This document shows, piece after piece, positions 1-64,000 of a DNA stretch of 64,000 nucleotides (its first letter is position 1; the number at the start of each line of letters is the position of its first letter). Both the position numbers and the translations under genes were made by a program. Origin of the DNA: Chloroflexota bacterium (GTDB lineage Bacteria > Chloroflexota > Anaerolineae > Anaerolineales > Villigracilaceae); the NCBI GenBank assembly GCA_016213105.1, contig JACRBN010000005.1:62001-126000 (forward strand), in the 5' to 3' direction. Under the pieces are notes generated by a model. That model saw only the letters and a program-made list of their open reading frames with translations. It was not told the DNA's origin and ran no database searches.

Positions 1-3000
1 GCAGTCAAGTCGAGCAAATTATCAGGGCGGGCTGGGAGTTTCTCGGAACCGTATAATCCCAGAATCTCCAGCACCAGGGCATGGATGTGAGTGGTTAGGA
101 TCACTTGGTTATCCAACCTGAAGCGCGGAGCGGCAATTGCGCCCGCGATCATCTTTTCAGGGAAACGATAAAAATACTGATCGTGTGGACCGCGTGCTGA
201 ACCGACGCCTGCAAAAGCCACTACAACTGACGACTGCCCACTGCGCCCTGCACGGCCAGCACGTTGAGCATAATTGCTTGGGCTGGGCGGAATATTGCGC
301 AATGTGACCGCGCTCAACTGACCAATATCAATTCCCAATTCCATCGTGGGAGTACAGATCAACACGTTGAGTGGGTTATCAGGATTCTTGAAGTTGATTT
401 CCAGCTCGCGGCGTGCTTGCCCGGAAACTTGACCAGAATGTTCCTCCGCCTGGATTGGAGTAGCCAACTCAAGCGAAAGTGCGTATACACCGCGGAAATA
501 ATTCTCATGGCTGGGGCGACGCTCCAAACCCGTGCGGCAGGTGGAGTTGGTGCAAACGTTCAGACTGCGGAAGCGGTGAACGGTGAGACAGCGCGGACAA
601 ATCGTGTGTTCATCAGCAATATCTGCCTGGAACGTGAGTACATCCGGGTTGAGCATCCACAAATCGTAGGGTGTGCGTTGATAGCCCTGATGATGGGTCA
701 CCTGGCGTTTTTGCAGGAAGGCAAAACGTGGATCGCCCAGTTTTTCTGTCAATTGGGAAATTATTTCCATAGTGGCGGCAGGCTGAACACCCAGGGCGCG
801 TCGTGTCCAAACACTGAGCTGCGTACTGGATGAACTGGCCAGGCGCACGACCATGTAGCCGCGCGCTTCCGGAGCCTCGTCACTATAGCCGGTTGGCTCG
901 AAGTAATCCTCATCGTGGATCAGGACTTCATCATTGAGTTTATCCAGCACATCGCTGCGGAACAGACCATAATTGAGCAACGGCTCGAAGGCCACTGCCA
1001 GGCGTTTACGCATCAGATGCAGAAAACCCAGCAGGAAATCATAGCGGACATCCGTTGGAAGAGCAGCAAGCATGGGGATATCTGTCCAATAGGATTCCTT
1101 GGCGGAAAATTCCTCCAGTCCGGAGTAGCCAACCGCGAGCAGTCCCACATCTTCCAGGTTTTGATGGGTATATCTGTGGGTACCACGAAGTTCGAGTAAT
1201 GCCAGGAAGCGCAGGTATTGACGGTAACGCTCTTCAGCTTGGCGATCACGCCCTATTTCGCGCTGTTCACGGCGGAAGACCGGCAATTGATTATGATTTT
1301 GTAGGGTATCAAAAATCATGCGCCCGATGTCACCCAACTCAGCATACTCACCGCCGGAAACTAAGAACCCATGCTCGGACAGGGTATGAAAGAGCGTGCG
1401 ACGGAAGCTCAGCCGGTGGTGCAGACTATTCATATGCGCCGCCTGCAAGGCAGTATCCTGGCGGTTATCCGAGAAGGCAATTACCTTGCGCTGCTCCACC
1501 GGTAGGGAGCGGATCTGGGCATTGACCAGCACATCTGTGGCAGTGGAACGCCCAACCGACCCAAAACTGAATAGCTTGTTAAATTCACGACTGCGGCGGT
1601 CATGAACGATACCGCAAGCCGGGCAGAAGAGAAATGGCGCCGGCAGAAAGGTAAACTCCACTTTAGGGTGGGTACATGAGCTATTAACCCGGTTGCACTC
1701 CGCACAATAAGCCAATGTCTCTGGCTGGATATCCTGAAAATCTTTTTTGGTTTTGCCGGTGGGTGTGAACCAGTGTTCGGGCAGCGCTTCATTCTCCGCC
1801 AGGTGACGTTTGAGCACATAACCAACCCGCCCGGTAATATCCACAGCATCCAATTCGGCGGCAGAAAGTATGTCACCTTTACCGATTTCTATACTGAGAT
1901 ATTCCTGCCCACAGGCACGGCAAAAGACCATCGGAAAAGTGTTATGCATCTTCCCATTTTCGGCACAAATGGGACAGGTGTTCTCGCCCCGATCATTGAG
2001 ATGCAAATCGGGTGTAAGGCAGGCCGAGATGCCGCGTCCCTGTGAGAAAAAAGCGTGCAATTTGATCGGCAGATCCGGCAAGGAAGTGACCAGCGCGAGG
2101 GTTGCCTCGGCTGTCTTGCCGGTTTCGAGGGCCAGTTCCGGCACATTGCGAGGGCGCTCGGCCAGCAAATCCACCACCTGGCGCTGGTCGGGACTAAGAT
2201 TCTCAGCGAGCGGTGCGTAATGTTCGGTGACTACATCCGATGGGTCGAAGTGTTCGCCGAACAAATCGGATGTAAAGCGGGCAATGGACTCGGTTGCGCT
2301 ATTCTGAATATCATCGCCGGATGCTGGAGCGCTGTCATCCGCAATTGTGGCGCTGGTGGCAATGCAACGAAGTTGGCCACGCGTGCCGGTGTGTTGTTTC
2401 AGTCGGCGGATCAGGGCAGCGACATCTGCGCCGCGCTTGCCCGAGTAGGTATGGACTTCATCCAGAACCAAAAACTGCAAGACACCAGGTTGGTTGAATA
2501 GTTTGCGATCATCGAAGCGCGTCAACAGCAGTTCGAGCATGACGTAGTTGGTAATGAGCAGATCGGGCGGGTTATCCTGCACTTCCTGACGCGAGAGCAC
2601 TTCACTATCATAAGGAGCCTGCCGGCCGGTTGCGGCGCGGTAGCGTTGCAGGGCTTCGCCGGGTTCATAGGCCATGTCGCCGGTGTAGAGCGCAATGCGC
2701 AGACCAGTGCCATGCAGGCGGCGGGCGAAATCATCATACTGACTGTTGGCCAGGGCGTTCATAGGATAGACCAACACAGCCTTGATACCGCGTACGCCGC
2801 GCTGGAGTTGGGTCAGTGCTGTGGAAACGATGGGAATGCCAAAAGCGAAGGATTTGCCCGAGCCAGTACCCGTAGAGACAACTACATTTTTTCCAGACCT
2901 CAGCCCTGCCCCCTCTCCCACGGAGAGATGCGCCCCCATAATCTTTCGGATAGCTTGCGACTGGTGCAAATGAGGGTGCACCGCAAAAATTCGTGGAATA

Positions 3001-3227
3001 TCACGATGTAAAAGCCCTTCATCCACGAGAGCTTGAAGCTCCTCGCCCAACTCAAACGGGCGCGCAATTTGCACATAGGGTGATTTCCACAGCAAGGTTC
3101 CATTTTGTACCCGCTCCATCACCCAATCGTGGATTTGTGGATTTTGGAAGCGCTGAAAGGTTTGAACGTAGGCAAGATAATCTGCCCTGACTTGCTGGAG
3201 GGTAGTGAAGGGATTGAGGTCAGTCAT
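1..3227 (-). CDS. DEAD/DEAH-box helicase with internal zinc-binding insert (YprA/MrfA/DruE-like), C-terminus beyond window
   Basis: The frame is open from an ATG at 3227 to the window edge (about 1075 codons) and lacks its C-terminus. It shows helicase motif I (STGTGSGKS, about residue 120), a DEVH motif II (about 255) and TSAT motif III (about 288). A roughly 500-residue insert with CxxC pairs follows (CPIC/CRAC about 416-440, CAEC about 510, CPAC about 534, CPRC about 876), then motif VI (GRAGRSGQ, about 990). This order is typical of large superfamily 2 helicases ending in DUF1998, such as YprA/MrfA and Druantia DruE. The missing end is where DUF1998 should lie. It is the last visible gene of the minus-strand operon, 24 bp after the NERD-UvrD gene, so DNA or RNA remodelling in phage defence is inferred. 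It could act as the DrmA equivalent, but its N-terminus does not look like DrmA to me. An in-frame repeat-like insertion precedes motif I. Confidence 0.8.
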   Translation of the reverse strand, partial: MTDLNPFTTLQQVRADYLAYVQTFQRFQNPQIHDWVMERVQNGTLLWKSPYVQIARPFELGEELQALVDEGLLHRDIPRIFAVHPHLHQSQAIRKIMGAHLSVGEGAGLRSGKNVVVSTGTGSGKSFAFGIPIVSTALTQLQRGVRGIKAVLVYPMNALANSQYDDFARRLHGTGLRIALYTGDMAYEPGEALQRYRAATGRQAPYDSEVLSRQEVQDNPPDLLITNYVMLELLLTRFDDRKLFNQPGVLQFLVLDEVHTYSGKRGADVAALIRRLKQHTGTRGQLRCIATSATIADDSAPASGDDIQNSATESIARFTSDLFGEHFDPSDVVTEHYAPLAENLSPDQRQVVDLLAERPRNVPELALETGKTAEATLALVTSLPDLPIKLHAFFSQGRGISACLTPDLHLNDRGENTCPICAENGKMHNTFPMVFCRACGQEYLSIEIGKGDILSAAELDAVDITGRVGYVLKRHLAENEALPEHWFTPTGKTKKDFQDIQPETLAYCAECNRVNSSCTHPKVEFTFLPAPFLFCPACGIVHDRRSREFNKLFSFGSVGRSTATDVLVNAQIRSLPVEQRKVIAFSDNRQDTALQAAHMNSLHHRLSFRRTLFHTLSEHGFLVSGGEYAELGDIGRMIFDTLQNHNQLPVFRREQREIGRDRQAEERYRQYLRFLALLELRGTHRYTHQNLEDVGLLAVGYSGLEEFSAKESYWTDIPMLAALPTDVRYDFLLGFLHLMRKRLAVAFEPLLNYGLFRSDVLDKLNDEVLIHDEDYFEPTGYSDEAPEARGYMVVRLASSSSTQLSVWTRRALGVQPAATMEIISQLTEKLGDPRFAFLQKRQVTHHQGYQRTPYDLWMLNPDVLTFQADIADEHTICPRCLTVHRFRSLNVCTNSTCRTGLERRPSHENYFRGVYALSLELATPIQAEEHSGQVSGQARRELEINFKNPDNPLNVLICTPTMELGIDIGQLSAVTLRNIPPSPSNYAQRAGRAGRSGQSSVVVAFAGVGSARGPHDQYFYRFPEKMIAGAIAAPRFRLDNQVILTTHIHALVLEILGLYGSEKLPARPDNLLDLT
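2898..2936. repeat. In-frame short repeat insertion inside helicase gene
   Basis: A CCTCA-C-rich-CTCTCCC segment followed by a partial inverted arm (GGAGAGA) sits just before helicase motif I. It adds about a dozen residues between RKIM and SGKN that look unrelated to the helicase. The same pattern recurs at 37079-37100 (reverse complement) and 63974-63995, both also inside coding frames. I read these as copies of one dispersed short repeat; the boundaries are approximate. Confidence 0.5.
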
Positions 3228-3250
3228 AGGTTTTCTTCCAGCACTCCAAG

Positions 3251-4969
3251 TTAAAAATGAGTTTCCAACGCACGCTGGCAAGCAGCTTGAGTTCCAAATA
3301 GGTGTAGCCTTGATTTAGCTCTTGAGAACGCAACATAAAGATCTTCTTTATCCTGTTTTGGGTCAAATTCATCCAGTCCCCAAAGAATCAGGATATTTGA
3401 TTCAAGGCCTTTAAATCGTGTAACAGTATCTACTAAAACAGTGTTTGGAACACGATGGGCTTCTATTGAGTATTTTATTCCCTTGTGTAAAGTAAGAGAA
3501 CGCAACTCCTTATAATAGTTTTCTTTGGCATATCCTGCCACCAGTATTACGATATCCTTTGGCTCCATTCGTTCCTTGCTAATCAAAGCCGAGACTAACG
3601 AATGTAATTCGTCAACTTGTTCAGGCAAGGTTTCCTTTGTATGAGTTTCAACTGGGACTCCTTCATTATCTGGCGGATCCACTTGATCACCCTTATAGAA
3701 ATGATATGCTGCTTCGTGAATGTATTTTGTATTCCTGCAATTCACGGTTAGAGTGAATGGCTCATCCTTAATAGGTAAACTCGCATTTTGCTGGTATAGT
3801 GCTTGGTTAAAATCATAAAATATATACAAGTAACTTTCTTTTCCATCACGCAACAACCATTCAATGGGCAGCCAATAATCATCTCCCTTAAAGTCTTGAC
3901 CTTCATCCACAATGATTGCGTCAAATCGCTCTTCAGGAAGGCATTCTGTTGACAATGCTAAGGCATAAGGCTTTTGAACATCATAAAGATTGCGGCTAGG
4001 ATGGGCTTGTTCGGCTTCAGATTTTAGATCTCGGCCCGTCTTACTTAATACTTGCTGAATACGCCAATCACATAATTGATGAAAAGTCATTGGGAAAAGG
4101 TTATCATTTTTGCCAATCACATCCTTTAAATGATCAGCAAGGGGACGATTGTAGCAAAGCAAGAGAGTTTTTATGCCAGATTTAGCCAATTGGCTTGCAC
4201 GATCAACAGCCAGTAAGGTCTTTCCTGTTCCAGCTCCTCCACAAATAATTGCTCGTTTACGTTTTCCAATAACTCGTAAAGATTGTGTTTGTTGATAAGT
4301 TAGTTCTATTCTTCTATCTTCCTCGTCCCTGATTTGTGACGACAACAGAGGTCGCACTTTTTTCAATGTACAAAACATTTGCTCAACAATTTTTAGTCCG
4401 CCTGCACCCAATGCTTGTGAATTATGTTGATCGCCTTTCCAATAGGCAAAAACTTTATTGATCCAGGATTCTAGATTTTGTAGGTCTGCTCTACTGCCTA
4501 TAATCTCAGGCGGAGCTTCCGGCATTTCTAACGGTTGAACATTATCAATGTCTGGAAGAAATACTGCGTGGCCGCAAGTCAAGTGGGAAATATGTAAACC
4601 TGGCCATTGGCTATTTTGTGTAATTTGTCTAAGAATGGCTTTTTTCTCTACGAGAGCTTGCTGAAAGGGATCTTTGATAGGATTGATTTCCCTTTGCGCA
4701 TTTGTAGATGTCCATTTACCCGTTGCCGGATCAAACTCAACGCCACCACCTTTTACTTCAACAACCAAAAAACCTTGTATCGGTGAAAAGATGACAAAAT
4801 CAGCCTCACCGTCTCGAGGTGTGCCGCTCAGCTTATGAATAAAGGGGATTGAATGGAATATAAGCCACTCAGAGCTAAGTTGATCTACGCACGCACGGTA
4901 AAAGCGCTGTTCGGCTTTTGATTTAATCTCTTTTATCTGTAATTCTGTTAATTTGGGGAAGATTCGCAT
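3251..4969 (-). CDS. NERD-domain UvrD/Rep-like helicase
   Basis: This 572-residue protein starts with a NERD (nuclease-related) domain: GEADFVIF and FLVVEVKGG at about residues 55-75 supply the acidic and E-x-K residues of a PD-(D/E)xK-like core. A superfamily 1 helicase/ATPase follows, with Walker A GGAGTGKT at about 245, the DEGQDF motif II near 355, and C-terminal UvrD motifs RFKGLESNI and YVAFSRAK near 520-550. It probably unwinds and possibly cuts DNA. It begins 6 bp after the sacsin-like gene ends and precedes the large helicase by 24 bp, so it belongs to the same operon. NERD-UvrD proteins often occur beside restriction genes, which supports a defence role, but the substrate is unknown. 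Confidence 0.85.
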   Translation of the reverse strand: MRIFPKLTELQIKEIKSKAEQRFYRACVDQLSSEWLIFHSIPFIHKLSGTPRDGEADFVIFSPIQGFLVVEVKGGGVEFDPATGKWTSTNAQREINPIKDPFQQALVEKKAILRQITQNSQWPGLHISHLTCGHAVFLPDIDNVQPLEMPEAPPEIIGSRADLQNLESWINKVFAYWKGDQHNSQALGAGGLKIVEQMFCTLKKVRPLLSSQIRDEEDRRIELTYQQTQSLRVIGKRKRAIICGGAGTGKTLLAVDRASQLAKSGIKTLLLCYNRPLADHLKDVIGKNDNLFPMTFHQLCDWRIQQVLSKTGRDLKSEAEQAHPSRNLYDVQKPYALALSTECLPEERFDAIIVDEGQDFKGDDYWLPIEWLLRDGKESYLYIFYDFNQALYQQNASLPIKDEPFTLTVNCRNTKYIHEAAYHFYKGDQVDPPDNEGVPVETHTKETLPEQVDELHSLVSALISKERMEPKDIVILVAGYAKENYYKELRSLTLHKGIKYSIEAHRVPNTVLVDTVTRFKGLESNILILWGLDEFDPKQDKEDLYVAFSRAKSRLHLFGTQAACQRALETHF

Positions 4970-4975
4970 ATAATT

Positions 4976-7900
4976 TCATTCTCCAGGAGCAGCAATCAAG
5001 TCCATTAGATTTGGTTTATATAAAACGCCTTCTTCTCGACCATCTTCGAAACGAATTGTTATTTGTTTTAATACTCCGCTTCCTCTTACTTTTACTATTA
5101 AACCTACTGTTTGATCTTCTTTGTTTAGAACGTACAGACCCACTGCTGGCTCAGGTACAAATTGGGCTTCGATATTGGCTAAATCTTTCCAGCCGTGATC
5201 AAAACGATAATGAGTAATATGCCGCGTGGGATTTTGGATCGGGTAAATTTGGGATGCGTTATTGTCTAATGCATATTCAACCACGTAAAGCCAGAATTTA
5301 TCTGGATGTAATTCTCCGAAATCATATTGCGTTGAAGAGATACTGACACCGCCTACACCCCAAGAACCATTAATCCCTTTAACCTCAATGTACTTCAGCA
5401 AAGTTTGTCCATCAGCGTCATATACCTCAATATCGTAACCAGGATTGTTATGCGGCATACGTATCGGTTTATTACCCTGTTTAATTTCATGATTAATGAC
5501 ACGATCTACCGCTCGATTGCCGATTTCATCGTTTTGAGAATCGGTTTCGCCCAACTCTGATTGCTGACCTTGATGTGAATAGACTCCAGAAGTAAAGATA
5601 CGGTCATTTGTGGAATGACTGCCTGAATGTTTGCCCGATTTTTTACCAGCCCACGATTCTCTTGGGGGATAGTTACTTCCCAAGCCACCACTATCTGGTT
5701 GATCGCTTGCAGGTGATTTCCCATCACCTGGTTGGGTAGGTGGAGGCACATCTTCACCAGTAGGTTCCCTAAATTCAGGATCTTCATTTCTGTGATCAAT
5801 ATTGCCTCTACCAGGCTGATGTTTCCAATCTTGTTCGCCTTGCTCATGGCCTAGGTATTCATCTTTTTCTTTCTGACCACTTTGTTGTATGTCTGGTGCA
5901 TTAAATTCCTCTGATCCTGGCTCTATTGCAGGAGCCTGCGACTGTATTTCGGTTGAAGGCTGTTGCGTGTTGTTTTTGCCAGTATCTGTGCGATCCTCAG
6001 ATTCTTCTTGTCTCTCATCGAAACTTTCAAGAGTAGGCAATTCATCTTCATTATCATTGCCAATATACCCAATTGTTCCGTCAATCTCTGGAGAAACAAA
6101 TTCACGTTTAACCTGTTCAGGTAATGCCGCCACGTGCAATTGATCCAATGTTTCATCAATTTCATCCGGCGAGAAACCTAAAATAGCCGTAAGAAAAGCT
6201 GTATCACTCAATTTTAGATCGCCAAGTTGAGAATTTATCGCCTGACCAAGAACGTTATGCATGACGGTTGGCTTTTGTGGGGTAAGGTAAATTGTCAATT
6301 TGTCTCGATCAATAAAATAATTATCTACCCCCGAACCAATTTGGTGATCAGTAAAATGTTCTTCAACCAACCAGATATCTACATTGATGGATTCTACAGC
6401 ACAAATACTTGTTTGCTTAAGCCAATTTAAGTTTTCTGTATGATCCCCATACTCGGCGCGAATTAAACGCATAATTCCAGAATGGAATTCTTTAGAGCAG
6501 ATTAGATTTTGTAACTGATTGCACTGGATCTGCAACTCTGGACTATTCGAAGGCGAAGGATCAAACGGCATTCGCTCCTGGATGCTTTTGGAAAGCAGTC
6601 GAATGCCAACAACTTTAATTAACTCACTTGGCACCTCGGCATGAAGTAAGAAATGAATAGAATTTTCAAAAAGTTTATCTTGAAGCCAACGCGCATCGAA
6701 TACGTAGACGTCGGTGTAATCAATTAGTCGGTTAGATTGTGTCAAAACCGGGAAAATAGGCTTCGCATCATTATCCATTAGTGCAGTAGACAGACGACGC
6801 AGAACCTCCAAAACCTGACGGGAGATTTCGTCTGTTAGAAATAATCCTTCAAATTTATTTTGCAAATTATTTAGAAAATCAACAAAATCTTCGATCCTTG
6901 GTTCGTTCAAACGCCCTAAATTTGTATAGCCTTCATCTTGTTGGGGATTATTTATAAAAATTTGAGTTCGCCAAGGCTCCATGTACTGAACAGATTCTCT
7001 GAATACATAGTTCGGCATGCAAAATATTTTCTTTCTTGGATCCCATAAACATTCAATTTTGGCGTAATGCGTTTTCAATACAATCAAATCAGATGCATCT
7101 GTCAAGTTGCCGAAATATTGATAGATTGCCCCAATAGATCGGGTAAGAATTTCTTCTTTAATCCCATTGTGATCTTCTTCTGACCATTCTTTTAAAATAG
7201 CGTCAAAATGCTTGATTACTAAAATTAAAGGTGGGTAATCAGGAAACCCCAAAGCCTGCGTCACTTCTTTGTCGGGCTGTCTAACCATTGCAAGAGGCAT
7301 TTGGCTGACTACCAAATGCCCTTGAGCCGCCATGTATAACTCTTTAGGTTGATAGAGGCGATTGGCGGGCACTTGATAAGTCGCGTACCGACTCAACTGT
7401 TTTGTGTCTCTTTGCGCAGGTAGCCATTTTCGTTCACGAAGCAAATCGGTTAGTAAAAGAGGATTAATTCCAGACATTCCTTCACCGATTTTTTCTTGAA
7501 TGAGCTGGTTCCAATTTTCTGTTAAAACAATGTAATTAAAGATCGAGAGCAGGCGATCACTGACGAGTGGAATGCCACCTTCTTCACTTTCAACTATCAA
7601 TTTGTCGACCGCCTGCAAGATCGCAGATGCGCGCGGAGATGATGCCATCCCCAAATCCTCGCGGAAGAATTTTAGCCAACGTTCCTGATCGAGATACACT
7701 CGTAAATTCGGAAAATTGGCAGCATCACCTAAGACACCTCGTATTAGCTGCTCTTGTCGAGGGTCATAAACAGCAGAACATGGATGGTAGTTCCCATCTG
7801 TGCAAAGTATGAGGGGAGAATTTGCTATAAGATCTGTTATTTTAGTGTGCCCTACTAAATTCTTGCTTTGTTGCTCGGTTTCAGCGAGATTTAGGTTGTC

Positions 7901-10702
7901 GCGAATCCATTCAAGAATAAGAACCTGGGCTTCAAGTGATAAAGTCACGTATTCAGGAACTAAAACCTTTTGGATCAAGGTTGGTCGATCTAGCTCTTCG
8001 ATCTTCATCAACCTGAGTAGCGGTTTCCACCTTCCATCTGGACCTGTACTTAATAAACGTAAGGTTCCTACTCCATTTGGTGGATCATAATTAGCTGGTA
8101 AATAAAGTTCAGGGTCACTGGCACGTACCAATACTTCATCAATAGTTGGGTAGACCAGCAATCCCTTTAGTTTTGCAATACGATCTATGTTTTGCTGTTG
8201 TTGTAAATTTTCTATCACCAATGGTGATGATAAAAAATCTAAAACCGGGTTATGGATTTCCGGAATATAGGCAGGAAATTTTTCTTGCCAGTCATGGCTA
8301 AAAGCGCTTAATGTGTCAACAAAATCCCTACCTGTAAATCCCCAGATAAATTTATCGGATGCTTTCTTTTGAAATTCACGGATTACTGAAACCAGATGTG
8401 AGGCTCCAGTCACAATTGGAAATCCAAATTTTGTAAGAGCGCTTTGGAAATCTTGTGATAAATCTTCAGGCGGAATAAGCGGGGTGGTAAATTCTGAAAA
8501 CTTCCACAAGCGGTTAAACTGATCCGGCACCAGATGTAATTTTTTCAATTCATCTTCGTTTTGTAAAGCCTCTGTTATATGCAAAGATAGGTATTCATAT
8601 ACTAATTTTAGCCAGTTGCTATTCGGTGAGTTCTCTGCTTGAGGATCCCAATTGGAAAAGGGATTCCTTTTTGGGAAATTCAGAACATAGTGCAGGGAAT
8701 TGATTATCTGTTGTGGGGTGCTCTTATGTAGATATGCCTCAGGGATAGGGGTAAGTTCACATTCTTCGGCGAATTGTGTTTCAACAAACCAATATTTGAA
8801 ATCAGAGAAAAGATTTTGTTCCTCTTCGCTAGCCAGGAAAGCCACATTCCCAATAAACATGCCTAGTGTATGTAGTTTTTGATCTGCCAAAATAACGAGC
8901 GGTACCCCTACCAGATCCTTGCCTGGATTATCGCTCAGACAGAATTTAAGCAGGTCTACAATCCATGTTCTCCTCGATAAAATGTTGCGATTAATTTCTG
9001 ACAGAGGTTTATTAATATCTTTATCAACGCGCAGCCGATTTCGGATTAGCGCTGGAGTCACAAAGTTAAATTCAACTCCTGCCGCTTGATACCCTTGAGT
9101 GATATGCGTTGGCAACGCTGGCCTTGGAATAGGCATTCCATCAGCAGCAAAAGGAGACTGTAGTTGGCTTTGCCATTCGTCCTCTATTACAACCAGAGAC
9201 TGAATGCTGCGCCACTCGTTTTCAGGATCAGCGGAACGAATCACTGGTACAGTCTGCAAGTGTCGGTAAACAGCTTGCGAAAGACCTTCCATCGCTCCGG
9301 GTAAATCTTTGCGTGGATCAGGCCAATATTTGTAAAATGTTTTTATATCAGATCGACCTATATCATCCACAAGGTCAGTAATCAGAGTAGCATAAGCGCG
9401 CCCAACGCACAGATTAACAAGCTCGGTATTCCATTCTGCTCTTACTGCATCCTTGCCCGATAGAATATGGCGATCTGTTGTGAGTGTTTGGCGTGAAGAG
9501 TCCAGGTCAAAAAAACCATTAATATGAACTGGTAAGCGAGTCTCAATATGCAATGGCAAAAAACAAAAGACTTTTCCCTGAAATTTATCGTTGATATCCG
9601 ATTTTGAGCCAGATCTCTCTAGACTTAACCTAGTTGCAGCGCCAGCCCATGGAATAGCTTTTTCTTCGAACAAATGCATCTGTTCGACCAAGTCAACGAT
9701 CTTTTGTTGATCGTCAACAAATAAACCGCTCACAACGCGCCAGGTTTGATTTTCTTCAAGGGCTGATGTTCTCAACTTTATTTGATGACAAAAAGAAACT
9801 ACAGGAGGGATTACACTATTATTGCGTAGAGTACGAACCATCTGCTCTGGATCATCGTTCACATATTGATTTACTAGATCTCTATTTTTACGGACATCTG
9901 TTTCGTTAACAGTTGTGATATCCAATAACTCAACCAGATCATTTCCATCGCTTGGAACTTCATAAATTGAAATTCGGGTAACATGCTTTAAAAAGATCAG
10001 CATGTCAGCACCTAATGGAATAAATTGCTGGAGTAGTTGATCGAAATCTGTCTCTAAAAAGGGTTCATGAGTGATCTTGCTAGAAGCTGCTTGCTTGATA
10101 GTTCGAAGCGGCAGGCGGAAAGCCGTTCCAGAGAAACTGGGCTGTTCTTTCTGGAGACCAAAAATTTCAAACGGGCGAAATAAATCTGGATAATTTTCCC
10201 AAACATCAAGAGTTAAGTCCCAGACCTGTCCAGGGGCATCATTAGTTGCGCCTACAACTGCTTTGCAGTGTGGATCAAAGAAATAAATGCCTTCCCTTGT
10301 CAAGAAGCTGGGATAATCTGTAACGTTATAACAGGCGTTAAATCCCAAACCGAAACGGCCTGTTTTCGATGAACTCTGGCTTTTACTCCCCATGCCAATT
10401 TTCTGAATACTAATCAGGTCATCATCTGAAAAAGACTGGTCATTATAAATTAATATGGCAGGACCCATTAATTCAAGCATTGATTGTGATGGAAGATGAG
10501 CGCCTGAAAATGTTCGCCTGTCTAAAACGATCTTAACCCAGGAAGCGCCAGCATCGTCGGCGTTTTGGATAAACTCCTGAAATATGCCTACTCCCTTGGG
10601 ATAACTTCTAATCAAGCCGTGTAACCGAACGGTTAACGGCTCACTTTGACCAAATTTACGTCCAAGGCTATTTGCGTTTTTATTACGATTTTCGGTCATC
10701 AT
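4976..10702 (-). CDS. Giant sacsin-like Hsp90-type ATPase with C-terminal DUF3883 domain
   Basis: This 1908-residue protein opens with a GHKL/Hsp90-type ATP-binding domain as in sacsin: EFIQNADDAGA near residue 45 and GRFGLGFNACYN near 115 are the N- and G-box motifs. The long middle is mostly helical with no domain I can name. Residues about 1555-1730 are a low-complexity acidic, Gln- and Gly-rich linker. The C-terminus (about 1760-1860) carries GYDIEVYD and YIEVKG, the pattern of DUF3883, a nuclease-like fold often attached to defence proteins. It lies between the PLD gene and the NERD-UvrD gene, which it nearly abuts. Large sacsin/DUF3883 proteins recur in prokaryotic defence islands. Whether this one is a chaperone-like sensor or a nuclease cannot be told from sequence. 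Confidence 0.8.
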   Translation of the reverse strand: MMTENRNKNANSLGRKFGQSEPLTVRLHGLIRSYPKGVGIFQEFIQNADDAGASWVKIVLDRRTFSGAHLPSQSMLELMGPAILIYNDQSFSDDDLISIQKIGMGSKSQSSSKTGRFGLGFNACYNVTDYPSFLTREGIYFFDPHCKAVVGATNDAPGQVWDLTLDVWENYPDLFRPFEIFGLQKEQPSFSGTAFRLPLRTIKQAASSKITHEPFLETDFDQLLQQFIPLGADMLIFLKHVTRISIYEVPSDGNDLVELLDITTVNETDVRKNRDLVNQYVNDDPEQMVRTLRNNSVIPPVVSFCHQIKLRTSALEENQTWRVVSGLFVDDQQKIVDLVEQMHLFEEKAIPWAGAATRLSLERSGSKSDINDKFQGKVFCFLPLHIETRLPVHINGFFDLDSSRQTLTTDRHILSGKDAVRAEWNTELVNLCVGRAYATLITDLVDDIGRSDIKTFYKYWPDPRKDLPGAMEGLSQAVYRHLQTVPVIRSADPENEWRSIQSLVVIEDEWQSQLQSPFAADGMPIPRPALPTHITQGYQAAGVEFNFVTPALIRNRLRVDKDINKPLSEINRNILSRRTWIVDLLKFCLSDNPGKDLVGVPLVILADQKLHTLGMFIGNVAFLASEEEQNLFSDFKYWFVETQFAEECELTPIPEAYLHKSTPQQIINSLHYVLNFPKRNPFSNWDPQAENSPNSNWLKLVYEYLSLHITEALQNEDELKKLHLVPDQFNRLWKFSEFTTPLIPPEDLSQDFQSALTKFGFPIVTGASHLVSVIREFQKKASDKFIWGFTGRDFVDTLSAFSHDWQEKFPAYIPEIHNPVLDFLSSPLVIENLQQQQNIDRIAKLKGLLVYPTIDEVLVRASDPELYLPANYDPPNGVGTLRLLSTGPDGRWKPLLRLMKIEELDRPTLIQKVLVPEYVTLSLEAQVLILEWIRDNLNLAETEQQSKNLVGHTKITDLIANSPLILCTDGNYHPCSAVYDPRQEQLIRGVLGDAANFPNLRVYLDQERWLKFFREDLGMASSPRASAILQAVDKLIVESEEGGIPLVSDRLLSIFNYIVLTENWNQLIQEKIGEGMSGINPLLLTDLLRERKWLPAQRDTKQLSRYATYQVPANRLYQPKELYMAAQGHLVVSQMPLAMVRQPDKEVTQALGFPDYPPLILVIKHFDAILKEWSEEDHNGIKEEILTRSIGAIYQYFGNLTDASDLIVLKTHYAKIECLWDPRKKIFCMPNYVFRESVQYMEPWRTQIFINNPQQDEGYTNLGRLNEPRIEDFVDFLNNLQNKFEGLFLTDEISRQVLEVLRRLSTALMDNDAKPIFPVLTQSNRLIDYTDVYVFDARWLQDKLFENSIHFLLHAEVPSELIKVVGIRLLSKSIQERMPFDPSPSNSPELQIQCNQLQNLICSKEFHSGIMRLIRAEYGDHTENLNWLKQTSICAVESINVDIWLVEEHFTDHQIGSGVDNYFIDRDKLTIYLTPQKPTVMHNVLGQAINSQLGDLKLSDTAFLTAILGFSPDEIDETLDQLHVAALPEQVKREFVSPEIDGTIGYIGNDNEDELPTLESFDERQEESEDRTDTGKNNTQQPSTEIQSQAPAIEPGSEEFNAPDIQQSGQKEKDEYLGHEQGEQDWKHQPGRGNIDHRNEDPEFREPTGEDVPPPTQPGDGKSPASDQPDSGGLGSNYPPRESWAGKKSGKHSGSHSTNDRIFTSGVYSHQGQQSELGETDSQNDEIGNRAVDRVINHEIKQGNKPIRMPHNNPGYDIEVYDADGQTLLKYIEVKGINGSWGVGGVSISSTQYDFGELHPDKFWLYVVEYALDNNASQIYPIQNPTRHITHYRFDHGWKDLANIEAQFVPEPAVGLYVLNKEDQTVGLIVKVRGSGVLKQITIRFEDGREEGVLYKPNLMDLIAAPGE

Positions 10703-10735
10703 ACTTTCTAAAAACCTTTTACAAAATTTGGTATA

Positions 10736-11707
10736 TCACTTCTTTTTTAATTTTTCCGGCGACACTGCAGCAAGGATTGGACTCTGTACTGCTCGATCCT
10801 GAATTTCTCTTATTCGATTTACCTTTCCAAGTATCAAGCCTGCATCCGCACAAATATTTGTAAATGTTTCAAATTTGATTTGACGATATTCTTTTGGCAT
10901 TTCTAGGTATAAGTAGGTGACGAATTTGCCTTTTTTATTCTTGAATTGCTTTTTATTCAAAACACGCCCATGTGGGCATACTTTGTAGGGTGCTTCTTTT
11001 CCTTCCCTAAATACCTGTATAGCTAAATCGCCACGCTTAACTTCTTTCGTGAATTTCAGATCCACTCCAAAACGCCATTCCTCAATGTCATGAGTTTTGG
11101 GTTTCTCCAAATGCTTTTTCGCGGTCTGAGATCCACTTTTTCTCTCTTTGCCTTCATCTGCAGGAAAATTTGCTGGGGATCCAAAAAGAATCCAAACACG
11201 CTGCTGATTTTTGTCTGCCACTGGCTTTTTACCAGTGGATATCCCGCCTTTGGGCGGTCTGTAAACTTCTTCGCAATGCTCAAGCCAACCAGGTGTGACA
11301 GGTTCTCCAAGTCTCTCGTTGAACCATTGACGAACTTCCTTTACTACAGCGGGGTCATTGGTCAATATGCCTGCTTCATCCAAGACGCCTTTTGAATGCT
11401 TCGATAAATTGGACGAGCAGATAACAACTTTGTTGCCGAACAGATAAATTTTGGCGTGCAGAATATCTCGTTGATATACCCTTATGCCCTGTTTTTGCAG
11501 GGAACGTATCTCGGCTGGATTAATATTTCCCGCTTTAGAATTTCCCTCGGTGAGAGCGCAAAGCAAAACATCATTCTTGCGGAATTTCAATAGCGAAGAA
11601 CTATCTTTCCCGACATAAGGAACAGCGATCATTTGCCGAGTGCGACACTCTTTACTAAGTTTCCCTAAAGTTGACCAGAGCTCTTTGCCTGATAGAAACT
11701 TTTCCAT
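10736..11707 (-). CDS. Phospholipase-D-fold protein (DrmC-like), single HKD motif
   Basis: This 323-residue protein has one PLD-type motif, HAKIYLFGNKVVICSSNLS, at about residues 83-101. The acidic position of the HKD motif is Asn here, which may weaken or reshape catalysis. One motif per chain suggests an active dimer, as in Nuc-type PLD nucleases and DISARM DrmC. The second half (residues about 150-323) is basic and lacks a second HKD. A possible SD (AAAGGA) lies about 9 bp before the ATG. It follows the KAP gene by 22 bp and precedes the sacsin-like gene by 33 bp. In DISARM the DrmC protein is an accessory component, so an equivalent place is inferred here. Confidence 0.7.
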   Translation of the reverse strand: MEKFLSGKELWSTLGKLSKECRTRQMIAVPYVGKDSSSLLKFRKNDVLLCALTEGNSKAGNINPAEIRSLQKQGIRVYQRDILHAKIYLFGNKVVICSSNLSKHSKGVLDEAGILTNDPAVVKEVRQWFNERLGEPVTPGWLEHCEEVYRPPKGGISTGKKPVADKNQQRVWILFGSPANFPADEGKERKSGSQTAKKHLEKPKTHDIEEWRFGVDLKFTKEVKRGDLAIQVFREGKEAPYKVCPHGRVLNKKQFKNKKGKFVTYLYLEMPKEYRQIKFETFTNICADAGLILGKVNRIREIQDRAVQSPILAAVSPEKLKKK

Positions 11708-11729
11708 AACAACGTGTCCTTTGGGTTCG

Positions 11730-14700
11730 TCAACCTATCGGCCTCGTCATCGTCAACAGGACTTCCAGCCAATCAGTTTCATCCGTTGATGCGGGGCGCC
11801 ACAAATCTTGCAGGGACTTGATTGTCTTGAGAAAGTCAGGTTCGAGCAGCCACCATTCCCACGGCAGGTGACACCAATGTGCCTGACGCTCTTTCTCTGT
11901 CGGGCGCAGATCATTGAAAATCTTCCTTATATCGTTTGGTACTTCTTTTTTCTCAACTTTCTTTCCCTTTTCTTCACTTTGCCACATGAAGTTGTCAGAA
12001 ATTCTCTGCGAAATTAGATGGAGAAAAATGGTGAGAGAATTCAACTGGGGCTCGTCATATAGGTGTCTGACCAAACCTGACCAACGAATAGTACAAGCCG
12101 TCCAAATGGCAAGTTTATCTAAGTTCAAGCCGCTTTTTTGTTTTTCGATTTCCTTTTCTTCCAGTATTGCGCGTTCGTTGGCAATATAGATCGAAAGCCT
12201 GAATAAATTAATAAATGTCTTGACTTGGCGTGGATTATCCGCCAGAAGTTTTGTTCCTACAAGGATCGCTTCACGGACTTCTTTTCTAGTATAACTCGCA
12301 GGATCCACTTTCGGTTTTTGTGGCTCAACGGGAGAAGTTGACTTGAGAGGTGGAGGTGTTTGCGATGGTTGCTGGCTGCTAGCTGGTGTTTGTGGTGTTC
12401 CTTGCGTCTGCCCGACTTCTCCCTCAGGCATTTGTTCACTAGGGGCAGGAGCGGTTGCGGAGGGAGATGGCTGTCCTTGTCCAATCATGTCTTCTACCAT
12501 CTTGGTTATTTGACCAGGAGTGGCACGCGGCACTGAGAACGGAATTTGCACGATCTTATCCAGAAACAACCTACCCAGTGAAACCACACCTGTATTTTCT
12601 GTCTTCATGCGCTCGAACAAGTCTTTGTATTTGACCTCGATACTTCTCGCAACAGACTCGGAATCCATTCCAATGACAAAGACACAGCCTTCGGCGTCGA
12701 GAAACAAGTTGACGGCTTCCACAATATCTGCGGATTTGGGCGGTTCGCAGCGGTCGAGATCGTCAATGAAGATGACTAACTTGGATGGTTTCCAGCCCAA
12801 GCCGTTTTTCGTGGCGGCGCGGATAATTCTGGCAAAGTCTTTCTCGAAGTGAGAAAGGAATTTGACTTTATCTTTGTAATTCGGGCGGTCGAAGACTTTA
12901 TCCAGTGGGATTTGGAATGGGTCTTTGAAAATGCTTGAAACCGCGAGAATCCCGCTGATGACAAACCCCGCCCACAGTAGTGGACTACCGTAGTCCTTGA
13001 AGGCATCCAACGGCACGGTGACACTTTCAATGATGGTGGTGTAGGAAGCCAGAACGATGGCGAAAATTAACGGCAGGAGAAATTGCTTGACCACCTGCCA
13101 CAGCCCTTCCAAAAACGAGAAACGGCTAAAGGTGATTTCCAACCAAAAGCGCAGACGCCAGAGCACACCATGTTTCTGCTTAATCTGTTCCATCGTCGCC
13201 AGCGCAAGGGACGCCCAGACTTCCTCTTGATTGTCGAATTTCCAGGCGTTCAACCACACGGCGTAATGATAAGGCGGCTGCATAGGTTCACAGTTTGCGT
13301 GAACCTGCGCCCACCATCGCACACTCTTTTCCATTGCATTGATGCCAGTTTGATTGGGGACATCTGGGTCAGCGCTCTTTTTCTTTTCATCATTGGCAAT
13401 TTGAATAAGAACTTCTGGGTCAATGGAAAAACCTTCCACGATATCGGAAACATATTTGTGGAAGCGTTTATTCTTTTGCCCAAAATACATATATATGCCG
13501 TCTTCATCCACATCCTTGCGGACAAAGAGCGAGATAACGGTTTGACCAAACCACTTCGCAACGGATGACTTCAAAAAGCCAAAATACCATCTCCACCACG
13601 GACGCAGACCTGCGAACCACTCATACAACTTGCGGACTCCATCCCGCTGTGGATCCAACTTCCCCCTCAGCATGGACATCAAGGAAGATTTGCCAGAACC
13701 CCAAACGCCATCTATTGAAATCGTTATTGGGGTAGTGGTGTATTTTGAAAGGATAAAACTATGCAAGGCATTGACATATATCTTGAAATCAAGTTTATCC
13801 TGTTTAACACTTTGGATTGGCTTGTCCGTTGCAGCATGTTTTTCAAGACTGTCATCTGTGAAACCATATTGCCTGACAATTTCAGATACATCTTGTTTCC
13901 TATCTTCTGAGATAGGCGCTGATAAGGGTAATGTTTCATATCTATCAAGCAATCTGGCATCATTTGTGTTGTCAACTTTGAGCAATTGGTCACTGGCGAT
14001 CACCATTTGAAGTTTGGTAGACTCAATTAAGGATGTCAGAGTAACAAGAAATTCAGGCGAAAAATTTGAATTCTCTCGAGTGGCATTAAACTCATCAAGC
14101 AGAAGCAGCAATGGCTGAGTTTGCAAAAGCACTTTGATATCTTCCAAATTAGTTCCCCTGCTTAATCCCAAGAATTCAGCAAGAGAAGAATAAAATTCTT
14201 CCTCAGTTTTTACTTGGTCTAAGTTGATCTTGTGTACTTTAATGCCTGTTTCTGATTGAAACTTATCTCCTGCCAATACCATTAAAGATGTTTTACCAGT
14301 TCCATAAACACCCGAAATCCAAACACTTCTGCCTTTTTTTAGTGAATCCAAAACAAAGTTTATTTCTCTCTCTCTAAAAATGACGGTAGAAGGTTTATCC
14401 ATTGCGACATGTTTATCAAGAGCATCTTCTTCAGTGGTGCTATTAACAATTGACGGGCTGGGCGGTTGACCACTACTTCCAGATTCCGAGAGTTTTTCCG
14501 AAACACCAGAAGCGTTGTTTTGCCTTACATTTAACTCAGAAATTATTGCATCTAATTTCAGTTCAATCTGCTTTGTTTTTTCCTCAGTATCGCGTTGATA
14601 TTGCAACACATAAAACTGTTGCATGGTCGGCGAATTCCGCAACTCCTGAGCGATACATTGCAGTAAAAATATTATTGCCCTGTTTACTCGTTCGCGATTT

Positions 14701-15077
14701 GCTCTTTCTGGCAACACCGAAGAGAAATTTTCCGCTGGAATTTCATGATTATTGGATAGATATTTTGCGGGATTAGCTGCTACATCAGCAATTGCTTTTT
14801 GCAGTTGCTTATTTTCAAACACTCTTGGATCTGATAGAAGTGCATCTACTAAATCTTCATCAATTTTTGAATATTCATTTCTAAATCTTATTAGCGCCTT
14901 CTGTATACCATCTTCCAACTCTAATTTAAACCCTCCATCTGAACGCATTTGTTGAATCTTAATCCCCATTTCGTTTCCAATATACTTTCTTGCCTGTTCA
15001 GATAAAAAATTTACAACTGAATCTTGAAAGACAGTTTTAAAAGATTCTGGAATGATACTAAAATCAATTGGAGACAT
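11730..15077 (-). CDS. Membrane KAP-family P-loop NTPase with second AAA-type P-loop domain
   Basis: This 1115-residue protein has a strong SD (AAGGAG, 5 bp spacing). Residues about 1-170 are a helical domain homologous to the N-terminus of the STAND protein at 19225-21798; both contain NRERVN followed by a hydrophobic helix. Two P-loop domains follow. The first has Walker A GVYGTGKT (256-263) and Walker B LLLLLDEF (323-330). The second is a KAP domain with Walker A GVWGSGKS (457-464) and IDDLDR near 780. Two hydrophobic stretches within the KAP domain (about 655-735) look like the usual KAP membrane segments. A Pro/Gln-rich linker lies near 870-925. A similar short linker, L-(D/E)-K-H...A-x-DKP, precedes each P-loop domain. 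A membrane-anchored signalling or effector ATPase of the defence operon is inferred. Confidence 0.8.
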   Translation of the reverse strand: MSPIDFSIIPESFKTVFQDSVVNFLSEQARKYIGNEMGIKIQQMRSDGGFKLELEDGIQKALIRFRNEYSKIDEDLVDALLSDPRVFENKQLQKAIADVAANPAKYLSNNHEIPAENFSSVLPERANRERVNRAIIFLLQCIAQELRNSPTMQQFYVLQYQRDTEEKTKQIELKLDAIISELNVRQNNASGVSEKLSESGSSGQPPSPSIVNSTTEEDALDKHVAMDKPSTVIFREREINFVLDSLKKGRSVWISGVYGTGKTSLMVLAGDKFQSETGIKVHKINLDQVKTEEEFYSSLAEFLGLSRGTNLEDIKVLLQTQPLLLLLDEFNATRENSNFSPEFLVTLTSLIESTKLQMVIASDQLLKVDNTNDARLLDRYETLPLSAPISEDRKQDVSEIVRQYGFTDDSLEKHAATDKPIQSVKQDKLDFKIYVNALHSFILSKYTTTPITISIDGVWGSGKSSLMSMLRGKLDPQRDGVRKLYEWFAGLRPWWRWYFGFLKSSVAKWFGQTVISLFVRKDVDEDGIYMYFGQKNKRFHKYVSDIVEGFSIDPEVLIQIANDEKKKSADPDVPNQTGINAMEKSVRWWAQVHANCEPMQPPYHYAVWLNAWKFDNQEEVWASLALATMEQIKQKHGVLWRLRFWLEITFSRFSFLEGLWQVVKQFLLPLIFAIVLASYTTIIESVTVPLDAFKDYGSPLLWAGFVISGILAVSSIFKDPFQIPLDKVFDRPNYKDKVKFLSHFEKDFARIIRAATKNGLGWKPSKLVIFIDDLDRCEPPKSADIVEAVNLFLDAEGCVFVIGMDSESVARSIEVKYKDLFERMKTENTGVVSLGRLFLDKIVQIPFSVPRATPGQITKMVEDMIGQGQPSPSATAPAPSEQMPEGEVGQTQGTPQTPASSQQPSQTPPPLKSTSPVEPQKPKVDPASYTRKEVREAILVGTKLLADNPRQVKTFINLFRLSIYIANERAILEEKEIEKQKSGLNLDKLAIWTACTIRWSGLVRHLYDEPQLNSLTIFLHLISQRISDNFMWQSEEKGKKVEKKEVPNDIRKIFNDLRPTEKERQAHWCHLPWEWWLLEPDFLKTIKSLQDLWRPASTDETDWLEVLLTMTRPIG

Positions 15078-15145
15078 TTTTTCTCCTTAAGAAGTTAAAA
15101 AAATCAGCATATCCATGTAAGCAATGGACGTCCGTTTTCATCCGT

Positions 15146-18100
15146 TTATCCGTTTCCAAGTCCGTTGACAGCATCCCACGCCCCCAGCACGAGACGTGAC
15201 GTCCGATACTCGCCGTACAATCGTTCTTCTTTATCCTTCAGCACGCGGAAAGTTTCGCCAGGGAAATCTGCCCCGTGGACTTCCTTTGGATCAAGGATGT
15301 AGCGCAGTTCATCACGGGTGAGTCCGTAGAGACGGGCGTAGTAGGCGTCCAGTTCGGCGCGGACTTGCGCTCGGCGGGACTCGTCCCACTTGAATGGTTC
15401 GCCGTGATAACCCAATTCTTGAGCAAAGCCTTTCAATGCAGGCGAAGTATAAGTAAGTTCCAAGCCCAGATTTATGATTTTTGTTTTTATTTCATCAGGA
15501 ATATCAACAGGCGCAGGTATTGGTAACTGCTTGCAAGATGTAATATTTAAGTGGGTGCCGCCTACTTTTTGCCGAACAACATAATCGCAGACTAATGAGT
15601 TCATTGCACAAACCCAAAGCAGTGCCGCCTCAGCGTCGCAACCAATAAACATATTCATTGGTTGCGATGAGCCTACAAAAGGCATAATTGAAGCAATGGC
15701 TGTCCTTTCATTGGTTGCATTTGTTATATCACGATAGCCAACAGTCCAACTTTTCACCCAATTTCGGTTTTTGTAAATTCCAATGATTTCTCTGTCAAGT
15801 GCCCAATATCGTGGCTCTGCTAGATATACATTGTCTTTCTCGTTATTTTCGATAACCTGAGCATTGCCGTTATCTTTATCTTGTTGAGACAATCCACTAT
15901 AAGTAGAGTAACGAAAATCAAACTGATGAATTTGTTTTGCTTCGTAAATAGGCAAATAAACTAAATCGTCTTTTACAAAATTTAATTCATTTGAAATAGA
16001 AAAACCTTCTTGCTCAAGTTCCGTTCTTGTTCTGTACAAATCCGATTTCGAATCAGAACGAAAGACAATCAAGAAGTCAGCATTTTTCCATCCTTTGCGG
16101 GGCTTCCCATTTTCGTCAAAGATGGTTGGAAAATTGTTGTAAATCTTTTTTGCGAGAATGGCATCCGTTGAATTTCGGAAAACTGGACTTGTTTTTGTAA
16201 TTGGATTAATTTGGAAAAGGTCATCTTGTGATAACGAATAAACTCTCTCTGTTGAGTTCAAATCTTCAACAGAATTAAGGAAAAATGCAAACTTAATACT
16301 TGAAACAACTGTGTTGCCAGTCTGCAATGTTAACAAGCAAAACTTAAACCTTCGATCCACAGATGGAAATAGCCCAAGCCTGTTTTCGAAATCAAATAGA
16401 CTAACTAAATTCTTCCCTGATATAAGACTCTCAAATAAGTCTTTGTAAGGCATATCAGTTGCAATGCCGCTTGGAACTATCATGCCAAGCATTCCCTTAT
16501 TATTTATTAAATGTCTTCCTTGTTCGACAAATAAGGCATAAGTATTTAATCTTGATTGGGTCGAGTAGCCAAACCCACCAGAGTTAAGAGAAAATTTTAT
16601 TTCTAGTTCAGCATCTCTTTTTGCCTCTAAAAATTCAGCAAATAATTCTTTTGAACTCTCTGCAAGTTCTTGAATAACTTTTTTCCTTTGGCTAGTAGAT
16701 AACTTGGCTATATCGGGACGCAAAGCCTCAAAAAATTGTTGCTCTTCGAGATTCAATCGCTCCCACGGCGGATTGCCCAGAATGACATCAAACCCACTAT
16801 TCTGCGAGAACACATCTTCAAACTCCAAACCCCAATGGAAAAAGCGATAACGGTTTGTCAATTTCTGCGCTGTCTGCACCATGTCGGCAGGCAGAATCTT
16901 CGGGTCAACCTGCGCCTGACGCACCGATTGAGTCGTCGGCGCGCGCACGCCATCAGGCGTGAACGACCAGAAGAACGCGGCAGTCCACAGATCCGCCGCC
17001 AGTTTGCGGCGCTGAAAATCGTCGGTCTCCAACAGGCTCAGGTAACGCGCTTCGGCGGCTTTCGGGTCGTCCTCTGCCAATTGCGTCAACTCGCTCCACG
17101 CGCCCAGATCCTCAGGCGTTTCCACCTGCGTCATCTGCCAGAGCATCAACTGTCCATCACGCGCCTTGCGATTATCGTCCCGCGCCGAACGCGCCAACTT
17201 CTTATCATCATCCGCCACGGGCGTAAACGCTTCATCGGGCAGGTTGGGGAATCTCGCAGCAGAATCAGCCTCGGGGGAGTCCGAAGCGCGCGCCGTCCCA
17301 TTCAGCGGCGGCACGCCCACCAGCGAGTTCCCAAACTTGATGTGATGATCCAAAAAGTTCAGCGGCGCATCCTCCACCGCGGCATTGATCCACAAACTCA
17401 CCTTGCACAGTTCCACCGCCATCGGGTTGTAATCCACCGCATACAGACAGTGCGCCAGCACATCGCGGCGCGCGCGGCGGATCTCACGCTCGGCAGGATA
17501 AAAATCCCCCGCGCGGATTCGCGCCAGCATCAACGCCAGCACATTCATGGCGGATATGAGGAACGCGCCCGAACCCGCGGCTGGATCAAGCACCCGTAGA
17601 CCTAGCACCGCCGCCTCAGCCTTTTTCCGCTCCGCTTCAGACAACGCCTCAACCTGATTCTCATCGAAGGCAGGAACCGCCGCCCGCAGCCTTTCCATCA
17701 ACACAGGCACCAGCGCGCTCTGCACCTCTTGATTGACCAGCGCGGGATGAGTGTAGTACGAGCCCGTGGTCTTGCGCGTCGAACCGCGCGCATCCAAAAA
17801 GAACTCGCCAGGGTTCAAACCTTTAGAGTCTTCAGAGATCCTCAGGGTTTCATTACCAGTAACAATTCGCGGCGTGAAATCAAGCAGGCTTTCATAAATA
17901 CTGCCGATCTCCTCCACCGAAAGATCGAGATACGAGATCAACTGCAGCACGCCATCGCGATTGATGGTGGTCAGCGATTGGACAGCCCGCAGCAGCGCGT
18001 CATTTCTCAGGGCGGCATGGTTGCCCTCCCCGATCTGATTCAACGTCGGAGTGCGATCCGCGCCGAACAACGCGCCGTTATAGCCGAACACGCCCAACTC

Positions 18101-19228
18101 AGGCGCGCCCTTCTCCACCATGCGGAACGTGGTCAGCAGGCGTTCCCACAGGTCAAGGTGTTCATCTTCCATCACAGGACGTTCCGCGCGTTTGCGCAGC
18201 GCCACAATGCTGAACTCATCTGCATACAACGATCCGCGTCCAGGCAACATGCCCCGCTGTTCGGCGAACAGCAAAAACAACATGCGGTAAATGATCGTCA
18301 GCACATCATGGAAGAACGCCTGCACGGGCGGCAGGTCGCCGATCTCAGGATAATGCACAGGCTCGGTCTGCTCGCTCATCCGCGCCAACAACCCAGGCGT
18401 GGATTGCAGGAACCCGTTGGCAAGCCGCTCGATTGCCAAACGCACATTCCCGCGCAAATCCTCGCCCACCTTCACCCCCGTCGCCTGCGAATGCTGATAG
18501 AAAAGTTCCAACGGAGTAGCGTGCTGCGTTTCAGAAGTGGAAGCGCCGCCCGTCAATTGAAATCTTGAAACGTGACACATCCGATACAACGCGCGGAACG
18601 CGGCGAAATCACGCGTCTCGAATATCCCCTCCAGATCAAACTCCACGTACCCGCGCTGCGACGTGTGATGATAATCGCGCAGCAACCGCAACCGCAGACC
18701 GTTGGTCAACAAACCCCAACGCATCTCGCGGTTCAAATTCAAATAACGCTGGAGCAGATCATGCGGCGCGAGTCCCTTGAGTCCGCGCCCCGCATTGGCT
18801 TGGCGCGCATCCAAATCCGCACCTGCCGCCACCGAATGAACGGGGATACTTGGCAGAACATTCACCGCCACAGGTCTGCCCAAATATGAAATCGAAAAAC
18901 GCAGATCCTCTTCCAACACCAGATCCGCGCGCTGATACTCCAGATCAAACTCCAACAACGTACACAGCGGACGAATCCACCGTTCACGCACCTCAGAGAT
19001 GGTCATTGCCCCGAGACCGCGCCCCACGCTATCCCAACGCTCGGTCAACAACTCCCACGCCGCCGCGATCTGCTTCTCCAACTCCCCCGCCGAAAGCGAC
19101 CGCATCCCCTGCAACCCAAACGTCTCCGCCGCCGCCGCAGGATGATTGAACGAAGCCTGCTGTATGGCTTCAACGAAATGGTGGGTAAACAGTCCGCCAG
19201 AAGGGGTGATGTGGGAGGAATTAGTCAT
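15146..19228 (-). CDS. Large N6-adenine DNA methyltransferase, Eco57I/PglX class (DrmMI-like)
   Basis: This 1360-residue protein carries SAM-binding motif I (DPAAGSGAF, about residue 548) and catalytic motif IV NPPW (about 815), marking an amino-methyltransferase of the Eco57I/type IIG class. The C-terminal 350 residues should contain target recognition and a helical tail typical of PglX/DrmMI-like enzymes. The N-terminal part resembles type IIG enzymes, but I cannot identify an intact nuclease motif, so it may only methylate. Its ATG overlaps the stop of the upstream STAND gene (ATGA), indicating translational coupling. In DISARM the methylase marks host DNA while the helicase/nuclease set restricts phage. 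The nearby DrmD-like SNF2 gene supports the same reading. Confidence 0.85.
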   Translation of the reverse strand: MTNSSHITPSGGLFTHHFVEAIQQASFNHPAAAAETFGLQGMRSLSAGELEKQIAAAWELLTERWDSVGRGLGAMTISEVRERWIRPLCTLLEFDLEYQRADLVLEEDLRFSISYLGRPVAVNVLPSIPVHSVAAGADLDARQANAGRGLKGLAPHDLLQRYLNLNREMRWGLLTNGLRLRLLRDYHHTSQRGYVEFDLEGIFETRDFAAFRALYRMCHVSRFQLTGGASTSETQHATPLELFYQHSQATGVKVGEDLRGNVRLAIERLANGFLQSTPGLLARMSEQTEPVHYPEIGDLPPVQAFFHDVLTIIYRMLFLLFAEQRGMLPGRGSLYADEFSIVALRKRAERPVMEDEHLDLWERLLTTFRMVEKGAPELGVFGYNGALFGADRTPTLNQIGEGNHAALRNDALLRAVQSLTTINRDGVLQLISYLDLSVEEIGSIYESLLDFTPRIVTGNETLRISEDSKGLNPGEFFLDARGSTRKTTGSYYTHPALVNQEVQSALVPVLMERLRAAVPAFDENQVEALSEAERKKAEAAVLGLRVLDPAAGSGAFLISAMNVLALMLARIRAGDFYPAEREIRRARRDVLAHCLYAVDYNPMAVELCKVSLWINAAVEDAPLNFLDHHIKFGNSLVGVPPLNGTARASDSPEADSAARFPNLPDEAFTPVADDDKKLARSARDDNRKARDGQLMLWQMTQVETPEDLGAWSELTQLAEDDPKAAEARYLSLLETDDFQRRKLAADLWTAAFFWSFTPDGVRAPTTQSVRQAQVDPKILPADMVQTAQKLTNRYRFFHWGLEFEDVFSQNSGFDVILGNPPWERLNLEEQQFFEALRPDIAKLSTSQRKKVIQELAESSKELFAEFLEAKRDAELEIKFSLNSGGFGYSTQSRLNTYALFVEQGRHLINNKGMLGMIVPSGIATDMPYKDLFESLISGKNLVSLFDFENRLGLFPSVDRRFKFCLLTLQTGNTVVSSIKFAFFLNSVEDLNSTERVYSLSQDDLFQINPITKTSPVFRNSTDAILAKKIYNNFPTIFDENGKPRKGWKNADFLIVFRSDSKSDLYRTRTELEQEGFSISNELNFVKDDLVYLPIYEAKQIHQFDFRYSTYSGLSQQDKDNGNAQVIENNEKDNVYLAEPRYWALDREIIGIYKNRNWVKSWTVGYRDITNATNERTAIASIMPFVGSSQPMNMFIGCDAEAALLWVCAMNSLVCDYVVRQKVGGTHLNITSCKQLPIPAPVDIPDEIKTKIINLGLELTYTSPALKGFAQELGYHGEPFKWDESRRAQVRAELDAYYARLYGLTRDELRYILDPKEVHGADFPGETFRVLKDKEERLYGEYRTSRLVLGAWDAVNGLGNG

Positions 19229-21798
19229 TGGATTAAATTATCACATTTTTCCATTTCAGTTTTTATGCCAATCCGTTCGAATGTTCCTTTGGCAGAAAGT
19301 GCATAAGTTTTTGCTGCTGAAAAATCACCTTTTCCCGCAAAGATATAAGCCAACTCAAGTTCAGCCTCTGCTATTTCTAATACAAATCCTTCCCGATTGG
19401 CTATTTCTCTAAATTGTAAAATCCACTGCTCGGCATCTTCAAGATTCCCCTTGAGACGCTCAAGTATTCCTCTTAAGTGCAAGTTCTTGCCAAAAACAGT
19501 TACCTGTTTATTTCTTCCTATTGCCAACTCGTACCCGTTTTGAACATGCGCTAGTGCAGCATCTAAGTCATTCTTGACCAACATAGCCTCTGCAAGGACA
19601 TTGTGCAATCTGGTTGCGCCGCGGAAGTCGTCTCTTTCCATCGCAATAGCTAGGGTATTTTGCAGTATATCGATAGCTTCGTCTGTTCTTCCCTGTTTCA
19701 GTAAAGCACGTCCTAAATATGTCTGCACACTAATCCATTGCCAATCTGTAACTAAATAACTGTCTGCCGATTTAATAAGAGTTATTTCTGCATCTTTATA
19801 TTTGCCTTGATATAAATTGAATCTTCCTAGCCAATGGCTAAAACGTGCTCTGGTATCGCGATGTCCACTAACTTCAGCCCAGTCAAGAATTTGTGTGGCG
19901 ATTTTTATACCTTCAGCCCAGTAACCTCGACGCCACAAAAAATGATAATAATGTCCAAAAAGCTCGACCATTAAACTGTGGTTTTCCTCATTAATTAATT
20001 TATCGATGATCGTAGAAATATTATCTTTTTCAGATTCCCATATCAGTAAAGCATCTAATCCACCTAATTTCTGTTCGTTCATAAAGCCTGTATAATACTC
20101 AAAAAGCTTACCAGTTATTTTCTTTTCTAGCTCTGAATATTGATTTATCTCGCCTCGCATGAAATAACGCGTCAAAGGAAGAATCGAAAATCGATCGTTT
20201 ACCTTGTTCACTAAAGACAGTCTTTCAAGAGTTGCCAAACCGTCTTCGCATTCAAGTTCAGGTAACTCAGTAACGTATTGTAATGATATCCTGCTAGCGC
20301 TTGCTTCAAATAAACTAAGCGCAAAAAGGATAATATATGAATTCGACTTGCGAATATTTTCAATTACTTCATAAAAACAGTATTTAGCTATATCTGATGA
20401 AGGAATGCCTAGCTTATTTAAAACACCTTCTGGGCTATGCCCCATACTTACCTGAGCAATACTCCAAACTAACGCCAAAGGTATTCCACCAGTGCGCTGA
20501 TAAAAACGGCGAATATGGTCTTTACCGAGATAAACGCCTTTTCTCTCGCACTCGTTTAAGATTAATTGCTCTCCATCATTCCATGGCATCCCGACTAAAC
20601 GAGTAGGATATGCAACATCAATTCGGTGACGGGTTGTCACAATACATTTAGTTGGCGCAGGCAATTCTCTAAGAAACGTGAGAACAGAATCATCATCTAT
20701 AGTTTCTAAATTGTCAACAATTAACAAAGTTCTTTGTTTTTTCAAGGCTTGACGGACAATTTCAGATTGTTCATCCAGGCTTGCTCTAGTAATATCTTCT
20801 CTGTGTAAAGTTATAGAAATTGCGGAATAAATATCATCCAGTGTATTTAATGTGTATGCACGAGGTTTTATTCCATCGGCGGTTAATATTGTACGTTTGG
20901 CTGATACCCAAATTATGGCTTCAAATCGCTCGTCGATTGGCAATTGGCTGTCATTGCGCAAATAGTGATTAGCAATTTCTAAAGCAAGAGTACTTTTTCC
21001 GATTCCTCCAATACCATCAATTGTTAATAAATGTGATTGGGATCTTGGATATGGTTGTAGAATGCCCAATATTTGCTCAATCTCTTTTTCGCGGCCAACA
21101 AATTTACCATAATCTGGTTGTGGAAGATTGTGAATGATAGATTGTTTAAATTCTTCTTGTGGGGTTTCTCCCGAAAGGAGCATTTCTTTCTTGCCAATTG
21201 CATCCGTCAACTGCAACAAAGCCTGTCTCACGCCTTCGTTCACTCCCACAAGCGCTTGCAACTGACCCTTCTGCAATTCCACTTGCTGCTTCATTGCCTC
21301 GGCAGTGATCTTCTGAAATTGTAGACTATATACTGGCTGTAACTCTGGCAAATGCCACAATTCCTCCACCAAACAGCGGAGCAAATACATCATCGCCTTG
21401 TTCACCCGTTCGCGGTTTTTCCTACCAGGCAGCACACTATCAAAGGTCTGCGCTACCACATCACCTTCATCTGCCAAGTATGAACCTGGGGATTTGAGCA
21501 TAGTCATCAGCGCCTGTTTCACCTCAGGATTTTTGAATAAATCTTTTTCCTGCGTTATTGTTTCGACCAACACCTCATCTTGATCGTAATATTCTTCGGA
21601 AAACCGCTTGATTGCACGATCCAATCCCTTATCGAACTGGCGCCTAAACGCCCCATCCGAGCGAAGTTGCTTCAATTTATCCGCAGTTCCATTGCTCACG
21701 AACTTTTTAGCCTGTTCGGATACAAAATCCACCAGCGCGTTCTGTGCCTGCTGTCGAAGTTCCTGCGGGATAAATTCAAGGATGTTGATCTCGATCAT
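19225..21798 (-). CDS. STAND NTPase (NB-ARC-like) with shared N-terminal domain and TPR-like C-terminus
   Basis: This 857-residue protein has an N-terminal domain (about 1-175) homologous to that of the KAP protein at 11730-15077. A STAND/NB-ARC ATPase follows with P-loop GIGGIGKST near 262-270, LLIVDNLE (Walker B) near 355, a GxPLAL-type motif (GIPLALVW) near 450, and winged-helix-like sequence. From about 600 onward are repeated helical pairs rich in A, L, Y and G, consistent with tetratricopeptide-like ligand-sensing repeats. It lies 7 bp after the SNF2 gene with SD GAGG, and overlaps the methylase start. STAND proteins oligomerise when their repeats bind a trigger, so a sensing or triggering role inside this operon is inferred. 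Canonical DISARM has no such gene. Confidence 0.8.
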   Translation of the reverse strand: MIEINILEFIPQELRQQAQNALVDFVSEQAKKFVSNGTADKLKQLRSDGAFRRQFDKGLDRAIKRFSEEYYDQDEVLVETITQEKDLFKNPEVKQALMTMLKSPGSYLADEGDVVAQTFDSVLPGRKNRERVNKAMMYLLRCLVEELWHLPELQPVYSLQFQKITAEAMKQQVELQKGQLQALVGVNEGVRQALLQLTDAIGKKEMLLSGETPQEEFKQSIIHNLPQPDYGKFVGREKEIEQILGILQPYPRSQSHLLTIDGIGGIGKSTLALEIANHYLRNDSQLPIDERFEAIIWVSAKRTILTADGIKPRAYTLNTLDDIYSAISITLHREDITRASLDEQSEIVRQALKKQRTLLIVDNLETIDDDSVLTFLRELPAPTKCIVTTRHRIDVAYPTRLVGMPWNDGEQLILNECERKGVYLGKDHIRRFYQRTGGIPLALVWSIAQVSMGHSPEGVLNKLGIPSSDIAKYCFYEVIENIRKSNSYIILFALSLFEASASRISLQYVTELPELECEDGLATLERLSLVNKVNDRFSILPLTRYFMRGEINQYSELEKKITGKLFEYYTGFMNEQKLGGLDALLIWESEKDNISTIIDKLINEENHSLMVELFGHYYHFLWRRGYWAEGIKIATQILDWAEVSGHRDTRARFSHWLGRFNLYQGKYKDAEITLIKSADSYLVTDWQWISVQTYLGRALLKQGRTDEAIDILQNTLAIAMERDDFRGATRLHNVLAEAMLVKNDLDAALAHVQNGYELAIGRNKQVTVFGKNLHLRGILERLKGNLEDAEQWILQFREIANREGFVLEIAEAELELAYIFAGKGDFSAAKTYALSAKGTFERIGIKTEMEKCDNLIQ

Positions 21799-21805
21799 GT
21801 TTTCC

Positions 21806-24652
21806 TCACGCTGTCCATAATACTTTCACCGCCAATAAATCCCACGAACCAACGGAGATTTGATCCGCACCTGCGAGCCACGGGGCTTGCCCAGCGTCCG
21901 TCAATTTTGTTTGCAAAGAACGGCGTTCTTCTATCAACGATTTTTTGCGCGCTTCGATCAGTTCGTTGGCATGTTTGTCAAGGTCTGCGCGGTTGAGCGC
22001 TTCTGTAATGACATCCTTTTGCTCCTGCATGGTCAACTTGCCAGAGACAGGTTTGGCGTGAATCAACCTGCGGGTTGTCTCTGCGTCAAAGGGCTGGTCG
22101 CCATACACGGGAATGGCAACCGTCATCAAGTCTTCCAAAATCTGCGGCGGCTGAGTCCAAACCACAAAGCGCATCAGCAAAGTATATAAGGCAGTCACTT
22201 CGGGAGCGTCTTTGGTCAGCATGACTGCTGTCCGTCCGTAGCGGGTCGAGTCTTTGGGGTCTGGCTCGAAGGCTTCGCGCTTGGTCATCTCGATCAACCT
22301 GCGCACCAAGGGGTGTCCCAGGTCAAGCCCGATCACATCCGAGCCATCTTTTTGCGGCTCGAAGGTTACACGTTCTAATTCAGTTGGCAAACCAGGCAGG
22401 CGCAGGTCAGGGTGATTGAGAATAATCCTGTACGTGCCATCGCCGTTATCGCGCGTGTCACAGCGCAGGCGGTTAAGTCCGCTCAAGACGAATTGCTTGA
22501 TCTCGTCCGCTGTGCCGATGGCATCGCTCGTAGCGCGCATCTTCTGTTCCACTTCATCCAAGGAAATGTGGTTCTGTCCGTAGAACGACTCGTCTTGAAT
22601 GCGGCTAAGCACATCATCGCTGAATGGGTCTTTGACTTCATCTGTGCTGGTGGTTATCATGGCGTCGAAAAATGAAAGTTGTTTTGCGCCCAAAGTCATG
22701 CCATGCTCACGGATCAGTTCAAGCATATTGGTCTCATCCCCGAAGAAGGGCGGCGAGAAACCATAATCTTCACGAATGCGGCGGGATTTTTCCACCAGCA
22801 CTTTCATGATCGTGGCGTCAAGCGTCTCATCCATCACCAGCGTGCGAATGGTCACAACCTTTTCGGGTTGCCCAAACCTGTCCACACGCCCGTTGCGCTG
22901 CTCCAAACGATTGGGATTCCACGGCAGTTCATAATGAATGATCTGGCTGGCGATATGCTGCAAGTTCATCCCCTCGCTGATTGCATCCGTCGCCACCAAC
23001 ACCGCCCTGCTTGCAGATTCGAATTTTTGAAAGGCTTCACGCCGTTGGGCGTCATTCAGTCCGCCGTGAATCGGAACGACGGTCACTTCCTTGTATCGGT
23101 CTGATTTTCCAATTTGTTCTTCGATGTATTCCATCGTGTCGCGGTAACGGGTAAAGACAATTACTTTAGGTTTCTTGCCAAGCAACCCCCAAAGGTGTTT
23201 CTTGAGAAAGTCTTGTAATTTAGTGTCTTTCGCTGGGGTTAAATTCTTGGCAAGAGCGGTCAAATCTTCCAACGCTTCGAGTTCGGCATTCAACGCGTCC
23301 ACTGTCCCAGGTAAAACACGCTCAGCGCGGGTGACGATTTCCTCTTCATCAAACTGTTCACCTGGGTCTTCATCCAACACGTTGGCGCGGGCAGTATCCG
23401 CAGATAAACCTGCGTCTGACTCGGTCAAGCCTGCAATCTGCTGCTCCAATGCCTCGCGGCGATTCTTCAACGAATGGCGCAACGCCTCGGGGCTGGATAA
23501 TACGCGCTTATGCAAGTGAAGCACTGTCCACGTTGCCAGAGTCTGCACGTGCAGGTTTGCATCCTTGACGTGTTCAAGAATCATCTCGCCGTAGTTTTCC
23601 ACCGCCTTGATCACTGTCTGCATTGACTCGCTGGGCTGTACGATCGCTTCCTCTTGATCGCGTGTTGGAAAAGCACGTTCGCCTGTTGTTAACCAAGCGT
23701 CCACATCCTGGCGGCGGCGTTGCACCACGTGATGTCTTGCGACCGCGCGATTGATAATCGGCGCATGAACAGATCCGCTGACTGCGCCCACATCCAGCAA
23801 GCGAAGCAGGCTGGCGAAGGTATCTGTATATCCATTATGTGGGGTTGCGGTCAACAAAAGCAGGTGTCGCACCTTTTGGGAAAACGCCAAAGACTGGGCG
23901 AGATCCCATCGATCCATACTTGTTCGTTGGTCAGGTCCACTTTGATGCGGCTTTGCAAATTGGTGGGCTTCGTCCATCACCACTACATCCCAGGGAACTT
24001 CCAGTATTTGGTTTTTGATCTCTGGCATTTTGGCATAATCCATCGAGACCACAAACACATTATGGAACTCCCACGGATTCATTCCCGCAGGCATATCCCG
24101 CTCAAGTCCGCGGCGATGTTGCCGTGAAAATAAATGTGTTTCAATATGGAAGAAACGATCGAGAGCGTCTTTCCACTGCTCGCGTAGGCTGGCTGGGCAC
24201 ACTACCAGAACGCGGCGCGCTTGTCCGCGTGCCATGAGTTCGCTGATGACGAGCCCCGCCTCGATGGTTTTTCCCAAACCAACATCGTCCGCGATCAGCA
24301 TCCGCACCCGCGGTTGTTGAAGTCCCATCACAACGGGAACAAGTTGATAAGAAACTGGAATTACCCTTGATCTTTGAAGGGAAAGCAGGGGAGCCGTACT
24401 GTGCATCATCGAGAGCCGAAATGCCCTCAACATTAATTCCTGCGCTTGGGGATACCCAACTGTGTCAGCGGATGGCGGGTTGATTTTCCCTGGCTGCGTT
24501 GTCTCGAATTCTAAATACAACCGCGCTTGTTGCTGGGCGTCATCCAAGGCAGTGACATACAACACCTTCTCTTCCTGTGCATCCACACGCCACAGGCGAC
24601 GGCGGGAGTTGATTAGTGTTCCAGGCGAAACCATCGGAATAGTGTTTGGCAT
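21806..24652 (-). CDS. drmD: SNF2-family helicase, DISARM DrmD-like
   Basis: The protein is about 948 residues from the ATG at 24652, preceded by AGGGG at suitable spacing; an ATG at 24667 is in frame but has no SD. Motifs are DDVGLGKTIEAG (motif I, about residue 125), VVMDEAHQFA (II, about 225), LLLTATPHNGY (III, about 265), and the C-terminal lobe with TDAISEGMNLQ and RNGRVDRFGQ (V-VI, about 565-615). This is the SNF2/HepA architecture of DISARM class 1 DrmD, which usually sits beside the adenine methylase. It is the first gene of an eight-gene minus-strand operon, 7 bp before the STAND gene. The symbol rests on family resemblance and neighbours rather than on a search. Confidence 0.8.
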   Translation of the reverse strand: MPNTIPMVSPGTLINSRRRLWRVDAQEEKVLYVTALDDAQQQARLYLEFETTQPGKINPPSADTVGYPQAQELMLRAFRLSMMHSTAPLLSLQRSRVIPVSYQLVPVVMGLQQPRVRMLIADDVGLGKTIEAGLVISELMARGQARRVLVVCPASLREQWKDALDRFFHIETHLFSRQHRRGLERDMPAGMNPWEFHNVFVVSMDYAKMPEIKNQILEVPWDVVVMDEAHQFAKPHQSGPDQRTSMDRWDLAQSLAFSQKVRHLLLLTATPHNGYTDTFASLLRLLDVGAVSGSVHAPIINRAVARHHVVQRRRQDVDAWLTTGERAFPTRDQEEAIVQPSESMQTVIKAVENYGEMILEHVKDANLHVQTLATWTVLHLHKRVLSSPEALRHSLKNRREALEQQIAGLTESDAGLSADTARANVLDEDPGEQFDEEEIVTRAERVLPGTVDALNAELEALEDLTALAKNLTPAKDTKLQDFLKKHLWGLLGKKPKVIVFTRYRDTMEYIEEQIGKSDRYKEVTVVPIHGGLNDAQRREAFQKFESASRAVLVATDAISEGMNLQHIASQIIHYELPWNPNRLEQRNGRVDRFGQPEKVVTIRTLVMDETLDATIMKVLVEKSRRIREDYGFSPPFFGDETNMLELIREHGMTLGAKQLSFFDAMITTSTDEVKDPFSDDVLSRIQDESFYGQNHISLDEVEQKMRATSDAIGTADEIKQFVLSGLNRLRCDTRDNGDGTYRIILNHPDLRLPGLPTELERVTFEPQKDGSDVIGLDLGHPLVRRLIEMTKREAFEPDPKDSTRYGRTAVMLTKDAPEVTALYTLLMRFVVWTQPPQILEDLMTVAIPVYGDQPFDAETTRRLIHAKPVSGKLTMQEQKDVITEALNRADLDKHANELIEARKKSLIEERRSLQTKLTDAGQAPWLAGADQISVGSWDLLAVKVLWTA

Positions 24653-24712
24653 GAGAATTCCCCTCATCTAGGTGAGCAGGATTGTTGTTTTTGAAGTGCG
24701 ACCTCGATGGTT

Positions 24713-24726
24713 TTATTATACGACCT
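24713..24726 (-). promoter_or_regulatory. Predicted promoter -10 region of the defence operon
   Basis: On the minus strand this reads AGGTCGTATAATAA, with a perfect TATAAT (24715-24720) about 60 bp before the SNF2 start. No good -35 box is visible. The same 14-mer lies upstream of the NACHT gene at 28785-28798, suggesting a shared regulatory sequence. Confidence 0.55.
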
Positions 24727-24848
24727 ATTTTTCAAATGTTATTTCCCAAAATTAGCCTATACAGCCAAGATAAAAACAGAAAAATTGTCGCACAATGGGC
24801 CTTCTGTAGAGCAAATATTCCCCTTGCAAAGGGACAGAAGCGCAAAAA

Positions 24849-25913
24849 TCAGAAAGCCCGCAAGTATTGCAGTGGGACAGGCGCGGGCTGTTTGAGCCTC
24901 TGTGCTGCGTGCAGCGCCCAATATGGATTGCGCAGCATTTCGCGCCCGAGCAAAACCAGATCGGCGCGTCCGTTGCGGATGATCTCGTCTGCCTGTTCTG
25001 GGGCGGTGATTAAACCCACTGCCGCAGTTTGAATGTCCGCGCCGTGCCGAACGGCTTCGGAGATAGGGACTTGGTAACCAGGTCCAAGCGGGATTTTGGC
25101 TTGCGCCACTCCGCCCCCGGACGAGCAATCGACCAGGTCAACGCCTTCGGCTTTGAGACGCCGCGCCAACTCCACCGAATCATCCACGCTCCAACCTCCA
25201 TCCACCCAGTCCGTGCCTGAAATGCGGACGGCCAGCGGGAGGCGCTCATCCCAGACCTCACAGACGGCGCGGACAGTCTCCAGCAGGAAGCGGATACGGT
25301 TCTCGAAACTGCCGCCATATTCATCTGTCCGCTGGTTGGAAAGGGGCGAATAGAAACTGTGGAGCAGGTAGCCGTGTGCCGCATGGATTTCGAGCCACTC
25401 GAAACCAGCAGTCAGCGCGCGCTTTGCCGCCGCCCGAAATGAATCCTGAACTCCTCGAATCTCGTCCGCGCTCAGTTCTTGCGGCGCTTCGTAATCATCG
25501 TTGAAAGTAATTGGGCTGGGAGCGACGCCCTGCCAACTGGGCAATTCGTCGGGCTGGCGCGGTTTTCCAATGTTCCACGGACGCCGCGAGCCAGCCTTCC
25601 TGCCTGCGTGGGCAATTTGAATCCCTGGCACGGCGCCACTTTCTTTGATGACGCGGGTCACGCGCGCGAGCGGCTCGATGTGTGCATCTGACCAAATGCC
25701 AACATCGTACGGCGAGATGCGCCCAATAGGGTCAATGGCGGTGGCTTCTGCGATGATCAGCCCTGCGCCGCCTGCCGCGCGGGCTCCCAGATGAGTCACC
25801 TGCCAATCATTGGAGAATCCGTCTTGATAGCTGTACATGCACATCGGCGAGACGCCAATGCGGTTGCGCAAGGTGATGTCTTTGATCGTGAGAGGTTCAA
25901 ACAGGTGGGGCAT
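24849..25913 (-). CDS. namA: NADPH-dependent flavin oxidoreductase, OYE family (NamA/YqjM-like)
   Basis: This 354-residue TIM-barrel FMN enzyme belongs to the bacterial 'thermophilic-like' old yellow enzymes. Cys25 and Tyr28 in SPMCMYS match the redox-tuning Cys and active-site Tyr of YqjM, and EIHAAHGYLLHSF carries the substrate-binding His pair near residues 175-178. NQRTDEYGGSFENR is the family signature. These enzymes reduce activated C=C bonds of enones and nitro compounds with NADPH in the cytosol, often in detoxification. The start has a TGGAG SD 6 bp upstream. It lies 30 bp downstream of the ADP-ribosylglycohydrolase gene on the same strand. A metabolic or stress role is more likely than a defence role. 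Confidence 0.9.
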   Translation of the reverse strand: MPHLFEPLTIKDITLRNRIGVSPMCMYSYQDGFSNDWQVTHLGARAAGGAGLIIAEATAIDPIGRISPYDVGIWSDAHIEPLARVTRVIKESGAVPGIQIAHAGRKAGSRRPWNIGKPRQPDELPSWQGVAPSPITFNDDYEAPQELSADEIRGVQDSFRAAAKRALTAGFEWLEIHAAHGYLLHSFYSPLSNQRTDEYGGSFENRIRFLLETVRAVCEVWDERLPLAVRISGTDWVDGGWSVDDSVELARRLKAEGVDLVDCSSGGGVAQAKIPLGPGYQVPISEAVRHGADIQTAAVGLITAPEQADEIIRNGRADLVLLGREMLRNPYWALHAAQRLKQPAPVPLQYLRAF

Positions 25914-25943
25914 GGAAGTCTCCAGTTTTGTTGAGTGATGTAT

Positions 25944-26738
25944 CTATCTCGCGTAAGTTTGAAATCTCTCCACCACATCCAATAAATCCGCTGGCAGCCG
26001 CTTGCGGACTTCAGCAACGATTTCCTCCGGCACGCCGTAATATGCCTCGGCTATGGAACCTGCGATGGCTGCCATCGTGTCCGCATCACCGCCAAGCAGA
26101 ATGGCATTGCGGAGCGCGCTCTCGAAATCGGCGGCTTCCAAAAATGCGATGATCGACTCTGGGACGGATCCAGGGGAGGTGGAGTCCCATTGATAGGTGG
26201 GTCTGATTTCATCCAGCGTTCGATGCAGGTCAAATCCAAATCGCGCCTCGATCTCTTTGCGGATTTGGTTTTTATCTGCCCCAGTCCGCGCAAGGTAAAT
26301 CGCAAGAGCAACCGATTGCGCCCCTTTGATCCCCTCGGGGTGGCTGTGTGTGACTGCCGCGGAGCGTTCCGCTTCACGCAAAACCTCCTCCCCTGTGTTG
26401 AATGCCCAAGCCACAGGGCTTACCCGCATGGCTGAACCGTTTCCAAAGCTGTTGTACGGTTCCATGCCATCATTGGCAAGCCAGCGACGAAAGAAACTAC
26501 CGTAGCCCGCTTTGGGGTACCGTCTGGCGTATTCAACGATGACTTCGCCATATCCGCGCTGGGTGAGGATGGCATCCGCCACGGCAACGGTGAGTACCGT
26601 GTCATCGGTGAAGTGCGGATTATGGGTGAACAGCACAAAGTTCGGGTCTGTGCATTTATTCCACTCGAAGCGAAAGCCGATCATATCGCCTGCAATCGTG
26701 CCGAAGAGGCAAACGGGAATGAGTGCGTTTTTTTTCAT
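25944..26738 (-). CDS. ADP-ribosylglycohydrolase family protein (DraG-like)
   Basis: The protein is about 264 residues from the ATG at 26738; a TTG at 26744 could add two residues. It has the paired metal-binding motifs of the DraG/ARH fold: FTDDTVL near residue 45 and LGGDADTMAAIAGSIAEAYYG near 215-235. These bind the two Mg ions that position ADP-ribose. The family removes ADP-ribose from proteins or cleaves related adducts. The gene lies 72 bp downstream of a NACHT gene and 30 bp before the OYE gene, all on the minus strand. A role in countering ADP-ribosylation during a host-phage conflict is possible, but DraG homologues are also common in core metabolism. Confidence 0.88.
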   Translation of the reverse strand: MKKNALIPVCLFGTIAGDMIGFRFEWNKCTDPNFVLFTHNPHFTDDTVLTVAVADAILTQRGYGEVIVEYARRYPKAGYGSFFRRWLANDGMEPYNSFGNGSAMRVSPVAWAFNTGEEVLREAERSAAVTHSHPEGIKGAQSVALAIYLARTGADKNQIRKEIEARFGFDLHRTLDEIRPTYQWDSTSPGSVPESIIAFLEAADFESALRNAILLGGDADTMAAIAGSIAEAYYGVPEEIVAEVRKRLPADLLDVVERFQTYAR

Positions 26739-26816
26739 TTTCAAGGGCTACTTCTTTACCTCGTTCTCTTTGCCAGCGATGATGGATCGTTCACTTGGCT
26801 TATTGCCTTTTCACTT

Positions 26817-28748
26817 TTAGATATCTTCCACGTACATTTCAGCGAAGTGTTCCATCAACAGGCGGTGGACGAAGATATATCCGCCACCGACGCGGCGCAG
26901 GAAGATCAGGTCAACGCAGTGATCGAGGAAGGGGACGAGGCTCCACGGGAGGAGGTCGTTGAGGGCAAGGATGATGCGGAGGGTGTAGTGTTGCAGGATG
27001 GCGTAACCACCATAATACAACCCAAATATCAACCCAAATAGCACCAGCCCAAGAATCGGAAAAAATGGTGCTGAAATTAGCATGCCGAATAAACTAAAGG
27101 GAATGCTAAAAATCAGAAAGGTTGAAAAGAAATTCCTTGCTCTCATTACAAGCCTTTGTCCAGGGTATGTTGTTTGATCAACCTGTTTCAAATTCAACCC
27201 ACCAGTGAGAACACTGGGGAGTGTCCCAACCAATCCAACAAAAAGACCGACGATTAGTCCAATAAACGGGCCCCCATACAATCCAAAAATCAATCCAAAA
27301 ACAGCTCCGACCAATAATGACGCTTTCAAGGTTTTCATGGCGTCTCGCCAATTCCAGAACACAGAATCAACAGTGGAAATCTTATAGTTCTTTTCTAGAA
27401 ATAAAAGCCCTAAGATCAATCCCCCGATCACTCCCCAAATAAAATTAATATGAATACTGAAAACTGGAGAAACAAACCATTTGCTAAACAATCCACAAAA
27501 CAGTCCAAAGAATAATTCGTTCATCAACGCAAATGGAAACTGCCCCCCTTTCACCGATTTCCTCCCGTTCAACCAACTTGGTTGCATGTTTTCAAAATAA
27601 TATGGAATATGATCCTGCTCCACAATTTTCATTGCCAACCAATAAAGCCAATACAGTGTATCCAACTTATTGAAAGGCTTATTTTCTGAACGCCGTTCAA
27701 ACATGCGTTCAATATAAGTATCAAAAAGATGTTTGCGCTGCGCCTTCTCATCTCCCGAAACTAACATATCCACATCCTGTTTATCCCGATACGCCATGAG
27801 CATAATGCTCAAAAACAGCGGCGTCTCTGCCATTTCTCTTAGGCTACCGTCTTTTTCAAGCGCCTGCTTAATGCCCGCCATCTCATCCCCAAAGCGATTG
27901 AAGAACTCGGTGATCTGTTTTTGCGTCAACGGCTGGACTTCGATTGCGCCCTCAAAGGATAATTTTGCTTTGAGAGCTGCATAATCCTGGCTGCGGCTGC
28001 ACACGGCAAGGGAGGTCAGGCCGTTTTGTTTTCTAAACTCGTTGATCGCTTCCACGCATTGGACGCGGCTTTCCTGCCGCACTTCATCCAAGCCATCCAG
28101 AAGCAAAAGTAATTTATTGCCCTTTACCCAATCAGGCGCGGTCTTGCGAGGAACGCTGTACAGGTTGTTCAATTCCTGCGCCAGCCAATCGGCGAGGGTG
28201 AGTTTCTCTGTCCACGAGGCGAGGTTGAATACTATTGGGATGGGTTGGGTGAAATCTTCCCTGGCACGCTGAATCAACTGACGGGCGAGTTCCAGCAGCA
28301 TGGTCGTCTTGCCAGAGCCAGGCGCGCCGAGAATCAGCAGGGAACGTCCCATGCCGATGGAGTCGAATATCTCCAGCATGGATGTCCCCGTGGGCAGGGG
28401 TTCGTCGGTGGATTCCTTTTTGATCGCCCACGGATATTTGGTCACTGCTTCGAGGTCTTGTTTGATTCCCAAGTCCAATAATGCCGCGCCGTGCAGGGAT
28501 GCGTCCAGCACGCCTTTGATCCATGCGCTTTCAACGTGTCCAAGCAGGATACGGCGGTTGCGATGCTCGAGGGTTTCGGAGTCGCTTTTGAAGATGTTGA
28601 AGAATTTTTGGATGATGGTCGTCTTGTTGACGGTATTTTCATTCCCCACGATAACAACACTGTCCACGACATTCCCGCCGATGGTGACGCGCTTATCGGC
28701 AGGAGTATTCTCAGTCGCGGGAGGGTCTGACTTTTTATTGGCAGCCAT
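26817..28748 (-). CDS. NACHT-domain NTPase with C-terminal membrane segments
   Basis: In this 643-residue protein, residues about 21-45 are a short GGNV...VIVGNENTV stretch of the type that precedes NACHT domains in many bacterial conflict proteins. The NACHT domain has Walker A GAPGSGKTT (141-149) and Walker B LLLLLDGLDEV (about 212-222). From about 390 to 600 there are several Gly/Phe-rich hydrophobic segments, probably five to seven membrane helices, ending in a HRLLMEHFA motif. Bacterial NACHT proteins are STAND-like defence ATPases. Here the likely output is a membrane effector, perhaps permeabilisation, but that is inference. The leader holds the AGGTCGTATAATAA promoter motif and a GTGGGG/CCCCAC hairpin. 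Confidence 0.83.
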   Translation of the reverse strand: MAANKKSDPPATENTPADKRVTIGGNVVDSVVIVGNENTVNKTTIIQKFFNIFKSDSETLEHRNRRILLGHVESAWIKGVLDASLHGAALLDLGIKQDLEAVTKYPWAIKKESTDEPLPTGTSMLEIFDSIGMGRSLLILGAPGSGKTTMLLELARQLIQRAREDFTQPIPIVFNLASWTEKLTLADWLAQELNNLYSVPRKTAPDWVKGNKLLLLLDGLDEVRQESRVQCVEAINEFRKQNGLTSLAVCSRSQDYAALKAKLSFEGAIEVQPLTQKQITEFFNRFGDEMAGIKQALEKDGSLREMAETPLFLSIMLMAYRDKQDVDMLVSGDEKAQRKHLFDTYIERMFERRSENKPFNKLDTLYWLYWLAMKIVEQDHIPYYFENMQPSWLNGRKSVKGGQFPFALMNELFFGLFCGLFSKWFVSPVFSIHINFIWGVIGGLILGLLFLEKNYKISTVDSVFWNWRDAMKTLKASLLVGAVFGLIFGLYGGPFIGLIVGLFVGLVGTLPSVLTGGLNLKQVDQTTYPGQRLVMRARNFFSTFLIFSIPFSLFGMLISAPFFPILGLVLFGLIFGLYYGGYAILQHYTLRIILALNDLLPWSLVPFLDHCVDLIFLRRVGGGYIFVHRLLMEHFAEMYVEDI

Positions 28749-28762
28749 GAACAGATCTTTTT

Positions 28763-28777
28763 GTGGGGGTGCCCCAC
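28763..28777. other. Short hairpin in NACHT gene leader
   Basis: GTGGGG-GTG-CCCCAC forms a 6-bp perfect stem between the predicted -10 region and the NACHT start codon (28748). It could affect translation. The run of T follows it only on the plus strand, so it is not a terminator for the NACHT transcript. Confidence 0.35.
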
Positions 28778-28784
28778 TTTTTCC

Positions 28785-28798
28785 TTATTATACGACCT
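28785..28798 (-). promoter_or_regulatory. Predicted promoter -10 region of NACHT/DraG/OYE genes
   Basis: On the minus strand this is AGGTCGTATAATAA, identical to the 14-mer before the defence operon (24713-24726), with TATAAT at 28787-28792. It lies about 40 bp from the NACHT start. No clear -35 box is visible. Confidence 0.5.
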
Positions 28799-28947
28799 CT
28801 TTTTAGACCTCAATCTCCAGTTTTTGCCCTTTTGTAAAGAGGATTGATTCCATATATATTCGCACAAGAGCAGTTATCTAAGCATATTCTGCCTGTCTGC
28901 TCTTGGGCGGATTTACACATCCAAACCTTGGAAAAGGGAATGTATGG

Positions 28948-31104
28948 CTAGAGAATATCGCGCGGGATCTCAAGCTCGTTGTTCTGCAAACCATCCTTTT
29001 TGGAGGCTGCTTTCCAGCTGGCGAATTTCTCGCGCAGTTCGGTTTTTAATTCCTGAACCGTTGTGAAAAAAACAGGGGTGGATTTGGGAGCGAGCGCGTA
29101 GGCACTGGGACGCCAAAACAAATTGTTGAGGAATGCCATCTGTTTCTGCTCTTTGGGAAGCAGGAACGCCCTCTGCGTCTCCACGCCCTGGCTCTTGAAA
29201 TGCTCCTGAATGGCCTCCAAGAGTTTTGTGCCCCAGTATTGCCTGCGCCATTGCGGGGTGACGTAGACACCGTCTATGTTGGCGGTGTTGTTTTCCACGC
29301 AGCCGGTCGCAAAGCCGATCAACTCATCCTGCGCGCGCAGGCAGAGGATGGCGCGATGGGTCTGGGCGAGAAGCGCCTGCCAGTCTGCTGTGACGGGGAA
29401 AGCGCTGAGTTTGGGCAGGTCGCTTTCGGCGGCGGGGGAGATGGAAAACAAATCGGGGATGGCCACTGATTTCGTAAAGCGCCGCTTCAAGGTCAGGAAG
29501 AGGCCTGGGAGTAAGGGGAGAGCCAGAACAGCCAGGACCACCATCCCAGAAAACTGGAAGTATGGATCGCTGGAACGCAGGAGCGGCACGGATACGAGGA
29601 TCATGTTGTAGGTGAAGTGCGCCATGATGGTGGTGAACAGGTCGAACTTCAGGAAGATGACGCCCATGATGATGGCGTGGATGGTCAGCTCGATGCCGCG
29701 CGCGTAAATGGGATAGGACACGTAACTGGTGTGGGCAAAAGCCCAAAGCACGCCAGGGATCAAAACCGCCAGCCAGCGCTGCCTGGGGAAGATCCACAGG
29801 AAAAAGGAGATGCCGATCAGGCGGAACAGCAATTCCTCGGTCAGTGCGGCGTTGAGACCGGTGTCGAACGCCAACAGGAAGGGGAAGGGCGTGGCGTAGG
29901 CGTCGCTGTATTCAGCGTTGACGGGCGACCACCAGCCCAGCACCTTGGTGGCGAAGATGTAGAACATCACGACATACCCAAGATCGAATCCGCCAAGCGC
30001 CAGCCCGCGCCAGGCGGAGCGGCTGAACTCGATCCAGCGATTGGGACCGCGCGCCAGGATGCGGTCCTGGGTGTGCCAGACCAGCTTGGAGATTCCCTGT
30101 CCGCCTCCCCAGCCAACAAAAACCTGCAGGGAATAAAAGAGAGCCGTAAACAGGGCGCCAACCACAGCCATGACCCAGAAGAGGGTGTAATCCTGGGTAG
30201 TGGTGTAGTAGGAGCGATAGAGCGGAATGAGATTGAGCGCGGCCGCCAGGCTGACAGCGGCAGATAACAGGGCTGGAAGCAGGATGCGCCGCAAGTCGGG
30301 TCGGGCGATGGTGATACCCGCAGCGGCGATCATCACGAAACCGCCAAATCCCAGGAGCAGGGCGAGGCCGTTAATGAATCCAGCGCGGTTGCGTTCGGCG
30401 GCAAAATCGCGGCTGAAGGTTTCGGGGACCTTGATCCAATATCTCAAATTGCCCACCTGGTCGCCCTGTATGCTGACCGAGTACCGCAGCTCGCTCTCGC
30501 CCGCCGAGAATGAACGGGATTTCCAGACGAAGGTGTGGTCTACGCGGCCCGCAGGCATGGCCTGGCTGGAGGCTTCGACCCGCTCCCAATCGGCGGCGTC
30601 CCAGTTCGAATTTTGGGTGAGGAAATCTTCCGCAGTGACCTGGGCCTGTTCGATCGGGATGGATGCGCCAGGCGCATCTTCGGCGATGATGTGATTGAAC
30701 CCGAGGAATTCGCCTTGGGGCGAGAAACGGATGTTGTACTCTTCCTTTTCAAGCGGCTTGAACCAGCGCGCGCTCCAATAGTGGAGCGGCCACTTTTCAT
30801 TTGCAAGGCGAAGGTTAGTTTCTTCGACGCCCAGGCTACGCTGGAGATAGAAGGACGCCAGGTTGTCTTCATTGAAGGCCAGGGCAAATTCATATCCTGC
30901 GGACGAGAAACCCAATTGGCGCAGTTGGGCTTCGGCGAGCTGGCTGATCTGCTCGCGTGAGTATTTCAAGTCAATGGCCGCGCTGGGCAGGGCGCGGTCG
31001 TAGAATGACAGGAACAGGATGATCCCGATCACTCCGAGCAGGGTGATGAGCAATTCAAGCCAGATGGCTTTGTTTTGATGGGTGACTGGATGGGTTTGGT
31101 TCAT
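28948..31104 (-). CDS. CPBP-family intramembrane protease fused to C-terminal GNAT acetyltransferase
   Basis: This 718-residue protein has AGGGAG about 5 bp before its ATG. An N-terminal membrane helix (about 12-30) precedes a soluble region of about 200 residues. A multi-pass membrane region (about 240-550) follows with the CPBP/Abi protease motif TEELLFR near 425 and downstream AFAH and HFTYN histidines that complete the active site. Residues about 585-690 look like a GNAT domain: GFATGCVENNTANIDGVYV then WRRQYWGTKLLEAI, the acetyl-CoA loop region. CPBP proteases cleave within the membrane and include bacteriocin-immunity (Abi) proteins. I do not know the substrate. Another TATAAT-type box lies at 31159-31164 upstream. 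Confidence 0.82.
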   Translation of the reverse strand: MNQTHPVTHQNKAIWLELLITLLGVIGIILFLSFYDRALPSAAIDLKYSREQISQLAEAQLRQLGFSSAGYEFALAFNEDNLASFYLQRSLGVEETNLRLANEKWPLHYWSARWFKPLEKEEYNIRFSPQGEFLGFNHIIAEDAPGASIPIEQAQVTAEDFLTQNSNWDAADWERVEASSQAMPAGRVDHTFVWKSRSFSAGESELRYSVSIQGDQVGNLRYWIKVPETFSRDFAAERNRAGFINGLALLLGFGGFVMIAAAGITIARPDLRRILLPALLSAAVSLAAALNLIPLYRSYYTTTQDYTLFWVMAVVGALFTALFYSLQVFVGWGGGQGISKLVWHTQDRILARGPNRWIEFSRSAWRGLALGGFDLGYVVMFYIFATKVLGWWSPVNAEYSDAYATPFPFLLAFDTGLNAALTEELLFRLIGISFFLWIFPRQRWLAVLIPGVLWAFAHTSYVSYPIYARGIELTIHAIIMGVIFLKFDLFTTIMAHFTYNMILVSVPLLRSSDPYFQFSGMVVLAVLALPLLPGLFLTLKRRFTKSVAIPDLFSISPAAESDLPKLSAFPVTADWQALLAQTHRAILCLRAQDELIGFATGCVENNTANIDGVYVTPQWRRQYWGTKLLEAIQEHFKSQGVETQRAFLLPKEQKQMAFLNNLFWRPSAYALAPKSTPVFFTTVQELKTELREKFASWKAASKKDGLQNNELEIPRDIL

Positions 31105-31196
31105 GGTTACTCCCTTTAGCGGCAGCGCTAAATTGCATTTGAGACCTGATGTTTCTTTATTATATCGTTATGCAGCAGGGATTATGCCTCCTCCTA

Positions 31197-31225
31197 TTGC
31201 CCGCCTCTCCAACCTGTTGTATAGT
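31197..31225 (+). promoter_or_regulatory. Predicted sigma70-type promoter of the NACHT-FGE operon
   Basis: TTGCCC (31197-31202) and TATAGT (31220-31225) are 17 bp apart, about 40 bp before the first NACHT-FGE start. It is the only plausible pair I see in this 160-bp divergent intergenic region. Confidence 0.45.
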
Positions 31226-31265
31226 TGATGTATCTTCGCAAAACGGGACGAAAGCAGGGTGACCC

Positions 31266-34001
31266 ATGACCGAAATCGAGCGACTCAAAAAAGAACTGCA
31301 AGAAATCGCGAAAGAGCTAAAAAAACTCGAAAGAAACAGTAGAGCTTACAAAGCCTTGATTGAGCAGGGGAATCAGATGTACGAGGAGTTGAAACAGCAA
31401 GAAGCTGTATTAGAAGGCTCGGGTGCGATTGCGCAGGGGGATGGCGCAACCGCTGCGGGCGAGGGTGCGACCGTGATCCAGGAATCGATCATTGTCAACG
31501 CGGAGAAGGGGGCACGGGTTGTCATCGGAACGGAACCCGTCAAAATGTCCAGTAAGATGCGGGCGACGGCCTTGGGGCGTTACCTCGAACACATCATCGC
31601 GCATAACCGCTATTTGCAATTGCAGGGGATCCGCTCCGGGGGAAAGTTGGTCAACATCGAGTTGGAGCATATCTACATCACGTTGCGCACGACTCAACAA
31701 CGTACCATCCAGGCGGTAGAAAACTGGCTGCACGAAGAAGCGGGGCTGGCGCCTGGCGAAATGGGGCGCATGAAGATCGAGTGTTCGACTTTGCGCGAAA
31801 CCATTTCAGTGACCGTTGACCAGGCGCTGGCAGATAACCAGCACATGGTCATCCTGGGCGATCCTGGCTCGGGCAAGACCACCCTGCTGCGGTATCTGGC
31901 TCTGTTGTACGGGCGGGACCTGGCGGAAGGCGCGAAGAGTGTCCAGGAAAAGCTGAAATTGAATGAGGCGGGTTATTTGCCTGTCTTGTTGCAGCTGCGC
32001 CAGTTCGGTTCGTTCCTGAAAGAACATCGCACCAAGGATGACGGCACGGAAGGGCATGGTGTGTTGTTGGAGTTTCTCTTCCGCGCCTTGAAAGGGTTTC
32101 GGATCGACCTGCCGGATGATTTCTTCGATGCGTATTTCCAAAGCGGCAAGGCGGTGATCCTGCTGGACGGCATGGACGAAGTCGCGGATCCTGACCTGCG
32201 CGCGCGGGTGGCGCGCATGGTGGAAGCCTTTACGCTGGGGTATCCGAAATGCAGGTTTGTGATCACCAGCCGCGTGGTGGGCTATACAGGCGCATCCCGC
32301 CTAACGGGTGATTATGTCACCACCACAGTGCGTGACTTTTTGCTGGCCGATGTGGAGCAGTTCCTCAAGCACTGGCACAGGCTGGTGGCAGTGGGACAAC
32401 TAGGGCCTGGCGAAAGCGCGGATACCTTTGCCGCTTCGCAAACGGGACAGTTGATGACCGCCATTCGCGGCAATGAGCGCATCCGCGACCTGGCGATCAA
32501 CCCGCTCTTGCTGACGGTGATCGCGCTGGTGCATCGAGACCGTGTGAAACTGCCTGACCGCCGCGCCGAACTGTATGCCGAAGCTGTGGATGTGCTGCTC
32601 GGCAAATGGGACGAGGCGCGCGGCGTGGGCGCTGCCTCCATTTTGGAAGACCGCCCGTTCGAAGTGGGGGACAAACGCCTGATGCTGCAGACCCTGGCTC
32701 TGTGGATGCACGAACGCGGGCAAAAGGAAGTGACGCAGGCCGAGTTATTTGCCTTTCTTGAAAGGCAATTTGCGGGCATGGCTCCCGACCCGCAGAAACG
32801 GCGCATGGCGATTGAAAGATTTCAGCGTGTGATCGAGGAACGCACAGGTTTGCTCTCGGCGCGCGGCGAAGGCGTATACGCTTTTTCGCATTTGACCTTT
32901 CAGGAATACCTGGCGGCGATGGCCATCGCTGCGCGTGACGATTATGTGGAATATGTTTTGCGAAATAGTGACAGCGAGTGGTGGCGGGAAGTCATTCTTC
33001 TTACGGCGGGTTTCCTGAGTTCGATGAGTTATGAACGTACCACCAAATTGGTGCGCGCAATTGCAGAAAAGAAGAAAGAACCCGTGCAATATCACAACCT
33101 TGTATTGGCTTCGGAATGTATACGTGATGCGGGCTCTAATCGTTTGGATGCAAAAATTGATGAGTATATAAAGAAACAGATACGAAAATCGTTGGATATT
33201 CCCCCGCACGCATTGAATACTTTTGAACGCAGGATTCTGCGCAAACAAAAACCTGATTGGATGGAGCGCCGCGCACAGGCGATTGAAACATTGGTTCGTG
33301 CAGGTGCTGGGTATTGGTATCCGCCTTACGGGGAACCAGAATGGATCAAAATCCCCTTTGGAAAATTCTGGATGGGTGAGGAGAATGAAATCCATTCGGT
33401 TGAATTACCGGAGTTTCAAATTGCGCGTGTTCCAATCACAAATGCCCAATATGCTTTGTTTGAGCAAGACGCAAAATATAAAGCGCCAAAGGATTGGGAA
33501 GACAATCGTCTGCCAAAGGGCAAAGAGAGTCATCCTGTGGTGAATGTGACCTGGTACGATGCCATCCAGTATTGTGAATGGTTGAGTGGAAAAACAGGAA
33601 AATCGATCACCCTGCCCAGCGAAGCGGAATGGGAGAAGGCCGCGCGCTCGGATGACAAACGCGAATACCCCTGGGGAACATGGCAGGAGTATCGTGCGAA
33701 TACAGAGGAACTCGGTCTTGGAGAGACAACGCCCGTGGGCATCTTTTTGGAAGGCGCAAGCCCTTATGGATTGTTGGATATGAGCGGCAATGTCTGGGAG
33801 TGGACGAGAACCAATTACAGCACAGGCAAAGATGACTTGGAGACAAATGACACCCGTGTCCTTCGCGGCGGTTCCTTCAGCTATGCTGCGTCCGACGCTC
33901 GTTGCGCCTTCCGCCGCAGGAACGGCTCGGGCCACAGGCTCAGGAACATCGGGTTTCGAGTTGTTGTGGTCTCCCCAGCTCTTCCATCACGACGACTCTG
34001 A
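31266..34001 (+). CDS. NACHT ATPase with diversified C-terminal FGE-sulfatase domain (DGR target 1)
   Basis: This 911-residue protein opens with a coiled coil (about 1-50). A Gly-rich GSGAIAQGDGA stretch (about 55-75) leads to a NACHT domain with Walker A GDPGSGKTT (about 198-206) and Walker B VILLDGMDEV (about 297-306). A helical region contains the NACHT-associated FSHLTFQEYLA motif near 545. From about 690 to the end is a formylglycine-generating-enzyme/sulfatase-modifying-factor fold (LPSEAEWEKA, MSGNVWEW, RGGSF, GFRVV). This C-type-lectin-like fold is a usual acceptor of DGR mutation. Residues 872-895 are the variable window. A ligand-binding sensor fused to a STAND-like switch is inferred. 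Two paralogues follow on the same strand. I see no reason to assume it makes formylglycine. Confidence 0.87.
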   Translation: MTEIERLKKELQEIAKELKKLERNSRAYKALIEQGNQMYEELKQQEAVLEGSGAIAQGDGATAAGEGATVIQESIIVNAEKGARVVIGTEPVKMSSKMRATALGRYLEHIIAHNRYLQLQGIRSGGKLVNIELEHIYITLRTTQQRTIQAVENWLHEEAGLAPGEMGRMKIECSTLRETISVTVDQALADNQHMVILGDPGSGKTTLLRYLALLYGRDLAEGAKSVQEKLKLNEAGYLPVLLQLRQFGSFLKEHRTKDDGTEGHGVLLEFLFRALKGFRIDLPDDFFDAYFQSGKAVILLDGMDEVADPDLRARVARMVEAFTLGYPKCRFVITSRVVGYTGASRLTGDYVTTTVRDFLLADVEQFLKHWHRLVAVGQLGPGESADTFAASQTGQLMTAIRGNERIRDLAINPLLLTVIALVHRDRVKLPDRRAELYAEAVDVLLGKWDEARGVGAASILEDRPFEVGDKRLMLQTLALWMHERGQKEVTQAELFAFLERQFAGMAPDPQKRRMAIERFQRVIEERTGLLSARGEGVYAFSHLTFQEYLAAMAIAARDDYVEYVLRNSDSEWWREVILLTAGFLSSMSYERTTKLVRAIAEKKKEPVQYHNLVLASECIRDAGSNRLDAKIDEYIKKQIRKSLDIPPHALNTFERRILRKQKPDWMERRAQAIETLVRAGAGYWYPPYGEPEWIKIPFGKFWMGEENEIHSVELPEFQIARVPITNAQYALFEQDAKYKAPKDWEDNRLPKGKESHPVVNVTWYDAIQYCEWLSGKTGKSITLPSEAEWEKAARSDDKREYPWGTWQEYRANTEELGLGETTPVGIFLEGASPYGLLDMSGNVWEWTRTNYSTGKDDLETNDTRVLRGGSFSYAASDARCAFRRRNGSGHRLRNIGFRVVVVSPALPSRRL
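33879..33950 (+). other. DGR-like variable region 1 (VR1)
   Basis: These 24 codons lie between GGTTCCTTC and GGGTTTCGAG. Aligned without gaps to VR2 and VR3, differences occur at 28 of 72 positions, almost all first or second codon bases, while invariant blocks such as GCTCGTTGC stay fixed. At 21 of the 28 variable positions at least one copy has A. The pattern fits mutagenised copies of an AAY-rich template. Confidence 0.85.
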
Positions 34002-34110
34002 TTTCTGGCGCTCCGGACTCTGGGGCTCTGGAGTCTCTGCACTCCGGTTGAGCAAGACCAGCCGATTGAAACAAGACAGGGTTTCCCCGCGAAGCGGGGC
34101 CGCGTTAAAA
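33951..34110 (+). repeat. Conserved 160-bp VR-downstream repeat, copy 1 (IMH-like, with hairpin)
   Basis: The repeat starts at GGGTTTCGAG directly after VR1, passes the stop codon (33999-34001) and ends at GTTAAAA. By eye it differs from copy 2 at one base and from copy 3 at four. It contains the CCCCGC-GAA-GCGGGG hairpin (34085-34099). An invariant segment plus hairpin just 3' of the variable window is what a DGR needs for initiation of mutagenic homing. Confidence 0.85.
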
Positions 34111-34127
34111 ATTTTAGGAGGCACACC

Positions 34128-34583
34128 ATGATCGAAATTCCCGCACTCGTCACCACAGCCTGGACTATGCTCCAGCCGTACCTGCCTGTGATCGCCACGA
34201 AAGCCGCGGAGGGGCTGGGCCAGACCGCCGTGGTCAAAGTTTGGTCAACGATTGAAAAGCGATTCGAGGCCAAGCCCGCCGCAAAGGAAGCCCTGACCGA
34301 TCTGCTCAAGACCCCGCAGGATGCCGATGTACAGGGCGCCTTCCGCTCGCAGTTGAAGAAACTGCTGGAGGAAGATCACGCCTTCGCGGGCGACCTGGCC
34401 CAACTGCTTCAATCCGCTGGCAGTGATTACAAGGCCCAGGTCATCGGCGATGGCGCGATTGCCCAGGGAGAGGGTGCCATTGCCGTGGGAAAGGGCGCTG
34501 TTCACATTGGCGGAAACGCCTCGGGCAATACCATCGTCACAGGCGATAAGAATTCAGTCAACACTGAGAAGAAAAAGAGATGA
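34128..34583 (+). CDS. Small effector-associated-type adaptor protein with GAIAQG repeat tail
   Basis: In this 151-residue protein, residues about 1-105 are helical, with an Ala-rich N-terminus and an RSQLKKLLEED helix pair. This arrangement is familiar from N-termini of bacterial NACHT, CHAT and protease conflict proteins. Residues about 107-140 form a Gly-rich repeat (GDGAIAQGEGAIAVGKGAV, then GGNASGNTIVTGD) matching the Gly-rich stretches of the adjacent NACHT-FGE proteins. It has a textbook SD (AGGAGG, 6 bp). Its stop overlaps the start of the second NACHT-FGE gene (ATGA), so the two are translationally coupled. It probably pairs with that ATPase through the shared motif. No enzymatic residues are visible, and I know no named family for it. 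Confidence 0.75.
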   Translation: MIEIPALVTTAWTMLQPYLPVIATKAAEGLGQTAVVKVWSTIEKRFEAKPAAKEALTDLLKTPQDADVQGAFRSQLKKLLEEDHAFAGDLAQLLQSAGSDYKAQVIGDGAIAQGEGAIAVGKGAVHIGGNASGNTIVTGDKNSVNTEKKKR

Positions 34584-37462
34584 CAGATCCACGCGCTGAA
34601 ATCCAAAAGATCAAAGAAGATATCCGCAGGCTGGAGGAACTCAGGCAGAGCGGCGCCCTGCCCCCTGACCTGGCGGATGTGAGTATCGCCGCGTTGAAAA
34701 GCAAACTCCCAATCTATCAGGCCGAGCTGCAGGGAGCTGGCGCGATCGCGCAGGGAGATGGCGCAAAAGCGGTTGGCAAAGGCGGCGTGTTGGTTGGAGA
34801 TCATTTTCAGGGAAACATCTATGTAGGCGAACAACCTGAGAACGATGAACAAGCCTTGATGATCTTCAGGCGCATGGTGATGCAAACCACATCCAGTATG
34901 CCGTTACGCGGCGTGGACGTAGGCGCGTCTGACGCCACCCAATCTAAAAATACAATCGGGCTGGCCAATGTGTATGTGGATTTGGATACCACCACGCGCA
35001 CACTTCGGGAAAAAGAAGAACTCTCACACATACAAGGCAAGGAAGAAAATTCTCTTTCTTATGAATCTGTGATCCGTGAGACCAAGCCTATATCGCTTCT
35101 CCAGGCAGTCAGCGCGAACCGTTCGAGCGTTATCCTGGGCGACCCAGGCAGTGGAAAGAGTACCTTCGTTAACTTCCTGGCTTATTGCCTGGCTGCGCAT
35201 ACCCTGGAACCCACGTCGGGCTGGCTGAAACATTTGCAGGGTTGGAAAGAGGAGGATGCCGATCTGCTGCCCGTGGTGGTGATCCTGCGAGACTTTGCGC
35301 GCGCATACGCGGATGCCCTCCCGCAAAAAGTGGAGGTTTCGCATATTTGGAATTTCATCGAAGACAGGCTCAAAGCGCAAAATCTTGAGAGTGCCATCAA
35401 GCCGCTGCGCGCAGCATTGGAGGCTGGCAAAGCCATTTTATTATTCGACGGCCTGGATGAAGTACCCACCGAGAAGCAGCGAATTTTCGTGCGTGACGCC
35501 GTGCGCGTCTTTATCAAGCGCTATGACCAATGCCGCTATTTGGTGACCTGCCGCGTGCTTTCCTATCAACCGCCCGCGCACGGCAAGCCTGACCTGCGCC
35601 TGGACGAACTATCTTCCTTCGAGATTGCCGAGTTCGATGACGAGAAAATATCGCGCTTTGTGGAAGCATGGTATTCAGAACTGGCCAGGCTTGGCACGGT
35701 GAAGACCGAAGATCGGGAGGCGCTCACTGCCAAATTGGGCGAAGCCGTCCAACGGTCTGATCTGAGGCGCTTGTCATCCAATCCACTACTGCTGACAGTC
35801 ATGGCCCTGGTTCACACGCACAAGGGCAGGCTGCCAGATGCGCGCGCATTGCTGTATGAAGAGACAATTGAAATCCTGCTGTGGCGTTGGGAGCAGATCA
35901 AGCTGGGCGGGCAGGATGACTCGCCGCGCCTGCGCCAGTATTTGATGGAGGCGGGCCGCACCGACCTGGACTTGAAGCGTTTTCTGCGGGAGATCGCCTA
36001 TCAGGCGCACTCGGCGACGAAGCCCGATGAAAAGAACGAGGCGCTGGCCGATATTGACGAACATTCCTTGATTAAATCGCTCTCAGCCCTGAAACGCGAT
36101 GATCAAAACCCCGACGGCGATTGGAATTGGGCGCGCCGCATCGTGGATTTGATGAAGCTGCGCGCGGGCTTGCTGCTCGAAAGACAGCCAGGTATCTTTA
36201 CCTTTCCGCATCGCACGTTTCAGGAATATTTGGCGGGCGCGCACCTTGCCAGCCAGAATAATTTTGCGCGCTGCGCCGTGGAACTCACTCCGCAAAAAGC
36301 GCTATGGCGTGAGGTGATTCTGTACGCAGTGGGCAAGCTGGTTTATGTGGCGGAAGATCTCGATAAGCCCCTGGCCCTGGTGGCGGAACTGTGCCCTGAA
36401 AAGGGAATTGATACCGACCTGGCTTGGGGACAAGCCTGGCTTGCGGGAGATGTGTTGCAGGAAATCGGGGTAAATCGTGTCAGCGACTCTGCGTTTGGGC
36501 GTGACCTGTTGTGCCGGGTGCAGAGCCGATTAACCGATTTGATCAAAAAGGGAAAACTCGCTCCGCGCGAACGAAACCATGCGGGCAACACGCTTTCCAC
36601 CCTCGGCGACCTGCGCTTCAACCCTGACCTGTGGCATTTACCCGCGGACGAGACGCTGGGCTTCACCCTGATCCCTGCGGGCAAGTTCCTGATGGGAAAC
36701 AATGATCGTGACGATGAAAAGCCGCAGCACGAAGTGCCCCTGCCTGATTTTTGGATGGCCAGGTATCCCGTAACGGTGGCGCAGTTCCGCGCGTTTACTG
36801 AAGCGACAAAGTATTCTTTTGAATATTGGAAATACAACAACACAGCAACTCACCCTGTTGTTGCCGTCACTTGGTATGAGGCCTTAAAATATACGCAGTG
36901 GCTGGATAAGGAACTTCGTCAACACGCTGAAAGGCAGATCCAATCGGGCGTGAAGAATTCATTGTGGCAGGGACTTGCCGAAGGTAAATTGCGCGTCAGC
37001 TTACCAAGCGAAGCGGAATGGGAGAAATCCGCGCGAGGCGGCTCCCCTTTGCGAAGCATCCCTGAGGGGCGCCTTTTAGGAGATGGGCAGGGGGGTGAGG
37101 TCTATCCCTGGCAGGGTGGGTTTGATCCCGATAAAGCCAACACGTCTGAAACAAAGATCGGCGATCCCAGTGTGGTGGGCTGTTTCCCTGCGGGTGCATC
37201 ACCGTATGGTTTGCTCGACATGAGCGGCAATGTCTGGGAGTGGACGCGAAGTGTTTATAAGAAATATCCGTATCAGCCTGGTGATGGGCGTGAAGAAATT
37301 CAATCGAAAGATGCACGTGTACTTCGCGGCGGTTCCTTCTTCAGTGAGGCGTCCATCGCTCGTTGCGCCTTCCGCCGCAGGGGCAACCCAGTCGGCAGGC
37401 TCAGGAGCTTCGGGTTTCGAGTTGTTGTGGTCTCCCCAGCTCTTCCATCACGACGACTCTGA
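34580..37462 (+). CDS. NACHT ATPase with diversified C-terminal FGE-sulfatase domain (DGR target 2)
   Basis: This 960-residue paralogue begins with a helical N-terminus (1-50), then GAGAIAQGDGAKAVGKGG (about 52-69) and GDHFQGNIYVG. Its NACHT domain has Walker A GDPGSGKST (about 187-195) and Walker B ILLFDGLDEVP near 290. FPHRTFQEYLAG near 545 marks the NACHT-associated helical region. The FGE-type domain runs from about 690 to the end, with the diversified window at 921-944 before GFRVV. Within the FGE domain, at 37041-37105, an in-frame insertion (residues about 821-841) is absent from the paralogues. Its start overlaps the adaptor gene. It shares only limited similarity with its neighbours outside the NACHT and FGE cores, and shares almost all of its last 50 codons. 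Confidence 0.87.
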   Translation: MTDPRAEIQKIKEDIRRLEELRQSGALPPDLADVSIAALKSKLPIYQAELQGAGAIAQGDGAKAVGKGGVLVGDHFQGNIYVGEQPENDEQALMIFRRMVMQTTSSMPLRGVDVGASDATQSKNTIGLANVYVDLDTTTRTLREKEELSHIQGKEENSLSYESVIRETKPISLLQAVSANRSSVILGDPGSGKSTFVNFLAYCLAAHTLEPTSGWLKHLQGWKEEDADLLPVVVILRDFARAYADALPQKVEVSHIWNFIEDRLKAQNLESAIKPLRAALEAGKAILLFDGLDEVPTEKQRIFVRDAVRVFIKRYDQCRYLVTCRVLSYQPPAHGKPDLRLDELSSFEIAEFDDEKISRFVEAWYSELARLGTVKTEDREALTAKLGEAVQRSDLRRLSSNPLLLTVMALVHTHKGRLPDARALLYEETIEILLWRWEQIKLGGQDDSPRLRQYLMEAGRTDLDLKRFLREIAYQAHSATKPDEKNEALADIDEHSLIKSLSALKRDDQNPDGDWNWARRIVDLMKLRAGLLLERQPGIFTFPHRTFQEYLAGAHLASQNNFARCAVELTPQKALWREVILYAVGKLVYVAEDLDKPLALVAELCPEKGIDTDLAWGQAWLAGDVLQEIGVNRVSDSAFGRDLLCRVQSRLTDLIKKGKLAPRERNHAGNTLSTLGDLRFNPDLWHLPADETLGFTLIPAGKFLMGNNDRDDEKPQHEVPLPDFWMARYPVTVAQFRAFTEATKYSFEYWKYNNTATHPVVAVTWYEALKYTQWLDKELRQHAERQIQSGVKNSLWQGLAEGKLRVSLPSEAEWEKSARGGSPLRSIPEGRLLGDGQGGEVYPWQGGFDPDKANTSETKIGDPSVVGCFPAGASPYGLLDMSGNVWEWTRSVYKKYPYQPGDGREEIQSKDARVLRGGSFFSEASIARCAFRRRGNPVGRLRSFGFRVVVVSPALPSRRL
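37079..37100 (-). repeat. In-frame copy of the CCTCACCCC-type short repeat in NACHT-FGE 2
   Basis: On the minus strand it reads CCTCACCCCCCTGCCCATCT, matching the pattern at 2898 and 63974. It forms part of a coding insertion just before YPWQGG, where the two paralogues have only a short loop. Confidence 0.45.
37340..37411 (+). other. DGR-like variable region 2 (VR2)
   Basis: These 24 codons occupy the same place as VR1, between the same flanking sequences, with no length change. The product of this window begins FSEASIARC and ends at RLRSF. All differences from VR1 and VR3 can be explained by substitution at template adenines. Confidence 0.85.
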
Positions 37463-37571
37463 TTTCTGGCGCTCCGGACTCTGGGGCTCTGGAGTCTCTG
37501 CACTCCGGTTGAGCAAGACCAGCCGATTGAAACAAAACAGGGTTTCCCCGCGAAGCGGGGCCGCGTTAAAA
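37412..37571 (+). repeat. Conserved 160-bp VR-downstream repeat, copy 2 (IMH-like, with hairpin)
   Basis: This is nearly identical to copy 1 (one difference seen), including the non-coding part after the stop at 37460-37462. The hairpin is at 37546-37560. It is followed by an AGGAGG SD and the Avd-like remnant, the usual gene order of a DGR cassette. Confidence 0.85.
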
Positions 37572-37586
37572 AAATTAGGAGGCAGG

Positions 37587-37694
37587 ATGGCAAATGAACA
37601 GGAAATGCCGCTTTTCACGCGCACGTTTGATTTCATCACCTGGCTGCTGCCGGTGACGAATAACTTTCCACGCGCGCACAGGCATTTGAACTAA
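37587..37694 (+). pseudogene. avd: Truncated Avd-like DGR accessory gene (N-terminal 35 codons)
   Basis: A strong SD (AGGAGG) precedes ATG GCA AAT. The 35-codon product contains MPLFTRTFDFITWLLPVT and NFPRAHRHL, which resembles the first helix and the KFP-(K/R)-x-x-R motif of bacterial Avd four-helix-bundle proteins. Those are normally about 110-130 residues and bind the DGR reverse transcriptase. The frame stops at TAA (37692-37694), and the next 98 bp show no continuation in any frame that I can recognise. It directly follows VR2 and its tail, the place avd occupies in many DGRs. I read it as the stub of a deleted avd-TR-RT block; family assignment is from memory of the motif. Confidence 0.68.
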
Positions 37695-37792
37695 AGAATG
37701 AGCAAGACTACTTTTTAGAAAAACTGTGTTCTGTTGAATTGTGATATGGCTGAGTAGCATTTTTCTCCCACCGCCGACGAAGGAAAACTGAC

Positions 37793-40700
37793 ATGGCTTT
37801 CAACTTTGATCTATGGAAAGAAGCAACAAAGCAAAAACTGCAAGGCTGGAAGGGCCGCATGGATCGAGCGGGCGTCAATTCTGCCTATTATTTCCTTGCG
37901 GGTGTTTCGTTGATTCCCATTGTGCGGGCAGTTCACAGCGGAGATTGGAGCGGGTTGGCGGTAATGGGAGCCTCGCTTGGCGGCGCGGTCAGCACCAATT
38001 TGCTGGCGAATATCGTGCAGAAAGCAAAAGATAAAAGCGAAGCCGAAGTTGCTAAGATTTTGGAGGATGAAGTCAAGGCTACGCCTGAACTAAAAGCCGA
38101 AATTGACACTCTGCTTCAAAAACTGGACGCCCTGCAGGAGGCCGAGAAAGCCCTGTCCGCACCTGATAAAGCCTGGTTTGTGGAAACCATCCAACGCGAG
38201 TTGAAACGCCTGAATAGCGGGATCAAGTACGAAGCAAAATTGATCGGCTCTGGCGCGATCGCGCAGGGGGATGGCGCAAGAGCGGTTGGCGCAGGCGGGA
38301 TCATGATCGGCGGGAATGTGACTGGCAACTTCATTGCAGGCGACAAAAACCGTGTCGTGCAAACGGATACCTACATTGAAAAGCAGGTTTTCGAAGCGTT
38401 ATCCAAAACAGATCCCGAGGTTGAGAAAAGGCGCAAGTCGCTCGAAAAATATCTTAACCGTCTCAGCCGCGTGTGTTTATCCCTGCCGCTGGCCGCGCTG
38501 GGCGGAGGCGATGGCGACGAAAGCGACATTACCCTCGACAAAGTTTATATTGCACTGAACACCACGCTGAGTCATGAACATATCGAAGAAGCATCGGAGC
38601 GGCAGAAAAAAGAGGGAGTCATTGGATTGACTCGACGTCCCGAAAAAGATAAGCCCATCACCGCACTTGAATCTGTTTCAGAGCATAAAAGACTTGCCTT
38701 GCTGGGCGATCCAGGCGCGGGTAAAAGCACTTTTGTCAAAAACCTGCTGGCCTGGCAGGCGGGTGCTTTGCTGGGTAAATTAACACCCCCCACCGAGGGG
38801 ATTAAAGCCGATCTTGTCCCTGTGCTGATCATCCTGCGCGACATGGCTCCGCGGCTTGCCAGGCTGGATGTGGACAGTCTTCCTGCTTATCAGCGTGATG
38901 AAAAACTGGCTCAAACCGTCTGGGAGCAAATTCAGGCCGACCTGGGCGAGGAATGCGCCGATTTTTGCGATGTGCTGTATGAAGCCCTGCAAAGCGGCGA
39001 ATGTCTGCTCGTGCTGGATGGTCTGGACGAGGTGCCGCATGATCTGCGCTTCCGCGTTCGCCAGGCGGTGGATGCCCTTTTCAAACAGTATCATCTCCAG
39101 CGCGTGATCATCACCTGCCGCGTGCGCTCGTATGTGGGTGATTCTGTTTTGCCAAACTTTACCAGCCGCACGCTCGCGCCTTTCAACGAAGAACAGATCG
39201 GCAATTTTATTCAACATTGGTACAACACCCAACGCGATCTTGGAAAATTCAATGAAGAGCAGGCCAAGGCGCGCATGAACGATCTTGCCCGGGCCGCGCT
39301 GGAAAACGACATGCGCGAGCTTTCCAGCAACCCGATGCTCCTGACCACGATGGTAATCATCCATCAACGTGAAGTGGGCCTGCCGCGCGAACGGGTGCGC
39401 CTGTATCACCAGGCGGTGGAAGTGCTCCTGCGCCGTTGGCAAAAACACAAAGTAGGCGACGCCGCGCTGGCTGAATTCCTAAAGAATGACCTGAAATTGC
39501 GCGCTGTGATGGAGGTCCTGGCCTACCAGGCGCATCGCGCCAGCGCCGAGCAAAGTGGAACGGGCACGCTGCTGCGTAAAGATGCGCTGGATTTGCTCGA
39601 AAAAGGTGAACATCTTGGCGATGTGAAACTGGCCGCCGATTTTTTGGATTACGTGGATCAACGTGCCGGGCTTTTGGTTGGCTACGGCGGCGAATTGACC
39701 AAACCCACCTCGTACAGTTTTCCACACCGTACCTTTCAGGAGTACCTGGCGGGTTCCTTCCTGGCGGGGCAGCGTGACCGCGTGCGCACCTTCCACAACC
39801 ACGCGGCAGAAGGGGACAGCTGGGATATTGCTGCGCAGCTGGCATTCGAGGAAATGTACTACAACCGCCGTGGTGAAAACGAGCTGCTGGATCTTGCTTA
39901 TCAACTGGACAAGCCAGATGGAAAAGGCGAACAATGCGAGCGCGTCCGACTGTGGGCAGGGCAGATCATTGCGCTGGTGGGAAAGGAAGTTGCCGAACGT
40001 GATACACACCCCAATGGCGGAACTGCCTATCTAAGCCGCCTCCTGCCTGGACTGGTGTATATTTTGGGCAGCGACACGTTACCTCCGCTCGAGCGCGCTG
40101 AAGCGGGACGCGTGCTGGCGTCATTGGGCGACCCGCGCGAAGAAATCATGACCCTGGAAAAGATGGTTTTCTGCCGCGTGCCAGTGGGTGAATTTAGGAT
40201 GGGCGAAGGAAAGGAAGAACACGAGGTTGATTTGCCCGAGTTTTTCATCTCGCGCAGCCCGATCTCCAACGCCCAATTTGACCAGTTCGTGAAGGCCGAA
40301 GGCTACAAACAGGAAAAATACTGGCAGGAAGCTGAACAGGCTGGGTATTGGAGCGAGGCTGGCTTTAAAGGTAGATTTGAAAACGAAACCAGAAACGCGC
40401 CTGTTGATATTGGCGCTCCATTCAATTTATCCAATCATCCCGTTGTGGGCGCATCCTGGTATGAGGCGCTGGCCTTCACGCGCTGGCTTACCGAGTATTT
40501 GCAGGTTACAAGTTGTAAGTTGCAGATTTACGATGATCGGAATGACACCATTTCCCTTGACGATAACCTGCAATTGTCAATCATAAATCGTAAATCGGAA
40601 ATTTATTTGCCCAGTGAAGCGGAGTGGGAGAAAGCCTCGCGCGGTTTGGGCGCCAGGGAATATCCCTGGGAAGGGAAGTTCAATCCGAATTTTGCGAATG

Positions 40701-40996
40701 TGTCAGAAACAGGAATTGGAAGCACCTCTGCAATCGGCTGTTTTCCGAAGGGTAAGAGTCCTTATGGCGTTTTGGAAATGAGTGGCAATGTCTGGGAATG
40801 GACGCGCACTAACTCTGATGGCAAGGAAGATTTTCAATCAAAGGACGACCGCGTCCTTACCGGCGGTTCCTTCGACGATGATGCGTCCCTCGCTCGTTGC
40901 GTCGTCCGCCTCGGGGACTACCCAGACCTCACGCACGGGGACTACGGGTTTCGAGTTGTTGTGGTCTCCCCAGTTCTTCCATCACGACGACTCTGA
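37793..40996 (+). CDS. NACHT ATPase with diversified C-terminal FGE-sulfatase domain (DGR target 3)
   Basis: This 1067-residue paralogue has AAGGA about 8 bp before its ATG. The N-terminus (about 1-110) has two hydrophobic helices (near 30-45 and 53-75), possibly membrane-associated, then a coiled coil. The stretch GSGAIAQGDGARAVGAGG and GGNVTGNFIAGDKN (about 152-187) leads to a NACHT domain with Walker A GDPGAGKST (about 304-312) and Walker B LLVLDGLDEVP near 408. FPHRTFQEYLAG lies near 645. The FGE-type domain runs from about 790 to the end, with the variable window at 1028-1051. About 30 residues encoded at 40501-40600 are an in-frame palindromic insertion between the FGE helix WL and LPSEAEWEKA. 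It is the last gene of the NACHT-FGE cluster. Confidence 0.87.
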   Translation: MAFNFDLWKEATKQKLQGWKGRMDRAGVNSAYYFLAGVSLIPIVRAVHSGDWSGLAVMGASLGGAVSTNLLANIVQKAKDKSEAEVAKILEDEVKATPELKAEIDTLLQKLDALQEAEKALSAPDKAWFVETIQRELKRLNSGIKYEAKLIGSGAIAQGDGARAVGAGGIMIGGNVTGNFIAGDKNRVVQTDTYIEKQVFEALSKTDPEVEKRRKSLEKYLNRLSRVCLSLPLAALGGGDGDESDITLDKVYIALNTTLSHEHIEEASERQKKEGVIGLTRRPEKDKPITALESVSEHKRLALLGDPGAGKSTFVKNLLAWQAGALLGKLTPPTEGIKADLVPVLIILRDMAPRLARLDVDSLPAYQRDEKLAQTVWEQIQADLGEECADFCDVLYEALQSGECLLVLDGLDEVPHDLRFRVRQAVDALFKQYHLQRVIITCRVRSYVGDSVLPNFTSRTLAPFNEEQIGNFIQHWYNTQRDLGKFNEEQAKARMNDLARAALENDMRELSSNPMLLTTMVIIHQREVGLPRERVRLYHQAVEVLLRRWQKHKVGDAALAEFLKNDLKLRAVMEVLAYQAHRASAEQSGTGTLLRKDALDLLEKGEHLGDVKLAADFLDYVDQRAGLLVGYGGELTKPTSYSFPHRTFQEYLAGSFLAGQRDRVRTFHNHAAEGDSWDIAAQLAFEEMYYNRRGENELLDLAYQLDKPDGKGEQCERVRLWAGQIIALVGKEVAERDTHPNGGTAYLSRLLPGLVYILGSDTLPPLERAEAGRVLASLGDPREEIMTLEKMVFCRVPVGEFRMGEGKEEHEVDLPEFFISRSPISNAQFDQFVKAEGYKQEKYWQEAEQAGYWSEAGFKGRFENETRNAPVDIGAPFNLSNHPVVGASWYEALAFTRWLTEYLQVTSCKLQIYDDRNDTISLDDNLQLSIINRKSEIYLPSEAEWEKASRGLGAREYPWEGKFNPNFANVSETGIGSTSAIGCFPKGKSPYGVLEMSGNVWEWTRTNSDGKEDFQSKDDRVLTGGSFDDDASLARCVVRLGDYPDLTHGDYGFRVVVVSPVLPSRRL
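40501..40600. repeat. Palindromic element inserted in frame in NACHT-FGE 3
   Basis: Two nested exact inverted pairs are visible: GCAGGTTA (40501-40508) with TAACCTGC (40564-40571), and GATTTACGAT (40525-40534) with ATCGTAAATC (40587-40596). The segment is more AT-rich than its surroundings and adds about 30 codons missing from both paralogues, without breaking the frame. Confidence 0.6.
40874..40945 (+). other. DGR-like variable region 3 (VR3)
   Basis: This is the third 24-codon window with the same flanks. Its product is rich in Asp and Tyr (FDDDAS..., GDYPDL, GDYGF), as expected when AAC codons mutate at both adenines. It is the most divergent of the three copies. Confidence 0.85.
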
Positions 40997-41105
40997 ACTC
41001 TGGCGCTCCGGACTCTGGGGCTCTGGAGTCTCTGCACTCCGGTTGAGCAAGACCAGCCGATTGAAACAAGAGAGGGTTTCCCCGCGAAGCGGGGCCGCGT
41101 TAAAA
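40946..41105 (+). repeat. Conserved 160-bp VR-downstream repeat, copy 3 (IMH-like, with hairpin)
   Basis: It shows about four differences from copy 1 over 160 bp by eye, again extending well past the stop codon (40994-40996). The hairpin is at 41080-41094. Unlike the other copies it is not followed by AGGAGG and a gene; a larger inverted repeat begins 2 bp later. Confidence 0.85.
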
Positions 41106-41107
41106 AA

Positions 41108-41145
41108 TTCAGCCAGGCGCATGTATCACCAAAAGCCTGGCTGAA
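41108..41145 (-). terminator. Inverted repeat, terminator-like for minus-strand transcripts
   Basis: TTCAGCCAGGC (41108-41118) pairs exactly with GCCTGGCTGAA (41135-41145), an 11-bp stem with a 16-nt loop. On the minus strand it is followed by TTTTTT, the form of a Rho-independent terminator. On the plus strand no T-run follows, though it may still mark the end of the NACHT-FGE operon. Confidence 0.5.
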
Positions 41146-41418
41146 AAGATTCTGGGAACTTCCAACTGATGATGCTTTTCGCCCTGTTTTGTGGGGATGA
41201 TTCTCGCTCAAAATTATTATGTGACTTGTTTTTCTGTCCTTGTTCGAGTGCGCCTACCCATAGCTGGGATGGTTCAATGACCGAATGTCGTCGCACAATG
41301 GGTATTATTTTATTGGACTTTGGACAAACACAACGGACCTTGTTTGCGAAACCGAACAAGGCAGCACCTTAACAATACTATCAACGAACAAGAATTATCC
41401 AGGCAGAAGCTTTTTTCA

Positions 41419-41640
41419 TCACCGGTTGGCGACTTCTCGGGACAAGTTTTGCACCTCTGTACGCCTGCCCGGGGATTTACCTCGGGGTTTAGGGGCGCCG
41501 GGTGCAATGACGGAAACAATGCCATCTTGGATCAAACGCTTTTGTAACAACTCCAATGTCCAACGCACTCGACCAGTCGGTGGCGTAGTCACCATATCAG
41601 AGCAAGGATAGCTGTGTATGAAAGAATTATCAGGAAGGGC
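41419..41640 (-). pseudogene. Possible transposase remnant
   Basis: A minus-strand open stretch reads TPPTGRVRWTLELLQKRLI followed by a basic GKSPGRRTE tail and a stop at 41419-41421. The PP-x-GR-x-RWTL-x-LL pattern resembles the helix-turn-helix segment of IS630-type and related transposases. The fragment is far too short for a working enzyme, and the tail after about 35 residues does not fit that family, so it may be a join of two remnants. It occupies the otherwise gene-free stretch 41146-41655, in which I see nothing else. Confidence 0.4.
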
Positions 41641-41655
41641 GGCAGGTTACATGCA

Positions 41656-44600
41656 TCACTCAATAGGGACAACATCAAAATGAACTAAACGTCGGCTGGA
41701 CGCTTGGATAAGCGTTGGACCGCTGCGGTCGTCGGTAGGATGCACTTCAAACTCACGCACGGCTAGGCGCAGAGGGCGACCGTCTGGGGCGGGTAATAAC
41801 ACTTCCCCAGACCATTCCACATTGGACTGGCCCTGGAACACAGCCGCAAGCAGGGTTTCCTCCCCGGTCGGGATCCAGCCGAGCGCGGGATCGTTAGTAT
41901 AAGTTTCCTGCACTTCAACAACCGCCGCCGCCTGGTTGGTTTCGGTCTGAAGGCTGCCGTCGACGCCACGATGGCCGCGTGGGCCGGGACCGCGCAGCTT
42001 CACAGAAAGCTTATCGGGCGCCTGACGTACCACCGTCAGCGAGCGGTCGGGAAGCGGTTGCAGGAATGCCGCCGGCACAATAGCTGATACCTGGCAGTCC
42101 TGCAAGGACTTGGGCTGATAACGGACCAGTCCCAGACGTACGAACGGGAAGTAGGATTCACTTGTCTCAAAGGCAATGTCACAGTACCATGCATCGCGTT
42201 TTGGATCGTATCGCGGTTTAAAGGCGACCAGGTCGCTGACCAGGTTGTGCAGCGGAAGGGGAACATTTTCGGCGACCAAATCGGCGCCTGGGAAACTCTG
42301 CGTTCGCAGCGGCTGCGGCAGCACCGAAGCGTGGGCAGGATCCTGGGAGATGATGCTCATCTCCCGGTAAAGGTCGACAGACGGTGCCAGAGGCCCTCCT
42401 CTACCGCAAACCAATCCCAGCATTTCGCCGGCCCCTGAGGTGAACCAGGGTCGCGACAACCAAACCCGAAGTCCGGCGCTGCGTCGGGTGCTCACGTATT
42501 GGTAGCTACCTGCCTCCCCCTCCCGCTCCCAGCGAGCTATTGGGACGATGTCCAATACGACCGGAGCGGGCGGATTGGCGCTGCTCAGCATGTCCACTTT
42601 CACCAGGTTGCCTTTGAGCAGGCTCTGCTCAACAGGCAGGCTTGGGTCGAAGTATTCCCGGAAGCGGGCCGCGGCGATTATCTGATAGGTAACCTCGCGG
42701 TACTTCGTGTCTCCAAACTCGTGAGAACGAAATCCCTCCAGTTGCACCGCTGCCGCCGCCAGACGGTTGCGCTCCTGCACTGTCAGGGCAGGAGCCGCTG
42801 AGAGGCGCAGTAGATCGGTTCTCCCTCCATCTGGGTTTTCGCGGCTGGAGAAAATCACAGAGTTCCATTCCTGCCCACCGTCGGTGTCCTCGGCTTTCAG
42901 CCATTTTTCAATCTCATCCCCCCAGGGCGTAGCGAAGGGTTCGGGCAACACGATCTTGAAAGCATTGGTGTGAACCGGTCGGATCAAATTGTGCTCATCG
43001 ACGAGCGGGCCAAGCGCTGGGTCATCCACCATGTCTTCCCATTCCGCCGTCAAATCCAGGCTGGCTGTGGAGGCGCCATCCATCCTCACTCTACCCGCAA
43101 GCTCGGCAACTGTTGCGCCATTCTTGCGCTTGAAGGATCCATGCACTATATCCTCCAGATCCAGGCTAGGCTCAAACAACGGCTGTTGGACGGCATGCAC
43201 CAGGTTAAGCGTTCGCCAGGGGGTGGTCATCCAATGCCGGCTTTCACGGATGGCCTGAAGGACGTTTTCGGCGTCTGCCGGCGACAGCTTTTCGTGGCAC
43301 CAGGCCATGATTTCGAAGAGATCGGGGTCGTCTAGGAACAGGCTGTTGAGGCGCATCCGGGCAATGCGCCCCTTTGGCAGGCGCACAGTGAACAGATGCT
43401 GGGCATCATCATATTGTGTCGAGGCTTGTTCGCCTTCCTCCAAGCGGAGCCGGAAAGGGAGAAGTTCGTACCAGTCCCCTTGCTGGTCGAACGCAATTTC
43501 GAAGCGCTGCTCCGGTTCGATCGGCGAAAATTGGAGACGGATTAAAACACCCCGGCTGACGGGATCGGGCAAATAGGGGAGAGTCACCCCGTCAGCGTCG
43601 ATAGTCACATAGCCCTGCGGCTGGTCCTGGTGATTCCCAGTTGGAATAAAGCGGGAGTCCGGGTGGTCCCGGAATGAGCCATTCTCGCGCCGGGCAATCT
43701 CATAGAAATGGGCCGCGGCGTCTGCAGCAGCCTGGTCAGACAGGCCTCGAACCGAGTCAATTGCCTTGTCAAACAGGCCATGTGCCTCGGTAAGTTGGAG
43801 CGAGGCTTTGGGCGGAGCAACGTGCCGGTCGCAGAATGGATGGTAGATCAGTGTCTCGTCGGGAGCAGACTGGCTGATGGCGGCATAGTCTGCTGAGGAG
43901 ACGCCAGCGTTGCTGCGCACCACGAGCCGTTCCAGTCCCTCTCCCGGCGAATAGATGAAGCGCGGGGTAAGCTCGGGAGGGGGCACGGGCTCCAGCCGAC
44001 GATAAACGAACCGGCCATCGGGCAGCGTTACGCGCAGCTCGGGCAGGCCGCTTCTGTCTAGCAAAAAGCTCAGGTTGTTGGCCAGCGACAATGGGAGCGA
44101 TCTGCCAGCCAAGTCAACGGTGCGCAGGCGCAGCCGGTAGTCCACTCCGAATCGGAGACGGGGGAGCGAGGCGGGAAGTGCCTTGACTGCCAGATCCAAC
44201 TGAAGCGGACCGAATTCGGCCGATGCAGCCGGAGGGGCAGGCTCCTGCGGAATGGCCGTCCCTGGACGTGGTACAGCCAAACTCCAGCCATCCCAAGTCA
44301 CCAGTGCCTCGTGCACATACAGCGCGCCGTCAGGGTCGGCCGGCGCGCCGGGCCGGTCAACATCTCCCGTCAGCGATACCTGAACAAAACCCTCATCCTC
44401 AACCGAAAATGCCTGACCAGAATCACGCAGCGGAGTGTAGGTAACCTGGCGGGCATGGAGCGAGCGCCACGCATTCGTGTTGCTGTCAAAGATATCCAGA
44501 CGGTAGCCGCGGACTAGTTGTTCGGCCACCAGCACGGGCGGGTTGGTGGGGTCCAGTTCCAGGGCGTCGTTTGCTTTGCGAGCCAGGTAGAAGTCATCGT

Positions 44601-45876
44601 GGATGTCTTGGGCGCGGTCAGCTATAGCCAGCGCTACACCGCCGGTGCGTGGGGCGGGTGTTCCGGCGCGGGCCTCTTCCTCCACCGGGCGCTGGGACTG
44701 CTGCTCTTGCGTTTCTAACGTGGAAGCCATGTTGAGCGCCTTGAGTGCCAGGCCATCCACGTCAACGGCGGCAACCAGGAAACGCTGCGGGTTCAGGTTC
44801 ACAAATCCATGGGCAAAATCGTGGCTGCCTGGCAGTTCTGCGGCTGAGAACGAAGCACCAGCGGGTCCCATGACGAGCCGGCATTGGGTAAATGGGGTGA
44901 CATCCAGGTTCCATGGCGACTGGGCTGGATTGGACCGGGTGGGAAAGTTGGACGAGCGTTGGATCGACACTTTTACCAGGGTTGGGGGGTCCTGGTCAGT
45001 CAAGGTGGGCAAGAAGTCAGGCCGAATAATCAAATCGAAGACCAGCCCCAGCGAACGCAGTAGTTCGGGGTGGTCGCCCAAGGTGGAGAGCAGGTGATGG
45101 AATTCAAGCTTCTCATTCAGCTCAGCGATGGCCGCATCGTGATCTGCAGGAAATTCGGACGGGTCGGCTTCTGGCCGACGGTGGAAAGTGGCCAGTTGGT
45201 AGAAATGACCTGGGGTTGAGTCTCCCTGGTTGAAGGGCTGGATCAAGTCTTGGGGCAGAGTAGCGTGTTCAGCCCTCAGCGCTGCCGCCTGCGTGGCCAC
45301 GCCGCGCAGCACGCCGGCCAGGTTGTCAGACACCGCTTTGGCGTCCCGGGCGTCCTTGAAAATGCCCGTCCGGTTGGCAACCATCAATTCGTCAAAGAAC
45401 CCTGACAATGTATGCCCGTCCAGCTGTTGGCCACCAACCAGGGGGCCAACCGGCGAAACATTGCTGCTGGAAAAGGGCAGGTCATCAATAGAAGCCCTGG
45501 CCAGGGAGGCCCACTGGCCTTTCAGGTATTCCAGCACTTTACCATACGGATAGGAGACCAGGGGACGGTCGGCGTAATCCTCGAAAATAAAGGGACGCAC
45601 AAGGGTATCGGCTGGAAAGAGTGCTTGCCAGAGTTCGCGGCTACCGCTACCGATCACCTGCATGGGCGCTTCTGTAACACCGTCGCCGCGCTGCAGGGTC
45701 ACCTGTAACTGCCCGGAGCCCACTAGCGCCGGCCAATCTACGAAGTCGGGAAAATCAGCCAGCGTATGGCCCTCGTCGCTGCGCAGGCGAGGCGTTACAA
45801 AGATGGAGGCGGCCAACTGCCCATCTTCCGTCAATCCACCGGGTAGAAAGATCCACTGTACAATTTGATTGCGCAT
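41656..45876 (-). CDS. Large protein of unknown function (about 1406 residues)
   Basis: The start is taken as the ATG at 45876 because GGAGG lies 6 bp upstream; the ATG at 45882 abuts the same GGAGG and would have no spacing. No signal peptide or membrane segment is apparent. The sequence is rich in Pro, Asp, Leu and Arg, with many beta-strand-like segments and no ATPase or classic catalytic motif I can name. A Gln/Glu-rich stretch near residues 400-425 may be a linker. It is the last of three co-directional genes, 33 bp after the 971-residue gene ends. These genes may encode parts of one structure or a secreted or scaffold complex, but that is a guess from size and order only. Confidence 0.7.
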   Translation of the reverse strand: MRNQIVQWIFLPGGLTEDGQLAASIFVTPRLRSDEGHTLADFPDFVDWPALVGSGQLQVTLQRGDGVTEAPMQVIGSGSRELWQALFPADTLVRPFIFEDYADRPLVSYPYGKVLEYLKGQWASLARASIDDLPFSSSNVSPVGPLVGGQQLDGHTLSGFFDELMVANRTGIFKDARDAKAVSDNLAGVLRGVATQAAALRAEHATLPQDLIQPFNQGDSTPGHFYQLATFHRRPEADPSEFPADHDAAIAELNEKLEFHHLLSTLGDHPELLRSLGLVFDLIIRPDFLPTLTDQDPPTLVKVSIQRSSNFPTRSNPAQSPWNLDVTPFTQCRLVMGPAGASFSAAELPGSHDFAHGFVNLNPQRFLVAAVDVDGLALKALNMASTLETQEQQSQRPVEEEARAGTPAPRTGGVALAIADRAQDIHDDFYLARKANDALELDPTNPPVLVAEQLVRGYRLDIFDSNTNAWRSLHARQVTYTPLRDSGQAFSVEDEGFVQVSLTGDVDRPGAPADPDGALYVHEALVTWDGWSLAVPRPGTAIPQEPAPPAASAEFGPLQLDLAVKALPASLPRLRFGVDYRLRLRTVDLAGRSLPLSLANNLSFLLDRSGLPELRVTLPDGRFVYRRLEPVPPPELTPRFIYSPGEGLERLVVRSNAGVSSADYAAISQSAPDETLIYHPFCDRHVAPPKASLQLTEAHGLFDKAIDSVRGLSDQAAADAAAHFYEIARRENGSFRDHPDSRFIPTGNHQDQPQGYVTIDADGVTLPYLPDPVSRGVLIRLQFSPIEPEQRFEIAFDQQGDWYELLPFRLRLEEGEQASTQYDDAQHLFTVRLPKGRIARMRLNSLFLDDPDLFEIMAWCHEKLSPADAENVLQAIRESRHWMTTPWRTLNLVHAVQQPLFEPSLDLEDIVHGSFKRKNGATVAELAGRVRMDGASTASLDLTAEWEDMVDDPALGPLVDEHNLIRPVHTNAFKIVLPEPFATPWGDEIEKWLKAEDTDGGQEWNSVIFSSRENPDGGRTDLLRLSAAPALTVQERNRLAAAAVQLEGFRSHEFGDTKYREVTYQIIAAARFREYFDPSLPVEQSLLKGNLVKVDMLSSANPPAPVVLDIVPIARWEREGEAGSYQYVSTRRSAGLRVWLSRPWFTSGAGEMLGLVCGRGGPLAPSVDLYREMSIISQDPAHASVLPQPLRTQSFPGADLVAENVPLPLHNLVSDLVAFKPRYDPKRDAWYCDIAFETSESYFPFVRLGLVRYQPKSLQDCQVSAIVPAAFLQPLPDRSLTVVRQAPDKLSVKLRGPGPRGHRGVDGSLQTETNQAAAVVEVQETYTNDPALGWIPTGEETLLAAVFQGQSNVEWSGEVLLPAPDGRPLRLAVREFEVHPTDDRSGPTLIQASSRRLVHFDVVPIE

Positions 45877-45909
45877 TATCATCCTCCAGCGTGCAAACTT
45901 CGACAGGTT

Positions 45910-48825
45910 TTAGGCAAATGCCAGCAGGTACTCCGCCCACTCATTCAGGCTCACGGTCTCGGCGAAGCTGGGATCTCCGTCCGAGCCGGCAAAGCGCCGC
46001 TCAATGGATAGCGAGACGCTTTTACTGAAGAAGGCGATCTTCACGCAAACTGTCAAGCTCGCCTGGCCATACACTTCGCTGCCGCCGCCATCCTTCTTAT
46101 GATAGGTAAAGGCTAGATAAAACTCCACCGAGATCGAAATCAGTCCCAGCACTTCCAGGTAGCCGCCACAGCGCAAGAAGCCGGTGAGAGTGACACTGCC
46201 AGCGGTCAGGGCGAAGTAGATGCCAGCCATCACGTATACCCCACCGGAGGCGATGAAAAGGTTCAGGGCGATGTTGCCGCCGAACTCAATCGAAGCCTCG
46301 ATCTGTTCAAGCCCCTTAGCACTTACTGCCAGCCCGAAAAATCCGCCACCCCCGAACAGCGAGACAGTAACCAGAAAGGGTTTGTGGCGCTCAGAGATGG
46401 AAAAACGCACTCCGGCCGGTCGGTCAGTAAAGGGAATCGATATAGCGGCAGTTAGGCCGATATTCTGGATGCTGAACACCCCTACTCCGATCGTGGGTAT
46501 GCCCAGCGTATAACCGGCCACCACGCCCTGTCCATCCACTTGCAGGAAGGGAGGATCGTCAAAGCCGCTTGGGGGCAGGATGCTGCGCAAAGAATTCACA
46601 AACTCAAGCGGGCCTTCAAAGGTAATAGCAATATTTTTCGCACCAACCTCCATCTTACGGCCTTCCTCGGCGCGGAAGATCAGCTCGCCAAAGGCGACCG
46701 TAATCGTTCCGGCGAAGGCCAGCGCCGCGCCACGCAGGCGGCCGATTACCAGAGAAGTCCCTTCACCAGATGGGGCGCGGGTCGTGCGGGCATCCAGGAG
46801 CAACTCTGCATGGTCCAGGTCCACCGTAAGGGGACCGAAAGATTTGGTCAGCAGAGACGGCTTCCACAGAAAGCGGGTTTCGACGCTTTGCCCCGCGTGC
46901 CGAGTGATCAGGCGAGGCTGGTTGAGGTGGAATGTAGGGTCGTTAGATAACTGCTCCTGGGTAGGCGGTTCAGCAGAGGCCGAAGCGGCGTCAAAAGGCA
47001 GGTCGAGATCGCCAGGAGAGTCGGGGAGAATGAGATCGAGCAGCCGGATGGTGCCCAGGAAGCGAGCGTTACCGAAGGCGGAAAGGTCGATCTTCCCAGT
47101 AGCCAGCTTGTCGGGTGCGGAAATCGGACCTAGTGTGCGGGAGAGTGCCTCTGCGGCTGAATTGGGCCGCACCAGCCCACCGCCGCTCTGCGAGGCAAAC
47201 TCCAGCGGCAGGGAGTCCAACAGGCGGACAAAGGTTTGGGCGGGGTTAGTCGCAGGGTTGAATCCACTGACCAAGTAATTTAAGTCATGCTGCATCGCTT
47301 GAGGCTTCGCGCTGCCTAACAACTGCTCTACAGCCGGTACCGAAGCGTGGGCGCTGCGGATGAATGGGAGATAGCGCGGTGGATAAGAGGGCGGCAATCC
47401 GGCGGCTTGCAGGCCGAATCCGGATTCAACGTCACCTACAGAGGCAAGCCCAAAGTGGAAGGTATCTGCCTTGACCTGGGTGGAACCCGGCTTGTCGCCC
47501 GGCTCAGCCATAGCCAACAATTGGCCGTTAAGATGGATGTTAGTCGCCAGATCGGGACTGAAGGGAGGCGAAAAGTAGGTATGGCGCACCAACCCGATAT
47601 TATCGGTCGCCTCGAGAGGGACAAACATCAGCGGCAGTTCGAAATCGATCTGGTTCCCAGCCACGTCGAGCGCGGTGGCCTGAAAAAAGAGCGGTTGGCC
47701 TTCCGGGGTGAGCAGCCAAGTTGGGTTCGTGAAAGGGTTCTCCGGCGAACCCTTAATTTCTGCCGTTCGAGTGACTAGATGGATAGAGCGCAAGGGCATC
47801 TCGCGCCCACTGAAGGAATAGGCGCTTGCCAATGAGCCGTATTCCATGTCTGGTCCGATTACAAATACTTCATAGCGCTGGATTAGATAAGCAGCCGTGC
47901 CAAACAATGCTCCACCTGCTGGGGAGTTGCCCACGACGGCCTTGGTGACCGGAGCCCGCTCGGTAGTGGTGATCACCACCGAGCGATGACCCGTGCCGCA
48001 CAAGAAACCCATGCGTACAGTGCGCACAAACTGATCGCGCCCTTGGGTGGCGACGTGTTGATACTTGCGCAGGCTGATCGTTGCCGGGCCGTCCGGCCAC
48101 TCGCCGAGCAGGCTGGCCGTTGCGCCGAGAGTGGACAGCGACAGCAATTCAGCATGCAGTGGCCGGTTTCCAACCAGGCCGGCGGCGATTGAGGTTAGCT
48201 GAACAAGATTTCTACGGTCTTCGTTGCCCAATGAGGTTGCATCGGTCACAGGCGGGGGAGGGGAAAACGGTGATTGACCCTCAATCGCCGCCAGAGCTCG
48301 CAAATCCCCGCCAGGCGTCAGCAGCGCCGTGCCGGCATCTGACTCGCCTAGGTGCATCAGGTGTGTGCGCCACACCTCGGTATTTCCATCAATTGTGATC
48401 GGCTCGACGGTGTGCTGCCAGCGCGCCTTTTCGTCGGGTGACAGGACAAGTCGCCAAGGGAACTCAATGGCTGTTTCCAGATCGCTGGGTGGTCCAGAGG
48501 CAATGATCGGTTCCCACATTTCCCAGTTCAACAGGGCCGGCAAGGTGAGTGACAGGCGAACTATCGTCTCTGGCAGCCGAAAGACGAGACGGCTCTCACC
48601 CGCCATCGCCGTGCGAATCGGTGGTGGTTCCAGCGAGGCCGAGTTTCCGGAGAAAACTTTCTCAGTAAGATGTTGAGGTGGAAAATGAACAATGATAAAT
48701 GCCGGCTGTCCGGGCGCCACCCGTTCCAAGGTATTATCCGCAGCAAGCTGGAGGTTGGCGAATTCAAACTCCAGGGCCAGCAGGTCATCAGGCCGCAGGG
48801 CAGATAGATGTATCCGATTCGACAT
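45910..48825 (-). CDS. Large beta-rich protein of unknown function (about 971 residues)
   Basis: The ATG at 48825 has AAGGAG at 6 bp; an in-frame TTG at 48843 lies upstream of this SD and is unlikely. No signal peptide is seen. The first 600 residues show no motif I recognise. From about 690 to 950 the sequence becomes a series of short alternating, Gly-rich strands (for example GVFSIQNIGLTAAISI, SLFGGGGFFGL, GNIALNLFIASGGVYVMAGI). These could form a long beta-sheet, beta-barrel or beta-helix surface. The end (SVSLSIERRFAG) retains the strand pattern. It lies between the 374- and 1406-residue genes on the same strand. A surface or assembly protein is possible; no function is assigned. Confidence 0.7.
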   Translation of the reverse strand: MSNRIHLSALRPDDLLALEFEFANLQLAADNTLERVAPGQPAFIIVHFPPQHLTEKVFSGNSASLEPPPIRTAMAGESRLVFRLPETIVRLSLTLPALLNWEMWEPIIASGPPSDLETAIEFPWRLVLSPDEKARWQHTVEPITIDGNTEVWRTHLMHLGESDAGTALLTPGGDLRALAAIEGQSPFSPPPPVTDATSLGNEDRRNLVQLTSIAAGLVGNRPLHAELLSLSTLGATASLLGEWPDGPATISLRKYQHVATQGRDQFVRTVRMGFLCGTGHRSVVITTTERAPVTKAVVGNSPAGGALFGTAAYLIQRYEVFVIGPDMEYGSLASAYSFSGREMPLRSIHLVTRTAEIKGSPENPFTNPTWLLTPEGQPLFFQATALDVAGNQIDFELPLMFVPLEATDNIGLVRHTYFSPPFSPDLATNIHLNGQLLAMAEPGDKPGSTQVKADTFHFGLASVGDVESGFGLQAAGLPPSYPPRYLPFIRSAHASVPAVEQLLGSAKPQAMQHDLNYLVSGFNPATNPAQTFVRLLDSLPLEFASQSGGGLVRPNSAAEALSRTLGPISAPDKLATGKIDLSAFGNARFLGTIRLLDLILPDSPGDLDLPFDAASASAEPPTQEQLSNDPTFHLNQPRLITRHAGQSVETRFLWKPSLLTKSFGPLTVDLDHAELLLDARTTRAPSGEGTSLVIGRLRGAALAFAGTITVAFGELIFRAEEGRKMEVGAKNIAITFEGPLEFVNSLRSILPPSGFDDPPFLQVDGQGVVAGYTLGIPTIGVGVFSIQNIGLTAAISIPFTDRPAGVRFSISERHKPFLVTVSLFGGGGFFGLAVSAKGLEQIEASIEFGGNIALNLFIASGGVYVMAGIYFALTAGSVTLTGFLRCGGYLEVLGLISISVEFYLAFTYHKKDGGGSEVYGQASLTVCVKIAFFSKSVSLSIERRFAGSDGDPSFAETVSLNEWAEYLLAFA

Positions 48826-48943
48826 TAAAGTCTCCTTGTACAATCACCCATCGATAAATAGCAATCCAATAAAAATACACACATAACTTGCAGCGTTCAT
48901 ATTGATAGACGAACTTATTGGAAAATTATGGTCTGTTCGACTT

Positions 48944-50068
48944 TTAGCCGGCGCGTCCTGCCGCGACAAACATCATCGTTTGCGGAATCGTCCCGTGAAT
49001 TTGTAACAGAGCCTGGTTGGGATCGACGGAAAAAGAGTTTAACCACGGTCCACCCCAGCGCGGCTTGGTCAGTGGAAAGATATTATTCGCGCCCAGGGCT
49101 CCCAGATCCTGCGGATTGGCAGGCATTTGGGTCATTTTTACGATATGACCGGGCGGACCTGAGAGCGCAGCTGAAAGCTGGCTGAAGCTGGATATGCCTC
49201 CGTCAAAGTCAATCACTCCGGCGAGACGTGCGCCGAGCGTGGCGCTATTTCGAAACTTGTGAGAGTATACGATGCCCGAACTAAAGCTCGACACCACAAG
49301 GCTGTTCACATAAACCAGCGGCGCAGCAGGAGACATATCGCCGGTTGACAACATCCCCAGCATGCGTCCAATGATCGACTCCCAGCGTTGGGGAAAGATT
49401 CCGCAGTCTTGCGCTGACCCCTGTGTCATTAGCGGCATCACCAAGACGCGATCCGTGCCAGTGGCGCAGAATTGCGACCCCATATCGTCTGTTAGATAAT
49501 GGAAGATGTCCGGCCAATTTCCCAGACCCTGATAATCGGCATCCTGAAAGCCAGCTTGGGCTGGCGTAGGATGGAAGAAGAGGTGAATCTTGTCAAAACT
49601 GCTGACCCCTTCCGGAACCAGGACGCCAAACCACTTAGGCACCACGGCTTCGTCCAGCTGAAAATACGAGATTGTGCCTTTGCCCGTGACGCCGGTCCAT
49701 TCAAACACTAAGTCGCTAACCAAGGAAGCCTCCACGGGACTCCAAGAGGTTGATTCTACCGAAGTCGCCCGGCCGGGGTCAAAGGGCCGGACGGTCAAAC
49801 CGGCGGCAAAGGTTTCTGGATCTAGGATTTCATTGAAGCGGCGTAAGGTGCGTCCACCCGGATCAACCCGCCCATCCTGCACTGGTAAGCCCTGGAAGTG
49901 CTGAAACCCCTCGATCGCCTGAGTTAGACCCTCAAGCTCCAAAGGCGGGGCAAAGACTCCACCTCGATCTCCCCCGACCTCCACCAAAGCCGCGCCAATA
50001 ATAAAAATATCGGAAGCCAGATTCACTCCATTTCGGCCAACGCTCTGCTCAATAACGATAAAAGCCAT
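48944..50068 (-). CDS. Conserved-looking protein of unknown function (374 residues), possible hydrolase-like fold
   Basis: The ATG has AAGGAG 8 bp upstream, so the start is secure. The protein begins AFIVIEQSVGRNG with no signal peptide. Residues about 190-330 alternate hydrophobic strands with loops (HLFFHPTP, RVLVMPLM, PLVYVNSLVVSSFSSGI, AGVIDFDGG), suggestive of an alpha/beta-hydrolase core with SFSSG near the nucleophile elbow, but the canonical GxSxG is not intact. It is the first gene of the three-gene minus-strand set. An intergenic gap of 118 bp separates it from the 971-residue gene. I do not recognise the family. Confidence 0.7.
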   Translation of the reverse strand: MAFIVIEQSVGRNGVNLASDIFIIGAALVEVGGDRGGVFAPPLELEGLTQAIEGFQHFQGLPVQDGRVDPGGRTLRRFNEILDPETFAAGLTVRPFDPGRATSVESTSWSPVEASLVSDLVFEWTGVTGKGTISYFQLDEAVVPKWFGVLVPEGVSSFDKIHLFFHPTPAQAGFQDADYQGLGNWPDIFHYLTDDMGSQFCATGTDRVLVMPLMTQGSAQDCGIFPQRWESIIGRMLGMLSTGDMSPAAPLVYVNSLVVSSFSSGIVYSHKFRNSATLGARLAGVIDFDGGISSFSQLSAALSGPPGHIVKMTQMPANPQDLGALGANNIFPLTKPRWGGPWLNSFSVDPNQALLQIHGTIPQTMMFVAAGRAG

Positions 50069-50745
50069 TTCGTAATCTCCTTCTGCGAACTATTGGTGTC
50101 TTGTGAAAAGTCCACTCCAAATGGATAAATCAATTAAACATCGGACAAATAGGTATTAGTAGTGTTCCCAAAAAGTATGTTTGAAAATGCTTGAATTCAA
50201 CTTGTTCAGGATACGATGGTGATCTGATGAAGAAATATCTTAATCGGTTGATTATAGAAAAATATATTTATGCATAAGCCAAAATTAATTAAGGCTAAAT
50301 TCCAAAATATTCACCAGATCGCGTTCACTATAATTCTTCAAAAACGGAAATAGTGGAAATCTAATTAACCTTCAAGTTGATTATATGCAGAATAATATAA
50401 AAAACAATTTTAGGAATATTTTCACATTCAGATAAATTATTTAAGAATTTAAGAACACGATTGTGAAGAAGAAATCAAATGAGCGATAACAATTTCATAT
50501 GAGCATCTCAAAGGATTACAGGATTTATTAGTGATATAAACCCATTGATTAAAAGAATCAATCTCAATCCTATGCGTAAGGTGAGTTAATAAAATATTTG
50601 ATTGAAGAATAATTTCGTTTGTGTTATAAGATATATACATTGGTCGCCAATTCGACGATCAAAACTCTACAGGCTCTTTCAAATCAAGGACCGCATGTCA
50701 AGCCAAAATCGGCAGCCTGACACTGGTAGGTTTGTGGTCGAGGAT
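50069..50745. other. AT-rich intergenic region at island edge, no gene recognised
   Basis: About 680 bp, clearly more AT-rich than both sides. A 63-codon minus-strand frame at 50449-50640 has no convincing SD or similarity. I see no integrase, RNA gene or extended repeat. It probably holds the promoter of the three-gene set and the end of the integrated island. Confidence 0.5.
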
Positions 50746-50749
50746 TGCA

Positions 50750-50792
50750 GCTCATAACCCGGAGGTCGCAGGTTCGAGTCCTGTCCCCGCTA
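50750..50792 (+). tRNA. 3' half of tRNA-Met(CAU), truncated (attachment-site remnant)
   Basis: CTCATAA (anticodon loop, CAU), CCCGG (3' anticodon strand), a normal variable loop, the T-arm with GGTTCGAGTCC, and CCCCGCT plus discriminator A are all present. The 5' part is missing: no AGCGGGG lies upstream and the 5' anticodon strand is TGCAG instead of CCGGG. The break falls at the anticodon loop, the usual crossover region of tyrosine integrases. This is therefore not a functional tRNA but the duplicated 3' end left at one end of an integrated element. Confidence 0.75.
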
Positions 50793-50800
50793 CTCTGACA

Positions 50801-50832
50801 AAAACGCGCTCAATTTGTGAGTGCGTTTTTTG
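50801..50832 (+). terminator. Rho-independent terminator downstream of tRNA remnant
   Basis: ACGCGCTCA and TGAGTGCGT form a 9-bp stem (one G-U pair) with a 5-nt loop, followed by a T-rich run. It was probably the terminator of the original tRNA gene on the chromosome side. Confidence 0.7.
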
Positions 50833-50884
50833 TTTTAACATGTGGGTCATTTGGGAGGCATGCTCTGTCTTCTACGGCCTTCGG

Positions 50885-50913
50885 TTGACAGTGCCGGGGC
50901 TGGACGATACAAT
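50885..50913 (+). promoter_or_regulatory. Strong sigma70-type promoter of the sugar operon
   Basis: TTGACA (50885-50890) and TACAAT (50908-50913) are exactly 17 bp apart. Transcription should begin near 50920, which excludes the in-frame ATG at 50916 as the LacI start. CAATGAA (50910-50916) and TTCATTG (50936-50942) form an inverted repeat over the start site that could be an autoregulatory operator. Confidence 0.75.
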
Positions 50914-50951
50914 GAATGAGCTTTCCATCCTGCTTTCATTGTGTAGAAGCC

Positions 50952-51956
50952 ATGCCCAGACAAAAACAACCCACCATTTATGACGTCGCCGAACGAGCCG
51001 GGGTAAGTATTACCACCGTCTCGCGCATGCTCAATGCGCCCGACAAGGTCAACCCCGAGACGCGCGAACGCATCCTGGCGGCCATCGACGCCCTGGGGTT
51101 CGTCCCCAAAGCCGAGGCGCGCGCGCGGGCCTTGCAGCAGACCGGGCGCATCGGCGTCATCACGCCGTTCTTCACCGCGCCCTCCTTCGTGCAGCGCCTG
51201 CGCGGGGTGGCCTCCGTGCTCTCGAAGGAAAACTACGAGCTGGTCATCTTCACCGTCGAATCGGCCGCCCACCTGGAGAGTTATTTCGCCAGCCTGCCGC
51301 TGACCGGCAACCTGGATGGGCTGGTGGTCATGTCCCTGCCCGTCAGCGATGCCAACGTCAAGCGCCTGGAGTCTCACAATATTCCAACCGTGGTCATCGA
51401 GTATCCGCACCCGAACTTGAGCAGCGTCGAGATCGACGACGTGGCTGGCGGACGCATGGCGACCGAATATCTCATTCAAAAGGGACACCGCCGCATCGCC
51501 TTTTTGGGCGACACCGACCTGCCCGAATACGCCATCCACCCCGTGAGTATGCGCCTGATGGGCTTTCGCCAGGCCCTGCAAAACGCCGCCATCCTGCTGC
51601 CCGAGGAATTCGTGCGGCTGGCTCCCTACACCCAGGAGCAGACCCGCCAGGTGGCCGGGGAATTGCTTCACCTGCCCCAGCCGCCGACCGCCATTTTTGC
51701 CGCGACCGATTTCCAGGCGCTGGGTGTGCTCAAGGCCGCCCGTCAGCTGAAGATCGACGTGCCCGGGCAACTGGCCGTGATCGGCTTTGACGATCTCGAC
51801 ATGGCCGAATACGCCGACCTGACCACCATCCGCCAGCACCTGGATGAATCGGGCCGCCTGGCCATCGAGATCCTGCTTTCGCGCATCGCCGACCCCTCGC
51901 GCCCGGTCCAGCATATCCACCTGCCACTCACCCTCATCGAACGTCAAACGGTGTAA
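50952..51956 (+). CDS. LacI-family transcriptional regulator
   Basis: This 334-residue protein starts at the ATG at 50952, chosen because the helix-turn-helix begins six residues later and an upstream ATG precedes the predicted transcript start. The HTH (TIYDVAERAGVSITTVSRML) and hinge helix (NPETRERILAAIDALGF) are typical. The rest is a periplasmic-binding-protein-like sugar domain with GRIGVITP, GHRRIAFLGD and AVIGFDDLD landmarks. It probably represses the downstream alpha-galactosidase, GH32 and amylosucrase genes and responds to a sucrose- or raffinose-type sugar. The next gene starts 4 bp after its stop, so regulator and targets share a transcript. Confidence 0.92.
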   Translation: MPRQKQPTIYDVAERAGVSITTVSRMLNAPDKVNPETRERILAAIDALGFVPKAEARARALQQTGRIGVITPFFTAPSFVQRLRGVASVLSKENYELVIFTVESAAHLESYFASLPLTGNLDGLVVMSLPVSDANVKRLESHNIPTVVIEYPHPNLSSVEIDDVAGGRMATEYLIQKGHRRIAFLGDTDLPEYAIHPVSMRLMGFRQALQNAAILLPEEFVRLAPYTQEQTRQVAGELLHLPQPPTAIFAATDFQALGVLKAARQLKIDVPGQLAVIGFDDLDMAEYADLTTIRQHLDESGRLAIEILLSRIADPSRPVQHIHLPLTLIERQTV

Positions 51957-51960
51957 CCCC

Positions 51961-54048
51961 ATGCCCATTCATGCCTCCCCAAACGGCTGGGTCCTCGAGA
52001 CCCGCCATACCGCCTATGCCTTTGGCCTCAACCAGGCCGGACTGCTTACCCATCGTTACTGGGGCGCGCGTCTGCCCTACCTGGCCGATTATCCAGCGCC
52101 GTTCGACCCTGTCCACTGGGCGTCGACCGACGGCTTTCATCACTTCGTGCCCGAGGAATATCCCGCCTACGGGGGCGTCAAATACATCGACCCGTGCCTC
52201 AAGGCCACCTTTGCGGATGAAGTGCGGGACGTGGTTCTGGGCTATGAGGATTTTTCCGTAAAAGACTCCCCCACGCCCGAGCTGGCCGTCCGTTTAAGAG
52301 ACTCTTACTACCCCCTGCGCGTGACCCTGCACTACCGCGTCCACGAAGCCTATGACCTGATCGAGCGCTGGGTCACACTCGAAAATCTGGGCGCGGATCC
52401 AATCCTGGTGGAGCGCGTTTTTTCCGCCAAGTGGACCATGCCGCACGGCGACGGGTACTCTCTTACACACATGTACGGCCGCTGGTCTGACGAGTTCAAC
52501 CTGCAGCGCGAAACGCTCACGCCCGGCTTGAAGATCATCGAAAGCCGCCGCATCATCCCCAGCCATCGCGCCGTGCCGTGGTTCAGCGTGGATAAGAACG
52601 CGGACGAAGACCACGGCGACGTATGGTTCGGCACGCTGGCCTGGAGCGGCAATTTCAAGATCACCGCCGAAGTGACCGAGTTCGCGTCCACCCGCGTCAG
52701 CATCGGCCTCAACGATTGGGACTTCGCCTGGCAGCTCAAGCCGAATGAACCGCTGGTTACGCCGCCGGCCTTCTCCGGCTACACCCCGCACGGTTTCGGC
52801 GCTGCCAGCCGCATCCTCCATGATTATGTGCGGGACGAACTCCTGCCGCACGGCAGGGTGCTGCACAAAATTCTCTACAACTCTTGGGAGGCTACTCTCT
52901 TCAACGTGGATGAAACCTCGCAAGCGCACCTCGCCGAAATCGCCGCGAACATGGGCGTGGAACTCTTCGTCATGGACGATGGCTGGTTCCACAACCGCAA
53001 CTGGGACAATGCCGGTCTGGGCGATTGGTTCCCCGATCAGGTCAAATTCCCGCACGGACTGGGCGGCTTGATTCAACGAGTCAACGACCTCGGCATGGAC
53101 TTTGGCTTGTGGGTCGAGCCGGAGATGGTCAACCCCGACAGCGACCTGTACCGCGCGCATCCCGACTGGGCCATTCACTTCCCCACCCGCGCGCGCACCG
53201 AATCCCGCAACCAACTCATCCTCAACATGGCGCGCGCCGATGTGCAGGAGTACATCATCGCCGCGCTCGATAAAATCCTCAGCGGGAACAACATCGCCTT
53301 CATCAAATGGGACATGAACCGTCCCGCCAGTGAACCGGGCTGGCAGGATGCGCCCGGCGACCCGCGTGAGTTGTGGGTGCGTTATGTCTATGGTTTGTAT
53401 CGCGTGTGGGGTGAACTGCGCCGGCGGCATCCCCAGGTCATTTGGCAATCCTGTTCCAGCGGCGGCGGACGACCCGATTTCGGTATCCTGCAATTTGCTG
53501 ACCAGGTTTGGGTCAGCGATAACACCGAAGCCACCAAACGCCTGTCCATTCAGGAAGGCTTTTCGCAATTCATGCCCGCCATCACGATGGAGGCGTGGGT
53601 CACCGATTGGGGTAAAGAGCTCGTGCCGCTTGAGTTTCGTTTCCACGTGAGCATGTGCGGCTCTCTCGGTGTGGGCGGAAACCTGTTGGAATGGGATCAA
53701 GCTGAACGTCAACTGGGCAGCGATTGCATTCAGTTGTACAAAGCGATTCGGCACATCATCCAATTCGGCGACCAGTATCGACTCCTCGCCCCGCAAAAGC
53801 ACGCTTACTCGGCGGTGCAATACGTCAGCAAGGACAAGGGTGAAAGTGTGCTGTTTGTTTTCCGTACGCACATCCCCGATCCGTTCAATTTCCCCGTCCT
53901 CCACCTGCGCGGATTGGAGCCAGGGACGTTGTACACCGTCGAGGGCTTCGAGCAGCCGCGTTCGGGCGCCGCCTGGATGGAAGCTGGCTTGAAAGTGGAA
54001 TTGAAGAACCTGCAAAGTAAAGTGTTGAGAATCAAGCAGGTCTCGTGA
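51961..54048 (+). CDS. GH36 alpha-galactosidase
   Basis: This protein has 695 residues from the ATG at 51961 (MPIHASPNGW), 4 bp after the regulator. An N-terminal beta-sandwich precedes a TIM barrel with GH36 motifs: MDDGWF near residue 340, GLWVEPEMVNPDS near 385, the nucleophile Asp in KWDMNR near 450, and the acid/base Asp in SDNTEA near 519, after CSSGGGR. There is no signal peptide, so it is probably cytoplasmic and acts on imported raffinose-family sugars, releasing galactose and leaving sucrose. That sucrose would feed the GH32 and amylosucrase enzymes encoded next. An alternative in-frame upstream start inside the regulator gene is unlikely. Confidence 0.92.
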   Translation: MPIHASPNGWVLETRHTAYAFGLNQAGLLTHRYWGARLPYLADYPAPFDPVHWASTDGFHHFVPEEYPAYGGVKYIDPCLKATFADEVRDVVLGYEDFSVKDSPTPELAVRLRDSYYPLRVTLHYRVHEAYDLIERWVTLENLGADPILVERVFSAKWTMPHGDGYSLTHMYGRWSDEFNLQRETLTPGLKIIESRRIIPSHRAVPWFSVDKNADEDHGDVWFGTLAWSGNFKITAEVTEFASTRVSIGLNDWDFAWQLKPNEPLVTPPAFSGYTPHGFGAASRILHDYVRDELLPHGRVLHKILYNSWEATLFNVDETSQAHLAEIAANMGVELFVMDDGWFHNRNWDNAGLGDWFPDQVKFPHGLGGLIQRVNDLGMDFGLWVEPEMVNPDSDLYRAHPDWAIHFPTRARTESRNQLILNMARADVQEYIIAALDKILSGNNIAFIKWDMNRPASEPGWQDAPGDPRELWVRYVYGLYRVWGELRRRHPQVIWQSCSSGGGRPDFGILQFADQVWVSDNTEATKRLSIQEGFSQFMPAITMEAWVTDWGKELVPLEFRFHVSMCGSLGVGGNLLEWDQAERQLGSDCIQLYKAIRHIIQFGDQYRLLAPQKHAYSAVQYVSKDKGESVLFVFRTHIPDPFNFPVLHLRGLEPGTLYTVEGFEQPRSGAAWMEAGLKVELKNLQSKVLRIKQVS

Positions 54049-54065
54049 CCTTCAAGGAGCATGAT

Positions 54066-55511
54066 ATGACTGACGTTTTTCGCCCAGGTTACCACTTCAC
54101 CCCTCCAGCCCACTGGATGAACGACCCCAACGGCCTGGTCTTTTACGATGGCGAATATCATCTCTTCTACCAGCATCACCCGCACAGCAACGTGTGGGGA
54201 CCCATGCATTGGGGACACGCCGTCAGCCGCGACCTGGTCAACTGGCAGCACCTCCCGATTGCGCTGGTTCCCGATGAGCAGGGCATGATCTACTCGGGCA
54301 GCGCCGTGGTGGATTGGGAGGACACGGCTGGGTTTGGCAAAGAGGCGCTGGTCATCTTCTTCACCTATAACAAGAATTATTACGAAACTCAAAACCTGGC
54401 CTACAGCCTGGACAAGGGCCGCACCTGGACGAAGTATGAAGGAAACTCCATCCTCACACCGCCGCCCGATACGCCCGATTTTCGCGACCCCAAGGTGATC
54501 TGGTATGGCAGCCGCGAGTCGGGGCACTGGGTCATGTCGCTGGCGGCGGGACGGTCGATCCGCTTTTACACATCGAGCAATTTGCGCGACTGGGAATTCT
54601 CGGGCAGCTTCAGCGGACATGGCTCCGCCGACGGCGTTTGGGAGACGCCCGACCTATTCGAACTGCCCGTCGACGGCGGACCCGCGACGCGTTGGGTGCT
54701 GACGGTCGGCATCGGCAATGGCGGACCTGCGGGCGGCTCGGCCACCCAATACTTTGTCGGCGGCTTTGACGGGATGACCTTCCACTCCGAGAATCCGCCC
54801 GAGGCCACCTTGTGGGCCGATTGGGGCGCGGACTTCTACGCGCCGCAATCCTGGAGCGACGAACCCAACGGACGGCGCATCGCCATCGCCTGGCTGTCGA
54901 ATTGGAAGTATGCCATTTTCACGCCCACCGCCGCGGAAGATTGGCGCAGCGCCTTCAGTGTGCCGCGCGAACTATCCCTGCGGCGCACGGAGGCGGGCAT
55001 CCGCCTCGTGCAGCGGCCCATCGCGGAACTCGAGTCACTGCGCGGCGAACATCGTCACTGGGAAAACATCATCGTCGGCCCTGCTCAGAATCTGCTGGCG
55101 GGCCTGGAGGGGTATCAATATGAGATCATCGCTGAACTGGAGCCTGAGCCAAACACAACAGAATTTGGTTTCAGTTTGCGCGTAGGCAGTGATGAACAAA
55201 CCGTTGTCAAGTATGAGTTGGAGCGATGCCGATTGGTCATCGATCGCACGCACTCGGGCAGCGTCGATTTTCACGCCGACTTTGCCGCAGTCCACGCGGC
55301 TGACCTTGCATTGCGGGAGAACCGCCTGCGCCTGCGCATCCTGGTCGACCGATCCACGCTGGATGTGTTTGCCCAGGATGGCTTGTTGAGCATGACCGAG
55401 GCCATCTTCCCGTCAGCGGGAAGCCGTGGGATGGAACTCTTCACCACGGGCGGCGGGCTGAAGGTCAGACGGCTGGACGTGTATTTCATGTCTGCGGCAA
55501 AATTTTTGTAA
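54066..55511 (+). CDS. GH32 beta-fructosidase (sucrose-6-phosphate hydrolase/invertase type)
   Basis: This 481-residue protein starts at the ATG at 54066, with AAGGAG 6 bp before it; a GTG at 54045 overlapping the previous stop is less likely. GH32 landmarks are the nucleophile Asp in WMNDPNG near residue 19, FRDPK near 139 (transition-state Asp), and the acid/base Glu in WETPDLF near 193, where most relatives have Cys instead of Thr. The C-terminal half is the usual beta-sandwich. There is no signal peptide. It should cleave sucrose or a fructan to release fructose. It is co-transcribed with the alpha-galactosidase, so it would use the sucrose released from raffinose. Confidence 0.9.
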   Translation: MTDVFRPGYHFTPPAHWMNDPNGLVFYDGEYHLFYQHHPHSNVWGPMHWGHAVSRDLVNWQHLPIALVPDEQGMIYSGSAVVDWEDTAGFGKEALVIFFTYNKNYYETQNLAYSLDKGRTWTKYEGNSILTPPPDTPDFRDPKVIWYGSRESGHWVMSLAAGRSIRFYTSSNLRDWEFSGSFSGHGSADGVWETPDLFELPVDGGPATRWVLTVGIGNGGPAGGSATQYFVGGFDGMTFHSENPPEATLWADWGADFYAPQSWSDEPNGRRIAIAWLSNWKYAIFTPTAAEDWRSAFSVPRELSLRRTEAGIRLVQRPIAELESLRGEHRHWENIIVGPAQNLLAGLEGYQYEIIAELEPEPNTTEFGFSLRVGSDEQTVVKYELERCRLVIDRTHSGSVDFHADFAAVHAADLALRENRLRLRILVDRSTLDVFAQDGLLSMTEAIFPSAGSRGMELFTTGGGLKVRRLDVYFMSAAKFL

Positions 55512-55646
55512 CAACGTACCCTTGCGAAGGTTATTGCAGCGTCCAGGCGTGTTGCTGCGAAAAAAAGGTGACAACGGACGTTTCATTTGTAAAGAACAAA
55601 CCTTCGCAAGGCTGGCTGAATAATTTTTTCCAAATCATGGAGTCTC

Positions 55647-57584
55647 ATGGAATCATCTCTTTCCCCTCTCGAAATCGAACGCACGCTGCGCCGACTCCTG
55701 CCGCGGGTGGAGGTGGCGCTTTCAGCGCAAATCGCCGCCGACCCGCAGGGCTGGGAGCAGTTCACGCGGCGGCTGGAAGAGCACCTGCCCGCGCTGTTCC
55801 AACTCTACCTGGGACTGTACAGCTCGCGCTATGACTTCTTCTTTCATCTTGAAGACCTGTTCATCAGCCTGGCGCGCGCCTGGTTCGAGCGTCCCGCCGA
55901 CCTGCGGGCGTTGGATCAGGCCCGGGAGCGGAACCCGCTCTGGTTCCAGTCGAATCAGATGCTGGGCGGGGTGATCTACGTTGACCTGTTCGCGGGTGAC
56001 CTGGAGGGCGTGCGCTCCAAAATCCCGTACTTCCAGGAACTCGGCCTGACCTACCTGCATCTCATGCCGCTGTTCAAGGCGCCCGAGGGCGAGAATGACG
56101 GCGGCTACGCGGTCAGCAGTTACCGCGACGTGCATCCGCCGCTCGGAACGATGGAGCAGTTGGCTTCGCTCTCGCGTGACCTGCGCGCGGCAGGCATCAG
56201 CCTGGTGATTGACCTGGTCTTCAATCACACCTCGGATCAGCACGTGTGGGCCGAGCAGGCCAAGGCAGGTGCGCCTGACTTCATGGAGATGTATCGCATC
56301 TACCCCGACCGCGCCCTGCCCGATGCCTACGAGCGCACCCTGCGTGAGATCTTCCCCGACGAGCATCCTGGTTCCTTTTCCCCCCTGCCCGGGGATAGCT
56401 GGGTGTGGACGACCTTTCACAAGTATCAATGGGATTTGAACTATGCCAACCCCGCGGTGTTCAACCGCATGGCCGAGGAGATGCTCTTCCTGGCCAATCA
56501 GGGCGTGGAAGTCATCCGCCTGGACGCGGTGGCCTTTATCTGGAAGCAGATGGGTACGAGCTGCGAGAACCTGCCTGAGGCGCACCAGTTGATCCGCGCC
56601 TTCAACGCCGTGGCGCGCATTTCCGCGCCCGCGCTGTTGTTCAAATCGGAGGCCATCGTCCACCCGAACGATGTGGCCAAATATATCGATCCCGCGGAGT
56701 GTCAGCTTTCGTACAATCCGCTGGTGATGGCGTTGTTGTGGAACTCGCTGGCGACGCGCGAGGTGCGGCTGCTTTCGCAGGCGCTGGCGACGCGCTTCAA
56801 AATCCACGCGGGCACGGCCTGGGTCAATTACGTGCGCTGCCACGATGACATCGGCTGGACGTTCTCGGACGAGGATGCCGCCCAGTTTTGGATCAACGGC
56901 GACGATCACCGCCGCTTCCTGAACGAGTTCTACCGCGGACGCTTCCCTGGCAGTTTCGCGCGCGGCCTGCCGTTCCAGGAGAATCCCAAAAACGGCGATT
57001 GCCGCATCAGCGGCTCCTGCGCTTCGCTGGCGGGACTCGAAAAGGCTTTGCGTGAGGAAGGTTCACAGGAAGTGGAACTGGCCATCCGCCGCATCCTGCT
57101 GATCCACGGCGTGATTCTGACCGTGGGCGGGATTCCGCTGTTGTACCTGGGCGACGAGATTGGCACCCTCAACGATTATGGCTTCTACGATGACCCCGAC
57201 CACAGCCGCGACAGCCGCTGGGTACACCGCCCGCAGGCGGACTGGGACGTGTACGAAGCGCGGCACGACGCCACCAGCGTGCAGGGACGCGTGTACCAGA
57301 ACCTGCAAAAGCTGATCGCCCTGCGCAAGGCGCAGCCCGTCTTTTCGGACGGCGAGTTGGAAGCCATCGAAACGGGCAGTGAGCACGTGCTGGGCTACAT
57401 CCGCAGCTTCGACGGCCAGCGCGCGCTGGTGCTGGCGAATTTCTCGGAGGCCCCGCACACGGTGCCTGCCTATGCCCTGGAAAGTCACGGCTTCGCTGCC
57501 AAGTCCATCTGGCACGGGATGGGGACTCTGGCCGCCAACGGCGACCTGTCCCTGCCGCCGCTGGATTTTGTGGTGATTGGATAA
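55647..57584 (+). CDS. Amylosucrase (GH13_4)
   Basis: This 645-residue protein has GGAG 4 bp before its ATG. It has the helical N-terminal domain of amylosucrases (about 1-85) and a GH13 barrel with VFNHTSD near 193, the nucleophile Asp in RLDAVAF near 291, the acid/base Glu in KSEAIV near 334, and CHDDIGW near 397. The length fits the family (about 630-650). Amylosucrase builds alpha-1,4-glucan from sucrose and releases fructose, or isomerises sucrose. In this operon it could store glucose from sucrose as glucan, which the GH13 alpha-glucosidases further on could later cleave. A sucrose hydrolase or phosphorylase is a less likely reading. Confidence 0.9.
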   Translation: MESSLSPLEIERTLRRLLPRVEVALSAQIAADPQGWEQFTRRLEEHLPALFQLYLGLYSSRYDFFFHLEDLFISLARAWFERPADLRALDQARERNPLWFQSNQMLGGVIYVDLFAGDLEGVRSKIPYFQELGLTYLHLMPLFKAPEGENDGGYAVSSYRDVHPPLGTMEQLASLSRDLRAAGISLVIDLVFNHTSDQHVWAEQAKAGAPDFMEMYRIYPDRALPDAYERTLREIFPDEHPGSFSPLPGDSWVWTTFHKYQWDLNYANPAVFNRMAEEMLFLANQGVEVIRLDAVAFIWKQMGTSCENLPEAHQLIRAFNAVARISAPALLFKSEAIVHPNDVAKYIDPAECQLSYNPLVMALLWNSLATREVRLLSQALATRFKIHAGTAWVNYVRCHDDIGWTFSDEDAAQFWINGDDHRRFLNEFYRGRFPGSFARGLPFQENPKNGDCRISGSCASLAGLEKALREEGSQEVELAIRRILLIHGVILTVGGIPLLYLGDEIGTLNDYGFYDDPDHSRDSRWVHRPQADWDVYEARHDATSVQGRVYQNLQKLIALRKAQPVFSDGELEAIETGSEHVLGYIRSFDGQRALVLANFSEAPHTVPAYALESHGFAAKSIWHGMGTLAANGDLSLPPLDFVVIG

Positions 57585-57587
57585 TGA

Positions 57588-57619
57588 AATGCTCCCGCGA
57601 TGAACGGGAGCATTTTTTT
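57588..57619 (+). terminator. Rho-independent terminator of the amylosucrase operon
   Basis: AATGCTCCCG and CGGGAGCATT form a perfect 10-bp stem with a 7-nt loop and a T-run, starting 4 bp after the amylosucrase stop. A copy with the same loop lies at 58974-59003. Confidence 0.88.
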
Positions 57620-57770
57620 ACCAGGATTAGCTTTATTTTCGAATCTACAGGTGGTCTCGACACTAGCACCACACTGCGTTCGGTGCAGTGCAGGTGTACG
57701 GTCGGAAGAGCACGGAGCTACAAAGACTGTAATATAGACACTTTTTGAGGTTTTTGCAGAATCCTCAGCG

Positions 57771-58520
57771 TCAAGTATGCGCTTTGTTAGACGTATTATG
57801 TGGGGCTAAGTATACGTATTCGAGAGAGCCCTTCTTTATAGGTAAAAATTGAACAATCTCTTTCAACATTCCAGCGCAAGCTACATCATATTTTCGTAGA
57901 TAAGCAGTAACCTCCATGTGTGTTTGCGCAAGAGTCCTTAGTTCACGATCATTTGCTCCGACTAGACTCACATATCCAAAAGAAATATCTTCCAACGTGT
58001 CTGCGTCAGTTGGTATTGAAAAACCCCAATTTCTGCCAGCACGTGAGTCAATGTAATCCTTGTTTTTTGGGCCACCCCAATGTACAACGGTGTGGTTTCT
58101 TACCAATCTTAGACGCTGTATATAAGCATTTCGCTTTGGTTTTTTAGGAATCTTAATTGGTAGATCGAGTTCTTTGGCGAGACCCTTTAATTCATCAAAC
58201 ATAACATCAAAACCATTTTCTAGTAGGAAAATGAAATTGATGTACGAGAAGAGACAATTGATAAAGCGAGGTTCTAATTCATCAAAAGTGTTAAATTGAA
58301 ATTCGATTTTTGAGATATTAGGGTCATTCACGCTTGTAAAAGAAAATTCGGCAGAATACTTTTTCCAATCATCTATAATTTGTTGAAGGATAATCCAGAG
58401 AGTCGGTATTACTTCCATATGGTTTAAGCTTGGTAAAACCCATGTTCCTCCTCCTCCTTCTTGATTATCCCAGACTCGAATGGGCCAGATATTTGGTAAT
58501 TCCAATTCTGTTTTGTTCAT
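57771..58520 (-). CDS. Hypothetical HEPN-like protein in an AT-rich insertion
   Basis: This 249-residue protein is encoded in DNA much more AT-rich than both neighbours. The middle contains RLRLVRNHTVVHWGG. R141-N142...H147 fits the Rx4-6H motif of HEPN ribonuclease domains, and the surroundings (about 80-160) look helical. There is no good SD before the ATG. It stands alone between two identical terminator hairpins, consistent with a recently gained single-gene element. A HEPN-type RNase or toxin-like function is possible, but the motif alone is weak, and I do not recognise the rest of the protein. Confidence 0.65.
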   Translation of the reverse strand: MNKTELELPNIWPIRVWDNQEGGGGTWVLPSLNHMEVIPTLWIILQQIIDDWKKYSAEFSFTSVNDPNISKIEFQFNTFDELEPRFINCLFSYINFIFLLENGFDVMFDELKGLAKELDLPIKIPKKPKRNAYIQRLRLVRNHTVVHWGGPKNKDYIDSRAGRNWGFSIPTDADTLEDISFGYVSLVGANDRELRTLAQTHMEVTAYLRKYDVACAGMLKEIVQFLPIKKGSLEYVYLAPHNTSNKAHT

Positions 58521-58973
58521 TTTTAAGCGATTTTGAAAAAGATTTGTTGACCCATTTTGACCCGAAAAGGTTGTGTCAGCACAAAAAAACTATACAAACT
58601 CGGATAATTTTCGCTAACATCCTTTGTTCTTACTATATACAACAGAAGCCGATATTGTGAAACCAAACAGCAGCCAAAATTGCGCGCCAAGATAGTATTT
58701 GTTTGGGATTGAATGAGATGTATCATGTGTATCCCATCCTATCGAACAAAATTATACGCTTATAGAGGATAGCGAGCAAGAGAAAAACAAACTCAAAAAG
58801 AGGGGGAACTTTAGCAGGAAGGGGCCTTTTGTGATGTTACTGTACTTGAGTGGGAGTTTAGGTGATCAGGGTGGCGGGGTAAATGATAGACATGATAGTT
58901 TCAATGTAATGGTTGTCTCAGCCACCATTTTTTATGGAAAATTCTGCTGAATATTGTAATGGTCAGACAAAGA
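58521..58973. other. AT-rich gene-free stretch of the inserted segment
   Basis: About 450 bp between the HEPN-like gene and the second terminator copy. A 67-codon minus-strand frame (58523-58726) has no recognisable features. It may contain the promoter of the HEPN-like gene; I see no clear boxes. Confidence 0.45.
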
Positions 58974-59003
58974 AATGCTCCCGCGATGAACGGGAGCATT
59001 TTA
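58974..59003 (-). terminator. Terminator of the GH127 gene, duplicate of the 57588 hairpin
   Basis: The same 10-bp stem and CGATGAA loop as at 57588-57614. On the minus strand it lies about 55 bp after the GH127 stop and is followed by a T-rich run. The shared block with the first copy, from GAAATGCTCCC to GCATTTT, is 31 bp. Confidence 0.75.
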
Positions 59004-59056
59004 TTGAAACACTGTGCATCGACTCCGCTGCCCAAACGGGGACTCCGCGCGCGGAT

Positions 59057-61045
59057 TTATGCCTGCGGGAAGACCGTCACGCGCAGCAGGGTGGCGGCGT
59101 AGGGGATCAGTTCGATCTCTTCGGCTTTGGCCGCCAGCCTGGATGCGACTTTGTGCGGGTCGGGCAGGGATGGGGTGAACTGGAAGTCGCCTGCGATGGT
59201 GCGCATGCCGCGGCAGAACTCGGTGCCTTCCGTCCAGTGGCCGAAGTGCCTGACCTTTTGGGTGTGGATGAGGTGCCATCCACGCACGCGGCTGGCTTGG
59301 ACGCGCAGCTTCAACGCGGGATTCGTCGCGTCCAGTGGGTCGGCGCATGCGTCATTCCATTCCACCTTGAGATCTTTGAGCGATTGCTCGTCGATGTGCA
59401 GGGCGTAATTCCACGGGCCGGCGGGGTAGAGATTCCAGGCGGGGAAATCCTCCTTGACCACGGTCGGGCGCGGCTCGTACAGATTACCCAGCGTTTGCAT
59501 GCGCTGACGGGTGGTGGAGTTTTCAGTCTCGATCTCGGCGCGGGTCGGGATGGGGAATGCCAGGGTCAGGGGGCCATACGTCAGGCTGACGCCGTTTTCG
59601 GGCCAGCGTTCGAGTCCCAGCTCGAAGGGCAGTTCCAGGTCGACGCTATCGCCTGGCTGCCAGGTGCGCTCCAGCTTGAAGAAGCTGCCAGGCTTCAGCT
59701 CCGCCTGGACGATCTGCCCGTTGACCTGGAGGCTGGCCCTCTGGCACCAGCCTGGGATGCGCAGCCAGAACGCGAAGTCGAGCGCCTCGGCAGGTTGCAC
59801 CGTGAAGTGGATCTGCTGCTGATACGGGTAACGCGTCTGCGCCGTAATTTGGACAGCCTTCCCACCAACTGTAGTCTGCAACTCGCCCGGGCCATACAGC
59901 GCGGCCATGACGCCGCCGTCGGCGGAGCGCAGCCACATCCGCGAGATGTAGTTGGGCATGGCGCGATGCAGGTTGCCAGGGCAGCATTGGACTTCGTGGT
60001 CGGGGCGGTAGCTCATCCAGTTCAGGCCGCGCATGAAGAAGTTGTGATTCGAATGCTCGGTCGCGACCACCTGGTTGGCGCCCGACAGATACTGCAGCGC
60101 GCGGAAGTCCTTGGTGATCGAGCCAGGCAGGGCGTTGAAGATGACCTGCTCGATGGTGTCGGCGTAGTGCGCGTCGTCCGTGGCCTGCAGCAGATAGAAC
60201 AGCGCCCAGGTGTGGTCGGTCAGGTCGCAGGTCTCGTGCAGGTCGAGCGCGGTCCTGCCGTGGATGTGCTCGGAGCAGGAATGCAGTCCGTCCGCGAGGC
60301 GCGCCTGGGCTTCCAGTTTTTTGTAGCCGTGGACAACGGCCTCCAGATATTTCGATTTGCCCGTGGCCGTGTAGAGCATGGCCGCCAGCTTGGCCTCCTC
60401 GTTGAAGGTGACGCCGTGCTCGCTTTGTTCCTTGTCCGAGAGCAGCGTGTCGAGCGCGCAATCGTGCGCGGGCCATTGCTCGTTGAAGCGCGCGTACAGG
60501 TTCTCGGCCATTTCGAGCAAGTCGGCCTGGCCCGTCTCGCGATACAGGAGGAGCAGAATCTCCACGCCCGTCACGTCGCGGTCCCAGCCCATCGGGTGCG
60601 GCGTGGACTGGTAATGGCGCACCAGCGCGTCGAGGTAGCGTCGGTCGCCTGTGATCTCATACTGGGCCAGCACCGCGCGGAAGAAGACCGCGTGCGGCCA
60701 GCGATCCTTGTCCCGTAAACTGTCGGGGCCGATGAAGCCATCCTCGGCGGCGTGCTCGACCGCGAACTCGACCTCTTCGAGCGCCTGCTGGTACAGGTTA
60801 TCGCGGCCCGCCAGGTAGCCGCATTTCAGCGCGCCGTCGATCCAGTAGGCGGTCTGCTCGTAGGGCCACCAGGCGGCATACGAGCCTTTGGTGTTGTCGG
60901 CCTGGGTGCCCCAAAACTTGTAGCCGTAGGGATAGCCTGAGACGGCCACGTTGCCCGTCAGGCCATCGGCCTGGCGTTCGAGGAAATTTTGCAGCCAGCC
61001 CGCAGGGCGGATCTCGCGCAGGGGAAAGAATTGTGTGTTGGACAT
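59057..61045 (-). CDS. GH127-type (DUF1680) beta-L-arabinofuranosidase
   Basis: This 662-residue protein has an (alpha/alpha)6 barrel followed by beta-sandwich domains, as in DUF1680/GH127. The metal-site residues are visible: the Glu and Cys of HETCD near 297-301, and the CCPGNLHR motif near 365-372, whose cysteines bind zinc and act in catalysis in characterised enzymes. There is no signal peptide. GH127 enzymes remove beta-L-arabinofuranose from plant glycans; related GH146 enzymes do similar work. It is encoded opposite to the sucrose operon, and a palindromic terminator separates it from the GH13 pair. Substrate assignment is at family level only. Confidence 0.88.
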   Translation of the reverse strand: MSNTQFFPLREIRPAGWLQNFLERQADGLTGNVAVSGYPYGYKFWGTQADNTKGSYAAWWPYEQTAYWIDGALKCGYLAGRDNLYQQALEEVEFAVEHAAEDGFIGPDSLRDKDRWPHAVFFRAVLAQYEITGDRRYLDALVRHYQSTPHPMGWDRDVTGVEILLLLYRETGQADLLEMAENLYARFNEQWPAHDCALDTLLSDKEQSEHGVTFNEEAKLAAMLYTATGKSKYLEAVVHGYKKLEAQARLADGLHSCSEHIHGRTALDLHETCDLTDHTWALFYLLQATDDAHYADTIEQVIFNALPGSITKDFRALQYLSGANQVVATEHSNHNFFMRGLNWMSYRPDHEVQCCPGNLHRAMPNYISRMWLRSADGGVMAALYGPGELQTTVGGKAVQITAQTRYPYQQQIHFTVQPAEALDFAFWLRIPGWCQRASLQVNGQIVQAELKPGSFFKLERTWQPGDSVDLELPFELGLERWPENGVSLTYGPLTLAFPIPTRAEIETENSTTRQRMQTLGNLYEPRPTVVKEDFPAWNLYPAGPWNYALHIDEQSLKDLKVEWNDACADPLDATNPALKLRVQASRVRGWHLIHTQKVRHFGHWTEGTEFCRGMRTIAGDFQFTPSLPDPHKVASRLAAKAEEIELIPYAATLLRVTVFPQA

Positions 61046-61058
61046 GGGGTTATCTAAA

Positions 61059-61093
61059 AAGACCTGACAGGTTTCTGAAACCTGTCAGGTCTT
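61059..61093 (-). terminator. Long perfect hairpin terminator after the GH13 pair
   Basis: AAGACCTGACAGGTTT and AAACCTGTCAGGTCTT form a perfect 16-bp stem with a 3-nt loop. On the minus strand it begins a few bases after the GH13 stop (61100) and ends in a TTTTT run, just before the GH127 start. It terminates or attenuates transcription between the two units. The perfect symmetry suggests a mobile palindromic repeat used as a terminator. Confidence 0.8.
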
Positions 61094-61099
61094 GATTGT

Positions 61100-62731
<1,632 letters not shown>

Positions 62732-62765
62732 AAAGTCTCCGTTTCTTGGATGGTTTGGATTTGGA

Positions 62766-64000
62766 TTACAACAGGATGAGACAGCCCTGGTTGGGCGCCA
62801 GGCTGAATTTCGACAGATCGATTTCGCCTTCACGGTCGAGGCCCGTGGACAAGAGGATGGTCCCGTTGCCCGGGAGGGACAGCCCGAGCGCCTGCTCCCG
62901 CCCCGAGAAGTTCAACGCCACAAGCAGGCGCTGATCCTCGGCCTGCCTCTCGTACACGAAGCAGTTGGCCTGCGCCTCGGGCGACCCCAGCTCGAGCGAG
63001 CGGTAGCTGCCCACCGTCAGCGCGGGCGAGGACTTGCGCAGGGCCATCAATTGGCGGAAGAAGTTCAGGAAGGAGCGCGGATCCTCCAACTGGCGCGCCA
63101 CGTTGACCTGCTTGTAGTCTGCGGCCAGCGGCAGCCAGGGACGTGCCCCGGCGGAGGTGAAGCCGGCGTTGGGCGAGTCGTCCCACTGCATGGGAGTCCG
63201 CTCGGGGTCGCGGCCCAGCAGTTCGGCCAACTCCGGCTGGTTGACGGCGGGCGGATCCTGCACCAGTTCGGGCGGGATGGTCACGTTTTCCATGCCCAGC
63301 TCATCGCCGTTGTACCAGGTGGGCGTGCCGCGCAGGGTCAGCAGCAGCATGGCCGCGGCGCGCGCGCGGTCGCGCCCGGCGCGGGTGGCGATGCGCGGCT
63401 GGTCGTGGTTGCCCAGCACCCAGTTCGGCCAGGCCCCGGGCGGCAGGGCCGCCTCGTAATCCTCGATCTTTCCGCGCACCGCCTCCAGCGTCCATGGAAT
63501 CCAGATCAGGCCGAAGTTGAAGGGCAGGTGGCATTCATCCAGATTTGCGCCATAGTATTTGACCAACTCCGCGTTGGGCAGGGCAAAAATTTCGCCGATC
63601 AGCACCCGCTGCGGATAGGAATCGACCAGCGCGCGCATCCGTCGGATGATCTCATGCACCTCGGGCAGGTTGCTGGAATGGATGTGCTGCAAACTGGCAA
63701 ACGGCTCGACGCCGTCCCAGGCGGGGTTGGCGGGTTCATCGCGCAGCAGCGCATCCTTGATCATGCCGGTGATGACGTCCACGCGGAACCCGTCAACGCC
63801 CTTGTCCAGCCAGAAGCGCATCGAGTCGAGCATGGCTTCGACCACCTCGGGGTTGCGGAAGTCCAGGTCGGGCTGCTCTTTGGCGAAGGTGTGCAGGTAA
63901 TACTGGCCCGTCCTTTCATCCCATTCCCAAGCCGGGCCGCCGAAACAACTTAGCCAATTGTTGGGGGGCAGGTCCTCACCCCCGGCCCCTCTCCCGTTGG
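62766..64000 (-). CDS. GH13 alpha-glucosidase, copy 1 (5' part beyond window)
   Basis: The frame is open from the window edge to the stop at 62766, covering about 411 codons, and lacks the N-terminus. The visible part has GFRVDVIT (nucleophile), IGEIF (acid/base) and NHDQPR (third acid), and aligns along its length with the adjacent GH13 protein. The segment at the edge, NGRGAGGEDLPPNNW, contains a short in-frame insertion not seen in the paralogue (which has PDGGVPNNW), encoded by a CCTCACCCC-type repeat. It is the upstream gene of the pair and probably shares its transcript. Confidence 0.88.
   Translation of the reverse strand, partial: NGRGAGGEDLPPNNWLSCFGGPAWEWDERTGQYYLHTFAKEQPDLDFRNPEVVEAMLDSMRFWLDKGVDGFRVDVITGMIKDALLRDEPANPAWDGVEPFASLQHIHSSNLPEVHEIIRRMRALVDSYPQRVLIGEIFALPNAELVKYYGANLDECHLPFNFGLIWIPWTLEAVRGKIEDYEAALPPGAWPNWVLGNHDQPRIATRAGRDRARAAAMLLLTLRGTPTWYNGDELGMENVTIPPELVQDPPAVNQPELAELLGRDPERTPMQWDDSPNAGFTSAGARPWLPLAADYKQVNVARQLEDPRSFLNFFRQLMALRKSSPALTVGSYRSLELGSPEAQANCFVYERQAEDQRLLVALNFSGREQALGLSLPGNGTILLSTGLDREGEIDLSKFSLAPNQGCLILL
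63974..63995. repeat. In-frame copy of the CCTCACCCC-type short repeat in GH13 gene
   Basis: CCTCACCCCCGGCCCCTCTC matches the pattern inside the helicase gene (2898) and, reversed, inside NACHT-FGE 2 (37079). It is cut by the window edge, so its second arm is not visible. Confidence 0.5.

Follow-up and report, generated by a model that had tools for sequence, protein, structure and literature searches.

Between two genes for NACHT-FGE proteins in a genome of the Chloroflexota lies a short frame of 35 codons, and the question is whether it is what remains of an avd gene and, if so, what became of the DGR core to which that gene belonged. The window, that is the whole stretch of 64,000 nucleotides that was analysed, carries three such target genes in a row with the frame between targets 2 and 3. 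The original prediction had taken the frame for a truncated avd behind the second target, and had proposed that the cluster once contained, or was copied from, a complete target-avd-TR-RT cassette. The genes and the remnant are placed as follows.

31266-34001, + strand: target 1, a NACHT STAND NTPase with a C-terminal FGE-sulfatase (C-type-lectin-like) domain
34128-34583, + strand: 151-aa frame between targets 1 and 2, beginning right behind the tail of target 1
34580-37462, + strand: target 2, a NACHT-FGE protein, whose relatives in L127/L076 and L090 lie directly 5' of avd or an avd stub
37577-37582, + strand: Shine-Dalgarno sequence of the avd stub, AGGAGG, four bases 5' of the ATG
37587-37694, + strand: avd stub, Avd codons 1-33, then two foreign codons and TAA
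37686-37792, + strand: 107-nt scar 3' of the breakpoint, occupying the place of the rest of avd, TR and RT in the related locus L093
37793-40996, + strand: target 3, a NACHT-FGE protein, whose best match among the compared loci lies directly 3' of the intact L093 core

The predicted frame with its strong Shine-Dalgarno sequence is present, and its product is 35 residues followed by a stop (MANEQEMPLFTRTFDFITWLLPVTNNFPRAHRHLN). Avd was the best family for it in each of three profile libraries, which answered the profile check that the prediction had called for: NF033474 DivGenRetAVD in NCBIfam (E 4.4e-5, 23.7 bits, profile positions 1-27 of 104), PHROG 3206 "Avd protein of DGR" (E 5.2e-4, positions 10-42 of 154) and Pfam bAvd (E 0.0054, 17.6 bits, positions 5-27 of 107). 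All three matches were confined to the N-terminal part of the profile, and the bit scores lie under the curated whole-protein cut-offs (80 bits for NF033474 and 40 bits for bAvd). NCBIfam gave GrpE as well, as a weaker match (E 0.02). With 35 residues, and homology up to codon 33, the stub is far shorter than a complete Avd of about 110-120 residues. The Avd of the Bordetella phage BPP-1 DGR belongs to the same family by profile (NF033474, bAvd), and the stub differs from it in that the first 33 residues alone remain. A chance match was ruled out mainly by the DNA-level matches to avd genes of relatives. When window 37320-37720 was searched against 152 family genomes, 17 of them (the own genome counted) had a match. 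Matches situated largely within the avd part showed 74-88% identity, G104 for example 83% in 88 nt (query 279-366, window 37598-37685), and identity was 67-69% in two longer matches that take in the tail as well. Furthermore, the stub protein was 77-83% identical over 29-30 residues to the avd frames of five loci (L076, L077, L080, L081 and L082). A comparison with solved structures gave just Mx1 (E 1.4), which was taken as chance.

The homology to avd ends after codon 33, at position 37685. Five of the matches to relatives end at window 37684-37685 (G104, G128 and G190 at query 366, G025 and G183 at query 365), and the alignment of the flanks with relatives gave the same end point. Because the homology stops there, the break is a truncation with replaced sequence and not a simple frameshift; the latter was considered and rejected, as no avd homology was found beyond 37685. 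When the own genome was searched for Avd reading through stops, the stub aligned over profile positions 1-38 alone, with one TAA inside. Neither the genome nor the relatives' loci compared gave a convincing match to the scar (best weak match E 0.55), a second search likewise returned none (best 0.086 by DNA and 0.51 by translation), and no recognisable end of RT or avd was found in it. These results together confirmed a truncated avd behind the second target. Since about 80 of about 115 residues are missing, the stub peptide is probably without Avd function.

The genes on both sides of the stub have the make-up of DGR targets. The FGE-sulfatase domain, a C-type-lectin-like fold of the kind expected for such targets, was found in all three (E 1.6e-48, 4.5e-53 and 4e-42), and the three proteins are 31-35% identical in pairs. 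The 151-aa frame between targets 1 and 2 has a GAIAQGxGA motif that is present also in the N-terminal parts of all three targets, and a weak YadA-head match (E 0.034). Near the 3' end of each target is a variable repeat (VR), contained in a longer repeat named D1.

33859-33973, + strand: VR of target 1
37320-37434, + strand: VR of target 2
40854-40968, + strand: VR of target 3
33821-34117, + strand: repeat D1, copy 1, VR and post-VR tail, extending into the Shine-Dalgarno sequence
37282-37578, + strand: repeat D1, copy 2, running into the avd stub
40816-41112, + strand: repeat D1, copy 3
37546-37560, + strand: GC-rich hairpin with a GAA loop in the tail, followed by CCGCGTTAAAAA

Repeat D1 measures 297 nt, runs from the VR through the GC hairpin and is common to all three targets. 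Behind the VR its 30-nt bins are 83-100% identical across the targets, most of them 93-100%, and this near-identity in otherwise diverged genes indicates that blocks move between targets. The block looks homogenised, and on its 3' side it breaks off sharply at the Shine-Dalgarno sequence of avd. The hairpin CCCCGC-GAA-GCGGGG with CCGCGTTAAAAA occurs also at 34085-34099 and 41080-41094, so that each VR is followed by it at a distance of about 110 nt; it is a candidate for the hairpin that assists homing in DGRs. Various GC-rich hairpins precede avd at 22 of the 54 loci, compared with a rate of 7.5% after base shuffling, and those with GTA or GAA loops were seen in L122, L140, L154, L164 and L168. 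Between VR and hairpin, a CTCTG tract with 4-5 words per 61 bases was noticed by eye at 33994-34045, 37455-37506 and 40989-41040, and several relatives have CTCTG-rich tracts in the corresponding position.

Variation among the three VRs concerns 31 of 115 columns, and 26 of the 28 variable positions within core columns are at codon positions 1 or 2. These columns were compared with 13 TRs of relatives: at least half of the TRs have adenine at 22 of the 31 variable columns vs 11 of the 84 invariant ones (Fisher 5.6e-9), a result favoured by the choice of the 13 TRs from a ranking that does not penalise adenines. Four of the 13 had previously been paired to their own VR; VR rows and the TR-like rows L110, L112, L184, L137, L139, L170 and L113 were left out. 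The test was repeated with eight TRs whose identification had not involved the window VRs, each having been paired with VRs at its own locus, and gave 21 of 31 vs 11 of 84 (Fisher 3.1e-8), the rows of L077 and L087 being out of register, so that this test is weakened and not favoured. The window VRs thus appear to vary at template adenines, as read indirectly through the TRs of relatives, the own TR being missing.

The machinery expected beside such targets was absent from the assembly. The RVT_1 profile had no match in the own genome at E 0.001, and an RT profile built from seven DGR RTs (A1), with E values up to 10 allowed, yielded two RT N-terminal pieces but no full DGR-type RT; the pieces lie at C17:286673-286885 (positions 1-71) and C16:72962-73090 (positions 2-44). 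They mark two more beheaded loci of the same genome, L096:7674-7886 (G000:C17) and L097:6987-7088 (G000:C16), in each of which an FGE-type gene has behind it the N-terminal part of RT alone. The genome has no full Avd above the cut-off; apart from the stub, the Avd profile picked out two proteins below its threshold (31 and 19.7 bits), and as 23S rRNA intervening-sequence proteins (IVP) the same two reach 115.5 and 133.2 bits. Below E 0.3, a DNA search of the assembly with the VR regions, made for a TR, returned the three VRs alone, and so did an anchored VR pattern with up to 3 mismatches. The C17 VR region matched itself and short stretches at C16 (37 nt) and C27 (25 nt), so that no TR-like copy is found there either. 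Among the relatives' loci compared no TR matched the window VRs, the best (L093 and L152) having 55 non-adenine mismatches over 3 x 115 columns. The assembly thus has neither an RT gene nor a TR that matches a VR except at adenines.

The full avd beside an RT that the prediction had led one to look for was found as intact avd-TR-RT in family-level relatives and not in this genome. The closest parallel to the cluster is in G127 (C191, contig CAILYI010000191.1), where locus L093 reads target-avd-TR-RT-target and L154, on the same contig, adds a first target. The resulting order, target-target-avd-TR-RT-target, keeps three targets in the same order around the core position as in the window. Unlike the window, L093 has avd, TR and RT complete, and where its TR differs from the two VRs paired with it, the mismatches are all at adenines. 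The first target there matches window target 1 best (45.6%, 686 bits, vs 350 and 254 bits for targets 2 and 3), the middle one matches target 2 (35.3%, 434 bits, vs 280 and 277 for the other two), and the third, which comes immediately after RT, shares 59% identity with target 3 (1049 columns). The middle target is absent from the best 14 matches of window target 2, whose best matches are in L079 (62%), L090 (59%) and L127/L076 (60%); in L127/L076 a frameshifted avd lies directly behind the target. Locus L090 has the counterpart of target 2 (59%), then avd residues 4-19, RT residues 261-345 and a counterpart of target 3 (50.5% identity over residues 1-287). A palindromic insertion at about 4831-4858 of L090, inside its avd stub, is REP-like by eye. 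In L164, avd profile positions 3-63 are fused in one frame to the end of RT. At 35-62% identity the target counterparts are likely, not proven, orthologues. A search of the same-genus genome G001 for synteny, through the upstream 718-aa gene, gave no match and was thus uninformative. Deletion in place is supported most strongly by the half-deleted state of L090 taken together with the shared target order.

On these grounds the cluster is very probably a decapitated DGR, its core deleted in place and three sensors left without visible machinery. By this account the ancestor would have carried the avd-TR-RT core between targets 2 and 3, with target 1 in front, and one or more deletions would have removed avd from codon 34 onwards together with TR and RT, so that the start of avd, the 107-nt scar and target 3 remained. 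Before that loss, and by analogy with known DGRs, the TR would have been reverse-transcribed with misincorporation at adenines, and subsequent homing into the VR ends of the FGE domains would have diversified the ligand-binding faces of the NACHT sensors. With the core lost, the three sensors would now be frozen variants.

A different history, in which the core never stood at the site and a unit of target, VR, tail and some hundred bases downstream was brought in by duplication or conversion from a complete cassette elsewhere, with the avd stub as its 3' end, would account for the near-identity of the VR-tail block in three diverged targets. It would also fit the spacing at 15 stub loci (window, L084, L090, L096-L100, L104, L109, L130, L136, L158, L164 and L188), where 122-497 nt separate the target stop from the breakpoint irrespective of the next gene being avd or RT; L122 and L083/L153 were left out of these distances, their target stop being unclear. 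We consider this history unlikely for the stub, as the corresponding position is occupied by the core in L093/L154 and by both ends of it in L090, and as middle and C-terminal RT remnants occur (L105-L108, L090), so that remnants are not always the 5' end. The VR-tail block itself, nearly identical in three diverged targets, may have been copied. Between the two origins allowed by the original prediction, the evidence from L093/L154 and L090 therefore supports a complete cassette and favours "contained" over "copied from".

The targets may also be remote ones served in trans by a complete DGR elsewhere in the cell, on an unassembled contig, a plasmid or a phage, with the local core dispensable. 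Such service apparently takes place in G128, where L098, which has an RT stub behind its target, and L192 lie on different contigs. The VR of L098 (2273-2385) and the TR of L192 (3744-3857) are identical at all non-adenine sites over 114 nt and differ by 21 changes, all at adenines, and the L098 stub region is just 75.6% identical to the L192 RT start; judged from these sequences, L098 would be a remote target, and a surviving core can write in trans to a target that has a stub behind it. Passages of the report on Thiohalocapsa PB-PSB1 likewise describe trans diversification of degenerate DGR loci, and intact-RT variants in long reads at loci broken in the assembly (PMC10907252). Some DGR contigs of relatives end at the core, as in L192, where the contig end adjoins the RT start. 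As the assembly studied here (5.39 Mb, 28 contigs) is 97.55% complete, a core may lie in the part that it lacks or be carried by other members of the population. We nevertheless regard service in trans as improbable for the window, since the assembly is without RT and TR and the relatives' loci compared hold no matching TR. The other stub loci agree: under the criterion of an exact match except at adenines over at least 40 nt, no TR was found for L083, L084 (two VRs) and L109 among five G025 loci, for L090, L089, L091 and L076 among seven G128 loci, or for the own-genome VRs in L096 or L097.

Recurrence of such remnants was followed by scanning the genome collection for avd starts. From the 84 places confirmed, 80 were retained, and with one viral locus the set came to 81. 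The loci were mostly labelled Anaerolineae, Anaerolineales or Chloroflexi, a minority falling under other labels, and the one relative of the avd start on viral contigs has full avd and RT. Full avd with full RT was found at 59 of the 81, full avd with partial RT at seven and full avd without RT at five, three of which lie at most 104 nt from the end of the sequence compared; two were cut by the sequence end and one was frameshifted (L127). At the remaining seven (L122, L130, L136, L153, L158, L164 and L188) avd is truncated mid-contig. Among loci with at least 2000 nt downstream, none of six truncated ones has a full RT vs 47 of 52 with full avd (Fisher 1.1e-5). Outside the census, avd stubs are present in L084 and L090 as well, and L083 and L153 are one contig. 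A 235-aa frame at L130:6116-6823 begins within the avd stub, and its end resembles what we take to be a REP-associated tyrosine transposase.

Partial RT matches were also gathered, as a set of 15 regions chosen by eye, longer partial matches, contig-end matches and other RT types being kept outside it. The N-terminal part of RT alone remained in ten of the regions, two of them in the own genome, with the last aligned residues at 43, 71, 73, 74, 75, 87, 89, 93, 99 and 110 of 349, a clustering that is suggestive only in an eye-chosen set; the other five (L090 and L105-L108) retain middle or C-terminal parts. Seven of the ten N-terminal stubs lie behind an FGE-type gene, and L101, L102 and L103 are without one directly 5'. 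That avd and RT stubs recur points to repeated loss of the core beside targets in this group.

Selection might have kept the 35-residue frame as a functional small protein or leader peptide. The frame is intact behind its Shine-Dalgarno sequence, and by simple counting over 27 codons its median pN/pS was 0.149, vs 0.151 in the corresponding part of 14 full avds. Either the break is therefore young in comparison with the divergence of the species, or constraint still acts on the stub. Six of the avd stubs (L122, L130, L136, L158, L164 and L188) and nine of the ten RT stubs are also open to the breakpoint, L104 stopping after eight codons. Against this, avd truncation points differ between loci (profile ends 24, 40, 41, 43, 49, 63 and 85 in the census, codon 33 in the window), which argues for no fixed shortened protein, and the L090 frame from its avd-like start codon stops after five codons, at the palindromic insertion; a selected peptide is thus very doubtful. 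There is hardly any chance that the frame is an IVP fragment, a protein that shares a common fold with Avd, or a chance frame: the full avds of relatives match PF05635 too and the own genome has five IVP-family matches, but Pfam gave bAvd for the stub with no PF05635 match listed at E up to 1, NF033474 and PHROG gave Avd, and the DNA matched avd genes beside RT.

Degenerate DGR loci as such are already known in print (PMC10907252). Passages of Dore et al. 2024 describe in Thiohalocapsa PB-PSB1 NACHT and other conflict-type targets with C-terminal lectin domains, and loci with missing or pseudogenised machinery, as in the window (PMC10907252). As there described, each class retains one complete locus, unlike the window, whose assembly is without a complete core; the passages do not use the name avd, and the likeness concerns degenerate loci as such. 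Passages on the remote variable proteins of cyanobacteria (PMC7517822) describe C-type-lectin targets away from the RT and variable near the 3' end, like those of the window, and tie them to a DGR elsewhere in the genome, of which none was found for the window. Among the open-licence papers listed, no title or opening abstract mentioned an avd stub or a genome with every DGR locus coreless. What is unusual here is the assembly without a surviving core and the recurrence of stubs across species.

It is conceivable, at the level of a tentative suggestion, that the stubs are more than chance debris and that target genes survive and are passed on in these bacteria as portable receiver units, each made of a VR, a tail with hairpin and a few hundred bases of avd or RT, and still writable by a distant core; if this is true, local core loss would be a regular step that fixes sensor repertoires or centralises the writer. 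The decapitated cluster offers a natural case in which the diversifying machinery is apparently gone and three diversified immune-like sensors remain with their VR signatures. With intact and half-deleted counterparts in related species, the fixation and retention of DGR variants after loss of the writer can now be asked about, as can how long VRs hold their form once the writer is lost.
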